Shown: in pieces, positions 1-64,000 of the stretch
How the letters are laid out: each line of letters starts with the position of its first letter
Position numbering within the stretch: position 1 is the first letter of the stretch
Assembly: GCA_963575745.1 (NCBI GenBank)
Contig: CAUYUJ010019270.1
Coordinates: forward strand, 135,431-199,430
Length of the DNA: 64,000 bases
Origin: Prorocentrum cordatum
Taxonomy: Eukaryota; Sar; Dinophyceae; Prorocentrales; Prorocentraceae
Direction of reading: 5' to 3'
The notes under the pieces: generated by a model
Databases searched by the model: none
What the model was told of the DNA's origin: nothing
The model's input: the letters and a program-made list of their open reading frames with translations, nothing else
Program-made: the position numbers and the translations under genes

Positions 1-94
1 TGCGGCCGCTCCGTGCGCCGTCCTGCGCCTCGAAGGCCGCGTGCATGCGCTGCAGGCCGCTCTCCTGGACCCTGCGCAGCAGCCTCCTGACGTC
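1..94 (-). CDS. EF-hand protein, exon 10 (partial, runs off window)
   Basis: Last visible exon of the minus-strand EF-hand gene. It starts after an AAG acceptor at 95 and continues past the left edge. Joined to the exon ending at 577 it keeps phase 0 and completes a degenerate EF-hand (DLDVPGQL then RERD). It then gives an amphipathic helix (DVRRLLRRVQESGLQRMHAAFEAQD) leading into what looks like the next loop. Donor and acceptor share the direct repeat GGACGT. The stop codon is outside the window, so the number of further EF-hands is unknown. Protein continuity is seen in the sequence; the splice choice is inferred. Confidence 0.7.
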
Positions 95-576
95 CTTGGG
101 CGTCGTTTCATCGGGGGCGGTAAATGGGGGAATCTGGAGACCCCGAACCCAAAAATGTTGTCATCTCTTTGGGGCGCATTGTTACGTCCGCCACCTTCCG
201 CCGCCCTTCCGCTGGCTTCCGGCGGCGGAGGCGGCCTCGTCGTACTTCCGCCGACCTTCCGCCGCCCTTCCGCCGCCGCCGCCTTCGGCCGCGGAAGGCC
301 TGAAAAAAGCACCTCTCGGGGCCTTCGAGGGCTCCTTTTCTGCAACGCTCGCTGCCCTCCTCATTTATGCCCCCCCCCATTTCGCGACGCCCAACGTCTC
401 GGGATCTGCTGACCCAGGTCAATCCAGACTCGGGTCCGTCAGGCCCTGCAGGATCCTGCAGGATCCTGCACCCAAGCCCAGGTCAGTGCACCCCTGGCTC
501 TACAGGATCCTGCAAGATCCGGCGCTCTGACTGACCCCCGTTTGCATTGACCCCCGTCCCTTGAGCCCCGAACGTC
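95..576 (-). mobile_element. Intron 9 of EF-hand gene, TIR-like ends, contains CTTCCGCC repeat
   Basis: Intron with a GA donor (AGG|GACGTT) and an AAG|G acceptor. Its two ends are only loosely inverted (GGGGG-rich blocks around 535-565 and 110-130), so element status is weaker than for the other introns of this gene. The middle (about 180-370) is a CTTCCGCC-rich dispersed repeat also found near 46640-46770 and 52655-52780. A short GGATCCTGCA tandem lies at 445-520. Confidence 0.45.
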
Positions 577-807
577 CCTCTCCCGCAGCTGGCCAGGGAC
601 GTCGAGGTCCAGCCCGCCGACAAGGCGCAGCACGTCCTCGGACGCCAGGCTGTGGCCGAACCACCGCAGCAGCTTGCCCACGGCCTCGCTCCCGAGGAAG
701 CCGTCGCCGCCCGGGTCGTAGCGCTCCATCGCGGCCTTGACCGCCGCGCAGACCTCCTGCGACAGCCCGTCGCGGACGAGGTACTGGCGGAGGAGCTCCT
801 CCACGTC
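577..807 (-). CDS. EF-hand protein, exon 9
   Basis: A 77-codon, phase-0 exon. It begins after the pyrimidine-rich acceptor CTCCTCTAG (DVEELLRQYLVRDGLSQEV) and ends at an AGG|GA donor. It carries two weak EF-hand loops. DPGGDGFLGSEA has its acid at position 11 rather than 12. DLDVPGQL is completed by RERD, partly in this exon. Both lack full Ca2+ ligand sets, so they may be structural partners of the canonical loops upstream. Coding is supported by high GC at third positions and by continuity with the flanking exons. The protein is probably a soluble Ca2+ sensor or buffer; the exact family is not recognised. Confidence 0.85.
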
Positions 808-1052
808 CTAGAGGAGCAACAAGCTGCACAAGCATAAGCCTGTCGGAGGTCCGCGAGGATATCTTGGGTCGGCGCTGGACCCCCTTCCCTGGCGTGCGGA
901 GCGCGCCAGGGGCAGCGCCCGAGGCGCCGCCGGGAGAGCCCAGCGACGATCTAAGAAATCAGCGCGGAGCTCCGACAAGTTTCTGTTTATGCAATTGTTC
1001 TTTCTTCGACGTCCTCCGCGCCGAGGCGGGGCTCCCTTGGGGAGCAGACCTC
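808..1052 (-). mobile_element. Intron 8 of EF-hand gene = TIR element (family 4 introner-like)
   Basis: The 245-bp intron is almost entirely one inverted-repeat element. About 68 bp at each end pair with roughly three-quarters identity; shared blocks include TGTCGGAG, TCCGCG and CGGCGCTGG (GTCGCTGG in one arm). The inverted repeats start within a few bases of the splice sites. The donor is GAG|GA or, three bases on, GAG|GT; the acceptor is CTCTAG|GA. A free-standing relative with the same arms sits at 47609-47806. This is direct sequence evidence for an intron made of a mobile element. Confidence 0.8.
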
Positions 1053-1286
1053 CTCGGCGATCTCCAGGACGGTCCCGTGGTCGGCCATGCACCCCAAGAG
1101 GTACAGGAGGTCCGTCACCCGGTCTACCGGGATTGTGCCGGAGCCGTCGGCGTCGAGGGCCTCGAAGGCCTCGCGGAACCGCTGCCGCTCCATGTCGCGT
1201 GCCTTCCTGTGGCACATGAGCCACTCGTGGAAGTCCAGACCCCCGCTGCCGTCTGCGTCCACCTCGGCCGCAAGGGCCGCCACCTC
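1053..1286 (-). CDS. EF-hand protein, exon 8
   Basis: A 78-codon, phase-0 exon containing one canonical EF-hand loop, DADGSGGLDFHE (ligands at 1, 3, 5 and 12, Gly6, Leu8). A second loop, DADGSGTIPVDR, has Arg at position 12 and is probably impaired. The helices between them are well formed (MERQRFREAFEAL, VTDLLYLLGCM). The 5' junction shares the direct repeat GAGGAG between the donor at 3334 and the acceptor at 1287. The 3' end is ambiguous by one codon (1053 or 1050), either giving phase 0. This is the best EF-hand evidence in the window together with exon 7. Confidence 0.9.
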
Positions 1287-2755
1287 CTCGAGATTGCTTT
1301 TATTCCTTCCCCCCATAACGTCCGTTACAGTGAGGGGGAAATGAAGCTCCCGCAGGGGGGGCGGTAATGGTAACGTGGTCGGGCCACTTGGGGGGGAGGC
1401 CAGGCGCCAGACGACGACGGCGCCGACCACGACGACCACCGCCACCACGACGACGACGACGACGACGAGGACGAGGACAAGAACATGGACGACAATGAGG
1501 ACGAGTACGAGGACGAGGGAGACGACGACGACGAAGATGACGACGACGACCACGACGACTACGTCAACGACAGCCACCTCTGAAAATCCGAAGGGTCTCA
1601 GGAGGCCCCAGGAGATCTCCAGAGATCTCTGGTAGCAACTAAGACGGCCCTCAGAGGCTCTCAGAGACGACGACAACGACAACGACGACGACAACGACGA
1701 CGACGACGAAGCCGACGACGAGGATTACGAGGACAAGGACGAGGGCGAGGACGACGAGAACGACGACGCGGAAGACGACGGCGGCGCCCACGACAACGGC
1801 CACCTTTGGAGACCTCTGGAGACGCCGCAGAGGTCTCTGGAGATCTCTGGAGACCTCTGGAGGCGCCTGGGGACCCTCCGAGGACCTCAGAGACGAAGAC
1901 GCCGACGACGACGCCGACGACGACGCCGACGCGGACGACAACGACGACGAGGACGAGGACGACGACGAGGGCGGGGACTAGGACAAGGACTAGGACGAGG
2001 AGGACGACGACGACGGCCGCCTCTGAAGGTCTCCATAGGTCTCCAGAGGCTGCCAGGAAATCTCTGGAGACCTCTGGAGGCATTTGGAGGACCTCCGAGG
2101 TATTCAGAAACAACGACGAGAAAGACGACGCCGACAACGACGACCAGTACGAAGACGACAACCACGACGAGGACGACGAGGACGACGAAAAAGACAACGA
2201 CGACGACGACGACGAGGACGACGACGACGATTACGAGGACGAGGACGAGGACAAGACAAGGACGAGGAAGAAGACGACGACGGCGACGAGGACGAGGGCA
2301 AGGACGAGGGCGAGGACGACGACGAGGACATAGACGACGACGACAACGACGTCGACGACGAGGGACAGGACGAGGACGAGGACGACGACGGTGACGACGA
2401 GGACGAGGACGACGAGGAGGAGGGACATCACGAGGACGAGGACGACGCCGACGACGAGGGCGGGGACAAGGACGAGGACAAGGACGAGGAAGACGACGAC
2501 GACGAGGGACATCACGAGGACGAGGACGACGACTACGACGAGGGCAGGGACGACACGAGGACGAAGGACAGGACGAGGACGAGGACGCGGACGACGGCCG
2601 ACTCTGAAGGTCTCCAGGAGGTCTCTGGAGGCCCGTCTTCTGGAGGCCCTCCGAGGCCCGCAGGGACAACGACGAAGACGACGACGAGGGCGACAACGAC
2701 GAAGTCGAGGACGAGGACGAGGACGACGACGACGGACGACACGAGGACGAGGGAC

Positions 2756-2793
<38 letters not shown>

Positions 2794-3333
2794 AACCAGG
2801 ACGAGGGCGAGGACGAGGAAGACGACGGTGACGACGACGAGGAGGAGGACGACGACGACGACGAGGACGAGGGACGGCACGAGGACGAGGGCGAGGACGA
2901 CGACGACGGTGACGACGACGACGACGACGACGACGAGGACGACGACGACGACGACGAGGTCGAGGTCGAGGACGAGGACGAGGATGAGGGCGAGAACGAG
3001 GACGAGAACGAGGACGAGGACGACAACGGACGACGACATCGATGAGGACGAGAACGACGACGAGGACGAGAACGAGAACGACGACGACGGCCGCCTCTGA
3101 AGGTCCCCAGGGTTCTCGGGAGGCTCCAGGGGGTCTCTGGAGGCCTCTGGAAGCATCTGGGGGTTCCGATGCCTGTAAGCATTTCACCATGGCTGTGAGC
3201 ACGGCGCCATGCCTGTGGGGGGGCCGCCCCCTGCACCTCCCCCGCGCACGTTCGTTACCGCTACGAAGGGGGAGCGGGGGGGCGACCCCCCCGTAACGTC
3301 CGTTACGGGTTCAATGCGTAATCAGACAGTCTC
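1287..3333 (-). mobile_element. Intron 7 of EF-hand gene, GAC-repeat-filled, palindromic ends
   Basis: A 2.05-kb intron with a GA donor. Near both ends lies the palindrome TAACG(GA/TC)CGTTA (about 3291-3312 and 1314-1328) followed by G-runs, so the ends are inverted copies of each other. The interior is the trinucleotide tract listed separately, split by short CTCTGGAGACCTCTGGAGG segments that read as a second minisatellite (around 1600-1640, 1800-1880, 2030-2100, 2600-2660 and 3090-3160). A similar TAACG palindrome occurs at 27667-27685. Confidence 0.6.
1420..3085. repeat. GAC/GACGAG trinucleotide tract
   Basis: About 1.6 kb of imperfect GAC, GACGAG and GACAAC repeats. Because stop codons are rare in this composition, several long reading frames (up to 449 codons) stay open on both strands as Asp/Glu-, Arg/Thr- and Ser/Val-rich peptides. 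These are not considered genes. Confidence 0.95.
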
Positions 3334-3837
3334 CTCGGCGTCGAGGAAGCTGCCCTGCCACGCGAGGGCGCGGGGCACGTGCTCGCTGCCGACGGAGCCC
3401 GTGCCGTCCGGGTCAAAGCGCTGGAAGAGCTCCTGCAGTGCCTGGCGCTCCTCGCGCGTGAAGCCCACGCTCTCGCGCAGCAGGCGGATGAGGCCCTCGA
3501 ACTCTTGCAGGTCGAGCTGGCCGGAGCCGTCGCTGTCGGTCTCCTGCATCAGCTCGTGGAGCAGCTGGGTGGAGGGCAGCTGTCCGAACACGTCGATCAT
3601 CACACCCCTCAGCTCGTCCATGCTGACGAAGCCCGAACGGTCCGCGTCTGCCCTCTCGAAGGCCTCCCGCACCCTCTCCCTGTACCGCCGCTCGAACAGG
3701 TCCATGAACCGGAAGAACTCCTCCTGCCCCAGGGAGCTGAACATGGACACCGACTCGAAGGCCGCGTCGAGGTCCGCCTGCCGCGCGGACGCCAGGCCGG
3801 CCTGATCGGCGGCCTGGCGCAGGTCCTCCCGCATCAC
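3334..3837 (-). CDS. EF-hand protein, exon 7 (largest, three EF-hands)
   Basis: A 168-codon, phase-0 exon starting after a CCCAG acceptor and ending at a GAG|GA donor. Order along the exon: a helical lead (VMREDLRQAADQ), a helical pair around FFRFMDLFERRYRERVREAFERA, canonical loop DADRSGFVSMDE, canonical loop DSDGSGQLDLQE, and a weaker loop DPDGTGSVGSEH with the acid at position 11. The canonical loops have Asp1, Asp3, Ser5, Gly6, a hydrophobic residue at 8 and Glu12, so Ca2+ binding is expected. With exons 8-10 the protein has at least seven EF-hands, more than calmodulin or centrin (four). It therefore belongs with the extended EF-hand proteins, possibly with a non-EF N-terminal region encoded upstream. 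Confidence 0.92.
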
Positions 3838-4798
3838 CTGGGCACCGCGGGCGTACACACACACGCACACACACACACACGTAGAGCAGGGGATCGACGA
3901 CAGAGTTGACGAACCCCGAAAGTTGACCTGTTCGTCGCGTCTGCAAAAACTCGTATGCAGAATTTTACATGTCGATCTACGGAGCACCTGGGGACATCGG
4001 GCATCTAGACGGCATGTGCACTCTTGTACGGACCGCGATGTCGCGGGCGTTGGTTTCTGACGCCGCGTGGATCGTTCAACCTCGAACGATCGCGGCTCTC
4101 CGATAGCGCAGATCGCTCGACATCGGCCTGCTCTGGGCTGCTGGCGGCGTTCAACCTTGAACGCCCGCGCCAGGGTCGCCGCCGCGCCAACGCGGCGTAA
4201 ACCTACCGTGTCCGGACCCTGTCCCATGGGGCTTCGCAGAAACGCCCCTGGACAACGTGCAGTGTACAACTTTCCTGCTGGTTCTCTTGGCGACAGGTGC
4301 CGAACACAACGTACACTCTGCGGTTGGGCCGCCATCTGCCACTAAGTGGTGGACAAACATCACCAACACAGAAGACTCACGCAGGACGAAGGAGCTTGCT
4401 CTTGAGGTGACAGTGGCGATGATGAGTTCGAAAGATCACATCGGCGCCGCCGAACGGACGGCGTCGGGACGAGCTGCGTTCAGCTCGTCCAGGAGGCGCG
4501 TTCCAGGCTCAAGAGGAAAACACTTTCGTCCTGGGTCGGTGCCGTCGCCTGGCACCGAGGACCCAGAGATCCGATGTTGTGATTTTGCCCATGCACGGTC
4601 CCTGGAAGTCTTGACCCATTCCCCAGGACCGCTTTTTCATCGTGGTTCGTTTTTTGACTGTCCCGAGGCCCTGCGAGGGCCCCTAGGGGACGAAATTGGC
4701 GCAAAACCTCCGTCTTGATTTTTTCAATGCGTTGGACCTCTGGGGACGTTGGTCGGGCCACTGGCCGACGTAGTGGACGGATTCCTGGCCCCGGCTAC
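3838..4798 (-). other. Intron 6 of EF-hand gene
   Basis: Roughly 960 bp. It contains a CA/GT microsatellite next to the acceptor (3853-3880), a dispersed repeat (4597-4720) and otherwise unremarkable sequence. The only donor in the reading frame that keeps exon 7 open is CGG|GTAGCC at 4799/4798, so this would be a GT-AG intron. I saw no strong terminal inverted repeat here. Confidence 0.5.
4597..4720 (+). repeat. Dispersed repeat family 3, copy 1
   Basis: About 125 bp of recurring blocks: GGTCCCTGGAAGT, CCCCAGG, TTTCATC, TTTTTTGAC, GCGAGGGCC and a closing CGTC(T/G)T. Related copies lie at 15199-15325, 27512-27634 and 42195-42298. No terminal inverted repeat or ORF was recognised. Confidence 0.6.
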
Positions 4799-4979
4799 CC
4801 GCTGCCCCTTCGCCAGGCGGCCGAACACTCGCCTCCACAGCTTCTCGCGCGGATCGGCCCTGGAGCTGCCTGGCTCGGCGTGCCCCTGCTGCGGGTGAAG
4901 CGATGCCCGCGGACCAGCCGCGCCCAGACGATCCACTGCTGTGGCCCTCTTCTCCGCTCGGCCCCACAGCCCCGACCTC
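4799..4979 (-). CDS. EF-hand gene, exon 6 (unrecognised region)
   Basis: A 60-codon exon entered in phase 2 from exon 5 through the acceptor CCCACAG. It gives a basic, helical stretch ending ADPREKLWRRVFGRLAKGQR. It was chosen because it is the frame with the highest GC at third positions and because the donor repeat CACAGG matches the acceptor. It joins exon 7 in phase 0. No domain is recognised. A competing frame starting at 4869 also splices but has much lower GC3. Confidence 0.6.
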
Positions 4980-5130
4980 CTGTGGGCAGGGCTGGACCTA
5001 AACGTTGTTTCTGGTTTTATTGTCGTTCTGGTCTTTGTTTGGCTCGACCTGTGTTCCTGTACCTCCCTGCCAAGACGAGAAGCAAAACACGGCCGAAGTC
5101 TGGCAAAACAGCTTTTAGGTCCAGCCCTGC
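4980..5130 (-). mobile_element. Intron 5 of EF-hand gene = short foldback element
   Basis: A 151-bp intron with a GC donor (CACAG|GC). Its first 20 bases (GCAGGGCTGGACCTAAA...) reappear inverted at 4986-5005, followed by a matching TGTTT block, so the whole intron can fold into one hairpin whose arms start at the donor and end six bases before the acceptor. Direct repeat CACAGG at the junction. This is the cleanest example of a TIR element occupying an intron in this window. Confidence 0.8.
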
Positions 5131-5276
5131 CTGTGATTGACCGCGCCAGAGGCCGCCGGGAGAGTCTCGCGCGGGGGCTCGTCGGTGGAGCCTGCGAGGC
5201 GGCTCACCACCATCGAGACCCGGGCGGCCCTCGTCCAGCGGTCCGACGGGGGGCAGGACTCCTGGCCCTGGAGCTC
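5131..5276 (-). CDS. EF-hand gene, exon 5
   Basis: A 48-codon-plus-2 exon between a CCGAGAG acceptor and a CACAG|GC donor, reading ELQGQESCPPSDRWTRAA and then RVSMVVSRLAGSTDEPPRE. Entry phase 0, exit phase 2. GC3 is high and both flanking introns are TIR elements. The content (Ser/Arg/Pro, few hydrophobic segments) matches no domain I can name. Its place in the EF-hand gene is inferred from phase continuity only. Confidence 0.6.
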
Positions 5277-5446
5277 CTCTCGGCTGCACGCAAGAAGAGA
5301 CCCTAGGCAAGAGTGATCGTTGGTGCGCAGCTTTAGGGGGCCGCGGGTGGGCCAAACCCATGCGCGCAAGCCAACGGTGAGTGGACCCCTGTGCGCCCGC
5401 ATGAGAGGTTACTCCAGCGAAGGGTCACTTTTACGTGTAACCGATC
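5277..5446 (-). mobile_element. Intron 4 of EF-hand gene, TIR-bearing
   Basis: A 170-bp intron with a GA donor (CCCGAG|GATC). The ends pair over about 26 bp: TCGGTTACACGTAA at the donor side against TCGGCTGCACGCAA (inverted) at the acceptor side, each followed by GACCCT. Direct repeat GAGGA at the junction. Confidence 0.72.
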
Positions 5447-5719
5447 CTCGGGCTCCGTGCCGCCAGCCACCAGCGCGTCTTGCGCCGTCGGCTCCGCCGC
5501 GCCAGACTTGGTCTTCGACCTGGCGAGGCGCGACGACGCCAGGGCGGCGCGCAACAGGCTGCTGCTGGCGCAGCCCTGGGCGGGCCGCTGCTCCTCTTCG
5601 TCCTCTGGATCGGACTTGTCACCCTCGTCGGGGTCCCGGGGTCCCCGCTCGCGGCGCTCGGGCTCCCGGGGCGGCAGTGGTGGGCCGGATCGCAGCCGGA
5701 AGCGGCGGTGCTGCGCCTC
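5447..5719 (-). CDS. EF-hand gene, exon 4 (acidic/basic low-complexity)
   Basis: A 91-codon, phase-0 exon. It is rich in Arg, Pro, Glu and Ala: a basic start (EAQHRRFRLRSGPPLPPRE), an acidic centre (DPDEGDKSDPEDEEEQRP) and an Ala/Ser helix (SSSLLRAALASSRLARSK). It is probably a disordered linker. The overlapping plus-strand frame looks hydrophobic but is a shadow: only the minus frame splices to both neighbours. Direct repeats at its junctions are CAGGA upstream and GAGGA downstream. Confidence 0.65.
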
Positions 5720-6157
5720 CTGTCGGCGGCGCGCCCAGGTGGGAAATGATAGGGGGCAGGCCTGCTCAGAAGGCGGTCGGGCTTCTCAGAAGCCATCCTG
5801 CGTTCTGAGAAGCCATCTCTGCCTTCGGAGAAAGCCGAGAAAACTTCTCGTTGAGCAGGGACCGGCCGTCCCAGCATTCCTATAGTGCTACCATGAACTG
5901 CTCTTAGAACCCAAAAAGGTTCAACTAACAAAAACAATGTTCTTAGAACATTAACCCGAGGTGTTAAAACAAGACAGATTCAACCAGAGATGCTTTAAGA
6001 ACATATCGTGCAAACCACAGAAGGTTCTTAGAACATTCTTTGGTAGGCCTATGGGCGAGCCAGGACTCTTCGCCACTGCTTGATTCTCGGGAGGCCTTCC
6101 GGAGCCTTCTGAGAAGGCCAGCCCCCTCTGCATTCCCCCCTGGGCTCGCCGCCGATC
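5720..6157 (-). mobile_element. Intron 3 of EF-hand gene = family 1 TIR element (introner-like)
   Basis: A 438-bp intron with a GA donor (GAGCAG|GATC). The two ends are inverted copies starting three bases inside the splice sites: TCGGCGGCG, GCCCAGG, GGGAA, AGGGGGC and TCAGAAGGC occur in order on both arms (arm about 52 bp). The interior has further CTTCTCAGAAG palindromes and AT-rich DNA with AGAACATT/AATGTTCT dyads. Free copies with the same GGCGGCGAGCG ends and CTTCTCAGAAG cores lie at 8147-8340 and 41388-41582. Confidence 0.82.
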
Positions 6158-6391
6158 CTGCTCCACGACCTGGTGGAGCACACCACGCCAAGATCTGCAC
6201 AGGTTGTGTGGCTCCCTGAGCTCCAGGGCCTGGGACACTACCTGCGCCACCGCGCCGGCGGGGCCGCCCCTCCGCGCCACAGGCGGCAGGCGCCCCCGCG
6301 CGGCGTCTCGCGCCGCGCCGAGGCAGGCCTCGAGCCAGTGGACGCTGTCGCAGGCCCCGAGCGCGCTGCGAACCGCTGCGCGCACGGACTC
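6158..6391 (-). CDS. EF-hand gene, exon 3
   Basis: A 78-codon, phase-0 exon after a GAGAG acceptor. It reads ESVRAAVRSALGACDSVHW then LEACLGAARDAARGRL, and later AVAQVVSQALELREPHNL, and ends VLHQVVEQ at a CAG|GA donor. The pattern of Ala/Leu/Val with spaced charges indicates alpha helices. Third-position GC is high. No family recognised. It is flanked on both sides by TIR introns. Confidence 0.72.
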
Positions 6392-6574
6392 CTCTCATGG
6401 GCCTGTTTTCCACCACCACGACCATTAGTTGGAGGGGGGAAGGAGGTGGAGGAGGAGGAGGAGGAGGAGGAGGAGGAGGAGGAGGAGGAGGAGGAGGAGG
6501 AGGAGGAGGAGGAGGAGGAGGACCCCCTCCCCCTCCCACTTGTGGTGGTGGTGGTAGAACACACGCCCATCATC
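6392..6574 (-). mobile_element. Intron 2 of EF-hand gene = TIR element with (CTC)n core
   Basis: A 183-bp intron with a GA donor (GCGGAG|GATG). About 45 bp at each end are inverted copies: ATGGGC, TGT, TTC, ACCACCAC and GGAGGGGG occur in the same order on both arms. The space between is an uninterrupted CTC/GAG run (about 6440-6525). Direct repeat GAGGA at the junction. Confidence 0.8.
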
Positions 6575-6820
6575 CTCCGCCGCCGCGGGGCCGTCCGGGC
6601 CGCCGCCGCAGGGCCCCCGTGGCGTTGGCGCGGCGCCGCCGCCGGGGCGCCCGCCGCGGGGCTCTGCGGGAGCCGGCGCCGGCAGGCCCTGCAGGCCCGG
6701 CAGCCACGGCGCACCCGCCGTCGCCCCTGCAGCGCTCCGCCGCGAGGCCTCGGGCGAGGCCCGGCGGCGGCTGCGCTCCCTGGCGGTGGCGCGCGGAACC
6801 GCCGGGGGGCCCTCGACGGC
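6575..6820 (-). CDS. EF-hand gene, exon 2 (Ala/Gly/Pro/Arg-rich)
   Basis: An 82-codon exon in the frame beginning AVEGPPAVPRATARERSRRR and ending DGPAAAE, joined in phase 0 to exon 3. It is low complexity and probably disordered. Its start is uncertain: the AAG|GCC acceptor at 6821 gives a GGCCGT direct repeat with the upstream donor. An earlier acceptor near 6854 would add GFRTFVDK, which looks protein-like. Function unknown. Confidence 0.55.
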
Positions 6821-7402
6821 CTTGTCGACGAACGTGCGGAAACCCCTTCGATGGGTCAAAGGTGGGGTCCTGAGGCATGGGGTCCTACGTTCAAGCCGTG
6901 AGATAAGGACGCGCGATCAGGACGCAAGGGCCTCGAGGGCCAAGTCGACACTCTGCGAGCGGGGCGCGGCCAGCGAAAGCGGCCACGGACGGGCCGAAGG
7001 GGAAGGATGCAAGGGCAACCTCGGAAAGTCGCTCATCCTTACTATGCGGGTTGACTGCCAGCACGAGGTGCTTCAAGCAACGAAAATCCACCCTTGGATC
7101 CCGCCCTATCCTGAGGGCCGATAGCACGGGATCCGAGGGTGGATCTGCATTGCCTGAGGCACCTCGTCCTTACAGTCGGGGTGTTGACCTAAGGAACCCT
7201 AAATAAGGAACGAGGGCCCTGTTCTCCACAAGCTAAGCCCCATTGCCCATCGAAAACCCAAGGAAAACCGAAGGCAAACTGCAAAACGGCTAAGGAACAC
7301 TGAGCCCCTCCCAAACGAGCAGGGCTCCTTCTTCAGCGCCCCGACTGGAGGACCCCATCCCCCAGGACTCCATCTTTGCGCCGCCGGCTCCTGCTCCACG
7401 GC
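6821..7402 (-). mobile_element. Intron 1 of EF-hand gene, TIR-bearing, with nested foldback
   Basis: A 582-bp intron with a GC donor if the exons are placed correctly. The sequence CAAAG(A/G)TGG(A/G)GTCCTG followed by ATGGGGTCCT occurs about 25 bp inside the donor and, inverted, about 35 bp inside the acceptor (arms of at least 33 bp). It contains the separate foldback at 7048-7190, and the stretch 6905-7025 resembles 61505-61630. Confidence 0.6.
7048..7190. mobile_element. Foldback element nested in intron 1
   Basis: A 143-bp hairpin. One arm contains GTTGAC, GACGAGGTGC/CACGAGGTGC, GCAA and ATCCACCCT(T/C)GGATCCCG, and the other arm carries the same blocks inverted. Arms are about 60 bp with indels and the loop is under 25 bp. 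No coding capacity. Confidence 0.75.
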
Positions 7403-7659
7403 CGGCAGCCGTCCGGCGGCGGCGGGCAGGGCGCCCAGCGCGCGGGGCTCCGCCGCGGCGGCGCGGCGCGCGGGCCGCGGGCCGGCGCAGCCGGCGGGCA
7501 GCTTGCCGTGGGCGGCGCGCGCGCCTCCACCATCGCGCGGGCGCGCTGGGGGGGGTGCGGCACTCTCGGCGGCCAGGCCCCTGAGCCAGGATGGCCACGG
7601 AGCAGCGTTCCAAGGACGTGCGGCGCACACCAGCGCTCTGGCGGGCTCGGGCGTCTTCT
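7403..7659 (-). CDS. EF-hand gene, exon 1 of those visible (start unresolved)
   Basis: A minus-strand exon reading EKTPEPARALVCAARPW then PSWLRGLAAESAAPPPARP and ending AGRLP at a proposed CCG|GCC donor. Very GC-rich, low-complexity Ala/Pro/Arg. The 5' boundary is uncertain: acceptors exist at 7660 and near 7584, and no start codon or upstream exon was identified. Included because the frame continues into exon 2 with a GGCCGT repeat at the junction. Confidence 0.42.
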
Positions 7660-8146
7660 CTGCGTGGCACGCGCGACGCATCACCAGGGTTCCCCGTGCG
7701 GCGCACTTAACCTCCGAGGGAGTCGCGGTGCGGCGTAAGCCTCAGAATCTCTGAGAGCTGGGCCTGGAGGATACATCTGGCGCCGCGGCCGTTCCCAAGC
7801 ACTGCGGAGCGCTCTGAGAAGAAGACTGAGGCGACTCGGTATCATTGATCATCCTAGGCCTGCCTGAAAGATATAACTGCGAACCGTAGGCCGCCCGACT
7901 TCGCGCATCGCGCATCGCGCCCCGCGGGGACCGTCGCGCCCTCGCGGCCTCGCGCCGCCCCTCGCGAGGACCGTCAGCCGCTCTGGTCCGGACTTCGGCG
8001 CACGAAGCACGGTGATCTTCGCGCTCGCTGCATTGGAAGCGAGGGCGCTCACGCGCTACCTTACGCGGGCAGCTTACGCGCCAATGTCGGCGCAAACGAC
8101 CCCGTTTTTTGAACGTCGCACCACTGGCGACTCGCCCACTTGGATA
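7660..8146. other. No gene recognised
   Basis: Mixed sequence. 7893-7985 is a CG-rich TTCGCGCATCGCGC segment related to the palindromic family at 24984 and 34449. No convincing exon, promoter or start of the EF-hand gene could be identified, so its 5' end remains open. Confidence 0.5.
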
Positions 8147-8340
8147 GGCGGCGAGCGCGGGGGGGGAAGTGAGAAGGGTCGCCCTTCTCAGACGGCTTGG
8201 AAATCTCCTGGCCTTCTGAGAAGCTCTCTAAGCCTTCTGCGAAGATACGGAAGACTTCTCAGACGGCGCCGGGGCTTCTGAGAAGCCCCGCCGCCTTCTG
8301 AGAAGGCCTTCTCCTTCTCACTTCCCCCCCTCGCTCGCCG
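8147..8340. mobile_element. Family 1 TIR element, free copy A
   Basis: A 194-bp MITE-like element. The left end GGCGGCGAGCGCGGGG runs into GAAGTGAGAAGG; the right end CCTTCTCACTTCCCCC runs into CGCTCGCCG, an inverted match of about 28 bp. The core has repeated palindromes of the type CTTCTCAGAAG/CTTCTGAGAAG. No ORF. Same ends as intron 3 of the EF-hand gene and as 41388-41582. No clear target-site duplication was seen. Confidence 0.85.
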
Positions 8341-8361
8341 GACTTACGGTTTAGGGGCAAA

Positions 8362-8379
8362 CCCTAAACCCTAAACCCC
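8362..8379. repeat. Short interstitial telomere-type repeat
   Basis: Two and a half CCCTAAA units (with one TTTAGGG-like partial unit inverted just upstream at 8349-8355), 20 bp after the family 1 element. It is of the TTTAGGG type known from dinoflagellates and plants. Too short for a chromosome end. Confidence 0.7.
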
Positions 8380-8836
8380 GACGACGACGACGATGACGAC
8401 GACGACGAAGACGACGACGACGACCCACCAGCTGGAAGAGGGCCCCCCAGAGGCGAGCCAGGAGCACCAACCCAGCTGGCCAGCCAGACCGAGGCCCTGC
8501 TCCCGTCCCCTTATCTCCACCTCCTCCCACCCCCCCGTCCTCGCTCTCGCTTCCCCCACCATTCCCCCACCATTCCCCATCCTTTTCCTCCGACTCCTCC
8601 TCATACCGGTCCTCCTCCCCTTCCTCCTCCTCCACAGCTGCCGTTGGAGGGAATTGAGTCCTGCCCAGCCGTAAGCATTGCAGAATCGTGCCCGAGGTAG
8701 TACTGCGCCCCATACCCGCAGGCTTCGGGGGGCAAGGGGGCTGGAGGGCCCGCCACTAGCGAAGCACGGGCAGTGAAGCAGCGGGGCCACACATCCGACA
8801 CCTTGACTTGCATCGTCTATTCGTCTTCTGAAGGAT
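8380..8836. other. Low-complexity sequence, no gene recognised
   Basis: An ACG/GAC trinucleotide tract (8380-8430), then pyrimidine-rich CCTCC/CCCCACC sequence to about 8635. Open frames here are compositional. Confidence 0.6.
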
Positions 8837-9780
8837 TTGTCTTGTGCCGCATTTGAGTTCGAGCTCTCGGGATTAGCAAGTGTGACCTCGAACCAAGGAA
8901 GACGACAACTGTTCCGACACACCCATGCAAAGAAATGCCAGATTGCCAGGATGGTCATTTTGAGAGGCCTATCATTAGTACCCCCGCCAGGACTAGAGCA
9001 CAGACCAGATCAGCGTGCAGAATCTGAAACAAGTTGCATGATGGAGCAAGTTAAAGAACTATTGAAAGGAGCACACGTTGGAGAGCTCGCAATGATGACC
9101 GACGCAACCCAAGACGAGAAGGCAGCACAGGTTCCGAAATACAATGGAGGGAGACAGGGGGTCAATCATTCAATGCCTGGCGGGCCCGATGCGGTCCTGG
9201 AGAGAGCCCCCCGCCAGCGCCTGAGTCAGAGGCCAACGGACAGAATTCCATCATCTTGTATGCAATGCCGTTGGATGCAAATGAGCTTATTGGGAGTAGC
9301 CCAGAAGACACTTATTTTGAAGAGTTGATTGGCGCGATTCGCAATTCAGACAGCTTGGATCAATCCCAATCGATTCTAGATGAGTTTCCAAACGGGTTGG
9401 GACATGACGCATATTGTTGCGCCAACAACGAAAGAATTTGGAAGTTGGCAGTGAATTTCTTTCGGCAGAAATGGACCACTTGGCAGAAGCAGTGGCGGTT
9501 GCAGATGCTTTCAGCAGGGAGCAGTTGGACGTCCTATAGAGCAAGCACGAATGTACATCAGAGAACCCAGGTTTATGAAAACAACGCAAGGATAAACGTG
9601 ACACGATTTTTGGATACCAGCGCAACGCTCTACAAGCGGATCTAGAAGCCGAGGGAAAAAGGACACCCCAGGCGCGCAAAAAAAACTTGTTGGACCACGT
9701 CTATGACGGATTCCTTAGAATTCTACAGCGTGCTACGGCTTGAGCACAGATACCGAACGAAGCATGCGCACGCAGCTAAA
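8837..9780 (+). pseudogene. Decayed plus-strand gene, unrecognised
   Basis: A lower-GC stretch with protein-like segments in all three plus frames in order: RPDQRAESETSCMMEQVKEL with KGAHVGELAMMTDATQDEKA (frame from 8837), DANELIGSSPEDTYFEELIG with ILDEFPNGLGHDAYC (from 9256), and LAEAVAVADAFSREQLDVL and ALQADLEAEGKRTPQARKK (about 9480-9690). The frames switch and stops intervene, as expected of a broken gene. It contains a PPPGLE motif (in LVPPPGLEHR), common in dinoflagellate proteins but not diagnostic. Could be a retroposed gene or transposon remnant. Confidence 0.4.
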
Positions 9781-10501
9781 GAAACAAGAAAAAAGGTCGG
9801 AGCTGTCGATTGCCATGGCATCACACATAGAACAATTGCTTAAACGAAAAGCATGTCTGCCACACGTACATGTTGTCGGCGCGTGTTTGGCGCGTCGCGT
9901 GGTGCTTGCAGGCAGGGGGACAACAAAAACAACAGATCGTTCGCGCGGCCATCGCGTTCCCAAGCTCCCGTTCCCCTCTCTTCCCCCCCCGGGTCGGGGG
10001 CCTCGGCTGCTGACTTGTCTCTCGCTGTTCCTCGGCTGTCGGTGGCTCTCGTGATGCTCGTGGGCTGTGCTGAGGTGAGCTTCTTGGGGGTGAGTGCGAG
10101 GCTTATGGTCTGTCGTTTGCAGTGGCGTGGATGGTAACCTTTCTTTGTAGGGGGTAGTCTTCTTCTCGGGCTTGCTGTGCTTCGTCGTATTGTGCTGCTA
10201 CCTCTTGCTGTTGGGGAATGTTGAAGCACCCTGGTGTGTCCCCAGTGATCACATCGTGTGTGATTGTAGCCATGGGTTCTGGTGGGTGTAGTAGTGGGTC
10301 GTGCTCGCTTGCTAGCGTAGTCGGTTTCGTTAGTGCATGTATCGTCCTTGGTGCTCTGGGCGTGGCTGGTTCTGTCGGTATGATTGGAGCGGGTTCTGTC
10401 GGTGTGTATAGTGGCTGCTGGGTGGGGTCGATGGTTACGTCGTTGTGTGTGTGTGTGTTATCGGTTGGCTCCTGTGTGCACTCGTCGTAGTGTTCAATGT
10501 A
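9781..10501. other. No gene; left end of GT-rich block
   Basis: From about 10040 the plus strand becomes strongly GT-rich, continuous with the gag-like pseudogene. Minus frames are His/Thr/Gln/Pro-rich with several stops, possibly the 3' continuation of that pseudogene. A TGTG microsatellite lies at 10442-10458. Confidence 0.4.
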
Positions 10502-13073
10502 TTAGCCGTCTCTAATTGTACTCTCTGGAGTTCCGTCGCCGATGGCGTCACTCAGTTGGTCTCGTACCCTTTGTAGCCCTTCTTCTGGTTGTGCTTGTTG
10601 TGGCTGCGCTTGTTGTATCTGCTGTTGTTCCAGGTCGACTATGCTGTGTTCTAGGTCGACAAGTTGTTTGGTTCTTTCGTCTTCGTCCAGGTCCCGGTCG
10701 TCAGACAGTGCTGGTAAGTCGTTTGTTTGGTTGCGCTTGTCGTAATAGTTCCTGTAAGTCTGCTTGTTTTTGTCCGTGCCATCGCTCAGATTGTGCGCGT
10801 GCTTCCTCGTATCTCTCAAGCTTGAACTGTTGTTGTCTAAGTTGGCTTGTCGTGTCTCGCTGGTGCTGCTTGGCCGTGGTCGCTTGTCGCTGGTAGTGTA
10901 AGCTGACTGTCTGTAGATTTGCTTCCGCGTTGCCGAGGATGGTCCTGGCTGCTGATTCTTCGTGGTAATTTGCCAGAGTCGTGGATTCGTTGTGTTGTAG
11001 TCTTTGCGCTGGTGTGACTGCTTCTCGTGCTGCCATGACTGCTTGGTCGAATATTGCTTGGGCGTGTGCTCTCTGGACTTCCTGCTGTTTTGCATGTTGT
11101 TCTTGGTGTCTTCGTAAGTGCTCCTCTTACCAACGTCGTGTGGTCGCCTGTTGTTGCAGGCCTTGCTCTAGCAGTTGAATCCTTGCTCGGCCATGCTGAT
11201 GTATGGTGTTTGTATTTGCTCTAGTGCCGCTTGTTGTTCTTGGTAGTGGTTGTGGAGCTATTATATGGTGTGTTGCATCCGTTGCTCTTTTGTTCTCTTA
11301 GCTTGGTCGATGTTGTTTCGGTGCTGGTGTGCTTCGTGTACCGGTCGGGCTGTGAGCTGTAGGTGTTTTGCTTGTAGCTCCAGTCGAAGCTCAGCAACGG
11401 TCGTTATGTATTCTTCCTGTATCGTTTCGTGCCGTTTGCAGGCTGTGGCTTGGTCGACCAGTGCCTTGGCGTGCTCTTGTTTCGCTTGCTGCAATTCGGT
11501 GTGGTATTGCAGCACTTGTGTTGTGGCTCCTTCCATGTGTTGGTCTCTCTGTATCGCTTGGGCTGCTGTGAGCTGTGCGTGCGCTTCTTCGTTGGTGGCG
11601 CGTTGTATTGCAAGATGTTCCGTGGAAGAGGCTTGCTGTTCCAAGTTTCGTGCTGCTAGTCGTTGCTCTCTTGTGTTGTGGCGGTTGAGAGGTAGTCACT
11701 GGCTGTGTAGTTGCTGTATGGTGTCTTCTGCGCACTCAAGTCGGCGTTGTACTTGTTTGTCGTCTGTGCTGGTCTGCTGGGCTAGTCTTAGTTATTGTAT
11801 GATTGTGTCGCTTGCTTGTGAGTCGTCGAGTGCCTTTTTGATCAGCGTCTCGAGTCGAGTGACGTCTTCCTTTGTGCGTAGGCTCAGTGTTGTTGGTTTG
11901 AGTGGTCGTAGTGGGGCTGTTTGACGTGAAGATTGGTTGGGCTGGATGTTATGGGCTCTTGGCGATGTATCGTCGGTCGGTTGTGGGCTCGGTGTGTGCA
12001 GTCGTTGCTGGATGATATCCTTCTCGATGTTTGCGTAGGTCTTGGTGAGTCGTAGGTTGTCGCCGTTGTATTTACATGAGCGTGGCCTCGGAAATCTTGG
12101 TGCATGCTGCGTAATCGTCTTTGAATTGGCGTATGTGTTGTTGCTGTTCATGTAGCGGCTTCTGGCCAAGTAGCTGTCTTTTCGTGACTGCCAAGTCGTG
12201 TCGTAAATAGTCTGCTTTTTGGCCGACCGTCCCCACTGCTAAGATGTGTGACGATAGCTTCCTGTTGCTGGCTGTCTTCGATGTAATCCATGCTCCTACT
12301 TCAAGTGGTGTAAGGCCTGGGCAGCCCTTGTTCTGGACGTCGTCGTAGAATGCCTCTGGTATGCTGTCTATGATATCCTTGGCTTCTTGGTCGATGTATG
12401 CTGTGTGGTCAGCGTTGTTGCCGAAGTTGGGTTGTGGCTGTTATTTGTCATGTCGACTGCTTGCTTGGTTCTGTCGCTGGTGTGTGCTGGGTCTTGGTTT
12501 GGTGGGCCTCCTTTGATTGTGGTTGTATTGATGCTGGTAGGTTGTGTGTGGGCTGTATCCGTTGCCTTTGTTGTGCTACTGTGTGGTGTGGATTGGGTTG
12601 TAGCTGGACGTCTGGGTGTTGGGTGCCTTGTAATCTTTGTGGCCGTTTGGTTGCCATGCTGTATTGTGGTCTTTGCCGTGTGGCTGCTGGTGGTGGGATT
12701 TCCCTTTGCCTTTGCCTTTGGCTTGGGGTGCTGGTGCTTGTCCGTCTGTGTCGTCGACTTGGTTACATGGTTGTAAAATATACGTACATGTGTTCGTCTG
12801 TGGGACGGGGATGTTGTTGTGCGCTGTGGTGCTGGTGAGTAGCTGCTGTGCTGCTTGTAGTTGTTGTTGCGTTGGGTGGTCGATGAATGACCTTGCTGAT
12901 GCTACGCGTAGCAGTATGCGTGCTGCAGCTCTGGTATCCCTTTCCCTACGGTGCCACGCGGGATTGAGAGACGTAGTCGGATTGGGTCTTGGCCAAAGTG
13001 GCCGTTTGAGTAGTGATCGTACGGCGAAGTTGTCGAGGTCGTGAGACGTAACGCGGATCTGAGAGACAAGCAC
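10502..13073 (-). pseudogene. Gag-like coiled-coil pseudogene of a retroelement
   Basis: Continuous protein-like sequence in the order: a basic N-terminal region (SLLKRPLWPRPNPTTSLNP), a Lys/Gly-rich tract (QAKGKGKGKSHHQQ), an N/Q/T/P-rich linker, and a folded-looking block at about 12430-12085 (AYIDQEAKDIIDSIPEAFYD, LEVGAWITSKTASNRKL, LRHDLAVTKRQLLGQ). Then comes long Gln-rich coiled coil (12085-10750) and an acidic end (DLDEDERTKQLVDLEHSIVD). Frames shift near 12085 (+1), 11185 (-1) and 10745 (+1). In-frame stops lie at about 12578, 12443, 11794, 11698, 11263, 11260 and 11130. Layout and composition suggest gag of an LTR element; no CCHC knuckle or LTR was recognised. Base composition (AC-rich coding strand) is unlike either neighbour. 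Confidence 0.6.
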
Positions 13074-13489
13074 TATCTAGACGTCATAGTGTCAGAAGGG
13101 CTTATATGAGAATACATGGGAAATGAAGAAACATAGAAATAAGATAAACATACAGGATGGTGGGGAATCGTGGCCGATGGATCGGCGCACTGCCACTGAC
13201 GCGCTTCAATCGCTTGGCGGTCCGTGGCTTCCCTCCTCCTAATCCTCCTCCTCCTTCTCCTCCTCCTGTTTGACGCTGCGCAAACTCAGGGCCGCAGCCT
13301 GGAGCGCTCCTCCTCCTCCTCCTCCTCCTCCTCCTCCTACTCCTCCCCCCTAACCCCTCCGCGCTCCCTCATCCCGCCGCCCCCTGCACTCTCCATCCTA
13401 CGGCCTCTGCCTCCTCCATCCCTTTCCTGTTTAAACTAACTCCCTTCCTGGCCCCACGCGTGACCCTGAAGCTTGAACGTTCCTAACGG
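13074..13489. other. AT-richer flank and CTC tract
   Basis: 13080-13160 is AT-rich and might be the U5/LTR end of the gag-like element, but no second LTR copy was found. 13230-13345 is CTCCTC sequence. No gene. Confidence 0.4.
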
Positions 13490-13735
13490 TTAACGGGTGG
13501 AGGGCGGTTCGTTTTCAAATGTGGCTCTGGCACTAACGCCGCCCGTATTCGGTTTTTGTTTGAAGGTCTGCAACAGCCTCACGGATGGAGGGGGGGTCGT
13601 TTTCAACATGTTGCTACCGTTCCGGTGCCGCGCACATTCGTTTCAAAAATACTGCAGCAACTTCAAGGATGGAGGGCGGCTCCTTGACAAACGGTGGCTC
13701 TCGCCGTAGCGCCGCGCAAATTCAATGCACAAGCA
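13490..13735 (-). repeat. 83-86-bp satellite, inverted outlier array
   Basis: Three degenerate units marked by GGATGGAGGG or GGTGGAGGG at 13496, 13582 and 13668. Each carries GTTTTCAA and GCCGCGCA, the reverse complement of the units at 26465-26870. Confidence 0.7.
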
Positions 13736-14217
13736 TGTGCAACCGTTTCTAATATTCGTAGGGTTGGAGTCCCAGGAGTAACGTTTTGGCACGGTTTAGG
13801 GTGATCAGGACGCAACCTTATCGTAATTTCGTGGTGTTGGCGTCGCAAGACTGGTGTTCTAGCTCAGGATCGCAAGAACGTAGCAATCATGTTGATTCGC
13901 GGCGTGAAAGTCCCTAGAATTGTGTCTAGGCGCGGTTCAGGATTCTCATACGGTTGTCTTCCAATGGGGCGCTTCCATGCGCCAGCAGGCGCAGGTGAAT
14001 GGCTGCCGAGAGGCAGCTTCGCAAATGCAACACAGGGTTACTGCATTTGTAGCGGGCGAACACTAAAAGCACAGAACAAGGAAATAGCAAGGGAAACAGG
14101 ACAAGACTAGCCTGTCTGCTCCTACTCCTCCTCCTCCTCCTCCTCCTCCTCCTCCTCCTCCTCCTCCTCCTCCTCCTCCTCCTCCTCCTCCTCCTTCTCT
14201 TCCCCCTCCTGTTCCTC
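13736..14217. other. 3' flank of SNF2-type gene with CTC tract
   Basis: No gene recognised. An uninterrupted CTC run lies at 14123-14193, just beyond the stop codon of the helicase gene. No obvious polyadenylation signal; dinoflagellates generally lack AATAAA. Confidence 0.5.
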
Positions 14218-14335
14218 CTAGTGCCCCTTCTCCTCGCGCCCGCGGGCCTTCGACTTGTAGATGCCCTCCATGATCCCGAGCTTCTGCTCCTGCAGGAGTC
14301 GTATCTTCTCCTCGATCGACCCCCGGACCACCAGC
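14218..14335 (-). CDS. RING/SNF2 helicase, final exon with stop
   Basis: Last exon of the 37-kb helicase gene. The first base completes the AGG codon split with the exon at 15403. It then reads LVVRGSIEEKIRLLQEQK followed by LGIMEGIYKSKARG and ends at TAG (14220-14218). In SNF2 proteins helicase motif VI (H-R-I-G-Q) is followed by a V-x-R-x-x-x-x-G-T/S-I-E-E-K-I segment and a helix; this exon matches that order exactly. The tail after the helix is short and basic. The acceptor is ACGAG|GCTGG, sharing AGGCTG with the donor at 15403/15402. Confidence 0.93.
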
Positions 14336-14361
14336 CTCGTGGCGACGAGGCCTATACATTC

Positions 14362-14574
14362 TGAGGGGGAACGATAGGGGGGGACTGGCGTAGGGGGGGA
14401 CTCATCGACCTGGAATCGGCGATACGCCGCTGATACGTCGACGATAAGCATCTGATTATGAATCCAGACGCTCCTGGGCAGGTTGGGGCTATCGGGCCCC
14501 TATCGGTGATCCGTGGGCGATTGGGGGTCGATGCATCCCCCCCTTAATGCCTGTCACTCCCTATCGCTGCCCCT
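14362..14574. mobile_element. Family 2 TIR element, copy A
   Basis: About 213 bp. The left end GGGGGAACGATAGGGGGG is inverted at the right end as CCCTATCGCTGCCCC. Shared internal blocks are CATCGACCTG, CGGCGATAC, CCTGGGCAGGTTGGGGC, TATCGGGCCCCT and GGGGGTCGATGCATCCCCCC. Other copies: 22907-23120 and 42337-42514. It ends 27 bp before the splice acceptor of the last helicase exon. Confidence 0.8.
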
Positions 14575-15198
14575 GGCTTTCGGACCATAGCTCAACTCTC
14601 TAGCGGCCGTTAGGGACGATCTATGCACCCCCGGAACGCCTTGGCGAGGCACAGCAGCTGGAAGGCATCCCGAGTCGAGCAAACTGCCAAGAACCGGCGA
14701 AGACGCCCGGAAATCTCGAACCTGTCCCCCCCCTATCGTTGCCCCCAACATACCCGCTGCCCATGGCTGGGACCAGAAGCGGTGCCTCCGCCCTCTTGGC
14801 TTTTGGCCTGGGAGGCAATGGTTACCCAAACCTCCGATGTCGTGTTTTCACGCAACGTCGACGCCCACAGGTCTAAACTCTATAGGACGTGAAATAATGG
14901 TGGGCTTTAAGTGGGGGGGAAGAAGCGTGCACCTTTCGTGCCCCTTTGGGGCACCAGGAGGCCCCTTGAGAGCCCATTTAGGGCACGAGGAATGCACCTT
15001 TCCTCACCCCCCCCCAATTATCGCTCTCCCACTACTCGACGCCCGACTCTAGACCCGCTCCCAGGGGCCGGTGTCTCATCCCGAGTTGGTTTTGTTTCGC
15101 TCCCAGGGCCCAGCGAGAACCCCTGAGACAGAAAACTGCCAAAAACCTTCCGTCGTATCCCAGACATGCGATGTCTTGGTTGTCCTACTGCGTACGAG

Positions 15199-15325
15199 GT
15201 CCCTGGAAGTCCCGACCCTTTCCCCAGGGCAAGTCTTTCATCCCGAAACTTTTTTGACGGTCCTGGAACCCGGCGAGGGCCTCCAGAGGCCGAAAACGGC
15301 CGAACATCTCCCGTCGTAATTTCTG
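15199..15325 (+). repeat. Dispersed repeat family 3, copy 2
   Basis: Same block order as 4597-4720 (GGTCCCTGGAAGT, CCCCAGGG, TTTCATCC, TTTTTTGACGG, GCGAGGGCC, CGTCGTAATTT). It lies inside the last helicase intron. Confidence 0.65.
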
Positions 15326-15402
15326 CCAGGACGCGGGCATGTCTGGGGCTCTCCGCGAGAGGAGCTGGGGCACAGTATGTGTCGACCTCGCCGCCCGACA
15401 GC

Positions 15403-15480
15403 CTGACCACGTCGACTGGCCGGTGCTGCCCGATCCGGTGGCACCTGTCCGCCGCTTGCGCCTCCACGGCCGGGGACCAC
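15403..15480 (-). CDS. RING/SNF2 helicase, motif VI exon
   Basis: A 78-nt exon encoding [18 protein letters not shown] followed by HRPVDVV and the first two bases of an Arg codon. This is the hallmark SNF2 block: W-x-P-A-x-E-x-Q-A-x-D-R-x-H-R-I-G-Q (helicase motif VI, arginine finger region). Its first base completes the second Trp of D-P-W-W started in the exon ending at 24863. Donor AG|GC, acceptor CCCAG|G; direct repeat GGTGG upstream and AGGCTG downstream. Confidence 0.95.
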
Positions 15481-15599
15481 CTGGGCCAGGGGCTTCCGAA
15501 CGGTGAGCGCCCAGCCGCGGCGGCACGCGGCGAGGCGCGGCAAGAGATGCCCAGACCCATCGAGCATTTTTCGAATGTTCGTGATATCGACCCGCTCCC

Positions 15600-15668
15600 C
15601 CCCCTCCCCCCCTCCCCCCCTCCCTCCTCCTCCTCCTCCTCCTCCTCCTCCTCCTCCTCCTCCTCCTC
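15600..15668. repeat. C-run/CTC tract
   Basis: CCCCCCTCC units then pure CTC up to the spliced-leader start. No coding role assumed. Confidence 0.9.
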
Positions 15669-15670
15669 CC

Positions 15671-15706
15671 CCGTAGCCATTTTGGCTCAAGCCATTTTGG
15701 CTCAAG
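15671..15706 (+). other. Genomic dinoflagellate spliced leader plus relict leader
   Basis: 15671-15691 is CCGTAGCCATTTTGGCTCAAG, the 22-nt dinoflagellate SL minus its first, variable base. 15692-15706 is the same leader cut at its internal TAG (CCATTTTGGCTCAAG). This layout is known from recycled, retroposed dinoflagellate mRNAs: a leader is added by trans-splicing to the AG inside an older genomic leader, and the product is reverse-transcribed again. It is not an SL RNA gene, as no GT donor or Sm site follows. Confidence 0.95.
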
Positions 15707-16723
15707 TTGCCACCGCTCAAGCCAGCTGGGCAGGAGCAGCCCTGCCCCCCTTTGTTTTCGCCTACACCCACACGCCGCAGTTGCCGCCATGTCGTCCAGG
15801 ACGCCCTGGGTTCGCAAAGAAGGAGTAGGATCGCCAGTTGTTTCGCATTCTAAGTTGCTTTGCCCGCGCGGCAGACCAGATTGTTGGATCTGGCCCAATA
15901 GAATTGCTTCTCAGCCGTTATGTAAGTGCGGTCTCCCCTGGCATAGGAAGAGTTCCCAGCCACTCCCGCCACCTCCGCCACCACCAGCATCAGCGAAGTC
16001 TGGGCGTACAGGAAAGCCCATTGCTGAGGTAGTTGGCAGGGAGAAGATTCAGTCCAAACTTAAGCCCACTGATCAGGTAGAATCCGACAGTGAGAAGGCG
16101 CATCCACCACCGCCGCCTCTTTTGTGGCAGTGAAGTCTAGTCCCAAAGTTAAGGCCTCTGGTCAGGTAGAAACCGACAGTGAGCAGGGCCAGGATTTCAA
16201 AGTCAGGCTTCAGTTCAAGCTATTGATTTCGGATGTCTTCCAGCAGCACGATCCTCAAGTGCTGGACCAGTTGGACTAATTCTTGGACAAGTACAAAGGG
16301 CAGGAACAGTATCTTTATTTTGCAGTATGCGAGAAATTCAACGTCGAGCCTAAGGTAAAGGTTCAGATCTCTAAGACGGAAGACAAACTTCCAGATGTTT
16401 TGGGCAGTGGCAGCGATTCCGATTCACTTTCTGCCAGTACTAAACATGTCGACCGTCCTCGTTCTACTTCTCCAGAGCACGCTAGTAAGCGTGCAAAGGT
16501 TGAGCACAGCGATGCAGCCCCTTCCATGGGATCAGCCCCGTCCAATTCAAGACTTCTGGAGCTAAAGTGTGGTCTCCAGGATATCAAGATCAAGCACCTC
16601 CAGCAGCAGCTGGAGACACTCAAAGAAGAGCTCAGTCGTGTTAAGAATCAAAATGCAGCTTCAAGCAGTGCGCCTGTTCCTCGGAGGAGCAGATCCAGCT
16701 CAGACTCCTTTTCTTCAAAGTAA
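15707..16723 (+). pseudogene. Retroposed mRNA (SL-tagged), broken coding region
   Basis: It follows the double spliced leader. The 5' UTR reaches GCCGCCATG at 15789, whose frame reads SSRTPWVRKEGVGSPV and later KIQSKLKPTDQVESDSEKA. A frame change occurs near 16130, then KSSPKVKASGQVETDSEQ and FKVRLQFKLLISDVFQQHD follow, a TAA at about 16277 and then a 146-codon open frame to 16723 (FLDKYKGQEQYLYFAVCEKF; KHLQQQLETLKEELSRVKNQ coiled coil; Ser/Arg end). The two K-x-x-x-Q-V-E-(S/T)-D-S-E segments are internal repeats. The protein family is not recognised. Intron-free, leader-tagged and frameshifted, so most likely a retropseudogene inserted in the helicase intron on the opposite strand. Confidence 0.75.
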
Positions 16724-18535
16724 ATGGAGCTCAATGTCGCTGGTAGTAACCAAGTCATTCTTTTCAGCGGCAGAATGTATATTGCATCATGGGCAAAATA
16801 GGCAACTTGAGTAATGGCTTAGATGAGCGGATTTCTATGCTACAGGTTTTTGGTAGAATCCTTCTTTTGTGTTGGTCAGCTCCGCGTTTGGGTAGGACAT
16901 TCGTCAGCTACCCAGCGTTCTTTAACCTTCACACGTCCCGTATCCTTTTGGCCAGATCGGCAATACTGTTGAAGCAGGTAGCTTACTTGCAGTTTCCGTC
17001 ATGCGTCTAGTTAGGGCAGCTGTATTTCAGCCCAGTTTACTCTTACTTTATCAGGGGTCCAGGAAAGTCTGGCGAAGTAATCCCCTAGTATGTGCTCCAA
17101 CCCTTATGGGGGAGGGTAGGTCTCGCTTTGCTAGGGGTCTGCCCATTAGTATTTGGGAAGTAAGTTACCCCAGTGCATTGCAGTTTGATATCATTCCCCT
17201 TCCCTTGTCCCTTCTTGCTGCCCCCCTCCCTCCTTCCTCCCTCCAGACAGTTCAAGGAATTGGCAGCCAGGTCGCAGGCGTAAGCATGTGGCCTTCCCTG
17301 GCGGGTCTTGCCATGGTTTCAGCATGCCCGAAAGTCCGAACCTGCAAGTTGGCGTTCAAGGATTGTTCGTGTCTGGGGTGGGGGATCATTGGTGGGTGGG
17401 TTGGGATTCTCCGCCCCGTTCTGGGGAAGGTCTGCGTCGATCCGTTCTGGCCTGGGAACGGCCCATTAGTAGGTGGGCAGCGTTTAACCCAGGCTAGTTT
17501 GTTTCACGCATTTTCCTTCTCCTCCTCTCCTCCTCCTGGGGTAGGGTTCTTGGCGCCGAATCGGAACTGGCAACGCCCCAGGTATTGCCTGGGGGTCAGT
17601 TGCTGTCCGAGGAACGCGCCTGAGCTTTAGTTCATTCCCGAAGCGAATGTCAAAAAAAAATGTCCTCCTCCTCCTCCTCCTCCTCCACAATTACTCAATA
17701 TGAATACTACTCGCCCTCTTCCCCTGATGACGTTTGGGAATATTCGCCCCCCCCCCCCCGCGTACTGTTTTTTTTAACACAGGTTTCCCTGGAGTTCGGG
17801 TTTCGCCTGCATTTTTTTCAAAATGCTGCTCTCGCTGAGGCGCCGGCCTCAATTTTCGGGCCCCGCTCGTTCCGAATCGTGCTCCCGCTGCAGCGCTGGC
17901 ATCATTTCCGCCGGCGCCCGGGCTGCACGCCCGAGCCGGCGCCCGGGCCGGCGCCCGGGCCGGGTCCGGAGCCGGTTCCGGCCGGCGCCGGAAAATCGAG
18001 TTCCGAGGCGGCGCCGAAAAAAGGCCATTCCAATGCAATTTCTCCTTTTTAAAAACTGAATTTCTGCTTTTGGCGCCCAGGAAGCCTTCCCTGGAGTTAG
18101 GCTTTCGCCTGCAATTTTTCCCAAAATGCTGCTCTCGCTGAGGCGCCGGCCTCATTTTCGGGCCCCGCTCGTTCCGAATCGTGCCCTCGCTGCAGCGCTG
18201 GCCTCATTTCCGTGCTTCCGCTCGTTCCGAATCGTGCTCCCGCTACAGCGCTGGCCTCATTTCCGAGCTTCCGCTCGTTTCGACTCGTGCTCCCGCTGCA
18301 GCGCTGGCGTCATTTCCCGTGCTATGCAACGGCATGCAATGCAATGCTAGGTTGATACTACGCTTCGCGGTGCTCTTCTACGCCATGCCATGCCGTGCTC
18401 TACAATGCATCGCGTACCCTTTCGGGATCATCGCCCTGCTTGACATCCGACTGTGCGAGTAGAGAGGGGATCTGCGCCATGGTAAGGGATGGGAGGGAGG
18501 GGTAGGATGTCAGATATGACGCGAGCGCACCTAGC
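16724..18535. other. No gene recognised; small direct repeats
   Basis: 16724-17500 could be 3' UTR and flank of the retroposed mRNA. 17815-18320 contains a roughly 300-bp near-duplication (AAATGCTGCTCTCGCTGAGG at 17819 and 18122) with repeated TTCCGAATCGTGCTCCCGCT units to 18310. 17920-17990 is a GGCGCCCGGGCC-rich patch. A TGCCATGC/GCAATGC-type tract lies at 18325-18410. Confidence 0.5.
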
Positions 18536-18538
18536 TTG

Positions 18539-18690
18539 TCCTCCTCCTCCTCTCTCCTCCTCCTCCTCCTCCTCCTCCTCCTCCCCCTCCCCCTCCCTCC
18601 TCCTCCTCCTCCTCCTCCTCCTCCTCCTCCTCCTCCTCCTCCTCCTCCTCCTCCCCCTCCTCCTCCTCCCCCTCCTCCTCCTGCCCCCTT
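18539..18690. repeat. CTC tract
   Basis: About 150 bp of CTCCTC with C-runs, immediately 5' of a LINE fragment. Confidence 0.95.
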
Positions 18691-19547
18691 CCGAGCTCGA
18701 GCAAGTTGGGCCCTTTGTGATGGTTGATGAAGCTGGAGAGACGGTGGCTGCAGCGTCGGGGCCAGTACCTTACGCGTGGCAGTCTTCTGGAGCTGGAGAA
18801 GTTTGGGCTGTGATCGAAGCGCTGAAGCATAAGTCTCAAGGACGGATTACCATCGTGACGGGCCACAAGGAACTGCGGGAGGCCTGGCAGAACGGGTTTC
18901 CCTACCGTTGTGGCGTCAATCATCAGTACATGGAGCTATGGACGACATTCTGCGACGTGGTGAACGACATCGGCGTCTCAAAGATTGACTTTGTCTGGAT
19001 TCCCTCGCACATGACGAGGACGCAGGCCGTCGACCGGGGCGTCATTCTCTCGTACTGGAAAGGGAATCGTGCTGCGGACCACTATGCAAGGCTGGGCGCC
19101 GACTGCCACCCCCGACAGCGGCCACAAGAGAAGCTCAGGGAGCTCAGAGAGTCGGCAGCCCCTCTGACGCTGCGATGCGCACTGCGCATCCTCAGGTTGT
19201 GTCAAAAAGGGGGTTGGAAGGACGCTCAGCAAGTGATTGAAGGAAGGCCAGCGCGTGGACCTAGTCTCATCCTAAGTGAAGACGAGGGCCACTTAATTCA
19301 GCATTTCCAGGGACGATGGGTGTGCGGTAGGTGCGGATATAGTCGTGCTCAGCGTCGGGACCTGGCTCTCTTTCCGTGTCTTGGGGACCCCAAGGGAGTC
19401 CGAGAATCGCACCCGTCCCACAAACTCTGGCGGACTGGCCCAATGGTCTGGTGTTTTGAATGCGCTGCGAGATGTGTTTCGAGAGCGTTTTGGATTTCCA
19501 AACCATGTTTTGAGAGGCCGCCCCTGGGGTCGGCGAGGCACTTCTAA
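18691..19547 (+). pseudogene. LINE 3' fragment 1: RNase H and C-terminal zinc-binding region
   Basis: An open frame carrying an RNase H-like domain (GPFVMVDEAGETVAAASG; GEVWAVIEALKHKSQ; KIDFVWIPSHMTRTQ; KGNRAADHYARLGA) and then a Cys/Trp region (GRWVCGRCGYSRAQ; MVWCFECAARC). The order RNase H then terminal Cys motif is that of the 3' end of dinoflagellate LINEs. The position of the third catalytic acid reads TGH instead of the usual TD, so the domain is probably dead although the frame is open. The RT core is absent (5' truncation at the CTC tract). Confidence 0.75.
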
Positions 19548-19600
19548 CGTAGGTGCCTAACTCATCCAGGGGCGGGGTCCGTCACGTGACAAGGTAGGTA

Positions 19601-21880
19601 ATGGTTTCAAGACATTTGTGTCCATCTTCGCTCGAGCCCATCGATAGTTGGTCGGCACCTCTCTTCCATTTGGATTATCGTTTGTCGTCGTCTGTGGCTT
19701 CTGAGCTCCGGTCCCATCTTGGAGAACTTGCTGGGCCTATTCGTTCTTCGCGGTCAATCTGGGGATCGATGATACCGCCGGTAGTCCTCGTCGCGCGGCT
19801 GGACGTGGCAAACAAATTGGCGTCAGGAGGCGCATTCTCAAGAATCGCGCAAACGTTGTGCGCATTTCAAGCGAGCTGTCGGACATCACGCCATTAGGAT
19901 TTCTACCGCAGGATCTATGCCGAGCTTCACCTACGGTGCGGAGGTGCACGGCCTCTCTACCGCCGAGTGGCGCCAGCTGCAGGTTGCTTCCGCCAGCACC
20001 ATGCAGCCTTCTGCGGGATCTCTACCCATTCGTGGTTTCTTGGGGCGAACTCCGAGAATCCTGGGCCAAAGTTTTTCTCCAAGACGGGCCGTCGACGTGG
20101 AGGGGTGTTTCGGGCCCCCTGAGTGCGATGAAACTTTCCTTGCAACGCTTAGGATGGTCGATGCCATCCTACACCGTTCTCCTTGACGATTTCGGTACTG
20201 AAATACCCCTCACTGAAGTGTCTCCTGGAATGTTGTGCAAACTCTTGCGTGCTGCGGTGAAGCACATGCACGAACGTGAATCTGGTTCCAAGCTTTTGCC
20301 TGGCATTCCAGGGGCACGAGTTTGTCATGACACTGTTTCAGCTGAGCTTAGGCTTTCCCGGCGTACCAGGTATCAGAAAGGTTGCATCAAATCGGTGTCA
20401 TGCTCGGCGGTCTGGACTCGAGCACGGGCGAAGCAGGGAGGCTACGACGTCGACGACTTGTGCGAGCTTTGCCTGGAGGGCAGGGACACCATCTTGCACA
20501 GGCTTTGGCAATGCACGGCGGTGCAGACCGAGCGTGAAGAGTCTCTGTCCAGGCTCAAAGGTGGGTTCGATATGTTCCCTCCCTCTGATCTTTCTGAAGC
20601 CAAACAGGAAGAATTCCTCCTCTACACCAGGGGATTGTTTCGACACCCTGGCGACGTGCTGCCCCGCCCTGCCCGCGGTGATACTGATGACCATGGTGTT
20701 GAGGTCCGTTGGAGGGATTACCCTGAGAAGGCTAGTTTCGAAGATTTGCGTGGACACATCTTCGTCGACGGATCCTGCATTTCTCAAACCATTCCTGAAC
20801 TATCCAGGGCTGGCTGGGGGGTGGTAGTAGTAGATGATGAGGCGAACGAGCTCGCCCGCTTTAGTGGGCCAATCTGGGCGCCGTGCCCTCAAACGGCCCA
20901 GGCAGGTGAGTTCGGCGCCTACGCTGTGGCCGCAATGCGCGCCCTTCGAGGTTCTTCCATCTATCCCGACTGCAAGAACGTAGTTGTTCAAGCGAATGAA
21001 CCTTAAGTCCGAGCGTTGTGCTACAAGAGACCTTATGCGGGCTTTTTGCTTCCCACTCACCGCAAGGTGGTCGACGGCGTTTTTGAGGTTAGAGCCGACG
21101 TTGCCGATTCGCCAGATTTAAGTACGCGCGAACGTTTCTTCAAGGAAGGGAATGCTTTGGCTGACATTGTCGCCAAGAGCACGCTGTCTAGACACCCTCA
21201 GCCCAGCCTCGAGGAGACGCAATGGCTTGACCACGTGCTGGAGGTATCCAAAGCGGTTGCCTTCTTGTGATGTGATGCCCTCTTGGCCCCGATTGAACCT
21301 GAAAGGGGTTGCGTTGGAGAGGTCGGCTAAAACCACTCAGCCCGAAATAACTGGTCCAGCCCACAGCTGGGTGCACGTTTCAAGCATCTGGCAGTGTGAA
21401 ATTTGCTAAGGGTGTCCAAAGGCGTCAAGGCTCCAGAGTCGTTGGATCCGAATCGTCTTGAGCCTCCGCCTCCTGGCTCCTGTACCAAGCCTCCTCTGAT
21501 TGACCCGAAGGCCATTGTCCTTCGGAAGCACCGTTGTTTAGCGCTCGGTTGCTCTGTTAATGCGTTGCTGATCGTGTGCACGAAATGTAAAGCATACACC
21601 AGCCACGGCCATCCTCGGAATCTGTCTGGGAAGTGTCATGGTGCTCCACAATTCAATGGAGTTAAAAGCGCCTGGTCTTCCATTTGCAAAGGGAAACATC
21701 CGAAAAGAACAGAGGTTACCGTTAAGCGTGGCCCCTGGTCTGTCAGTTGGTGCTTTTGCCATTCTGTGCTTGCTCGTGTCACCCAGTGGAGGTTCGAGAG
21801 CCTCTCTTGCTGCGAGGTCCTCTGTAATTTTTTGGCGGAGCCCCAAGCTCCCTCGGTACAGGAGAGTGGCCTGGGCTACT
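19601..21880 (+). pseudogene. LINE 3' fragment 2: RT end, zinc-binding, RNase H, C-terminal Cys region
   Basis: A second 5'-truncated LINE directly downstream of fragment 1. Segments in order: post-RT region (SFTYGAEVHGLSTAEWRQLQ near 19920, in a different frame from the rest), DDLCELCLEGRDTILHRLWQ (C-x2-C...H...C, as in the zf-RVT region), RNase H (GHIFVDGSCISQTIPELSRA; QAGEFGAYAVAAMRAL), and a stop at 21004-21006. The RNase H end follows in another frame (ERFFKEGNALADIVAKST), then a Cys-rich tail (HRCLALGCSVNALL; CTKCKAYTSHGHPRN). Multiple frameshifts; not functional. First acid and Glu are kept; the third acid position reads VVVQANE. Confidence 0.75.
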
Positions 21881-21914
21881 CCGTGCGTTCATTGGCGGTT
21901 GATGTCAAAATCCT

Positions 21915-22036
21915 CCACCTCTTCCCCCTCCCTCTCCTCCTCCTCCTTATCCTGGTCCTCCTCCTCCTTTTCCTCCTTATCCTCCTTTTCCTCCTCCTCC
22001 TCCTCCTCCTCCTCCTCCTCCTCCTCCTCCTCCTCC
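21915..22036. repeat. CTC/CTCCTT tract
   Basis: Pyrimidine tract after the LINE 3' end. Such tracts bracket both LINE fragments, so it may mark a preferred insertion site or be a LINE tail. Confidence 0.9.
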
Positions 22037-22051
22037 CACTCCCCTTCCCCT

Positions 22052-22140
22052 GGTCACGTCACTGTTCGCGCCCGCGCCATCCGGGAATGGGCAATTCCTA
22101 AACACTCCCAGATGGCGCCGGCGCCAATCGTGACGTGACC
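22052..22140. mobile_element. 89-bp foldback (MITE-like)
   Basis: The ends GGTCACGTCAC...GCGCC and GGCGCC...GTGACGTGACC are inverted matches of 30 bp (26 identical) around a 29-bp loop. It abuts the CTC tract. No coding capacity. Confidence 0.8.
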
Positions 22141-22906
22141 AGCCCGCTCCCCCCGCCCTCCCTGGTCATGCCTGTTATCGCAAGGGGATGCCAAAAAACG
22201 AGATGACACTCCCCCAGCAAAGCGCCCTCATAACAGCAAGGTGAAGAGGCGGGTGGAGGAATAGGAGGTCGGCTGACTGGTGCAAACGGCGGGGGCAGGG
22301 GCGAGAGCATGGCTGTGTGACCGTGGCCGCCCAGACCGCACATGCAGCTGGCACGGAGGCGAGTGCACGACTCTCGGGCCGGGCGAAAGGGGGGGATAGC
22401 AAAGGGGGGGGCTTGAGAATCAGCTCGTTATCGTTATCGTTGTGATCGTTGTGATCGTTGTCATCGTTGTCATCGTTGTTATCGTTTATCGTTGTTATCG
22501 TTGTCGATCGTTATCGTTGTGATCGTTATCATCGTCGGGGTTTGAGAATCAGCTCACGTAGCTGATTTTCCCGGCGCCTCCTGGCGCCGGGAGGCGGCCA
22601 TGTATCGAGGAGTGGGCCCGGCGGCGAGGCCGAAACCAGCTGCATGCAGCAGATTTCGTACCCCCCCCTTTCCCTATCCCCCCCCCTTTCGCTCGGCCCG
22701 AGGCTCCGGAACCACCTGCGAGGAAATCTGGATCGAAACGGCCGCTGGACAGGGCTGTGTCTCGGGCTCCCCCCCCCTGCGGGAATTCTGCTGCCGCCGT
22801 TCGGGGGAGCTAGTGCACCTCACGCGTATGTCGTCTCGAAGGGCTCGTGGCCGACCGGACCAAACATGTCGCCGGCATTGGGGCGAGACCACGCTTCCTG
22901 TATCAA
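22141..22906. other. No gene; GTTATCGTTGTGATC microsatellite
   Basis: 22428-22535 is a tandem of TTATCG/TTGTGATCG units, flanked on both sides by TTGAGAATCAGCTC (22412 and 22540). The remainder is C-run-rich sequence without credible coding. Confidence 0.6.
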
Positions 22907-23120
22907 TGAGGGGCAACGATAAGGGGGGATAGGGATAGGGGGGGAAACATCGACCTGCAATCGGCGATACATCGCCGATAGATCGGCGATAGGCCTTCGA
23001 CAGCGAATCCGAACCTTCCTGGGCAGGTTGGGGCTATCGGGCCCCTGTCGTCGATCGATGGGCGATTGGGGGTCGATGCATCCCCCCCTGTGCCCATCCC
23101 CCCCTACCCATCGGTCGTTG
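22907..23120. mobile_element. Family 2 TIR element, copy B
   Basis: About 214 bp with GGGGCAACGATAAGGGGGG at the left and CCCCCC...ATCGGTCGTTG inverted at the right, and the same internal blocks as copy A. It lies in the large helicase intron. Confidence 0.8.
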
Positions 23121-24862
23121 AAAGTAGGTATTTTTGGATTCCCAGATTCCAATCTACTTTCAGCGCCTTCCTACTTCAAGAGTCGAGTGGTTTTCCCTCT
23201 TCCTTCCTCTTCAGGAGGCGGGCGGAAACCCAGTCTATTTCCAACGCCTTCCTACTTTATGTTTCTACCTACTTCTTCCGACCGATATCGTTGCCCCGGA
23301 TCAAATGCAGGAGTCTCAGGCGAAGCGGCCGCCAGAACGCGCGGTCCAGGGCTCCCCGCACCCCCGTGTGGGACTCTTCTGTGGCCCTTTCCCACCACGG
23401 TTGGAGCTCCCCAGCGACACGCCGTTCGGGGAAAAGCGTGGCCGCCTTCCGGGCGAGCGCACGGCTCCTGAAGCACCTGTGCGGCAGTCTCAAGCGAAAC
23501 GGCTGCCTCTCGGGCGAGAGCACGGCTCCTGAATCGCTTGTGCGGCAGTCTCAGGCGAAACGGCTGCCGGACCAGGCGGGGGGTCTAAGGATCCCCGTCC
23601 CCCCCCCCCCTGTGGATCTCGTATGCGGCTCTTTCTTGCACCACCACTCGAACTCTCGAGCGAAACGCCATTCGGGAAAAAGCGCGACGAACGATGTTGT
23701 CTTATTTTGAAGCTCTGCGAACTGTGTCACTGGGCCCCGAGACCGTTAAAAAATGCCTCGGGATGAAAAACTGGTCCCCATGAAGGGGTCCAGACCTTTG
23801 GGGGTCAACGTCGGGGGTCTGAGCATCGAGACGCGGGTGGCGAGGGGGCGGCGTCTGCTGCAGGGCTGCTAGACCGTCTAGGAGGAAGAGGAGGAGGAGA
23901 GGAGGAGGAGGAGGAGGAGGAGAAGGAGGAGGAGGAGGAGGAGGAGGAGGAAAGGTAGGAAAAGGAGGAGGAGGAGAAGGAGGGGGAGAGGTGGTGGAGG
24001 AGGAGGAGGAGGAGCCTGTGCCCCTTGCCGCTTGCCCCTCGTGGACGGCTGAAGGGCGGCCTTCCTTGGACTGGCGGCCACAACGAGGCACCGAGAGGCA
24101 CAGCGGGGCACAGCAGAGCACAGCGCCTCCCACCCCCCCGCCTACCGAACTCCCCGCCCCCATTCCCCCCTCCTCCGCTGCCGCCGCCGCCTCCCCCTCC
24201 TCCGTCCCTCCCTCGCCTGCTTGCTCGCTCGCTCCATCCCGCCTCCTCCTCCTCCTCCTCCTCCTCCTCCTCCTCCTCCTCCTCCTCCTCCTCCTCCTCC
24301 CCCACCCCTCGCATTGTAAACTGAAGTGGACGGATGGTGAGTGCGCGCTGAGAAGAATCGCTGCGACGCCACACACGTTCCCCACGCTGCTGCAAGAACA
24401 ACATCGGCATATTTGGGGATACAGAGATACCGCTACTGGTACTCCTAGACCTCCCCCAGAGTACGTTCCGACTAGAATTTCGAGGCGAGTACAGGCGTGG
24501 CGACGAGGGCTCTCCATGACGTCCAACCCCAAAAAAAAGGATCGGCGGCATTGGCATCGGTATAGCTGCTTCCCCTCAGTCATCGCCCTGGCAGCGAGTC
24601 AAGGGTGATTAGCAATAAAAGGACCCCAACCCTTTGGGAGGCGACCTAAGTTAGGAGGCCAAGAACCATGGTAATGATGACTTTTCCTGCATATGTATCA
24701 AATCAGGCCGCCCATATTTACGATCCCAAATACAATGGCGGGGGCCTCCTCAGTAAGGCCGCGCCTTCACTATGCCATTATGGTTACGGGTTCACGTGTC
24801 CTCGATGAGGTATAGCTACTTCCCCTCAGACATCGCCCTGGCAGCGAGCTGAGGGGGGCCAC
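23121..24862. other. Helicase intron: short tandem units and GGA/CTC tracts
   Basis: 23310-23580 has three degenerate units of GTCTCAGGCGAA(A/G)CGGC...GCC, related to the repeat at 49070-49885. 23880-24013 is GGA/GAG repeat, 24240-24303 CTC repeat. GGTATAGCT(G/A)CTTCCCC with CAGCGAG is duplicated at 24560 and 24810, the second copy lying right beside the motif V exon donor. No gene. Confidence 0.6.
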
Positions 24863-24921
24863 CAAGGATCCGAGAAGATCACCTTGTTCCCCTTCGTGAG
24901 GTTCAGCCCTGCGCCCGCCGC
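24863..24921 (-). CDS. RING/SNF2 helicase, motif V exon
   Basis: A 59-nt exon: AAGAGLNLTKGNKVIFSDP and two bases of Trp. It matches SNF2 helicase motif V (G-x-G-x-N-L-T ... V-I-x-x-D-P-W-W). It enters in phase 0 from the exon ending at 28124 (SLK|AAGAG), giving the usual L-S-L-K-A-G-G-V-G-L-N-L order, and exits in phase 2 into the motif VI exon. Donor TTG|GTGG (GT), acceptor CCCCAG|G; direct repeats AGGCG upstream and GGTGG downstream. Short but unmistakable because of the two-sided join. Confidence 0.92.
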
Positions 24922-24983
24922 CTGGGGCAGGGGCGCCCAGGCGTCAGCGGCGGCCGGGTCGAGGTCGAGGTCGAGTCGACCCG

Positions 24984-25135
24984 AGCAAGGGCGCCGAACT
25001 TCGCGCTTCGCGCTGCGCGAAGAGCGAATAACCTAGCGCTCTCGCGCCGCCCCATAAGGGAGAAGCGGAGGATGAGGAGGAATCGGAGGCGAACCGCGGA
25101 GCGCGAATAACTTCGCGCCCTCGAGGGCGCCCTTG
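24984..25135. repeat. CG-rich palindromic repeat family 6, copy A
   Basis: GAACTTCGCGCTTCGCGCTGCGCG ... GCGAATAACTTCGCGCCCTCG: inverted and direct copies of CTTCGCGC around a GGAGGA core. A closely related copy is at 34449-34625. It sits about 60 bp upstream (in gene sense) of the motif V exon acceptor. Confidence 0.75.
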
Positions 25136-26460
25136 GGGAGAAACAAGGGAGTGAGGGAGGGGGGATGCGGGGATGTTCAGGTTTGCCCTAGACCCGCGAG
25201 GATCGATGAGTTGATCTAAGCGTGTCCGCAAGTTAGCTGAAGTGTGTCCTTCCGCTTTGTTTCCGGGACCTCCGAGGAACTCCTGGGATTATCTGGGTCG
25301 GGGTCCCGAGCGGCACTAAAGCTTACCAGGCGGGAAGGGGGGAGGAGAAGACGCACCGCGAGGGAAGGGGGGAGAGGAAGACGCACCCCTGCTGTTCCTG
25401 GCACTGCTGAAAGAATGAATCCGAAGCAACCGCGCGATCTGGAACAAAAAGATAGTCGGGAGGCGTTTCAAGTCGCCGCAAGGCCTCCCTGCGAGCAGGC
25501 ATGTACCCTCTCGGATCAGGAGGCGAGGCCAGGTTGGACCGAGCAAGGCAGTCGAACGGCGAAGCAGAGGGGGAACGAACAAACATCGGATTGGGCAGAT
25601 CGTACTCCACCAGCTTCCAAGTCGGGGGATTCGACTGGTGCGGGTAATGAAGGATGACGAGTATGGAAAAACACCAGGGAGACGACGAAGGAACCAGTTC
25701 TCCGCCGCCTGGTAATAGGAAGCCCGAATATTACCAACATCACCGAGATCGGGATCATCTACCATCGGTGGAGGCACACCGCCGATATTGGTGTTGGTGA
25801 CGAGCTCTAGGCCTCCGAGGGAAGGACTGTGGAGAGGACGAAAAAAGAATCTCAACGACGACGACGACGACGACCAGAAGGCGAGCAAGTCGTATACGTA
25901 AGCCCGCGCAGCCGTGTGCACAATGCGCATTCCGAGCCCCAGGACTCTCGCGCAATAGGCCAGCGTGCCTCAGCATGCCAGAGCTACGAGCGAGGCCCCC
26001 GACAAGTTACAAGGATGGGGGGAGGAGGAGGGTGGGCGGAAGGGAGAGGACCAGGAGGAGGGGGGGAGAGGACCATTTTGAGGAGAGGGGGAGGAGGGGT
26101 GAGGACCAGAAGGAGGATGAGGAGGAGGAGGACCACTGGAAACCCAAGAATCATCAAAGATGTTGGAGTAAATCCTCCCTCCAAGCGCCCTCTTCATAGG
26201 CCCCTACGACGGTTCATTTCCACTGAGGGAATTGCCTCGTTGGAAGACAACCGTTTGAAGACCCTGAAGCATGCCAAAACAATGCTCTCGGGATTACAAC
26301 GCCACGGATCAACCTGACAGTTTCGTCTTGACGATCCTGAATCGTGCCAGAACACCATTCCTGAACCTTCAACACAGCGAATCAACGTAACCGTTGCGTC
26401 CTAATAATCCTGAGCCCGTCCAGAAACACACTGATTGGTATGCTGATCATGGGAATCCGT
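25136..26460. other. No gene recognised
   Basis: Helicase intron DNA. Open frames at 25244-25657 (+) and 25316-25930 (-) are antisense mirrors without domain signals. 26010-26130 is GGGAGGA-rich. Confidence 0.45.
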
Positions 26461-26875
26461 GTCCCTCTTGCAAATGTTTAAAACGAATGTGCGCGGCGCT
26501 CATGCGAGAACCACAATTTGAAAAGGAACCGCCCTCAATCCGTGAAGCTCTTGCAAGAGTTGAAAAGGAATGTGCACGGCGCTACGGCGAGAACCTCATT
26601 TTGAAAACGACCCGCCCTCAATCCGTGAATCTATTGTAACATTTTAACACGAATGTGCGCGGCGCTAAGGCGAGAGCCACATGTTGAAAACCACCCGCCC
26701 TCAATCCGTGAAGCTCTTGCGAATTTTGAAAACGAATGTGCGCGGCGCTACGGCGAGAACCACATGTTGATAACGACCCGCCCTCAATCCGTGAAGCTCC
26801 AGCAATATCTTGACACGAATGTGCGCGGCGCTACGGCGAGAGCCACATTTTGAAATCCACCCCCTCCATGTGTGA
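26461..26875 (+). repeat. 83-bp satellite
   Basis: Five units of exactly 83 bp, marked by AATGTGCGCGGCGCT (one copy AATGTGCACGGCGCT) at 26486, 26569, 26652, 26735 and 26818. Each also has GAGA(A/G)CC and CGCCCTCAATCCGTGAA. Units diverge by a few substitutions. A reverse-oriented outlier array is at 13490-13735. Confidence 0.92.
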
Positions 26876-28123
26876 AACTGTTGTCATGTTTAAAGGTTCA
26901 GGATCATAAAAGGTGAGGACGTCTCAGGCGAAACGCCCGGCCCGCCCTAAACACTGGCCTCGGGGTGCGACAGGGAGAAATCATGTATAAGGAAAAGGAA
27001 TGGAGGAGGAGGACGAGGAGGAGGAGGAGGAGGAGGAGGAGGAGGAGGGGATTGAAGAGGAGGAGGAGGAGGAGGAGGAGGAGGAGGAGGAGGAGGAGGA
27101 GGAGGAGGAGGAGGAGGAGGGGGGGGGGGGAGAGGAGGTGAGGAGGGGAGGAGGGGAGAAGCTACAACGATGGTGAGAGGACCAGAAAGAGGAGGGGGGG
27201 AGGGAGCAGGGACGAGGGCGAGGGAGGATGCCCAGGCGGAGAGCGAGGATGAGGCCAGGCATCCCGCGCCTCGATCTTTTCGAGGCGTGGGCCTGGGGAC
27301 CTTTCGACCCGAGTCGTTTCTGGGTGGCCCAAGGAGCCCGCTGACGGCCCCCCGGAAGCCAACAACTGCCGAAAGCCTCCCATCGCGATTCCATTGTGGC
27401 CGGAAGCCCTCTGCCGCGGCCGAAAACCACGACAATCGGGCCGCCACGACGCTTCGTCCGAGGCGCCAGCCCTTCCTGGGAGGGAGAATACCCCAGAGGT
27501 CTTACCCCAGAGGTCTGGACCCCTTCCCATGGACTAGCTTTTCATCCTGAGCTGCTTTTTGACACTCCAGAGTCGCGTTGAGGGCCCCTTGGGCCGATAA
27601 CGGTCAAAAGCCTCGGGTCGTAATTTGTGGTCACGACGAGTGGGTGAGGTTGATTTTCATTCTTTCTGGTAACGGTCGTTACCTGGGGGGGGCGGGTAAG
27701 GGCAACGCTTGGGCGGGGTTGGGCACGTCGGGTCGGGGGTGCGCTGCGATCGCCAAATTCGCGCGAGCTCCAGCATATGGGGGGGTGGTCCAGCCCCATC
27801 CCCCCCCTACGTATGATCGTTCCTGCTGCCCTAGGGTTGTGGATGCCATGACTATGGACACTCTAGCAATCCTATCATTGAATTAAATATGTCTTTAAAA
27901 TGTGTAAACCATGTCCTGAAAATGTGTCAACCATGTTTTTTTACATGTCTGAAGCTGAGCAATTTTTTTAGACATCTGGAAATTATTTGAGAGCATGCTT
28001 CCTCTCCGTCGACCGACTTCCACAACCCTAGGGTGGAGCTTGGCCCAGGAAGCGACCGTTTCGCGCCAGAAGTCCTAAAACCCCTCTCGGTCTGAGCTCG
28101 GATCGCAGGCGGCCCCAGGGCGC
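26876..28123. other. Helicase intron with GGA tract and family 3 copies
   Basis: 26998-27140 is a GGA/GAG tract ending in a G-run. 27275-27420 and 27512-27634 carry family 3 repeat sequence (the latter is copy 3). 27667-27685 has a TAACGGTCGTTA palindrome like that at the ends of EF-hand intron 7. 27880-27970 is AT-rich. No exon recognised. Confidence 0.5.
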
Positions 28124-28249
28124 CTTGAGGCTGCAGAGCGCGACCCTGGCCTGCCCTGCCTGGAAGGCCGCGACGCGGGCCTGGCGCTCGGCGGGGCCGG
28201 CGGCCCCGTCGATGAGCACGCTGCCGACGCCGGCGGTCTTCAGCCGCTC
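28124..28249 (-). CDS. RING/SNF2 helicase, helicase C-lobe exon (between motifs IV and V)
   Basis: A 42-codon, phase-0 exon: ERLKTAGVGSVLIDGAAG followed by PAERQARVAAFQAGQARVA and LCSLK. In SNF2 proteins this is the V-x-x-D-G...x-x-R-x-x-x-x-x-x-F segment between motifs IV and V. The upstream join (LLLLE|ERLKT) and downstream join (SLK|AAGAG) are both seamless. Donor CTCAAG|GC, acceptor GCGAG|GA; direct repeats GAGGA and AGGCG. The upstream intron is 14.7 kb. Confidence 0.95.
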
Positions 28250-29070
28250 CTCGCCCGGAGGAAGAGGTCGCTTTCGGCTTCGGCCCGTTTCGGCCCCATT
28301 GGCTCGTTTCGGCCTCGGCCCGTGTGCCAGAGCCGTGACGGGCCGAGCCGAAACGCGCCGCAGCCGCAACAGGCCGAGGCCGAAAGGGGCCGAGGCCGAG
28401 AGCCAGTGGAGCCGAGTCGGGCCCTTCAAAGGGGAGGTGGGCTGGCGGGGAGGGGCGGGGGGGGCGTCGAGGACGCAGAGGCGAGGGGGGGCGGCGATCC
28501 TGATGAGGCCGAGAGCCTGTCAGCAAAAGGCGGCACCGCGCTTGCAGAATCGCTAGCCAGACCAGAGGAGTTCTGCACGAGCGTCACCAAGGAAGTGCAG
28601 TATACCGGATAATCAGGAGAGCCTGGGGATAAGGGAGCTGCAGAAACAGGCAGGCAACACGGGGCGGTCATGGGTTGTTTGCTTGCGCCGCGTCCCTGAG
28701 CGATGCACAAGACAGGTGTCAAGACTCGACCATGCGTCACATACCCGAAGTGGAGAAAGTATATTCGGCCCCGAGACGACACGGAGGAGGGAGGAGGGAG
28801 GAACGGAAGTAGCATGTGCGTCGTGGCGCCGCCCGCCTCTGCCCGAGCCGCAACCCTCGGGCCAACTTCAACAGGAGGCGGGCCCGGGAATGCAGCGGAG
28901 CCCAGGGACGGCCGGGCTGCGGGACGCCCCCTTAGGGCCGCCGGGACCGCCATGTCCGAGGGGGGCGAGGACCCATGAGGGAGGAGTTGGAGGAGGGAGG
29001 AGCTCCTCCTCCTTCTCCTGCTCCTTCTCCTGTCCATCCTCCCCCCTGCTTCTCCTCCTCCTCAGCAGTA
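28250..29070. other. Helicase intron, no gene
   Basis: GGCCGAGGCCGAAACGGGCC-type tandem (28265-28400) next to the acceptor, then unremarkable sequence. A GGAGGA/CTCCTC patch lies at 28980-29060. Confidence 0.5.
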
Positions 29071-29077
29071 GCGGCGG

Positions 29078-29998
29078 CATCATCCTCATCACCACCATCG
29101 CCATCATCATCATCAGCAGCAGCATCAGCAGCATCAGCATCAGCATCAGCATCATCATCAACATCCTCATCTTCATCCTCATCACATAAACATCACCATC
29201 ACCATCATCACCGGCATCATCAGCATCACCACCATCATCATCATCGTCATCATCATGATTATCACAATCAACATCATCGTCATCATCATCATCATCATCA
29301 CCACAATCACCATCATCACAACTCTCACCATGACCATTGGCATCGTCACCATCATCATCATCCTTCTGAGTATCATCATATCCATATGACCGTCACCATC
29401 ATCATTAACATCCTCATCATCCACATCATTATCACAATCATCACTGTCACCGTCAGAATGATCATGATGATCGTCATCATCTCCATTACCACCATCATCA
29501 TCCGCATCACCGCCAACAGCACTATCACCACCATCAGCAGAAGCAGCAGCATCATCCCCATCATCACCACAAGCACCATCATCAACATAACCATCACCAT
29601 CAACTTCATCATCAGCATCAACACCAGCATCATCAGCATCAACACCGCCATCATCATCACAATCACCATCGCCATCATCACCATCATCATCAACATCATC
29701 ATAAACACCGCTGGCATCATCATCACCATCATCACAACATTCAGCATCACCATTGTCATCATCATCATCATCATCATCAGCATCATCATCATCGCCATCA
29801 TCATCACCATCATCATCTCCATCACCATCATCATCATTATCATCATCATCAACATCATCATCATCATCATCATCATCATCATTATCATCATCATCGCCAT
29901 CAGTATCGCCATCACCAACACCATCACCATCATCAGCATCAGCATCAGCACCACCATCATCATCATCATCACACCATCATTATTATCATCACCATCCC
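29078..29998. repeat. 0.9-kb CAT/ATC trinucleotide tract
   Basis: Imperfect CATCAT with CAC, CAA, CAG and TAT variants, not a pure microsatellite. It keeps long frames open (His/Ile/Ser- or Met/Val-rich), which I do not treat as genes. Confidence 0.95.
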
Positions 29999-30626
29999 TT
30001 TATAGTCCTCCATCTTCCTCCGCCCGCTCCTCCCCTTCGTCCTTCGGTCTTCCCCCAGCGCACCCTCCTCCCGCGACCTCCACCGCGCCGCGGGAGGGGG
30101 AAGAGGAGCAGGGGGGACGAGGGAGAGGGAGCAGCCCCGCACCGCAAGGCGACGTCGAGACAATCAGCATGATCCAGAGTGCGAAACCAATACCATCTAG
30201 ACATACGCATATGTGTGCATAGAGGTACGTACATACATCCACACACATGTACATAGGTGTGTACATGTATACATATATATATATGTATAGATGTATATGT
30301 ATATGTCTGGATATGTGTACCTGTACATCTTCATGTATACCAGATCCATCGCGCCAACTTCGCGCGGCACCGAGGTTCTGGCGCAGGTCGGGGGGGGGTC
30401 GTTGGAAAAGCTTGGACAGCGCCATCGTGCACAATCGCGTGCCATCGTCGTGCCCATCCTCACCTTCTTCCTCCTCCTCCTCCTCCTCCTCCTCCTCCTC
30501 ACCCTGATCACCGTCCTCATGTGAATCCGCCGCCGTGACTTTCCGCGCTGAGGCGCGGAAGAGGGCCAAGGGCTGGCTGGCAGAGCGTCCGCATTCTGAT
30601 GAGGACCCCCCCCCTCCTCCACGAGC
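29999..30626. other. Low-complexity flanks, no gene
   Basis: TATATG/ACATGTAC microsatellite at 30220-30345, CTC tract at 30467-30500. Confidence 0.6.
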
Positions 30627-30913
30627 ATCGGACTGCACACAGAGCCCCCCTCTCCTTGGGCGCCCGAGTTATCCGGGGTAACTCGGGTCCGGGGTAACTC
30701 GGGTTTGGGTTCCCGAAAAACGAACCCGAGTTATCCCTGACCCGAGTTATCCCTGATGATTCGAGGCTCTGGACGCCCGAGTTATCCGGGGTAACTCGGG
30801 TCCGGGGTAACTCGGGTTTGGATTCCCGGAAAACGAACCCGAGTTATCCCTGACCCGAGTTACCCCTGATGATTCGGGGCTCTGATCGGACTGCACACAG
30901 AGCCCCCCTCTCC
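30627..30913. repeat. Two 113-bp hairpin units between 29-bp direct repeats
   Basis: Two tandem units start at 30661 and 30774, each with CCCGAGTTATCC against GGGGTAACTCGGG and again GGTAACTCGGG against CCCGAGTTATCC, so each unit folds into nested stems. The pair is bracketed by a perfect 29-bp direct repeat (30627-30655 and 30885-30913; ATCGGACTGCACACAG...). Unknown element. Confidence 0.85.
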
Positions 30914-31410
30914 CGAGGCTCCCTGGGCCACGTTCCCTCCGAAAAAAACCAGTTGCTTCATGTCCCGAGCTCCGGCTTCGGCCCAGGCAGGCAACCAGGG
31001 CAGCGGGATGCCTGCACGAGCATGCACAAGGCGTCGGCTACTTTTCAAGGATTTTTGATTTCCGAGTACTTTCCAAGACTCTTGGTTTCCGAATACTTTC
31101 CAAGGCTTTTCAAGATGGCCCAAAACGCCTCGAAGGCGGCCCAAGATGGCCCCGAGGCGGCAAGGCCAAGATCATTGATTCCCCATTGGCTGTCGGATGA
31201 GTTTCGCATTCTCGCCCTGTCGGCTTCCCGCCAGCTCCAGATACCCCAAGAAGCTTCCAAGATGACCTCAAGAGGCCCCCATGACAGTCCTAAGATGGTC
31301 CCAGAGGGCCCCCCTGATGGCCCGAGAGGCCTCCAAGACGGTTCCAAGCCGGCTGTAGAGCACCTCTGGAGGGAGCCAATACAGCATCAGATGAAAGGCC
31401 CAAAAGACAC

Positions 31411-31549
31411 ACAATCATCATCATCAGCATCAGCATCAGCATCAGCATCAGCATCAGCATTAGCATCATCATCATCATCAGCATCAGCATCATCAGCATC
31501 ATCATCATCACCATCAACATCATCATCATCCTCCTCCTCCTCCTCCTCC

Positions 31550-31585
<36 letters not shown>

Positions 31586-31664
31586 CCATCACCATCACCA
31601 TCACCATCACCATCACCATCACCATCACCATCACCATCACCATCACCATCATCATCACACACAC
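31411..31664. repeat. ATC/ACCATC microsatellite inside the array
   Basis: ATCATC, ATCAGC, then a clean ACCATC hexamer run at about 31582-31650. Confidence 0.95.
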
Positions 31665-31740
31665 GAGCCTCAAGCTTCCCCAAATTCTCTCGTATTTTCT
31701 GGTGTTCCGTCTTCCCCCTCTTTCCCATAGTTCCCCATAT

Positions 31741-31907
31741 TGACTACCTACCAGACCACCCCACCCCAACCCGAAGACCCGAATTTCCGGTTGGGGGGGT
31801 GTGGGCTCCATTGTTCCCCGACCCCCCCGACTCCCCCCCCACTGGAAATGGAGGGCAAATTGAGGCCTTCGGGTTGGGTTGGGGTGGTCCGGTTGGTGGT
31901 GATACAT
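31741..31907. mobile_element. Foldback element inside the array
   Basis: ACTACCTACCAGACCACCCC...CCAACCCGAAG at the left is matched inverted at the right (CTTCGGGTTGG...GGGGTGGTCCGGTTGGTGGT). Arms are about 45 bp. No ORF. Confidence 0.7.
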
Positions 31908-32334
31908 GTTCCTGGGAGTCGACGATGCCCCCGAGATCGCCTCCAGACGCCCCAAGAGGCCCCCAAGAAAGCTTCAAGACGGCCGAGCCGGGCCAAACGA
32001 TCGCCCACAAGAGCCCCAAGACAGCCCATAATGGGCCGAAGAGGCCCCCCAAGGGCTCCGAGCACAGACCCAAGAGGGCATGGGAGGTCCCCGGAAGTGC
32101 CCAAGATGGGTCCAAAGGGGCCTCCAGCGGGCCCAAGCTCCCCAAGACGGCCCAAGAAGGCCCCAGGACGGCCCATGAAGGCGCCAAAACGGCCCACGAG
32201 GGCCCCGAAAACACACCCACGATGCTTCCGAATGCCAACATAAAGACCCCCAAGGAACCCCAAAAAGCTTTCCAAGTGGCTTCAAAACTCAAAAATCGTC
32301 CCATTCCCTTTGTAAAACTTACAATTTTAGCATA

Positions 32335-33115
32335 TTCGCCTTTCGGATTTCATCAGCTTTCAAGACGGTTTCAAGGCTCCCGAGATCGCCTCGAGACGCC
32401 CCAAAAGGCCCCCTAGAAAGCTTCAAGACGGCCGAGCCGGGCCCCACGATCGCCCACGAGAGCCCATAATGGAACAAAGAGGCCACCCAAGGGCTCCCAG
32501 CACAGACCCAAAAGGGCCATGGGAGGTCCCCAGAAGTACCCAAGATGGGTCCAAAGTGGGCTCCAGCGGGCCCAAGCTCCCCACGACGGCCCAAGAAGGC
32601 CCCAGGACGGCCCATGAAGGCGCCAAAACGGCCCACGAGGGCCCCGAAAACACCCCCACGATGTTTCCGAATGCCAACAGAAAGACCCCCAAGGCACCCC
32701 AAAAAGCTTTCCAAGGGGCCTTCAAACCACAAACATCGGCTCATTCTTTTCGTAAAACTTACAATTTTAGCATATTCGCCTTTCGGATTTCATCAGCTTT
32801 CAAGACGGTTTCAAAGCTCCCGAGATCGCCTCGAGACGCCCCAAAAGGCCCCCTAGAAAGCTTCAAGACGGCCGAGCCGGGCCCCACGATCGCCCACGAG
32901 AGCCCCAAGACAGCCCATAATGGAACCAAGAGGCCACCCAAGGGCTCCCAGCACAGACCCAAAAGGGCCATGGGAGGTTCCCGGAAGTGCCTAAGATGGG
33001 TCCAAAGGGGGCTCCAGCGGGCCCAAGCTCCCCACGACGGCCCAAGAAGGCCCCAGGACGGCCCATGAAGGCGCCAAAACGCCACGAGGGCCCCGAAAAC
33101 ACCCCCACGATGTTT
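32335..33115 (+). repeat. 440-bp tandem duplication in the array
   Basis: The segment from the TTTCGGATTTCATCAGC spacer through the GGCCCCACGATCGCC minisatellite is present twice in near-identical form (starts near 32339 and 32779, offset 440 bp), with a more diverged partial copy at 31920-32290. Confidence 0.85.
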
Positions 33116-33959
33116 CCGAATGCCAACATTCATTGATTTTGCTCCCATGACGTTTCACATTGTGACCCAGTCGTTGATGTCTCGTGGCATGCAGCGAAGA
33201 TGCCCCGTACGAGTCGCATATGCATGTTCATACCCTTACACACATAAATGTATGTGTACATATGTACGCTGTCTACACTATTGTATACACCTAGACATGT
33301 ATACGGAACGTGCATGCACGTGCGCGTGTATACATGCATGCGCGCATGCACGCACGCACGCATTCCGCTTGCGTGCAGAACTCAAAAGACCAAGGTGCAT
33401 GGCGCGCAGCGCCAATGCAGTCTTGTGTGTATATATATATATATAAGAAAATGACCTGCCGTCTAAGAGTAGTCTTGGGCTGTCTTCGAGCGCTCGTGGC
33501 CCGTCCGGAAGCCATCTCAGTGCGCTCTTCAGCCACCTTCCAGACAACCTGGGGCGCTTTGGGCGCCTCTTGGGCCAGCTTGGGAGCCTCTGGGGGTGTC
33601 CGGGGCCCCTTCTGAACCCTCTTAGAGCCCTCAAGACCCCCCGGCCCCCCATATGAACCAAAAATCGCAGTTCTGGGCCCTCCCCCGGCCTACTCGGGAA
33701 ACCAAACGGGGGAGAACGCTAAAATCCTTCAAAAACTTATAAGGCAAATCGGTGATTTTTGTCTCTTCGGCCCTTCCTGAGGGCTGTCCTGGAGTCATTT
33801 TAAGAGACCTGAGGGCGTCCTGGAATCATGCTTCTTGGGCTGTCCTGAGGGCGTCCTGGAGTAATTTTAAGCGGTCCTGGGAGCGTCCTGGCGCCTCCCG
33901 GGGGGGGGACCACAGCGACTCGGCAAAGTGGGTCCACCCCCGGTCCAGGACATCCTCCC

Positions 33960-34022
33960 CATTTTTTGATGCTGATGACGATTATGATGATGATGATGAT
34001 GATGATGATGCTGATGACGATT

Positions 34023-34103
<81 letters not shown>

Positions 34104-34160
34104 GTGATGGTGATGGTGATGATTATTATTATCATTATTATTATTATCATTATTATTATT
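33960..34160. repeat. GAT/GGT/ATT microsatellite
   Basis: GATGAT runs, a GGTGGT block and ATTATT, followed by AT-rich DNA to 34260 and an ATAC run at 34262-34320. Confidence 0.95.
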
Positions 34161-34448
34161 AATAATATTACGATACTTATTAAGAAAACTAGTATTAATA
34201 GTAATACTATTGTTGATATGTTTATTATGAATACACCTTTATAATACATGAATATAAGCCTATATATATACATACATACACACACATACATACATACATA
34301 CATACATACATACATACACTCATACCGGCAATGCACATAACAACTATTCTGGGCACATGTGCACGTATCCGCCACCGTGCCGCCGGACACGGAGTGGGCG
34401 CGTCTTCAGGTCCTGGGACCAACCCTCTGAGCCTCCATCCCCTAGGGC

Positions 34449-34625
34449 TCCCAACTTCGCGCTTCGCGCTCCGCGAAGCGCGAAGCGCGAATAACTTCGC
34501 GCTCTCGCGCCGCCCCCACAAAGGGAGAGAAGGAGGACGAGGAGGAGGAGGGAGGAGGGGGAGAAGGAACGAGGACCGCGAAGCGCGAAGCGCGAATAAC
34601 TTCGCGCCCTCGCGGGAGCCCTTGC
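34449..34625. repeat. CG-rich palindromic repeat family 6, copy B
   Basis: CCAACTTCGCGCTTCGCGCT, then GCGAAGCGCGAAGCGCGAATAA, a GAGGAGGA core, then GCGAAGCGCGAATAACTTCG again. Closely related to 24984-25135. Confidence 0.75.
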
Positions 34626-35319
34626 ATCCCCGCTCCCGAGAAAGCGTTCGGGGGCCAGGGCTCCTCGCCCGCAACTCTCCCGGGGCGCGGCGCGCGCCCC
34701 CCTGGGACTTGGCGCGCGCCCCCTCTCCGGGCTTTCCGTGTGCCCCCTGGGCTCTGCCAAGCGGTGGCGCGTCATTCTTTCGAGCCCAAGGGGGCCCCAA
34801 GACGGGCCAGGTGGGCCCCAAGAAGCATGCAAGACGGCCCAAGAGGGCCCCGAGACGCCCAAAATGGCCTCGAGATGGTCCAAGAGGCCTCCAAGACACC
34901 CCGAGAGGCCTCCCAAGAGGGCCTCCAGAGGCAAACACCATTGATTTGCGTTATGTGTTTGAAAAATGTTGGCGTTCTCGCCTTTTCGGCTTTCCGACGC
35001 TCCAAGACGGCCCGAGAGGCGCCCAAGACCACCCCAAAACGGCCCAAGAAGGCTCCAAGAGGGCCCCCAGACGGCCTGAGAGCGCCCCAAGGCGGCCTAA
35101 GAGGCGGCTCAAGAGGGCCCCCAGACGGCCCCCAAAAGGACCCAAGAGACGGAACACGAACTAAACATCTGAGCCTTCCGCCTGAAGGGGCCCCCAGGAG
35201 GCACCAAAATGCAGCCAGGAGGCCCCAGGAGGCCCCAAGAGGCCCCCAAGAGGCCCCACAGAGACCCCAAGAAGCCCCGAAGAGGCCCAAAAGATTCCCC
35301 AACAGGCCCCCAAGAGGCC

Positions 35320-38300
35320 CCCCAGAGGCCGCACGGTGGCGGGATGGGCCGAAGGCCAGTCGATCCGCCGCCCCCTGCTTGCAGGGGTGCACGGCGTGCA
35401 GAGGTTTTGGTTTTGGTTCTTTTTCCAAAAGAACTCCCCAGTGGGCTCCGGCCCGTCCCGCCACCGTGCCCCAAAACGGCCGTTTCGCTCGGGACATCCT
35501 CAAAAAATCGCGAAGATGGCCCAAGATGGCCTCCAAGTGCGCCCGAGATGGTCCAAGACGGCCTCCAAGACGGCCCAAGAGAGTCCAAGACGGCCCAAGA
35601 CGGCCCAAGAGGCCCCCCAGAGGCCTCCCAGACGGCCCAAGAGGCCTCCAAGAGGTCCTCCAGGAGAGTCCGAAGAGGCCAAAATCATTGATTTTCCTTG
35701 GTTTTTGAAGGATTTTGGCATTTGCGCCTTTTCGGCTCTCCGACGGCTCAAGACGGCCCAAGAAGCCCCCAAGATCGCCCAAGAGGCCCCCAAGAGAGCC
35801 CCCTGATGGCCCAAGTGGCCTCCAAGATGGCCCCTAGAGGGCCCCAAGACGGCCCAAGAGGCCTCCAACACGCCCAAGATGGCCTCCAAGACGCCCAAGA
35901 TGGCCTCCAAGACGGCCCTGGAGCGCCCCAAGAGGGTCCCCCGTTGGCCCAGAAAGGCCCCCAAAACGGCTCCCGACGGCGTCAGACGTGCCAGGAACCC
36001 ACCAAGATGGCCGAAGTTGGCTCGAAGCTGGCCCAAAAGGGCCCAAGAGGCCCCCAAGAGGGCCTCCAGGAAGGCCAAAAGATGCCAAAATCACTGATTT
36101 TCCCAAGGTTTTTGATGGATTTGGGCATTTCCCTTTTTTCGGCCTTCCGACGGCCCGAGACGGCCCAAGAGCCCCCAAAGATCGCCGAAAGATCGCCCAA
36201 GAGGCCTCCAAGACGGCGACGATGACCATCAAGACGCCCACGTGTTCCCCGAAGGCTTTCCAAACCGATTCGGGGAACACATGGTCCGATGGCTTGGCAG
36301 GTCTGGCCTCAACGTTCGGCCACATAGGCGCTTCCACAAAGGCAGGGGGCGGCGGTGATTCGCCGTAGGCGTCTTCGATCCGCCGCCCCCTGCTTGCAGG
36401 GGTGCACGGCGTGCTGGATGATTCAGTTTTGGTTTTGGTTCTTTTTCTAAAAGAACTCCCCAATGGGCTTCGGCCCGTCCCGCCGGCCACCCGCGCGTTT
36501 CCCAAAATGCGTCTGTCAATGCCCAAAAACGGCCGTTTCGCTCGGGACATCCTCAACAAATCGCGAAGATGGCCCAAGATGGCCTCCAAGTCCGCCCGAG
36601 ATGGTCCAAGACGGCCTCCAAAACGGCCCAAGAGAGTCCAAGACGGCCCAAGACGGCCCAAGAGGCCCCCCAGAGGCCTCCCAGACGGCCCAAGAGGCCT
36701 CCAAGAGGTCCTCCAGGAGAGTCCGAAGAGGCCAAAATCATTGATTTTCCTTTGGTTTTTGAAGGATTTTGGCATTTGCGCCTTTTCGGCTCTCCGACGG
36801 CTCAAGACGGCCCAAGAAGCCCCCAAGATCGCCCAAGAGGCCCCCAAGAGAGCCCCATGATGGCCCAAGTGGCCTCCAAGATGGCCCCTAGAGGGCCCCA
36901 AGAGGGCCCAAGAGGCCTCCAACACGCCCAAGATGGCCTCCCAGACGCCCAAGATGGCCTCCAAGACGGCCCTGGAGCATTCCAAGCGGGCCCCAAGTCG
37001 GCCCATAGAGGCCCCCCAAACGGCTTCCGACGGCTTCAGACGTGCCAGGAACCCACCAAGATGGCCGAAGTTGGCTCGAAGCTGGCCCGAGACGGCCCAA
37101 AAAGCCCCAAAGATCGCCCAAAGCTTGCCCAAGAGGCCTCCAAGACGGCCAAGATGACCTTCAAGATGCCCACGTGTTCCCCGAAGGCTTTCCAAACCGA
37201 TTCGGGGAACACGTGGTCCGATAGCTTGGCAGGTCTGGCCTCAACGTTCGGCCACATAGGCGCTTCCAAAAAGGCAGGGGGCGGCGGTGATTCGCCGTAG
37301 GCGTCTTCGATCCGCCGCCCCGTGTCGATTCATCGCAGGGGCGCCTGGCGTGCTGGACCCTTCGGTTTTGATTCCGGCTCTTTTTCCAACAGAACTCCCC
37401 CTGGCGCTTCGGCCCGTCCCGCCGGGGCCCCGGGAGGCCCTTCCAGGACCGCAAATTCCACAACAAATGATCCAAGACGGCTCAAGATGGCCTCCAAGAT
37501 GGCCACGTTGGTCCAAGATGGTCTCCAAGATGGTCCAAGATGGCCTCCAAGTCCGCCCAAGATAGTCCAAGACGGCCTCCAAGACGGCCCAAGAGAGTCC
37601 AAGACGGCCCAAGACGGCCCAAGAGGCCCCCCAGAGGCCTCCAAGACGGCCCAAGAGGCCTCCAAGAGGTCCTCCAGGAGGGCCCGAAGAGGCCAAAATC
37701 ATTCAGTTTCCGTAGGTTTTTGAAGGATTTTGGGATCTGCTTCTTCTCGGCATTCCGACGGCTCAAGACGGCCCAAGAGGCCCCCAAGATCGCCCAAGAG
37801 GCCCCCAAGAGGGCCCCATGACGGCCCAAGTGGCCTCCAAGACTGCCCCAAGAGGGCCCCAAGACGGCCCAAGAGGCCTCCAACACGCCCAAGATGGCCT
37901 CCAAGACGCCCAAGATGGCCTCCAAGACGGCCCCGAAGCGCCCCAAGAGGGCCCCAAGTCGGCCCAGAAAGGCCCCCAAAACGGCTCCCGACGGCGTCAG
38001 ACGTGCCAGGAACTCACCAAGATGGCCGAAGTTGGCTCAAAGCTGGCCCAAGACCCAAGACGGCCCAGGAGGCCCCCAAGAAGGCCCTCAGGAAGGCCAG
38101 AAGAGGCCAAAAACATTGATATTCCTAAGGTAGTTGGCGGATTTTGACATTTGCTTCTTTTCGGCCTTCCGACGGCCCGAGACGGCCCAAGAGCCCCCAA
38201 AGATCGCCGAAAGATCGCCCAAGAGGCCTCCAATATGGCCCCAGAACGGCCCAAGAGGGCCCCAAGACAGCCCCAAGAGGCCCCCAAGACGGCACAGGAA

Positions 38301-38909
38301 GCATTTGAGACGCCCAAGGTGGCCTCCAAGACGGCCCTGGAGCATTCCAAGAGGGCCCCAAGTCGGCCCGTAGAGGCCCCCAAACGGCTTCCGACGGCGT
38401 CAGACGGACCAGGAGCCCACCAAGACGGCCGAACATGGCCCTAAGATGGCCCAAAACGGCCCAAGAGGCCTCCAAGAGGGCCTCCAGGAAGGCCCGAAAA
38501 GGCCAAACTCATTGAATTGTTATGGGTTTTGAAGGATTGTGGCATTGCTTTGTTTCTGCCTTCCGACGGCCCGAGACGGCCCAAGTGCCCACAAAGATCG
38601 CCCAAGAGGCCCAAGACAAGGCCCCAAGAGGCCCCCAAGACGGCCCAAGAGGTCTCCAAGACGCTCAAGATAGCCTCCAAGACGGCCCAAGGGCCCTCCA
38701 AGACGTCCTCCAAGAAGGCCCGAAAGGGTCAGAATGGCCTCCAGACGGCCAGGATGACCTTCAAGATGCCCACGTGTTCCCCGAAGGCTTTCCAAACCGA
38801 TTCGGGGAACATATGGTCCGATATCTTGGCAGGCCTCTGGCCACAACCTTCGGCCACATAGGCGCTTCCAAAAAAGGCAGGGGGCGGCGGTGATTCGCCG
38901 TAGGCGTCT

Positions 38910-38910
<1 letters not shown>
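35320..38910 (+). repeat. Higher-order units (about 0.9-1.6 kb) within the array
   Basis: A GC-rich marker (GCCGCCCC...GTGCACGGCGTGC or equivalent, then GGTTTTGGTTCTTTTTCC and GAACTCCCC) occurs at about 35365, 36380 and 37310. The companion GGGGGCGGCGGTGATTCGCC occurs at about 36344, 37275 and 38880, preceded by CCCACGTGTTCCCCGAAGGC (36237, 37170, 38770). Each marker set is followed by the same run of minisatellite variants, so the array expanded in kilobase-scale blocks. Confidence 0.85.
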
Positions 38911-38967
<57 letters not shown>

Positions 38968-38982
38968 ATATATACACACACG
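38909..38982. repeat. TA dinucleotide tract
   Basis: Nearly pure TATATA followed by ACACACACGTGTG. A similar TA tract is at 40795-40828. Confidence 0.95.
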
Positions 38983-40480
38983 TGTGTATATATCCGCGGA
39001 TCCGGCGTGTGAGTTTCAAGGAGTCTCAGCTACAGCCTCGAGGCTGAGCCTCAGCCTCTGGGGGGGTTGCCGGGGTGGCTCTGCCGGGGAAGGGGGGATG
39101 GGGGGGGGTGGTGCGAGTTTCTGGCGGATGCGGGGCGCTGCTTTTACAGAAGGCTCTAATCTCGAGGATGCGCTGGAAGAGTGGCCGCGGCCGCAAAAGT
39201 CTCTGAGGACGGTCTACGAAAGTCCCGAGACCCCGAAGGATCGCCCGAACACGCCCAAGATGGCCCCAAGACGGCCCAAGAGCCTTCCACGACGTCTGAA
39301 GAGGCCTCCAAGAGGCCTCCCACGATGGCCCCCAGAGGCAAAAATCGTTGATTCCCATTGGTTTTTTTCAATGTTTTTGGGGTTGTCGCTTTTTTCGGCT
39401 TTCCGACGCTCCAAGACGGCCCAAGAGGCCCCCAAGACCGCTCGAAGACGGCCCAGGAGGCCCCCAAGACGGCCCAACAGGCCCCCAAGACGGCCCCAAG
39501 AGGACCCAAAAGAGGGACGAAAAGCGGAAAAAATCTAGCCTTCCAGCCCACGAGGCCCCCAGGAGGCCCCAAGAGCCTCCAAGAGGGCCTCCGAAAGCCC
39601 CCAAGAAGCCCCCACGACGCCCTGACAGGCTCCTAAGATGGCTCAAAAAATGCACCAAGAGGGCGTCCTTGCGCCGATAGGCTCGCCTCCACCGCTCGCA
39701 CCACATCGTCCAGGCCACATGTTTCGTAACACGACTCCGTGCACGACGTATCGTGAGTCCCACCAGCCTTCTGGGCGTCGGTGGTTTAGAGCGTTTCCTC
39801 TTCCACCCCTCCTTCTTCCCCTTCGGGGAGGGGTTTACCCCTCCCCCTACCCCCTCCCCACTGACCTGGACAGGGGGGGGCCGCGGGTAGTTAGAGCGTC
39901 CAAGACGGCCCAACACGGCTCCAAGAGGGCCTCAGGGAGCTCAAGATGACCTCCAAGATGGCTCAAGATAGCGCAAGATGCCTCAAGATGGTCCCCATGA
40001 TGTTCCAAGACGCTCCAAGAACTCCCCAAGACGGTTCCAAGTGCCCACAAGAGCATCATTAGATGCATCCAAGAGGCCAAAATGCTTCAAAACCCTAGGG
40101 AAAATCAATGTTTTGGTGTTCTCACTTTTTCGCTTGCGATGCACATCCGACGCGTCAAGATGGCTCCAAGATGGCTCAAGATAGCTCCAAGAGGGGCCCA
40201 AGAGAGCCTCAGGATGGCTCCAAGAGCGGCCACGAGCGCTCCAAGAGCGATCCAAGAGGGGTCCAGGAAGCGATTTTTGGAGCTCCTGGGGGGGGGCTGT
40301 AATTAGGGAACCCCACTTCCTTGGCCGATGTCCTCCAAAATTGCTCCCAGAGACCCCCCAGAGGCCCCAAGATGGCCCCAAAGGCCCCAAGAGGCCCCCA
40401 GGAGGCCCCAAAGAGGATCCCGAACGGCCCACAGAGGCCCCCCCGAGGCACCCAAGACGCCGAAAAGCCCCTCAGGACGA

Positions 40481-40792
40481 CCCTCTACTCGCCTGGGCGT
40501 CGTTTCTGGACGGGCTGGTGGGGATACGCGAAGCGTCTAGAATTTCCAAGAAGTGATCGGCATCCTGTATGGAATTTTCATGTCATTATTATTTCCCGTC
40601 CCCACGGTGACTGCAAGCACCCCGCCGTTGATAGAACCACTGTTGCGAGATGGCTCTATTGACCCAACTGCATTCCTACGCCCTTTCGAAGGTAACCCGA
40701 GAAGTTTGTGCGTTTGAGTGTGCGCCCATAATGTCTGCGTCTGGAGAATAACACCGAGCGACCCGGATCGGCGGCACTGGCCGAAGGCCACT

Positions 40793-40831
<39 letters not shown>

Positions 40832-41387
40832 GTTATGTGTATATCTATATATACACACATCTACATGTATGTATGCATGCATGTGTCCAGATGTACGGCA
40901 TTCCAGAGAGGGTCTCGCCTTCGAGGATCGACGGAGTTGACATCTCCACCCTGGCGGAAGGCGGAAGGGCGGACGGGGTCTGGCACGTCCCCATCCCGCG
41001 CCTGTTGCTTCACTTTGTTACGGTGGAGGTCTTAGATAAGGATGCATTCGATAAGGAACCCAGGGTCTCGCGACCGATGGGCGGCCAGACGTGGGCCACC
41101 CACCTCGCCTTGAAACAATAAGAGATGCGGCAGGGTCTGGGCCCCAGGAAGACGTTCCTTATCTGATACACGGGGGCGCGACGTCAGGACCTTTGGGGGC
41201 CATCGGCTCCACAGCATTGGTGGCCTGGCCTGCCCTTCGGGCTCGTGGTGTCCGACAGAGACAGGGCGATGGCCGGAGACCGCCCACCCCGCCGCGTCAA
41301 ACCCGTTGCCAAAGCGACGTCCAGGAAGCGCCTTCGAAGTAGTCAGCCGTGTTGCGGTTGGAAAGCACCCTGTCCAATCGTGAAGCA
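40481..41387. other. Helicase intron, no gene
   Basis: Unique-looking sequence interrupted by the TA/TATACACACAT tract at 40795-40880. No exon fits the helicase, and none is needed because the flanking exons join directly. Confidence 0.5.
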
Positions 41388-41582
41388 GCGGCGAGCGAGG
41401 GGGGGGAACGAGGAGGAGAAGGCCTTCTCAGAAGGCGGCGGGACTTCTCAGAAGCACTCGCGCCTTCTGAGAAGCTTTCTGTGTCTTCGGGGAAGGCTTA
41501 GAAAACTTCTCGGACGGCCCGGGGACATCCGAGTCTTCTCAGAAGGCCCGCCCCTTCTCACTTCCCCCCCGCGCTCGCCGCC
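41388..41582. mobile_element. Family 1 TIR element, free copy B
   Basis: 195 bp: GCGGCGAGCGAGGGGGGGG at the left, CTTCTCACTTCCCCCC with GCGCTCGCCGCC inverted at the right. Repeated CTTCTCAGAAGG/CTTCTGAGAAGC palindromes in the core. Same length as free copy A (194 bp). Confidence 0.87.
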
Positions 41583-42336
41583 GAGTGAACACGACCACGT
41601 CGACTGGTACGCTGTCTCTGGCCGATCCACCTCCATGTATCTGCCGGGGGCTGCCACATGCTCCACCCAATGTGCTTCCTCCAATGCGCTTGATTGTCCC
41701 GTAGCCCGTGCCCCTTCCAGCACAATTCGGTTCGTACATATGGTAACCCAGTTGAGGTCCCCCATGTAACAATCCACAAGACATTGGGTTTGCTGTCCAT
41801 TGCCTGGCGCCGCCTGCGTTCAAATCATCGCCCGTGCTTTTGCTGCACAGGATCCTGCGCAGCTCAACTCCGTCGGTGAGCACTGCGTCGTTACAGGCCG
41901 CAGCCAATACCCAAACCGTCAAATGCTTACCAGCCACCGCTGCACACGAAGGGCCCCACGTGCATTAAAGACTGGCACGCATCGTCTTCCCCACGGTGTC
42001 TACCAGAAGGGGGCCAGCATTGGAAATCATAGGGCTTCCAACTGTGACACTTCCACAAATCATCATCTCTCTACTCCTGCCTGCATGGTCTCTCCCATCT
42101 CGGAACCCACAATCCTTGAGCACATATTGCGCGTATCTAAATGCGGCTCTGGCAAGCAGGGCGCAATCTGAGGGCAACGGGTCCTGTACCCCAAGGCCTT
42201 CCCCCCGGACCAACTTTTCATGCTGAGTCGTTTAGTTGACGGTTCCAGGGCCGGGGGAGGGCCCTAGGATCTTGAAAACGGCACCCGTTGCTTCATGGCG
42301 ACTGATCATGCACGTCGCACTGCTGGCCGTAACTAT
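41583..42336. other. Helicase intron, no gene; family 3 repeat copy 4
   Basis: 42195-42298 carries family 3 blocks (CCCCCCGGAC, TTTTCATGCTGAG, TTGACGGTTCC, GAGGGCCCTAGG). 42135-42165 resembles one unit of the 83-bp satellite. Remaining sequence shows no coding signal. Confidence 0.5.
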
Positions 42337-42514
42337 GGGAGGGAACAGTAGGGGGGGACTGGCTGCTCAGAAGGAGAACATGCTGAGCTGACATCGGCGA
42401 TACATACAGGCCACCGACAGCCTAACCGCACGTTCCTGGGCGGGGTGGGCTATATCTGGACCCTATCGCGATCGGGGGTCGACGCGGCCTCCCCTGCCCC
42501 TGATGTTGCCCTTG
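42337..42514. mobile_element. Family 2 TIR element, copy C (degenerate)
   Basis: GGGAGGGAACAGTAGGGGGGG at the left, GCCCCTGATGTTGCCC inverted at the right. Internal blocks GACATCGGCGATACAT, CGTTCCTGGGCGGGGTGGGC and GGGGGTCGACG match copies A and B. A CTGCTCAGAAGGAG piece resembles family 1. Confidence 0.65.
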
Positions 42515-42925
42515 AGTCGCGTTGCTGGCCACATCCCACGCCATACGCTTCTACATCGTGACGATACCACAGACGCTGCCAACCCTCAGCAACGATTCTT
42601 GACCAACGTCCAAGGAGCACCAGCACAACAAAGTTTACTCGGCTGCCTCGCATCTTACAGGAAGGGGACGGGGGAAGTGAAGAAAGGAGCGAGATTGGGA
42701 AGCGGACGGGAAGGCAGGACGGTAAGGAACACGGAGCAGGCGGAGCTCACAATGCTCAGTGCGACCGCTGCGCTTCTCGCAATCAGACTCCTGACGAACG
42801 ACCCAGTGCCTCGAAAACTCGAGCATGGAAGAACCGCTGATCGTAGCTCCTCTCGGTCTGGCTCGTCACACGACCAATCGGGGTAGGGAGAAGGCATCAC
42901 TAATGTTTGCAAGTCGCTTGCGGTC
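42515..42925. other. Helicase intron, no feature seen
   Basis: No repeat or exon recognised apart from the GA donor of the next exon at 42925-42924. Confidence 0.5.
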
Positions 42926-43015
42926 CTCGAGCAGGAGGAGCATCTGCCTGAACTGCGAAAAGACCACCACGGAGTCCCCCTCGCAGCACGCGATCTCTTC
43001 CAGCACCGCGTCAAC
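42926..43015 (-). CDS. RING/SNF2 helicase, motif IV exon
   Basis: A 30-codon, phase-0 exon: VDAVLEEIACCEGDSVVVFS then QFRQMLLLLE. This is the start of helicase lobe 2 in SNF2 proteins (K-V/I-x-A-L-L-E-x-L ... K-V-V-V-F-S-Q-F-x-x-x-L-x-x-I/L). Donor GAG|GA, acceptor CAGAG|G; the GAGGA repeat is shared with the acceptor at 28250. The GA donor is needed: the frame beyond it gives EDRKRLANISD, which does not fit the family. Confidence 0.95.
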
Positions 43016-43649
43016 CTCTGATAGGAGGACAAGGAAGACGACGAGGAGGAGGAGCAGGAGGAAGAAGAGGAGGAGGAGGCAGGGGAATAAGAGGAGGAGG
43101 AGCAGGAGGAGGAGGGGGAGGAGGAGGAGGAGGAGGGGGGGGGGGTGAGGAGGAAGGGTAGGAGGGAGATGAGGAATGATGAGAGGAAGAAAAGGGGGAA
43201 TGGGGAGTTCGCTGCACGGCACACAAAGGTGAGTGCAACGAAAACACCCTTCGCATGGTGTCAGAATGCGATTTTGGTTGACGGTTGCGCGCGACGCTGG
43301 GGCAGGAGGAGCAACGCGTGAAGCAGCGGCACAAGCAACAAGAGGACGGGAACGACGCACGGAAAGCCAACGCCCGCAAGGGACACATGCCTGACCACGC
43401 CTACACCCACATCTGTCTCTGCCAAATATGAGCCTACCAGACAGGCCAGAAGGCAGCGTCAGGACTCACGACGACCCTGGCGGGGGAGGAAGCCAGAAGG
43501 CCAGGCGCCAGGACGGCGCATCCGCGAACAAAAGAAAAGAGGGAAAAAGGAACAAGCGATCGCGGCCGAGGGGCCAACAATCATGCCATCCCTCCCTCCT
43601 ACTTTTCCCTCTCTCCTGACAGCCCTCCTCCAACCCTCCCTCGTCGGCG

Positions 43650-43650
<1 letters not shown>
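43016..43650. other. Helicase intron, no gene
   Basis: A GGAGGA/AAGAGG tract (43020-43160) abuts the motif IV acceptor. The rest is unremarkable. Confidence 0.5.
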
Positions 43651-43729
<79 letters not shown>

Positions 43730-43776
43730 TGTCGGCGTCGTCGTCGTCGTCGTCGTCGTCGTCGGCGTCGTCGTCG

Positions 43777-43816
<40 letters not shown>

Positions 43817-43918
43817 TGTCAGTGCTCGTCGTCGTCGTCACAATTGTCGAAGTCGTCGTCGTCGTCGGCGTCGTCGTCGTCGTCGTCGTCGTCGCTGTCG
43901 GCGTCGTCGTCGCCGCTG
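43651..43918. repeat. GTC trinucleotide tract
   Basis: GTCGTC with occasional GTCGGC, the complement type of the GAC tract at 1420-3085. It gives open poly-Arg, poly-Val/Ser and poly-Asp frames that are ignored. Confidence 0.95.
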
Positions 43919-45460
43919 ACCTTTCCGCCCTCGAGCGGTGGACCCGCCCTGGCGCGCTGGGCGCCCCCGCCGTTCGGCGGCCTCAGGGCGTGCACAGGCC
44001 GGGCGTGCGCAGGCCGCGCTCGGCACGGGCGCGCTCTGTGGAACTCCGCGGGCCTCCAGCATCGCGGCTGCCAGCCCGCAGTGCTGGAACAGGCGCTGCC
44101 GGCCATACCGCGCTCGTATCTGCGCCGAGGCAACCAGAGGTGCCGGCGGTGCTGGCACAGATGGCGCGCCGCGCGGGCTGGGCATGCCCACAGATGGGCC
44201 GGTGGGATGTGCAGATGTGCCCAACCTCCCTCGCGCTCAGTTTGTCCCTCCTGAGAGTGGTGCTGCTGCTGCCGTTGCGCGGCGGCGGGTGCTGATCCTG
44301 GACGCAATCGTCCGGCGACACCGATCTGGAACCGGCCCCAGGTGCTAGGCTTCGACGTGGTCTCCGTCGCTAAGCCCCTGCACTCCATCCACGTGCTGCT
44401 CGAGGCGCTTGGACGGTTCCGCACGGGGGCCCCTCGTGCTGCTCCAAGCGGCGCTGCTGGCGCCCAGCCTCCTGGGCACCTCCGTGCACCTGAGGCTGGC
44501 GCCGCACAGGGCGATGGCAGTCCTGGTGAGCATGGCTACGTCGGTCCTTCCGGGGTCGTTCCAGGTCTGGGAGTCGACCATGGCGCTGCAGCGCTCGTGG
44601 ACTTCACGATGGGCCGCTGACTGGGCAGGCCGCGGTGCCGCCTCGCGGGGCGATCTCCGGCGCGGAGGCGGCAAGGCAGGCCGACTGCCAGGCGCTGGCC
44701 GACCGCCGTGCGGCGGAGCAGGAGGCGGCTCGGCAGCAGCTGCGAAGGCGGTCGAACGCCGCGCCCCTGAGGCCCTGCGGGCTAACTCCGAGGCCGAGGA
44801 TGCCGCCCCAACTGACTACAGATGATGGCCGTCTGGCGCATTTGACTCCAGCACCGAGGTGGCTCTGGTGCGCGAGGCTACAGCCAAAAATGCGATAAAG
44901 AAAATCATCACTTAAGAAAACTGGGCCAGCTTTCCGGAAATCTCTTAAGGCAAACCTGGCCAAGGTATTGTGCGAGCGCTGGAGGGGCGAACGCGCTCAA
45001 GAAACCGAGCCAGCTTCCCGGCAAGCTGGCTAAGAAACGCTGTCCCAGCTTTTCGGGAGGAGGTTTCTTAATTAGGTGCTCGACTGTATATGGCCCGAGG
45101 GGCTGAATTGCTTTCGAGAGCTGGCGACGGCCGAGCTGAAGGCCGCAGGTGTTTCAGCCGAGGAGTCAGCCGCAGGGATCGAACGCTTTCGCGCGGAGCT
45201 CCCAGCTGAGCCTGGCAGCGGCCCACAGGGCAAGCAAGGCAGTCGCATTCCATACTGACTCCAGCACCGAGGTGGCTCTGGCGCGCGAGGCTACATGGTC
45301 CGAGAGGATGGATCGCTTTCGACGGCTGGCGATGGCCGAGGCGAAAGCCGCAAGCAGGCGTTCCGGCCGAGGAGGCAGCCGCAGGGATCGAGCGCTTTCT
45401 CGCGGGGCTCCCGGCTGAGCCTGGCAGCGGCCCATACAGGAGGAGGCCTGACCTAAGAAA
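43919..45460 (+). other. Candidate exons of an unrecognised gene, with tandem exon-like copies
   Basis: GC-rich coding-like DNA in the helicase intron. 44409-44600 (+) reads LVLLQAALLAPSLLGTS and HRAMAVLVSMATSVLPGS (hydrophobic), but the minus frame over the same bases (DSQTWNDPGRTDVAMLTR) is equally GC3-rich, so strand is unsure. 44635-44790 (+) gives AISGAEAARQADCQALADRR. 44843-44880 and 45258-45295 are direct copies (CTCCAGCACCGAGGTGGCTC...), each leading into SSTEVALAREAT. The units that follow are alike: CFRELATAELKAAGVSAEES (near 45110) and RFRRLAMAEAKAA (near 45316). These may be duplicated exons of one gene or gene debris. No domain recognised and splice sites not resolved. Confidence 0.35.
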
Positions 45461-46027
45461 CGATACATAAGACACGAAGCCCCTTTTTTTCCAGCGACCA
45501 CCAGGGAGGCTCGCCGCCAAAAAGGTAGCGGAACGCGTGCAAACAAAAGGAACGACCGAGCCCCTTTTGAACAGTAAGAGTTCCGTATTCAAGCCGGATC
45601 CTGTAGGGCAGGCAAGGCGGTCGTATTCCATGTTTCCCTTTGTGTCAGACGGCTGTGCGGATTCAAGGTCCGTTGTGCTTCGGCAGTGGGTTGTTCGTCA
45701 CACTCCCAGTGGATGGTGCTCTGTTCGGCTTCCAGTCCAGTGGAAAGGCCCACTTTGCATGTCACATTGGTTGTCGTTGACATTTCCGTTGGGGCGCTGG
45801 TTTGCCGCAATTATTCCAGAGGAGCGTCTTGCGAGATTCTGTTGCGGGTCTTCGACCATGTCCAGTGGATAATTCGCACAGCGCATTCTCGGATTGGTCA
45901 CATGTTCTCACATGCTGTTGTCTCGATTGGCTTCGCTGGCTTCCGCCAGTCCGCCCCTCCTGCCCCTGTCCCTGCCCGGCGGGCCCGGTGCCCCATGGCA
46001 AACTGCGGGCTCAAGGCGGGGTGCTCC
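45461..46027. other. Helicase intron, no gene
   Basis: No feature supported. Short antisense-mirrored frames only. Confidence 0.45.
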
Positions 46028-46082
46028 CCTCCTCCTCCTCCTCCTCCTCCTCCTCCTCCTCCTCCTCCTCCTCCTCCTCCAT
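46028..46082. repeat. CTC tract
   Basis: Pure CTC run of about 18 units, followed by pyrimidine-rich sequence to 46335. Confidence 0.95.
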
Positions 46083-47028
46083 CCTCGCTTCGAGGGGCTG
46101 CGGTCGGAACAGAAGTTGCGTTCGCAGCCCTGTCTACTAGGCCCTGTGATTCCGCCGACCGTATGCCGTGTCCAGCAAGCCAGCCAGCCCTCTCCTTCTG
46201 CCACACCCCCTTTCCCATCCCTCCTCCCCCTTCGCCCGTCCCTTTCCCCTCCTCCTCTCCCACCCCATCTTCGCTCCACCCACTCCCCCCCTCTTCCACC
46301 TCCGCCCCGCCCTCTCCTCCCCCTCCCCTGCCCCAAAATAGTGCATGATGGCATCCGAGAGGCCCCAAGACGACTCCGATACTAAGACTCGAGCTAGACA
46401 GTGCTTTTCGTTTTCTTTTCGTTATCCTCGTTCTGTCTCCGTTTCACATTTGCTGCAAAACGAAATCAGAACGAACACGGCCAACGAACTTGCTAAAACA
46501 CCGTTTCGCTCGGGCCCTGCCCAATATACCAACGAGAGACCCCCGACATGTCTCCGAGAGGTCCCCAAATACCTCCCCTGCCCCACCGCGCCCATGCTGG
46601 AAACCTTGAACTCAAACATGTCGCCATCGCCTGGGCGCGCATTTTGTCATGCCGCCGGCTCCCGCTGGCCTTCCGTCGGCTTCCGCAGGCGGAGGCAGCC
46701 TCTCTTTACTTCCGGCGACCTTCCGCCACTCTTCCGCCGAGGAAGAGATTCAGGAGGGAAAGAAACACACAGACACAATCGTCGATTCCCCAGAAAATAT
46801 GGGAAAATATGGGAAGTGGGGGGAAGACAGAAACCAAGAAAATATAGGAAAATATGGGGAATCCTCTTAATTATGTGTATTTATTTGTGTGTCCTGGGGC
46901 CCCTTCAGAGATGCCGACTGCTTCGATCCTCGAGGGCGAGGCCCGCCTCGTACCTCCGAGAGGCCCCATCTGTCCCCCTGCAGCCCCCCTGGCCGTTCCC
47001 TGCAGCCCCCTGGCCGTTTCCTCCGTCG
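46083..47028. other. Helicase intron, no gene; CTTCCGCC repeat
   Basis: 46640-46770 has the CTTCCGCC/GGCGGAGGC dispersed repeat also seen at 180-370 and 52655-52780, followed by GGGAAAATATGGGAA sequence. The ORF starting at 46345 is compositional. Confidence 0.5.
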
Positions 47029-47199
<171 letters not shown>

Positions 47200-47233
47200 T
47201 GCAGCCCACTGGCCGTTCCCTCTCGCGCCGCGC

Positions 47234-47360
47234 CTTGGCGAGCACCCCCGGCGCCGCGGGCGCCGCCGGCTCCTCCGCCCAGGGCACCACCTGTGGGGGG
47301 CAGTTCGGCAGCACCCCGTGGGCCCCCTCGCCTGCAGCCTCCTGCCGAGCATGGCGCACC
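47234..47360 (-). CDS. RING/SNF2 helicase, candidate linker exon
   Basis: Proposed exon between RING and lobe 2: VRHARQEAAGEGAHGVLP then PAAPAAPGVLAK at a GCCAAG|GC donor. Joined in phase 0 to the motif IV exon it gives VLAK|VDAVLEEI, which restores the Lys that normally precedes this block in SNF2 proteins. GC3 is high. Acceptor CTCCAG|G. The upstream join needs a phase-2 end on the RING exon, which is possible (for example TGCAA|GC) but not proven. The content is Ala/Pro-rich and not conserved, so this call rests on splice geometry. Confidence 0.55.
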
Positions 47361-47608
47361 CTGGAGGGGGGGAGTGTAGAGGGCAGGACTGGTCGGCATC
47401 GAATCGGCAACTCGGATCGAATCAAAATAATCTATAGTTATCGGATGGGGCTGCATCGGCACATCATCGACATCGAATCGGATCGGCTACGCTAGGATGC
47501 TTCTCAACGCCGTGCAAGCACCGGGCCACATCGGATCAACGGAACATCGAGATCGAATCGGACATCCTTGGCATGGCGCGCCTTGGAGCGGGGAGTGGGG
47601 AGGATGCT
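47361..47608. other. Helicase intron, ATCGAATCGG repeats
   Basis: 47395-47560 has several GGCATCGAATCGG/GACATCGAATCGG units (at about 47393, 47467 and 47546). No gene. Confidence 0.5.
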
Positions 47609-47806
47609 AGAAGAAAACAAATACATGTCATATTTCGGATGTCCGCGCGGATTTCTTGAATCGGCGCTGGGCACCCATCCCTGGCGCACAGAACTTGCCC
47701 AGGGCGGCTTCGGAGGCGCCGCTAGGGGGGCCAGCGCCGATCCAAGACATCCGCGCGGACATCCGATAACTTTCGCTTGTGCAAGTCTTTGTTCTTCGAG
47801 ATGCGG
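47609..47806. mobile_element. Family 4 TIR element, free copy
   Basis: A 198-bp element. The arms share, in order, GAAGAA, ACAAA, TTATCGGATG/TTTCGGATG, TCCGCGCGGAT, TCTTG and ATCGGCGCTGG; the right arm is inverted. It matches the arms of EF-hand intron 8 (808-1052) block for block. No ORF. Confidence 0.85.
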
Positions 47807-48270
47807 TTAGGAGCTTTTTATTCAGCGTGAGAAGAAGCTGGGACTGGGACGAAACCGGACCAGGATAAATCAGACCTGTGAGATCCAGCGGTTCCTTTTT
47901 TCCCATCACCAGCAAGGATGATTGATTGACCCTGACCTCCGAGCCACAGCATGAGAAGAAGCAGCGAATGGTGGCCGCCAACTCGCACGTGCACACGAGC
48001 AGAGTATTCAGATGGGCCTTGAAACAAAGCGGCACGAGAGATACCTCAAAACGACAGGAAGAGAAGGGGGAAGAAAGAAGAAGAGAGAGAGAGAGAGAGA
48101 GAGGACAAACAAAGAAAATATTCACTGCGTGGAGATCCCCATCTGTGTATCTATTTGCATGGACCTTTCCGCTGTGAGTGCCAATGCGCAAGAGACTTTG
48201 AGTATAAACGGGTCTGAGTATTGATAGGCTGGGAGTGAGTTTCAATAGTACGAGTGAGTCTGGGCGCATG
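47807..48270. other. Helicase intron, no gene
   Basis: A short GA microsatellite (48080-48105). Nothing else supported. Confidence 0.5.
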
Positions 48271-49050
48271 AGCCTAAGGCCTCCTGGGGCCTCCCCGCAA
48301 ACCGGGGAGGCGGCCTCCTGAAACCTCCTGGGGCTTCCTGGTGCCTCCTGGAGCCTCTTGGGGCCTCCTGGGGCCTCTTGGGGTTTCCTTTGACCTCCTG
48401 AAGCCTCCTGGGCCTCGTGTGGCCTCCTGGGGCCTCCTGGGGCCTCCCGGAGCCTCCTGGGGCCTCCTGGGGAGGATTCGTGCCCCAGGGGAAGCCCAAT
48501 CTATAGAAACAGACGTATATAAAGCACTGCGGATTGGAGCCACAGGAGAAGGGCAATCTATAGGAACACATGGAATCACCAATGACTCGTGCCCCAGGGG
48601 AGGCCCAATCTTCAGGAACAAACGTCAAACACGTAGGATTGGATATGCATGAGAAAGACAAACTATAGAAACACACGTAAAACACCAAGGACTAGTGCTC
48701 CAGGGGAGGCACGATCTATAGGAGCATACGCACAACACATGGGATTGGAGCCACTCCTGTGGCCTTCAGGGGCCTCCTGCTCCTGGGGCATCTTGGGGCA
48801 TCCTGGTGCCTTCCCGGTCCTCCTCTGTCCTCCGCGGGCCTCCTGTGGCCTCCTGTGTCCTCCTGGAGCCTCCTGATGCCTTCTGGAGCTTCCTGGGGCC
48901 TCCTGGAACATCTTGGGGCATCCTGTGGCCTCTTGAATCTTCCTGTGGTCTCCCGATGCCTCCTGGGACCTCCTGTTGCCTCCTGGGGCCTCCTGGAGCC
49001 TGCTGGAGCCTCCTGTGGCATCCTGGGAGGATCCGTGCCCACGAGTCTGG
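48271..49050. repeat. CTCCTGGGGC minisatellite, two blocks
   Basis: Ten-base GGCCTCCTGG/CTCCTGGAGC units at 48275-48475 and 48760-49030, with a spacer containing repeated GCCC(C)AGGGGA(A/G)GC(C/A)CAATCTATAG units (48480-48730). Confidence 0.9.
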
Positions 49051-49069
49051 ACACCAAAACAAGCAAACC

Positions 49070-49885
49070 GCTCGAGACATCCTCAAATTCTGGCCCCACG
49101 CATGCGGACACCGGCACCGCCACTGGGGCCTTCGGTGGGCACCCAAACAGGCAAACCGCCTGAGACATCCCCACAATCTATGCGTGAATCCTGGAGTGTC
49201 CTGACCCCTGCCGCCCCCCCCCCCCTCTGGGAGTGCTGGAACCAGCGCCTCGCCTGAGACATCCTCGGAAACGGCTCCGAAAGCAAGAGATGTTGGGCAC
49301 CGAAACAGGCAAACCGCCTGAGACATCCCCACAATCTGGGCGCGAATCCTGGATTGTCCTGACCCCTGCCGCCTCATTTGCGAGAGCTGAAACCAGCGCC
49401 TCGCCTGAGACATCCTCAGAAACGGCTCCGAAAGCAAGAGATGTTGTGCACCGAAACAGGCAAGCAGCCTGAGACATCCCCAAAGTCGGGGCGCGAATCC
49501 TGGAATGTCCCCACCCCTGGCGCCCCACCTCCTTGGGAGTGCTGAAGCGAGCGCCTCGCCTGAGACACCCTCAGAAACGGTTCCGAAAACAAGAGATGTG
49601 GAGCACCGAAACAAGCAAATCGCCTGAGGCATCCCCACAGTCTGGGCGCGAATCCTGGAGTGTCCTGACCCCTGCCGCCCCCACTTGGGAGTGCTGAAAC
49701 CAGCGCCTCGCCTGAGACATCCTCAGAAACTGTTCCGAAAGCCAAAGATGTTGGGCACCGAAACAGGCAAATCGCCTGAGACATCCTCACAATCTGGGCG
49801 CGAATGCAAGAGTGTCCTGACCCTTGGCGCCCCCCTTTGGAGTGCTGAAACCAGCGCCTCGCCTGAGACATCTTCACAACGTGTG
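49070..49885. repeat. About 155-bp satellite
   Basis: Five units, each with GCCTGAGACATCC twice, AAACGGCTCCGAAAGC (or GTTCCGAAA), GATGTTGGGCACCGAAACAGG, GGGCGCGAATCCTGGA and GGGAGTGCTGAAACCAGCGCC. Unit starts are about 49152, 49310, 49461, 49614 and 49768. A partial unit is at 58995-59100. Confidence 0.9.
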
Positions 49886-50215
49886 TGTGAGTGAGCGCGG
49901 AAGTGGTGTAACTGATTCTGAGTGAGGATGAGCGAATCAGGAGTATGAGTGAGTCTTAGTGTGAGTGAGTCTGAGTGTGAGTGAGTCTGGGTGTGAAACA
50001 TCTTCACAACGTGCGTTTGAGTCTGAGCGCGGAAGTGGTGTGGCTGAGTCTGAGTGAGGAAGAGCGAGGCAGAGTATGAGTAAGTCTTAGTGTGAGTGAG
50101 TCTGCATGTGAGTGATCCCGAGCATGAGAAACCTGAGTATCAGGAATCTAAGAGCGAGTGCATCTGAGTATGAGTGAGTCTGAGTATGAGTGAGTCTACA
50201 TGGGAGTCAGTCAGA
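49886..50215. repeat. GAGTGAGTCTGAGTAT tandem
   Basis: Degenerate TGAGTGAGTCTGAGTG units. Confidence 0.9.
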
Positions 50216-51480
50216 GAATAATGACCTGAGAGTGGGAGGTGTGTTCTCGTTCTCCGCGCGGTAAAAGTAGTAACAATAACCCCATCCTTAGGATATGGGG
50301 GATCAAGGAAGGAAGCCAGAGAGAAAGAGAACACATAATGAGAGAGAGAGGACAAGTCTGAGATCCAGCGGTTCTGGTGGACGGGCGCCGCCGCTGGTCC
50401 AGAGCGTTCCGGAACGCTCTGAGAACGATCCGGAGCGCTCTGGAATGATTCATCCCGCCAGTCGTGTGTCGCCGTGGCGGCCCTGGCGACACGCTCTGTC
50501 CTGCAAGCAGATAACGTATCGCTCCGCTCCGCGGGAAGGGAGTCTCGGAAAGCCTTGGGACGTCGACGCTTGGGGACCGGGACGCGGTCAGCGTGTCGCG
50601 CCGAAGCGTGGTAGGCCAGAACTGGCGGAGCGACACGCTGAGCAAAAGTTCCTGAAGGGAGGAGGCAGGGGGAACGGGGCCTGGCACCCCCCAGCTGAGA
50701 AGGAATTTGGCAACCGAGCCACGACGACAATGCAGCGCAGGCCGCGCAGGACATCTGTCGAGTCGCGCGCATGCTGCGTCCAAAGGTGCGACCGGCGTGC
50801 GCGGGACGCGACCCCTGCCCGCGCTCTCGAGGTACGGAGGCCGGTAACGAGAGAATTGCGGGGGGACGAAGAGAGGAGCAATGAAGAGTCTCGCCTTCAC
50901 GCTCTCTCCCTTCCACCCTGCATGCAGCCTCTCGCCGAGCGCACTGGTCACCTTTCAAGCAGCTCTCCCGCCTTCCAGGTCCCCCTTCTTGACAATCACC
51001 CCTGCGAGCTCGAATGCCTCGCGCCACATCAGAGCTGCCCCACTCTTCGTTGAAGGATCGCCCTCGGTGAAACGAAAGCCTTCCCAGGAGCAATGGGTGC
51101 TTCGAAACGCCTGGGCCCCGTGGAAGATGGGAGGATTACCCTGCGGCCAGCTGGCGAGGAGGACATAGGAGGAGGGAGTGGAGGGAGGAGGAGGAGGAAG
51201 ATGAGGAGGAGGGAGGAGGATGAGGAGGAGGGTCAAGTGGGAGGGAGGTGGTGGTGAGAAGGAAGGAGGGGTAGAGAAAGAAAGGGAGGAGCGAGACGGA
51301 CGAAAGAGAAAAGTGGGTGCGGGGATGATTCAGACCGCGAGGGCCGCGGGGCGAGGGTGCCGTGGACGCTTCAAACCGCCGAACCTCACCTCCCCTGGCG
51401 GCCGCTCGCAAGATGGGGCCGCCTGAGTGGGGGGTGGGGGGCCGCGTGGTGCTGCCAGGAAGCGTTTCGGCCCGCCCCGC
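50216..51480. other. Helicase intron, no gene; perfect palindrome
   Basis: 50401-50420 is the perfect palindrome AGAGCGTTCCGGAACGCTCT followed by a decayed copy (CGATCCGGAGCGCTCTGGAA). Long overlapping frames on both strands (50140-51093) are antisense mirrors with no domain. 51165-51260 is GGAGGA sequence. Confidence 0.5.
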
Positions 51481-51588
51481 CTCGACTGGCGCCCGCTTGC
51501 ACAGCGGGCAGTTGTTGTGCCGGGGGAGCCACGCGCGGATGCACTCGCCGTGGAAGGCGTGGCCGCATCTGGTGATCACGGGATCCCC
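51481..51588 (-). CDS. RING/SNF2 helicase, RING finger second-half exon
   Basis: Phase-0 exon GDPVITRCGHAFHGECIRAW followed by LPRHNNCPLCKRAPVE. This is the C-x-H-x-x-C ... C-P-x-C half of a C3HC4 RING finger. With the SNF2 lobe-2 exons following on the same strand it indicates a RAD5/HLTF/SHPRH-type enzyme, in which a RING E3 is inserted between the two ATPase lobes. Those proteins remodel stalled replication forks and polyubiquitinate PCNA; that function is inferred. The 3' end is uncertain between 51481 (GAG|GC) and about 51502 (TGCAA|GC). The exon with the first Cys pair was not found. Confidence 0.88.
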
Positions 51589-53220
51589 CTCGGCAGATAC
51601 AAAGAGAGGGTGAGGAGCATCAAGTTACTTTCATATTTGCTACCATATGTTCTGGACTGCAATGGCGTCATCTGTCAGGGAAACCGCAAGCATTACACAA
51701 TATGGTGTGCTGTCGTACACATGTTTCACGTCGCAGCGCGGCAGAGGCAGTCCGCGCGAGCGCTCAGGCGGCCCGGACACAACGGAAGGCGCAAACTGAC
51801 AAGCGGCAGGGAGGGGAAGACAGGCGAAAGCGGCCGCGAGGGAGGAGGGAGGGAGGGGAGGGCATTCACGTGGCGCGGCGAGGTGCGTCGCCGTGGAGCG
51901 GCCGGGGCGGCCAGCAAGCGCGGACCCCTTGGCAGCGGGCGAGGGGCGACGTCACGGCCACACCCAGAGGCTGAAGCTGGGGCTGCAGTGCACGAAGCGG
52001 AAGAAGCACAGTACCGAGATAGAGAGCGAGTGGCCGCGCCAACGACGCCCCGTTCCAGCGGGGGGGACGGGTCCCGCCAGTAGCCTGCCCGTGGGTAAGC
52101 GGTGCAGCAAGTGGTGGGGGCGCAGTGGCGCACACACCAAGCAAGGACCAGGGCGAACGGCGGTGACCCGTGACCGGCCTGAGGGGGGCGGTACCGAGGC
52201 AAACGACTAGGCCCCCCCACTGTCGTACACACGCTCTCTTTATGCACTTACTTTTTGCTTCTACTTCCGCCCTCACCGCCGCCTGTCCCGGAAACCACGT
52301 CCTCCCTGCTGTTATCATGTTTTAGACTTGGGTGGCTTGGAGAAGAGCTCGTTCGCGTGTTGGGTGGTGAAATTCGCCGTGCTGTGGTTCGCCTTCGTGT
52401 TCATGGTGTGGTTGGGCAATGGCGTCCGCTGTCTTGTTAACTCTCGCGGCACCCAGCGGCACCAGTCGGCACCTGGTCGGCGGGGCTGCACGCATCCTGT
52501 CCGCCAGCACTCATACAGGGCGCGCTGGCTGGAAAGCACTCAGGCGCCGAGGACGCTGGCTGCCCCCGACGCATCAGTCATAATCGTTTCATGCGATGGG
52601 GTCAAGGAACTCTGAACAGAAAAACCGTGCCATCTCTTGGGAGGCAGATCTTTACTTCCGCTGGCTTCCGCCACTGGAGCCGCCTCCATTTTGCTTCCGC
52701 CGCCTTTCGCCGAGGAAGAGATGCCAACCTCTCGATCCCTCGAAGGCGAGGCCTTTTCTGGAACCCGCCATGTGGCGCGTGGCGCCACTGCAGCTCCTCC
52801 ACGAGGAGGAAGCGGCTGCTGGACGCCAAGCGGCTACTTCCCGTTGGATTGCCATTCGGGGACGTCCTGGGCCCCCCCGCGAGTAACAAGTCTAAAGAGG
52901 CCCAGGGGGACACTGATAAATCGTCACGCATTCGGAGGTTCCTTGCATGTTTGCAATAAGTCCAGGATGCTCATCTCCTCCTTTTCCACATCCACTAAAC
53001 CTATAGTTTCTTGTTGTTTGCTCCTTCGCGAGATGGCAAGGATGCTCCTCTTTTCCTTTCCCGTAACCCCATCAATCCATTAAGGAACCCCCGGGGTTAT
53101 CATTAGCACAGCACCGTAATTGAATAAATATGGGGGGCGGTTTTCGCCGAACAATATGGTTAGCACCGCGCAAATGAAACGAAAATGAATGATTCCCGCG
53201 CCCAGGCTCGGGTGGCATCC
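51589..53220. other. No gene recognised
   Basis: Expected to lie in the helicase gene 5' intron(s), but no exon with the first RING cysteines or SNF2 lobe 1 was recognised. 52655-52780 holds the CTTCCGCC repeat. 52785-52850 resembles 61460-61500 (GAGGAAG...CTGGACGCC). Confidence 0.45.
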
Positions 53221-53224
53221 CAAT

Positions 53225-53690
53225 TGGAATTGTAATAAGAGTAAGAGTGGTATACGAGTAAAAATACTCAGAATAATAATAAGGGTAAAGGTAGGAATAC
53301 TAATAATACGAGTAATAATAACAATACTAATACACTTAACTATACTAATCTCAATCGCAACCCGAATGATACTAACACGAGTTAAACATCAACATACTAA
53401 TACGCAGCATATTGATACTACTAATAATACTAAACGTACTAACACTACTGAACATACGAATAGGAACGCGAATACTAATACTACTAAGAATATGAATAAC
53501 GAGACAAGTAAGAGTGAGCATACACATACTACGAACAATTGTAATAATACGAGTAAGCAATCATGGTAATCATAATCACAACCCGAATCATAATCAAACT
53601 GGTAATACTAAGAATAAGATTCTTGCTTATAATTATACTACGATTAAGAATACCACTAATAACCAAATTAATAATGCGAATTACCCTGGC
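53225..53690. repeat. AT-rich AATACTAATAAT tandem island
   Basis: Degenerate AATACTAATAATACGAGTAA units, strikingly AT-rich against a GC-rich background. A related short block is at 55945-56050. Confidence 0.9.
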
Positions 53691-53829
53691 GACGTACAGA
53701 ACCCTTGCGAAATGCGGGGCACAATCACATCATGATTGATACAACGGGGCGATGCCGTAACATGGACGCATGTGATTTTGCGAGCAGCAATCGGAAGGCC
53801 CGCAGGCCCCCGATCAAGACATTAGGGCG

Positions 53830-55640
53830 TCGCAGTGGTTACTAACGCAACCCCCCAAGGGCGGCGAGGTCTCGCTCAGGTCCCCGCGGTGCCTCAGTGC
53901 GCAGGACCCACCAGCAGCCCTCGAAAGTGGCGACAGTGTCGCAGATTGCAGCCCCCAAGGACGGCGAGGTCTCGCTCAAGTCTCCGTGGTGCTTCGGCCC
54001 GCTGGACCCACCAGCAGCCCTCAAAAGTGGCGACAGCGTCGCAGATCGCAGCCCCCCCAGGGACGGCGAGGTCTCGCTCAGATCCCCGCGGTGCCTCACC
54101 CCGCTGGACCAGCAGCAGCCCTTGAAAGTGGCGACAGCGTCGCAGATCGCAGCCCCACAGGGGCGGCGAGGTCTCGCTCAGATCCCCGCGGTGCCTCACT
54201 CCGCTGGACCCACCAGCAGCCCTCGAAAGCGGCGACAGTGTCGCAGATCAGATGGCAGCCCCACAGGGACGGCGAGGTCTCGCTCAGATCCCCGCGGTGC
54301 CTCAGTCCGCAAGACCCACCAGCAGCCCTCGAAAGTGGCGACAGTGTCGCAGATCGCAGCCCCCAAGGACGGCGAGGTCTCGCTCAAGTCTCCGTGGTGC
54401 CTCAGCCCGCTGGACCCACCAGCAGCCCTCAAATGTGGCGACAGCGTCGCAGATCGCAGCCCCCCAGGGACGGCGAGGTCTCGCTCAGATCCCCGCGGTG
54501 CCTCACCCCGCTGGACCAGCAGCAGCCCTTGAAAGTGGCGACAGCGTCGCAGATCGCAGCCCCACAGGGGCGGCGAGGTCTCGCTCGGATCCCCGCGGTG
54601 CCTCACTCCGCTGGACCCACCAGCTGCCCTCGAAAGCGGCGACAGTGTCGTCAGGTTTGAGTGCATGAAAGGCCCGGCGCCACAGGACGCGAAGGTTATC
54701 GGCGTCAGATGCCCCCGCGGTTTGCACGATATCACGGATAGATACCTACACAACCAAAATTTGGGTAGTACTACGCAGGGAAGATCGGCAGAACACCCAA
54801 ATAGTTAGGTGAGGTGGGTATGAGGAGAGGGTGGAGAGGGGAAAAGAGGTTTAAAAGTAGGCTGGGAAAATACTGATAAATCGAAATGCGACAGTGTCGC
54901 AGATCGAACACCCCTAGACGGCGAGTCTAGACTCTTATAACAAGGTGGCACGAACTCAAAGACCACCAGCACCCTCGAAAGTGGCGACAGCGTCGGCAAT
55001 CGCAGCCCCCCCAAAGGGAGAAACGGCGGACGACCCCTATCCCCGCGGTGCCCCACACTTCCGCTGGACCCACCAGCAGCCCTCGAAAGTGGCGACAGTG
55101 TCGCAGATCGCAGCCCCCCAGGGACGGCGAGGTCTCGCTCAGATCCCCGCGGTGCCTCGCCCCGCTGGACACACCAGCAGCCCTCGAAAGTGGCGACAAC
55201 GTCGCAGATCGCAGCCCCCCAGGGACGGCGAGGTCTCGCTCAGATCCCCGCGGCGCCTCACTCCGCTGGACCCACCAGCAGCCCTCGAAAGTAGCGACAG
55301 CGTCGCAGATCGCAGCCCCCCAAGGACGGCGAGGTTTCGCTCAGATCCCCACGGTGCCTCAGTGCGCTGGACCCACCAGCAGCCCTCGAAAGTGGCGACA
55401 ATGTCGCAGATCGCAGCCAGGGACGGCGAGGTCTATCTCAGACCCCCGCGGCGCCTCAGTCCACAAGACCCACCAGCAGCCCTCGAAAGTGGCGACGGTT
55501 TCGCAGATCGCAGCCCCCCAGGCACGGCGAGGTCTACCTCAGATCCTCGCGGTGCCTCACTCCGTTGGACCCACCAGCAGCCCTCGAAAGTGGCGACGGT
55601 TTCGCAGATCGCAGCCCCCCAAGGATGGCGAGGTCCGCAC
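53830..55640. repeat. 101-bp satellite
   Basis: About 16 units with period 100-101 bp. Each has GTGGCGACAG(T/C)GTCGCAGATCG, CAGCCCCC, GACGGCGAGGTCTCGCTCA, CCCCGCGGTGCCTCA and GACCCACCAGCAGCCCTCGA. A unique gap at 54650-54890 splits the array. Frames through it are compositional and change with the period. Confidence 0.95.
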
Positions 55641-55739
55641 ACAACAAGAGGAGACAAGAGGGGAGCGGGACACGGGAGGCGGGAGGAGGAGAAGTGGAGA
55701 CCGCATTGCTCTATTCAAAACGAATACCCAACCAAGGAG

Positions 55740-56260
55740 GGTTGGGACTAAGGATAACACATTTCTTTATTATCTTCATCATATTTGTCCTATACGATGT
55801 GTATCACCACCCCTGTTGAAACATTGTTTTCCCCGGCCGTCGTGTGGGGTAGTGCATCCGATGATATCGCCCCCGCCACGCACGGCGCGTTATCTTAGCA
55901 CCGCACCCGCACAACATAATTACGACAGCTTGCCCAAAACAGACAAGAAGTACAATACGACCAATACTACTAATGTGACTAAGAGTAAGATTAATAATCA
56001 TAGCAATAATAAGAATACGAACACAAGTAATGGTAATACTAAGGATTAAATATACGAGCACAGACGGGCTCCCCTGCTTCTATCCTCCCTCCCTCCTTTT
56101 TCTCATGTTCTTCATCATCCTTGTCCTATACAGTTCTTATTACCACCCCGATTGAAACATTGTTTTTCCCGGCCGTCGTGTGGGGTGGTGCATCAGAGGA
56201 TATCGCCCCCGCCACGCACGGCGCGTTATCTTAGCACCCGCGCCGCCAAACTTATTCGCC
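55740..56260 (+). repeat. About 350-bp tandem duplication
   Basis: The block TTGAAACATTGTTTT, CCCGGCCGTCGTGTGGGGT, GATATCGCCCCCGCCACG and GCGCGTTATCTTAGCACC occurs at 55818-55905 and 56152-56240, with an AT island between. Confidence 0.85.
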
Positions 56261-56401
56261 CCCCATCGTAGGCACGGACGGTTCCTTTTCAAAGCTGGGC
56301 TCTCCCTTGCGTGGGACTTAATGTTGTTATTGTTGGTGTTGGCGGTGTTGTTGGTGTTTTTGATGTTGATGTTGTTGTTGGTGTTGCTGTTAGGTGTTTT
56401 T

Positions 56402-58562
56402 ACCTAACAGCGAAGACTGATAGGTTTCTAGTAGTGTCAAAAGAGAGCATCATGACTCCCCAGGGCGTCTGGGCGGGATCCGGACGGGATCCGGGGGAAT
56501 CCGGGGGAATCCGGGGACTCCTTTTTTAGCCAACAGTATACATACTTAACAACGCACATCTGGTCTTTCCGAGCCCAAGAACTCCATTCCTGTGCATGAT
56601 TTTGAATGCCCGGAGCCAACTGTAGGCCACTTCGTGTTCTTCGAGTTCCCAGAACTCCATTCCTGGGCATGATTTTGAATGCCCGGAGCCAACTGTAGGC
56701 CACTTCGTGGTCTTCGAGTTTCCAGAACTCCATTCCTGGGCATGATTTTGAATGCCCGGAGCCAACTGTAGGCCACTTCGTTGTCTTCGAGTTCCCAGAA
56801 CTCCATTCCTGGGCGTGAGCCCGGAGCCAACTGTAGGCCACTTCGTTGTCTTCGAGTTCCCAGAACTCCATTCCCGGGCCACATTTTGAATGCTGAGGCA
56901 GGCTGGTGCTGAGGCTGAGGCAGGCTGAGGCTGAGGCAGGCTGAGGCTGAGGCTGAGGCAGGCTGATGCTGAGGCAGGCTGAGGCTGAGGCTGAGGCTGA
57001 GTCAGGCTCAGGCTGAGGCCGAGGCTGAAGGCAGACTGAGGCTGAGGCTGAAGCAGGCTGAGGCCGAGGCTGAGGCAGGCTGAGGCTGAGGCTGAGGCAG
57101 GCTGAGGCTGAGGCAGGCTGAGGCTGAGGCTGAGGCTGATGTAAGCTGAGGCTGAGGCAGGCTGAGGCTGAGGCCGAGGCTGAAGGCAGACTGAGGCTGA
57201 GGCTGAAGCAGGCTCAGGCTGAGGCTGAGGCTGAGGCAGGCTGAGGCTGAGGCTGAGGCAGGCTGATGCTGAGGCAGGCTGAGGCTGAGGCTGAGGCTGA
57301 TGCAGGCTGAGGCTGAGGCAGCCTGAGGCTGAGGCCGAGGCTGAAGGCAGACTGAGGCTGCGGCTGAAGCAGGCTGAGGCTGAGGCTGAGGCAGGCTGAG
57401 GCTGAGGCTGAGGCAGGCTGATGCTGAGGCAGGCTGAGGCTGAGGCTGAGGCTGATGCAGGCTGAGGCTGAGGCAGGCTGAGGCTGAGGCCGAGGCTGAA
57501 GGCAGATTGAGGCTGAGGCTGAAGCAGGCTGAGGCTGGGGCTGAGGCAGGCTGAGGCTGAGGCAGGCTGAGGCTGAGGCTGAGGCAGGCTAAGGCTGAGG
57601 CCCCCGAATGCTGAGGTACTGGATGCAGCTGAGGCTGTATCAGCTGAGCTGAGCTGAGGCGAGGCTGAGGCTGAGGCTGAACAGCTGATGCTAGTCAGGC
57701 TAGGCTGAGGCTGAGGCTGAGGCTGATGCAGGGTGAGGCTGAGCCGAGGCTGAAGGAAACTGGAAAGGCTGAGCTGAAGCAGGCTTAGGCTATGCTGAGG
57801 CAGGCTGAGGCTGAGGCTGAGGCAGGCCTGATGCTGAGACAGCTGAGGCTTGAGGCTTTTTATGGGAAAGGCAGATGCACTGAGGCTGAGGCAGGCTGAG
57901 GGCTGAGGCCGAAGGCTGAAGGCAACTGAGGCAGGCTGATGCTGAGGCTGAGGCAGGCTGAGGCTGAGGCAGGCTGAGGCAGAGGCCGAGGCTGCAGGCA
58001 GACTGAGGCTGAGGCTGAAGCAGGCTGAGGCTGAGGCTGAGGCAGGCTGAGGCTGAGGCTGAGGCTGAGGCAGGCTGATGCTGAGGCAGGCTGAGGCTGA
58101 GGCTGAGGCTGATGCAGGCTGAGGCTGAGGCAGGCTGAGGCTGAGACCGAGGCCGACGGCAGACTGAGGCTGAGGCTGAAGCAGGCTGAGGCTGAGGCAG
58201 AGGCAGGCTGAGGCTGAGGCTGAGGCTGAGGCAGGCTGATGCTGAGGCAGGCTGAGGCTGAGGCTGAGGCTGATGCAGGCTGAGGCAGAGGCAGGCTGAG
58301 GCTGAGGCCGAGGCTGAAGGCAGACTGAGGCTGAGGCTGAAGCAGGCTGAGGCTGAGGCTGAGGCAGGCTGAGGCTGAGGCAGGCTGAGGCTGAGGCTGA
58401 GGCAGGCTGAGGTTGAGGCTGTGACTGCGACTGCCGTTGCCACTGCGACTGTCATCGCGAATGCGACTACGACTGCGAGAACAGCAAAATTCTACAACTG
58501 GATTCTCATCTGAATGTTGAGGGGAATGCTTCCAGATATGCTCCTACACATCGCTGTTAGGT
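56402..58562. mobile_element. 2.2-kb TIR element with minisatellite core, copy 1
   Basis: It begins ACCTAACAGCGA and ends with the exact inverse TCGCTGTTAGGT (12-bp TIR). Inside: a left unique part (56402-56570), four to five 80-90-bp units (AACTCCATTCC, TTTTGAATGCCCGGAGCC, CAACTGTAGGCCACTTCG; 56570-56890), 1.5 kb of GAGGCTGAGGCAGGCT minisatellite, and a right unique part (58430-58562). It is flanked by a perfect 32-bp direct repeat at 56361-56392 and 58580-58611. No transposase; the Ser/Ala/Leu/Gln frame in the core is compositional. Confidence 0.85.
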
Positions 58563-59221
58563 TGCTTTGCCGGGATATGTGATGTTGATGTTGTTGTTGG
58601 TGTTGCTGTTATTGGCCTTGTTGCTCTGTCTATAGTTCATACTGCTGGTCATACTATCGTTGTTCGTGTTGGTGCCGTGTCGTAAGGGAATCTTGAGGAG
58701 GAGGAGGAGCAGGAGGATGTTTTTTTCTGGGCCACGGTCTCTTGACTGAGGCCTTGGCCCTCGGCTTGATCCGCAATGGCGAATTAGAGCCAGGATGGCT
58801 ACGGGGGGGAGGAGGAGGAGGAATAAGAGGAGGACCCCCGATGAGGAGGAATAGGAGGAGGAGGACCCCTGAGAAGGACGAAGAGGAAGAGGAAGAGGAC
58901 CCCTGCTCGGAAGGCCGAGCGCTGGGAAGACGCGCGGCCACTCCAGTTCTCGCCCAGACCGACCACATGACGCAGACTCGTCTGCGTCCAGAGCAGTTTC
59001 TGAGGATGTCTCAGGCGAGGCGCTTGTTTCAGAGCCACAAGGAGACCATATTGCGAGAATGTCTCAGGCGGTTTGCTTGTTTCGGCGAGCAGACTCGTCT
59101 GCGTTCACATAAATGTGCGAGGTGCCAAGGCAACGCTTCTGGGGTCCCCGGTGCGTTATACTTTCGCCGGAGAGGGGGGGGGTCTTAATTGCTTAATGCG
59201 GTGATCCACTAAAACATGATT
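58563..59221. other. Spacer between the two 2.2-kb elements
   Basis: GGA-rich patch (58800-58905) and a partial unit of the 155-bp satellite (GTCTCAGGCGAGGCGC and GTCTCAGGCGGTTTGC, 58995-59085). No gene. Confidence 0.6.
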
Positions 59222-61413
59222 ACCTAACAGCGAAGACTGATAGGTTTCTAGTGGGGTCAAAAGAGAGCATCATGACTCCCCAAGGGGGTCTGGGCAGGAT
59301 CCCGACGGGTGCCGCGGGAATCCGGGGACTCCTTTTTTAGCAAACAGTAACGCACTTCGTGGTCTTCGAGTTCCCAGAACTCCATTCCTGGGCATGATTT
59401 TGAATGCCCGAGCCAACTGTAGGCCACTTCGTGGTCTTCGAGTTCCCAGAACTCTATTCCCGGGCCACATTTTGAATGCCCGGCCAACTGTAGCCCCTGA
59501 TCGTGTTCATCGAGTCCCCTAACTACATTCCCTGGGCATGATTTTGAATGCCCGGAAGCACAAACCTAGGCACACTTCGTGCTATTCGACCTCCCAGAAC
59601 TCCATTCCCGGGCCACATTTTGAATGCCCGGAACCAACTGTAAGGCACTTCGTGCCCTTCGACTTCCCAGAACTCCATTCCCGGGCCACATTTTGGATGC
59701 TTAGAGCAGGGCTGATGCTGAGGCTGAGGCAGGCTGAGGCCTGAGGCCATGCGGATCTGAGCCGAGGCTGAAGGCAGACTGAGGCTGAGGCTGAAGACAG
59801 GCTGAGGCTGAGGCGGAAGCAGCTGAGGCCTGAGGCTGCTGGGCGATGCGCTAGAGGCAGGCTGAGGCTGAGGCTGAGGCTGATGCAGGCTGAGGCTGAG
59901 GCAGGCTGAGACTGAAGCCGAGGCTGAAGGCAGATTGAGGCTGAGGCTGAAGAGGCCGAGGCTGAGGGTGAGGCTGAGGCAGGCTGAGGCTGAGGCTGAG
60001 GCAGGCTGATGCTGAGGCAGGCTGAGGCTGAGGCTGATGCAGGCTGAGGCTGAGGCAGGCCGAGGCCGAGGCCGAGGCTGAAGACAGACTGAGGCTGAGG
60101 CTGAAGCAGGCTGAGGCTGAGGCTGAGGCAGGCTGAGGCTGAGGCTGAGGCAGGCTGATGCTGAGGCAGGCTGAGGCTGAGGCTTAGGCTGATGCAGGCT
60201 GAGGCTGAGGCAGGCGGAGGCTGAGGCCGAGGCGAAAGGCAGACTGAGGCTGAGGCTGAAGCAGGCTGAGGCTGAGGCTGAGGCTGAGGCTGAGGCTGAG
60301 GCTGAAGCAGGCTGAGGCTGTGGCAGGCTGAGGCTGAGGCCGAGGCTGAAGGCAGACTGAGGCTGAGGCTGAGCAGGCTGAGGCTGAGGCTGAGGCAGCT
60401 GAGGCTGAGGCAGGCTGAGGCTGAGGCAGCTGAGGCTGAGGCCGAGGCTGAGGCAAACTCAGGCTGAGGCTGAAGGGCTGAGGCTGAGGGGGCCTGATGA
60501 GGCTGAGCCTGAGGCTGAGGGCAGGCTGAGGCTGAGGCAGGCAGGCTGAGCCGAGGCTGAAGGCAGACTGAGGCTGAGGCTGAGGCTGAGGCTGAGGCAG
60601 GCTGAGGCTGAGGCTGAGGCTGAGGCAGGCTGATGCAGGCAGGCTGAGGCTGAGGCTGAGGCTGAGGCCTGAGGCTGAGGCTGAGGCAGGCTGAGGCTGA
60701 GGCTGAAGGCAGACTGAGGCTGAGGCTGAAGCAGGCTGAGGCTGAGGCTGAGGCAGGCTGAGGCTGAGGCTGAGGCAGGCTGAGGCTGAGGCAGGCTGAG
60801 GCTGAGGCTGAGGCTGATGCAGGCTGAGGCTGAGGCAGGCTGAGGCTGAGGCCGAGGCTGAAGGCAGACTGAGGCTGAGGCTGAAGCAGGCTGAGGCTGA
60901 GGCAGGCTGAGGCTGAGGCTGAGGCTGAGGCTGAGGCAGGCTGATGCTGAGGCAGGCTGAGGCTGAGGCTGAGGCTGATGCAGGCTGAGGCTGAGGCAGG
61001 CTGAGGCTGAGGCCGAGGCTGAAGGCAGACTGAGGCTGAGGCTGAAGCAGGCTGAGGCTGAGGCTGAGGCAGGCTGAGGCTGAGGCTGAGGCTGAGGCTG
61101 AGGCAGGCTGATGCTGAGGCTGAGGCAGGCTGAGGCTGAGGCAGGCTGAGGCTGAGGCCGAGGCTGAAGGCAGACTGATGGCTGAGGCTGAAGCAGGCTG
61201 AGGCTGAGGCTGAGGCAGGCTGAGGCTGAGGCAGGCTGAGGTTGAGGCTGAGGCAGGCTGAGGCTGAGGCTGTGACTGCGACTGCCGTTGCCACTGCGAC
61301 TGTCATCGCGAATGCGACTACGACTGCGGGAACAGCATGATTCTACAACTGGATTCTCATCTGAATCTTAAGGGGAATGCTTCTAGATATGCTCCTACAC
61401 ATCGCTGTTAGGT
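59222..61413. mobile_element. 2.2-kb TIR element with minisatellite core, copy 2
   Basis: Same 12-bp TIR (59222 and 61402-61413), same left part, fewer 85-bp units (59340-59700), 1.57 kb of CTGAGG minisatellite and the same right part (GACTGCGACTGCCGTTGCC...). It lacks the 32-bp flanking repeat of copy 1. The two copies are in the same orientation, about 660 bp apart. Confidence 0.85.
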
Positions 61414-62079
61414 TGCTTTGCCGGGATAATTATTATGTCTTGTGGTTTGCTCCTTCGCGAGGAAGAGGCAGCTCGGGGACGCCCAGCGGCTGCAGTCAAC
61501 CCGTCTCATAAGGACGCACGATGAGGATGCAGGGGCCTTGGAAGGCCATGCCGACACCTTGCCAGTGGGGCGCGGCCAGCGAGAGCTGCCAAGGATGGGC
61601 CGAGGGGAGGTGTGCTTTTTCCCCCTGCGCGGCCCCAGACGCCCCGACCTCTTCCCCTGGGGCCCAATTCTTGGCCGGGGCTCACTCCGGGTGGCCCTGG
61701 GGCCCGACCACGGGCCAAGGAGGCCCGGATCTGTAAGAAACACCGTTGGCGGCAAAGAGCACATGGCTCCTCTGTCTCCTCCTCCTCCTCCTCCTCCTCC
61801 TCCTCCTCCTCTCCTCCTCCTCCTCCCTCTCCTCCTCCTTCACCTCCCTCCTCCCTCCTCCTCCTCCTCCTCCTCCTCCTCCTCCTCCTCCTAGGGCTTT
61901 TCTCGCCTTGAGCCACAGTATGTTTACGATTCCGTGGCTATAAAAAGTAGCAGCTAGGGCACTCTGCCCTATCCGGCGGTGGCGACGCAGGAAGCCTCAA
62001 GAGATGTCTGAAGTCGTACCAGGGGCCTACTATTCTCACTCTGATTCTGTGCTTCTACGACTGATCGGCCCGGCCCCCT
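61414..62079. other. No gene; CTC tract
   Basis: 61505-61630 resembles 6905-7025 (TAAGGACGC, GGGGCGCGGCCAGCGA, GGGCCGA), another dispersed repeat. 61770-61892 is a CTC tract. The sequence from about 61900 may be the 3' UTR/LTR side of the copia element, but no LTR pair can be shown within the window. Confidence 0.5.
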
Positions 62080-64000
62080 CTAGGCCTGGATGTTCACCAG
62101 GTCGCTCTCTGTGAACTCGCTCCTGGAGGCTATCTCCTTGACAGTAATCACGTTCTCGATGCCGTTCTTCATTTTGAGTAGTCCTCGATGTCGTATCACT
62201 CCCGATAATAAGTAATCCTGCATCTGCGGAAACTGCCCTGGCTTTGTGAGGCTGTCCATGACCATGACTTCGGTCGGCCAGTGGTAGAATCTCCGCAATC
62301 GTCCTGATAGTCTGTCCTCTCTGAGACTGAGGATGCTGAGACGCTGTGTCTTGTCAACTGGAATTCCTTTCATGCCCGTCACGAGCTGGTAGAGGTCGTA
62401 GCAGTCGGTGATGATGTCGATGGGGATGATCGAGTGCCCTTCATCCTGCATTAGCATTAGATTCTTGAGGGCACCTCCTGCAGTCTTCTCCAATGTCGGT
62501 CTGGCAATCAACTCGGTGAACCTCAGTGCCGTGAACTGTGCTGCTTGTGAACCTCCGACTGCTGCCACCGTCTCTGCATGACTTGTTGAATATGATACTC
62601 GCTTGGACTTTCTGCTCTGACCTATCAGTGGATGAGCTGCACCAAAGACGTTGTCGTATGAGGTCTTCGATACGATGCCATGACGATTGAACTCTACTTC
62701 GCGATCTTCCATCAAGAAGAGCCCCTGAGCTTCATGTGCATATGACGTCGTCTTGGTGGCATGAGCTGCATCATTGATACTTACCAAGCGGAATGGTCCA
62801 TTCATCTTGCGATAGTACAGACCTGCTCGTTCTCGATTCTTCTTAGCTCTCTCTAACACGCTCTTCAACTGCTTGAAGTCTCCAATTGTTGGGGCCGTCT
62901 GCTTCGTCTGCATCTGTGTCGTGGCCGCGCTCAGATCCCAACGTGTCTGAAGAAGATGAAGTAGTTGACAGCATAGCGATCTATATTGATGATGCTCACT
63001 GGCCGTACATGGTGAGCCGTCATTCTTACTTCGTTCCTTGTCCAACTGTGGTGCTTCTATCGTGTCCAGGTAGGCGTCCTGACTCAGAAAGATAGTGCCA
63101 TCTGGTAGTCGATGATATTCGATGCCAAGATGAGTGAAGGGCATGGTCTTCCTCGTGATCTTGCCGAACTTCTTCTCCAGTAAATCATGTGCCCAATTCA
63201 GCCATGACTGCCTGCCTGTTGGGAAGAGATCATCCACATGTACTGTAGTCGCTAGCATGAGCTCCTCCGTCTTGTCGTCATGCCACACAAAGCAGTTCTC
63301 GTCCAGTAGTGCTCGCTTGCCCGCCATCTTGTCCTTGATGTGTAGCGTCAGCGCTGCCTGCCATAGCAGTGGAGCATCAATGAGTCCTGGGACTGGTTTC
63401 ACACACTCAAGTACATATAGATGTTGTTGATCATCTGGAATCTTGGCGAACATCTCCGACAACTGCTTGAGGTGGCGCCATACGTTCGCTGGGGGAGCTA
63501 TGTAGACCTCGCGCTTCTCTCGTGCATCTAGTCCAAGCTCGCGAGATCGTTCGGATAGTTCACTGAACCTCAAGCCCTGCATGAAGGCTGATGAAATGTC
63601 CCAGCTTTCTGTCACAAAGCCTGGCTCACATTGACTTATCGATACCATCATCCTTTGCGATACTCTTGCTGCCGTCGAAGAGTGTCTGTCCACAGCCCAT
63701 TTCTGATTGTCTAAGAAACCTCGTCCACAGAGTCTGCAGCGCACGACCCATTTCTCCTTCCACATCCATCGTCTGACCCAAGTAGCGTCGATGAAGTTGG
63801 CGTTGTTGCACTCGGTCTTCAACTTGGGCCTGAAGCAGTCGTGCTTGACGTAGTTCTTGATCTCATTGTGGTCGGATTCTTCTATCTGGGGCCAGAGACT
63901 CTCGAACTCGGATTCCTGAATCAATTGCTCGGCTTGGGACGCATATGTCTCCACCATCTCGTGATCCATCAAGTCCAGGTAGAAACATCGCGAGGGACCG
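62080..64000 (-). CDS. Ty1/copia-type retrotransposon polyprotein, RT and RNase H (partial)
   Basis: An open frame of about 640 codons running off the right edge (the frame is open upstream of the first possible start), ending at TAG 62080. The RVT_2-type reverse transcriptase shows ESWDISSAFMQG (copia D-x-x-x-A-F-L-x-G), ATTVHVDDLF (the Y-V-D-D box as HVDD) and THLGIEYHRLPDGTIFLSQ. RNase H follows: RLVSINDAAHATKTTSYAHE (first acid), SYSTSHAETVAA (Glu), DIITDCYDLYQLVTG (third acid) and VMVMDSLTKPG. All expected acidic residues of RNase H are present and there is no in-frame stop, so the element is young or recently active. Gag, protease and integrase would lie beyond the edge. Lower GC than neighbouring DNA fits a transposon. 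Confidence 0.93.
   Translation of the reverse strand, partial: GPSRCFYLDLMDHEMVETYASQAEQLIQESEFESLWPQIEESDHNEIKNYVKHDCFRPKLKTECNNANFIDATWVRRWMWKEKWVVRCRLCGRGFLDNQKWAVDRHSSTAARVSQRMMVSISQCEPGFVTESWDISSAFMQGLRFSELSERSRELGLDAREKREVYIAPPANVWRHLKQLSEMFAKIPDDQQHLYVLECVKPVPGLIDAPLLWQAALTLHIKDKMAGKRALLDENCFVWHDDKTEELMLATTVHVDDLFPTGRQSWLNWAHDLLEKKFGKITRKTMPFTHLGIEYHRLPDGTIFLSQDAYLDTIEAPQLDKERSKNDGSPCTASEHHQYRSLCCQLLHLLQTRWDLSAATTQMQTKQTAPTIGDFKQLKSVLERAKKNRERAGLYYRKMNGPFRLVSINDAAHATKTTSYAHEAQGLFLMEDREVEFNRHGIVSKTSYDNVFGAAHPLIGQSRKSKRVSYSTSHAETVAAVGGSQAAQFTALRFTELIARPTLEKTAGGALKNLMLMQDEGHSIIPIDIITDCYDLYQLVTGMKGIPVDKTQRLSILSLREDRLSGRLRRFYHWPTEVMVMDSLTKPGQFPQMQDYLLSGVIRHRGLLKMKNGIENVITVKEIASRSEFTESDLVNIQA

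Follow-up and report, generated by a model that had tools for sequence, protein, structure and literature searches.

Most introns of an EF-hand gene in Prorocentrum cordatum are probably introners that draw their splice sites from target-site duplications

Most introns of an EF-hand (calcium-binding-protein) gene of Prorocentrum cordatum are very probably introners, here non-autonomous, MITE-like DNA transposons with terminal inverted repeats (TIRs) that have interrupted coding sequence and are excised by the spliceosome; we put the probability of this reading at roughly 0.92. The gene lies on the minus strand of a 64,000-nt stretch of contig CAUYUJ010019270.1, hereafter the window. The elements bear TIRs, belong to multi-copy families and generate target-site duplications (TSDs) on insertion. 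As read from the sequence, a duplication at AG|G gives the predicted donor in its left copy and the predicted acceptor in its right copy, and removal of the intron restores a single frame. A first-pass annotation of this DNA had already proposed introners; TIRs, copy numbers and TSDs largely bear this out, but not for intron 6. It had also described an entire gene cut up by at least five families. The number is fair, since intron 3 and the outer element of intron 9 share the plan of the families found in introns 2, 4, 5 and 8, but 'entire' goes too far, as intron 6 lacks an element and intron 7 is only a probable case.

Splicing at the predicted sites is supported by the reading frame and, for introns 6-9 only, by related proteins. 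Taking out introns 2-9 joined exons 2 to 10 (2..6845; 6845-6575, 6391-6158, 5719-5447, 5276-5131, 4979-4799, 3837-3334, 1286-1014, 807-577 and, partial, 94-2) into one stop-free frame of 735 residues. The originally annotated span of 808..7402 needed extending, since the gene continues beyond the left edge of the window, and intron 9, at 576-95, falls outside that span. A search of 130 kb of the contig downstream did not turn up the gene's 3′ part. Two relatives of the protein, P0001 and P0005, are 79% and 72% identical to it, each over part of the sequence. The P0001 alignment is gap-free over junctions 7-9, and that of P0005 has a single short gap, which lies clear of the junctions. Uninterrupted related proteins span junctions 6-9 only, and none of the relatives found covers the junctions of introns 1-5.

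To score TIRs, we compared 90 bp (or half the intron) from each end with 2000 dinucleotide shuffles per intron. The repeats of introns 1, 2, 3, 4, 5 and 8, which had been called clear, were matched by 0 of 2000 shuffles in each case. Weaker repeats had been claimed for introns 7 and 9: intron 7 was borderline (23/2000), and the splice-site ends of intron 9 formed no repeat (1590/2000), owing to a second element next to the donor. Intron 6 had no TIR (998/2000). A coarser test, with 500 shuffles and intron borders placed less exactly, gave 1/500 for intron 4 and 6/500 for intron 7. In introns 2, 3, 4, 5 and 8 a gap of 1-7 bases separates the arms from the predicted splice sites, in line with what the annotators had noticed, and element ends coincide with intron ends in these five and in the outer element of intron 9, though not in intron 6. 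Alignment of the introns with their own reverse complements and with the genome, a check suggested at the outset, yielded TIRs beyond chance and multi-copy status for introns 2, 4, 5 and 8.

The arms had been described as unlike between introns, and introns 2, 4, 5 and 8 indeed belong to four unrelated families, each with 744 to 4331 first-look candidates in the 4.13-Gb genome. Only the best 40 candidates per family search were scored. Two duplicate rows (L091, identical to L090, and L116, identical to L115) were dropped from the copy sets. Scored copies extended at most 18 bases past the predicted element. All four families combine TIRs with TSDs of fixed length, as TIR DNA transposons and MITEs do: 5 bp for the families of introns 2, 4 and 8, and 8 bp for that of intron 5.

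Intron 2 (6392..6574, minus strand, donor GA) is filled by an element at 6572-6395 with TIRs TGATGGGC/GCCCATGA and 5-bp TSDs GAGGA at 6577-6573 and 6394-6390. Eight genome matches of its family span exactly query positions 24-201, TIR to TIR, and an exact 5-bp TSD was present in 15 of 19 copies, compared with 0 of 342 re-paired ends. The element of intron 4 (5277..5446, minus strand, donor GA) lies at 5444-5280, with TIRs TCGGTTACACG / CGTGCAGCCGA and TSDs GAGGA. Its family (1897 first-look candidates) showed an exact 5-bp TSD in 5/19 copies, a result reached by 0 of 100000 permutations, while 10/19 copies match at no more than three of the five bases. Intron 8 (808..1013, minus strand, donor GA), whose junction fits P0001 and P0005, contains an element at 1009-809 with TSDs GGACG at 1014-1010 and 808-804; the acceptor AG is composed of the element's last A and the first G of the TSD. 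The full direct repeat is AGGACGT, and the 5-bp reading is taken from the family copies. This family had 4331 first-look candidates. Its TSD sample comprised 30 loci, one being the window itself; 21 had anchors, of which the 15 with TAGGGG-like ends were tested and the six with other ends left out. An exact 5-bp TSD was found in 4/15 and four of five bases in 6/15 (1 of 100000 permutations), and 5/15 copies match at three bases or fewer.

The TSDs of intron 5 (4980..5130, minus strand, donor GC) are longer. Its element (5129-4987) has the TIR CAGGGCTGGACCTAAA and 8-bp TSDs ATCACAGG / CCCACAGG, alike at six of eight bases. In this family (2170 first-look candidates), the other 39 scored matches all fall inside query 9-167, and at least six of eight TSD bases agree in 11/19 copies, against 6/342 among re-paired ends (0/100000 permutations); 8/19 copies match at five bases or fewer. 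One copy, L072, was left out of this test because a changed end escaped the pattern; visual inspection shows an exact repeat of 8 bp there. The TIRs begin CAGGG, which together with the 8-bp TSD is characteristic of MITEs of the hAT superfamily, so that we call the family hAT-like; in addition to these shared features, it is predicted to act as an intron. No publication joining introner, hAT and target site duplication was found in a survey of mainly open-access literature.

Elements are nested within one another in introns 1, 3 and 9. In intron 3 (5720..6157, minus strand, donor GA), an element at 6155-5723 with TIR TCGGCGGCG and TSDs CAGGA hosts a second, abundant element at about 6083-5851, and 40 of 41 other genome matches fall in this nested part (query 92-339). 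The window also holds an un-nested copy of the intron-3 family at 41584-41388, with TSD TTCAC by eye. Intron 9 (95..576, minus strand, donor GA), whose junction fits P0001 and P0005, holds two nested elements, as copies revealed, so that a reading of it as element-free was rejected. The outer element A has TIRs TTGGGCGTCG / CGACGCCCAA and TSD GGACG; next to the donor it is split by element B (571-399, minus strand; TIR TCGGGG/CCCGA, TSD GACGT), copies of which carry other 5-bp TSDs by eye. The TIRs of both were matched by 0/500 shuffles, those of A being visible only with B set aside, so that this intron does carry a TIR. Intron 1 (6846..7373, minus strand) has uncertain exact splice sites. 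Its outer arms (7378-7326 / 6909-6857) are 72% complementary and enclose segments at about 7351-7171 and about 7057-6891 as well as a hairpin at 7177-7053 (0/500 shuffles); two separate segments are multi-copy. A search of this intron for a duplication and a standard donor found neither.

Repeat fragments occur in intron 6 (3838..4798, minus strand, GT-AG), which is probably an ordinary intron. Its junction, KGQR|VMRED, fits P0005, whose alignment places the donor at 4798, so that a candidate donor at 4737 was rejected. Intron 7 (1287..3333, minus strand, donor GA) carries the 7-bp direct repeat CGAGGAG at both ends and a weak TIR, its interior being chiefly a CTCGTC-type tandem repeat; the junction DAE|EVAAL fits P0001. 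This intron is no more than a probable introner.

Seven introns had direct repeats at their junctions whose mean length, 5.9 for an intron's own ends, exceeded the 4.3 of re-paired ends (permutation p 0.0027). By itself, a 5-base repeat at a single junction is weak evidence, since 21% of randomly paired AGG sites from the gene region do as well. When the window was scanned for inverted repeats flanked by duplications of set length, counts did not exceed those of shuffles at 3 bp (22 against 17-24) or 5 bp (4 against 0-8); they did at 4, 6 and 8 bp, partly within simple repeats. Since diverged arms escape it, the scan picked up only introns 3 and 5 of this gene as elements. Elsewhere in the genome, the layout with a duplication at AG|G recurs at L030, L064, L065, L089 and L103 and in a copy of the intron-2 family on the contig. 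The five numbered sites give open frames when joined, although such frames are common anyway in this G+C-rich genome. Against Pfam, none of the five had a family above the cut-off (L064 weakly resembled Ion_trans, E 0.053), and L030, by eye a cysteine-protease gene, was dropped as such, having no Pfam family and only weak, unrelated PDB matches. Joined sites L025, L039, L078, L118, L119 and L123 gave nothing decisive, L025 lying off the AG|G layout.

The duplication straddles AG|G and therefore supplies the predicted splice sites, with GA donors coming from the 5-bp families and GC from the hAT-like one. In introns 2, 3 and 4 (TSD NAGGA) it provides both predicted sites; in introns 8 and 9 (TSD GGACG) the predicted acceptor joins the element's last A to the duplication's first G; and in intron 5 the predicted GC donor joins the last G of the duplication to the element's first C. 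Transposases encoded elsewhere would have mobilised the elements. Insertion is probably largely indifferent to sequence, because most sampled copies have other duplications; copies that land at AGG-type sites in genes would persist as introns, the cell presumably splicing at the duplication-borne sites.

We considered whether the inverted repeats, whatever their origin, are kept because an RNA hairpin is needed to splice GA or GC donors. Arms would draw donor and acceptor together, and a similar idea was advanced for Amoebophrya introners (PMC7789003). However, introns 6 and 9 have no arms at their splice sites and those of intron 7 are weak, yet the related proteins continue across these junctions, and arms also occur in copies whose duplications have no AGG, making this explanation improbable. 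Less probable still is that old, ordinary introns were later hit by transposons that now lie inside them. This does describe the nested elements of introns 1, 3 and 9, the last of which displays an element that landed inside an intron, and perhaps intron 6; in introns 2, 3, 4, 5 and 8, though, the element fills the intron and the duplication straddles both splice sites, which insertion into an older intron would not yield. Finally, fungal introners have been proposed to multiply through RNA copies that are reverse-spliced into new sites. Such a mechanism, in which the inverted repeats would be a secondary feature, would suit element borders that nearly equal the splice sites in this gene, but is very unlikely given two marks of DNA transposition: the 5- or 8-bp duplications of the copies are arbitrary sequence rather than AGG alone, and the repeat unit of the intron-2 family stops at the inverted repeats, not at the splice sites.

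As to the history of individual introns, introns 7 and 8 are absent from 4/4 aligned distant paralogues in the same genome, and intron 9 from the 3/3 that cover it. These paralogues are only ~32% identical and may have lost introns via retroposition, so the pattern could reflect loss in the paralogues as well as gain in this gene.

Introners are already established in dinoflagellates, including P. cordatum, and the EF-hand gene is a further detailed example of a known process. Dougan et al. 2023 (PMC10666404) report that elements bounded by inverted repeats are over-represented in P. cordatum introns, having called introners from a pattern of 8-20 nt inverted and 3-5 nt direct repeats, and give donor proportions of GC 51.4, GA 23.8 and GT 24.7%; our introns share the inverted-repeat ends and are described here by family, duplication length and origin of the splice sites. 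For Symbiodinium microadriaticum and other eukaryotes, Gozashti et al. 2022 (PMC9860276) describe introners that are TIR DNA transposons whose TSDs recruit splice sites, some families drawing both from the insertion site, with GC and GA donors occurring. Their Symbiodinium example brings a 3′ splice site within the element and makes TSDs of 4 bp, whereas here 5-bp or 8-bp duplications supply donor and acceptor. In a different species, Polarella glacialis, 12,253 recent introns with 15 families of at least 100 were reported (Roy et al. 2023, Curr Biol, as summarised in the review PMC11453091), so that, as here, one dinoflagellate genome holds many introner families. The Amoebophrya elements (Farhat et al. 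2021, PMC7789003) likewise have inverted repeats near their ends and short direct repeats overlapping exon borders, but their splice sites are highly variable, in contrast to the AG|GA or AG|GC donors and AG acceptors found here.

At least five introner families thus appear within one gene, most with readable duplications, which suggests that transposition can produce a splice-ready site without the element carrying both splice sites. Duplication length and terminal letters can be tied to donor type (GA or GC). More tentatively, and as a reading we hold less likely than not, donor letters in dinoflagellates might record the founding transposon family, 5-bp families at AGGA/GGAC giving GA and hAT-like ends that start with C giving GC; the proportions of GA, GC and GT in a genome would therefore be a census of past introner invasions, with which relaxed donor recognition may have co-evolved. 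The finding bears on the many introns and loose donor rules of dinoflagellates.

The minus-strand gene continues past the left end of the window (C18421:135431–199430). The G+C content of the window, ~0.59, fits the Prorocentrum cordatum genome, for which 59.7% is given (PMC10666404). The gene encodes EF-hands, judging by matches of its later exons to PDB calmodulin chains and of its relatives to EF-hand families in Pfam. By placing junctions at short direct repeats in the layout AG|G and removing introns 2–9, numbered 5′ to 3′, we joined nine exons into a single frame of 735 residues with no stops; the other two frames contained 2 and 9. Predicted acceptors were AG in all of introns 2–9, and predicted donors were GA except in introns 5 (GC) and 6 (GT). 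Two related proteins from other sources, P0001 (502 residues, 79% identical, 1711-base contig) and P0005 (680 residues, 72% identical, 2121-base contig), are encoded without interruption, and both contigs are probably transcripts. The P0001 alignment was gap-free at junctions 7, 8 and 9, and that of P0005 spanned junctions 6–9 with a single short gap, upstream of junction 8, so that uninterrupted relatives support junctions 6–9 only and none of introns 1–5. The last part of the gene (P0001 residues 219–502) had no match in the 130 kb downstream, N runs included (C18421:5431–135430 of the same contig, stretches L009, L010 and L051–L061). It may be separated by a very long intron or an assembly join, or the gene may be truncated.

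We compared the end-to-end inverted-repeat score of each intron with 2000 dinucleotide shuffles. None of the shuffles reached the scores of introns 1 (whose splice sites are uncertain), 2, 3, 4, 5 and 8, and 23 reached that of intron 7. End-to-end inverted repeats did not exceed chance in intron 6 (998/2000 shuffles), nor did those at the splice sites of intron 9 (1590/2000), to which the first-pass annotation had assigned a weak repeat. In a run of 500 shuffles with less precise borders, the score of intron 4 was reached once and that of intron 7 six times. By eye, an imperfect CTCGTC-type tandem repeat (3100–1420), interrupted by CTCCAGAGGTCTCCAGAG-like units, makes up most of intron 7; similar stretches are also present on other contigs.

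Nesting accounts for the result in intron 9. Element B (571–399) starts with TCGGGG and has GACGT on either flank; it inserted beside the donor and interrupts an older element, A, which has the arms TTGGGCGTCG / CGACGCCCAA and GGACG flanks. The arms of A (with B set aside) and of B each outscored 500 of 500 shuffles. Among ten listed copies of B, three had clear other 5-bp duplications (GGTTC, GGGAA and TGGCA, by eye) and seven were unclear or decayed there. Intron 3 likewise contains a nested element of ~233 bp (~6083–5851, minus strand), whose listed full-length copies are 77–89% identical. A second, un-nested copy of the outer family (41584–41388, minus) has TTCAC on either side, by eye. 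A further copy (8340–8140, minus) lies upstream of the gene, adjoining a short TTTAGGG telomere-like run (~8384–8350, by eye); no clear duplication was found around it. Intron 1 contains two further separate repeats and a hairpin.

The assembly (4,128,499,153 bases, 21,875 contigs) was searched with these introns; candidates were counted at a loose first look, and only the 40 best of each search went on to scoring. Intron 3 with its nested element gave the highest count of any single intron (10,527), and the whole intron 1 query gave 7876. As 40 of the 41 other intron-3 matches lay inside query 92–339 (one spanned 21–402), they mostly reflect the nested element rather than the outer family. 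Scored matches to introns 2, 4, 5 and 8 extended at most 18 bases past the predicted element, and many ended short. For intron 2 (744 candidates), eight matches covered exactly query 24–201, the predicted first to last element base, and several more began or stopped a few bases from these limits. Of 20 copies fetched, one duplicate was dropped; the same 5-mer flanked 15 of the remaining 19, compared to 0 of 342 re-paired ends (0/100,000 permutations reached the total). Intron 4 (1897 candidates; again 20 fetched, one duplicate dropped) showed 5-bp duplications that were exact in 5/19 copies, two being GAGGA as in the window, and near-exact in 4/19, with at most three bases matching in 10/19 (0/100,000 permutations as high). 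For intron 5 (2170 candidates), all 39 other scored matches lay inside query 9–167 (element 17–159). Among 19 copies scored of 20 fetched, 8/8 flanking bases were alike in four, at least 6/8 in 11 and at most 5/8 in eight; re-paired ends reached at least 6/8 in 6 of 342 cases (0/100,000 permutations as high as the observed set). Duplications of 8 bp and CAGGG ends are traits of the hAT superfamily, by which the intron-5 family is hAT-like. Intron 8 (4331 candidates) has two end types, TAGGGGAAC and TCGAAG; in 15 copies with TAGGGG-like ends, the 5-bp duplication was exact in 4, near-exact in 6 and absent in 5 (1/100,000 permutations as high). One copy of this family, in stretch L034, lies within a longer near-perfect palindrome reaching into the flanks.

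The duplications in the EF-hand gene span AG|G. In introns 2, 3 and 4 (GAGGA, CAGGA and GAGGA), the GA donor would come from the left copy and the AG acceptor from the right one. In introns 8 and 9 (GGACG), the acceptor AG would combine the last A of the element with the first G of the duplication, and in intron 5 (ATCACAGG / CCCACAGG) the donor GC would combine the last G of the duplication with the first C of the element. A single 5-base repeat is weak evidence alone, as 21% of AGG pairs drawn at random from the gene region have one at least that long. Across seven introns, leaving aside introns 1 and 6 (whose repeats were 3 and 4 bases at the placement used in this test), the junction repeat averaged 5.9 bases, compared to 4.3 for re-paired ends (permutation p = 0.0027).

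The AG|G layout also occurred elsewhere: in a contig copy of the intron-2 family (AGGAG at either side), an intron-8-type copy in L030 (GGACT), intron-5-type copies in L064 and L065 and intron-4-type copies in L089 and L103. The joined flanks had at least one open frame, which is weak evidence in a G+C-rich genome; none of five joined peptides exceeded the Pfam cut-off, the nearest being L064 (Ion_trans, E = 0.053). In the intron-2 family, only 2 of 19 copies had AGGA or its complement in the duplication. Since most duplications lack AGG-type sequence, the data suggest that insertion is indifferent to site and that copies at AGG-type sites survive as introns.

Searching the same genome at the protein level, we found six loci that encode relatives 31–33% identical, most of the stretch being in one open frame; two score equally and may represent a single gene present twice in the assembly. 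The sites of introns 7 and 8 were uninterrupted in all four fetched relatives, and that of intron 9 in all three reaching it. The pattern is in line with intron gain in the EF-hand gene, but the uninterrupted relatives may have lost introns by retroposition.

Introns of P. cordatum are described as rich in introners, with GC, GA and GT donors at 51.4%, 23.8% and 24.7% (PMC10666404), and a review puts the recent introner introns of Polarella at 12,253, with 15 families having 100 or more members (PMC11453091). Duplications are a known source of splice sites across the eukaryotes, one 4-bp example being from Symbiodinium (PMC9860276). The passages of these accounts that we cite do not tie family type to donor letters, a link that may be published. 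Given these published introners and splice-site recruitment, most introns of the EF-hand gene are probably a further case of a known phenomenon.
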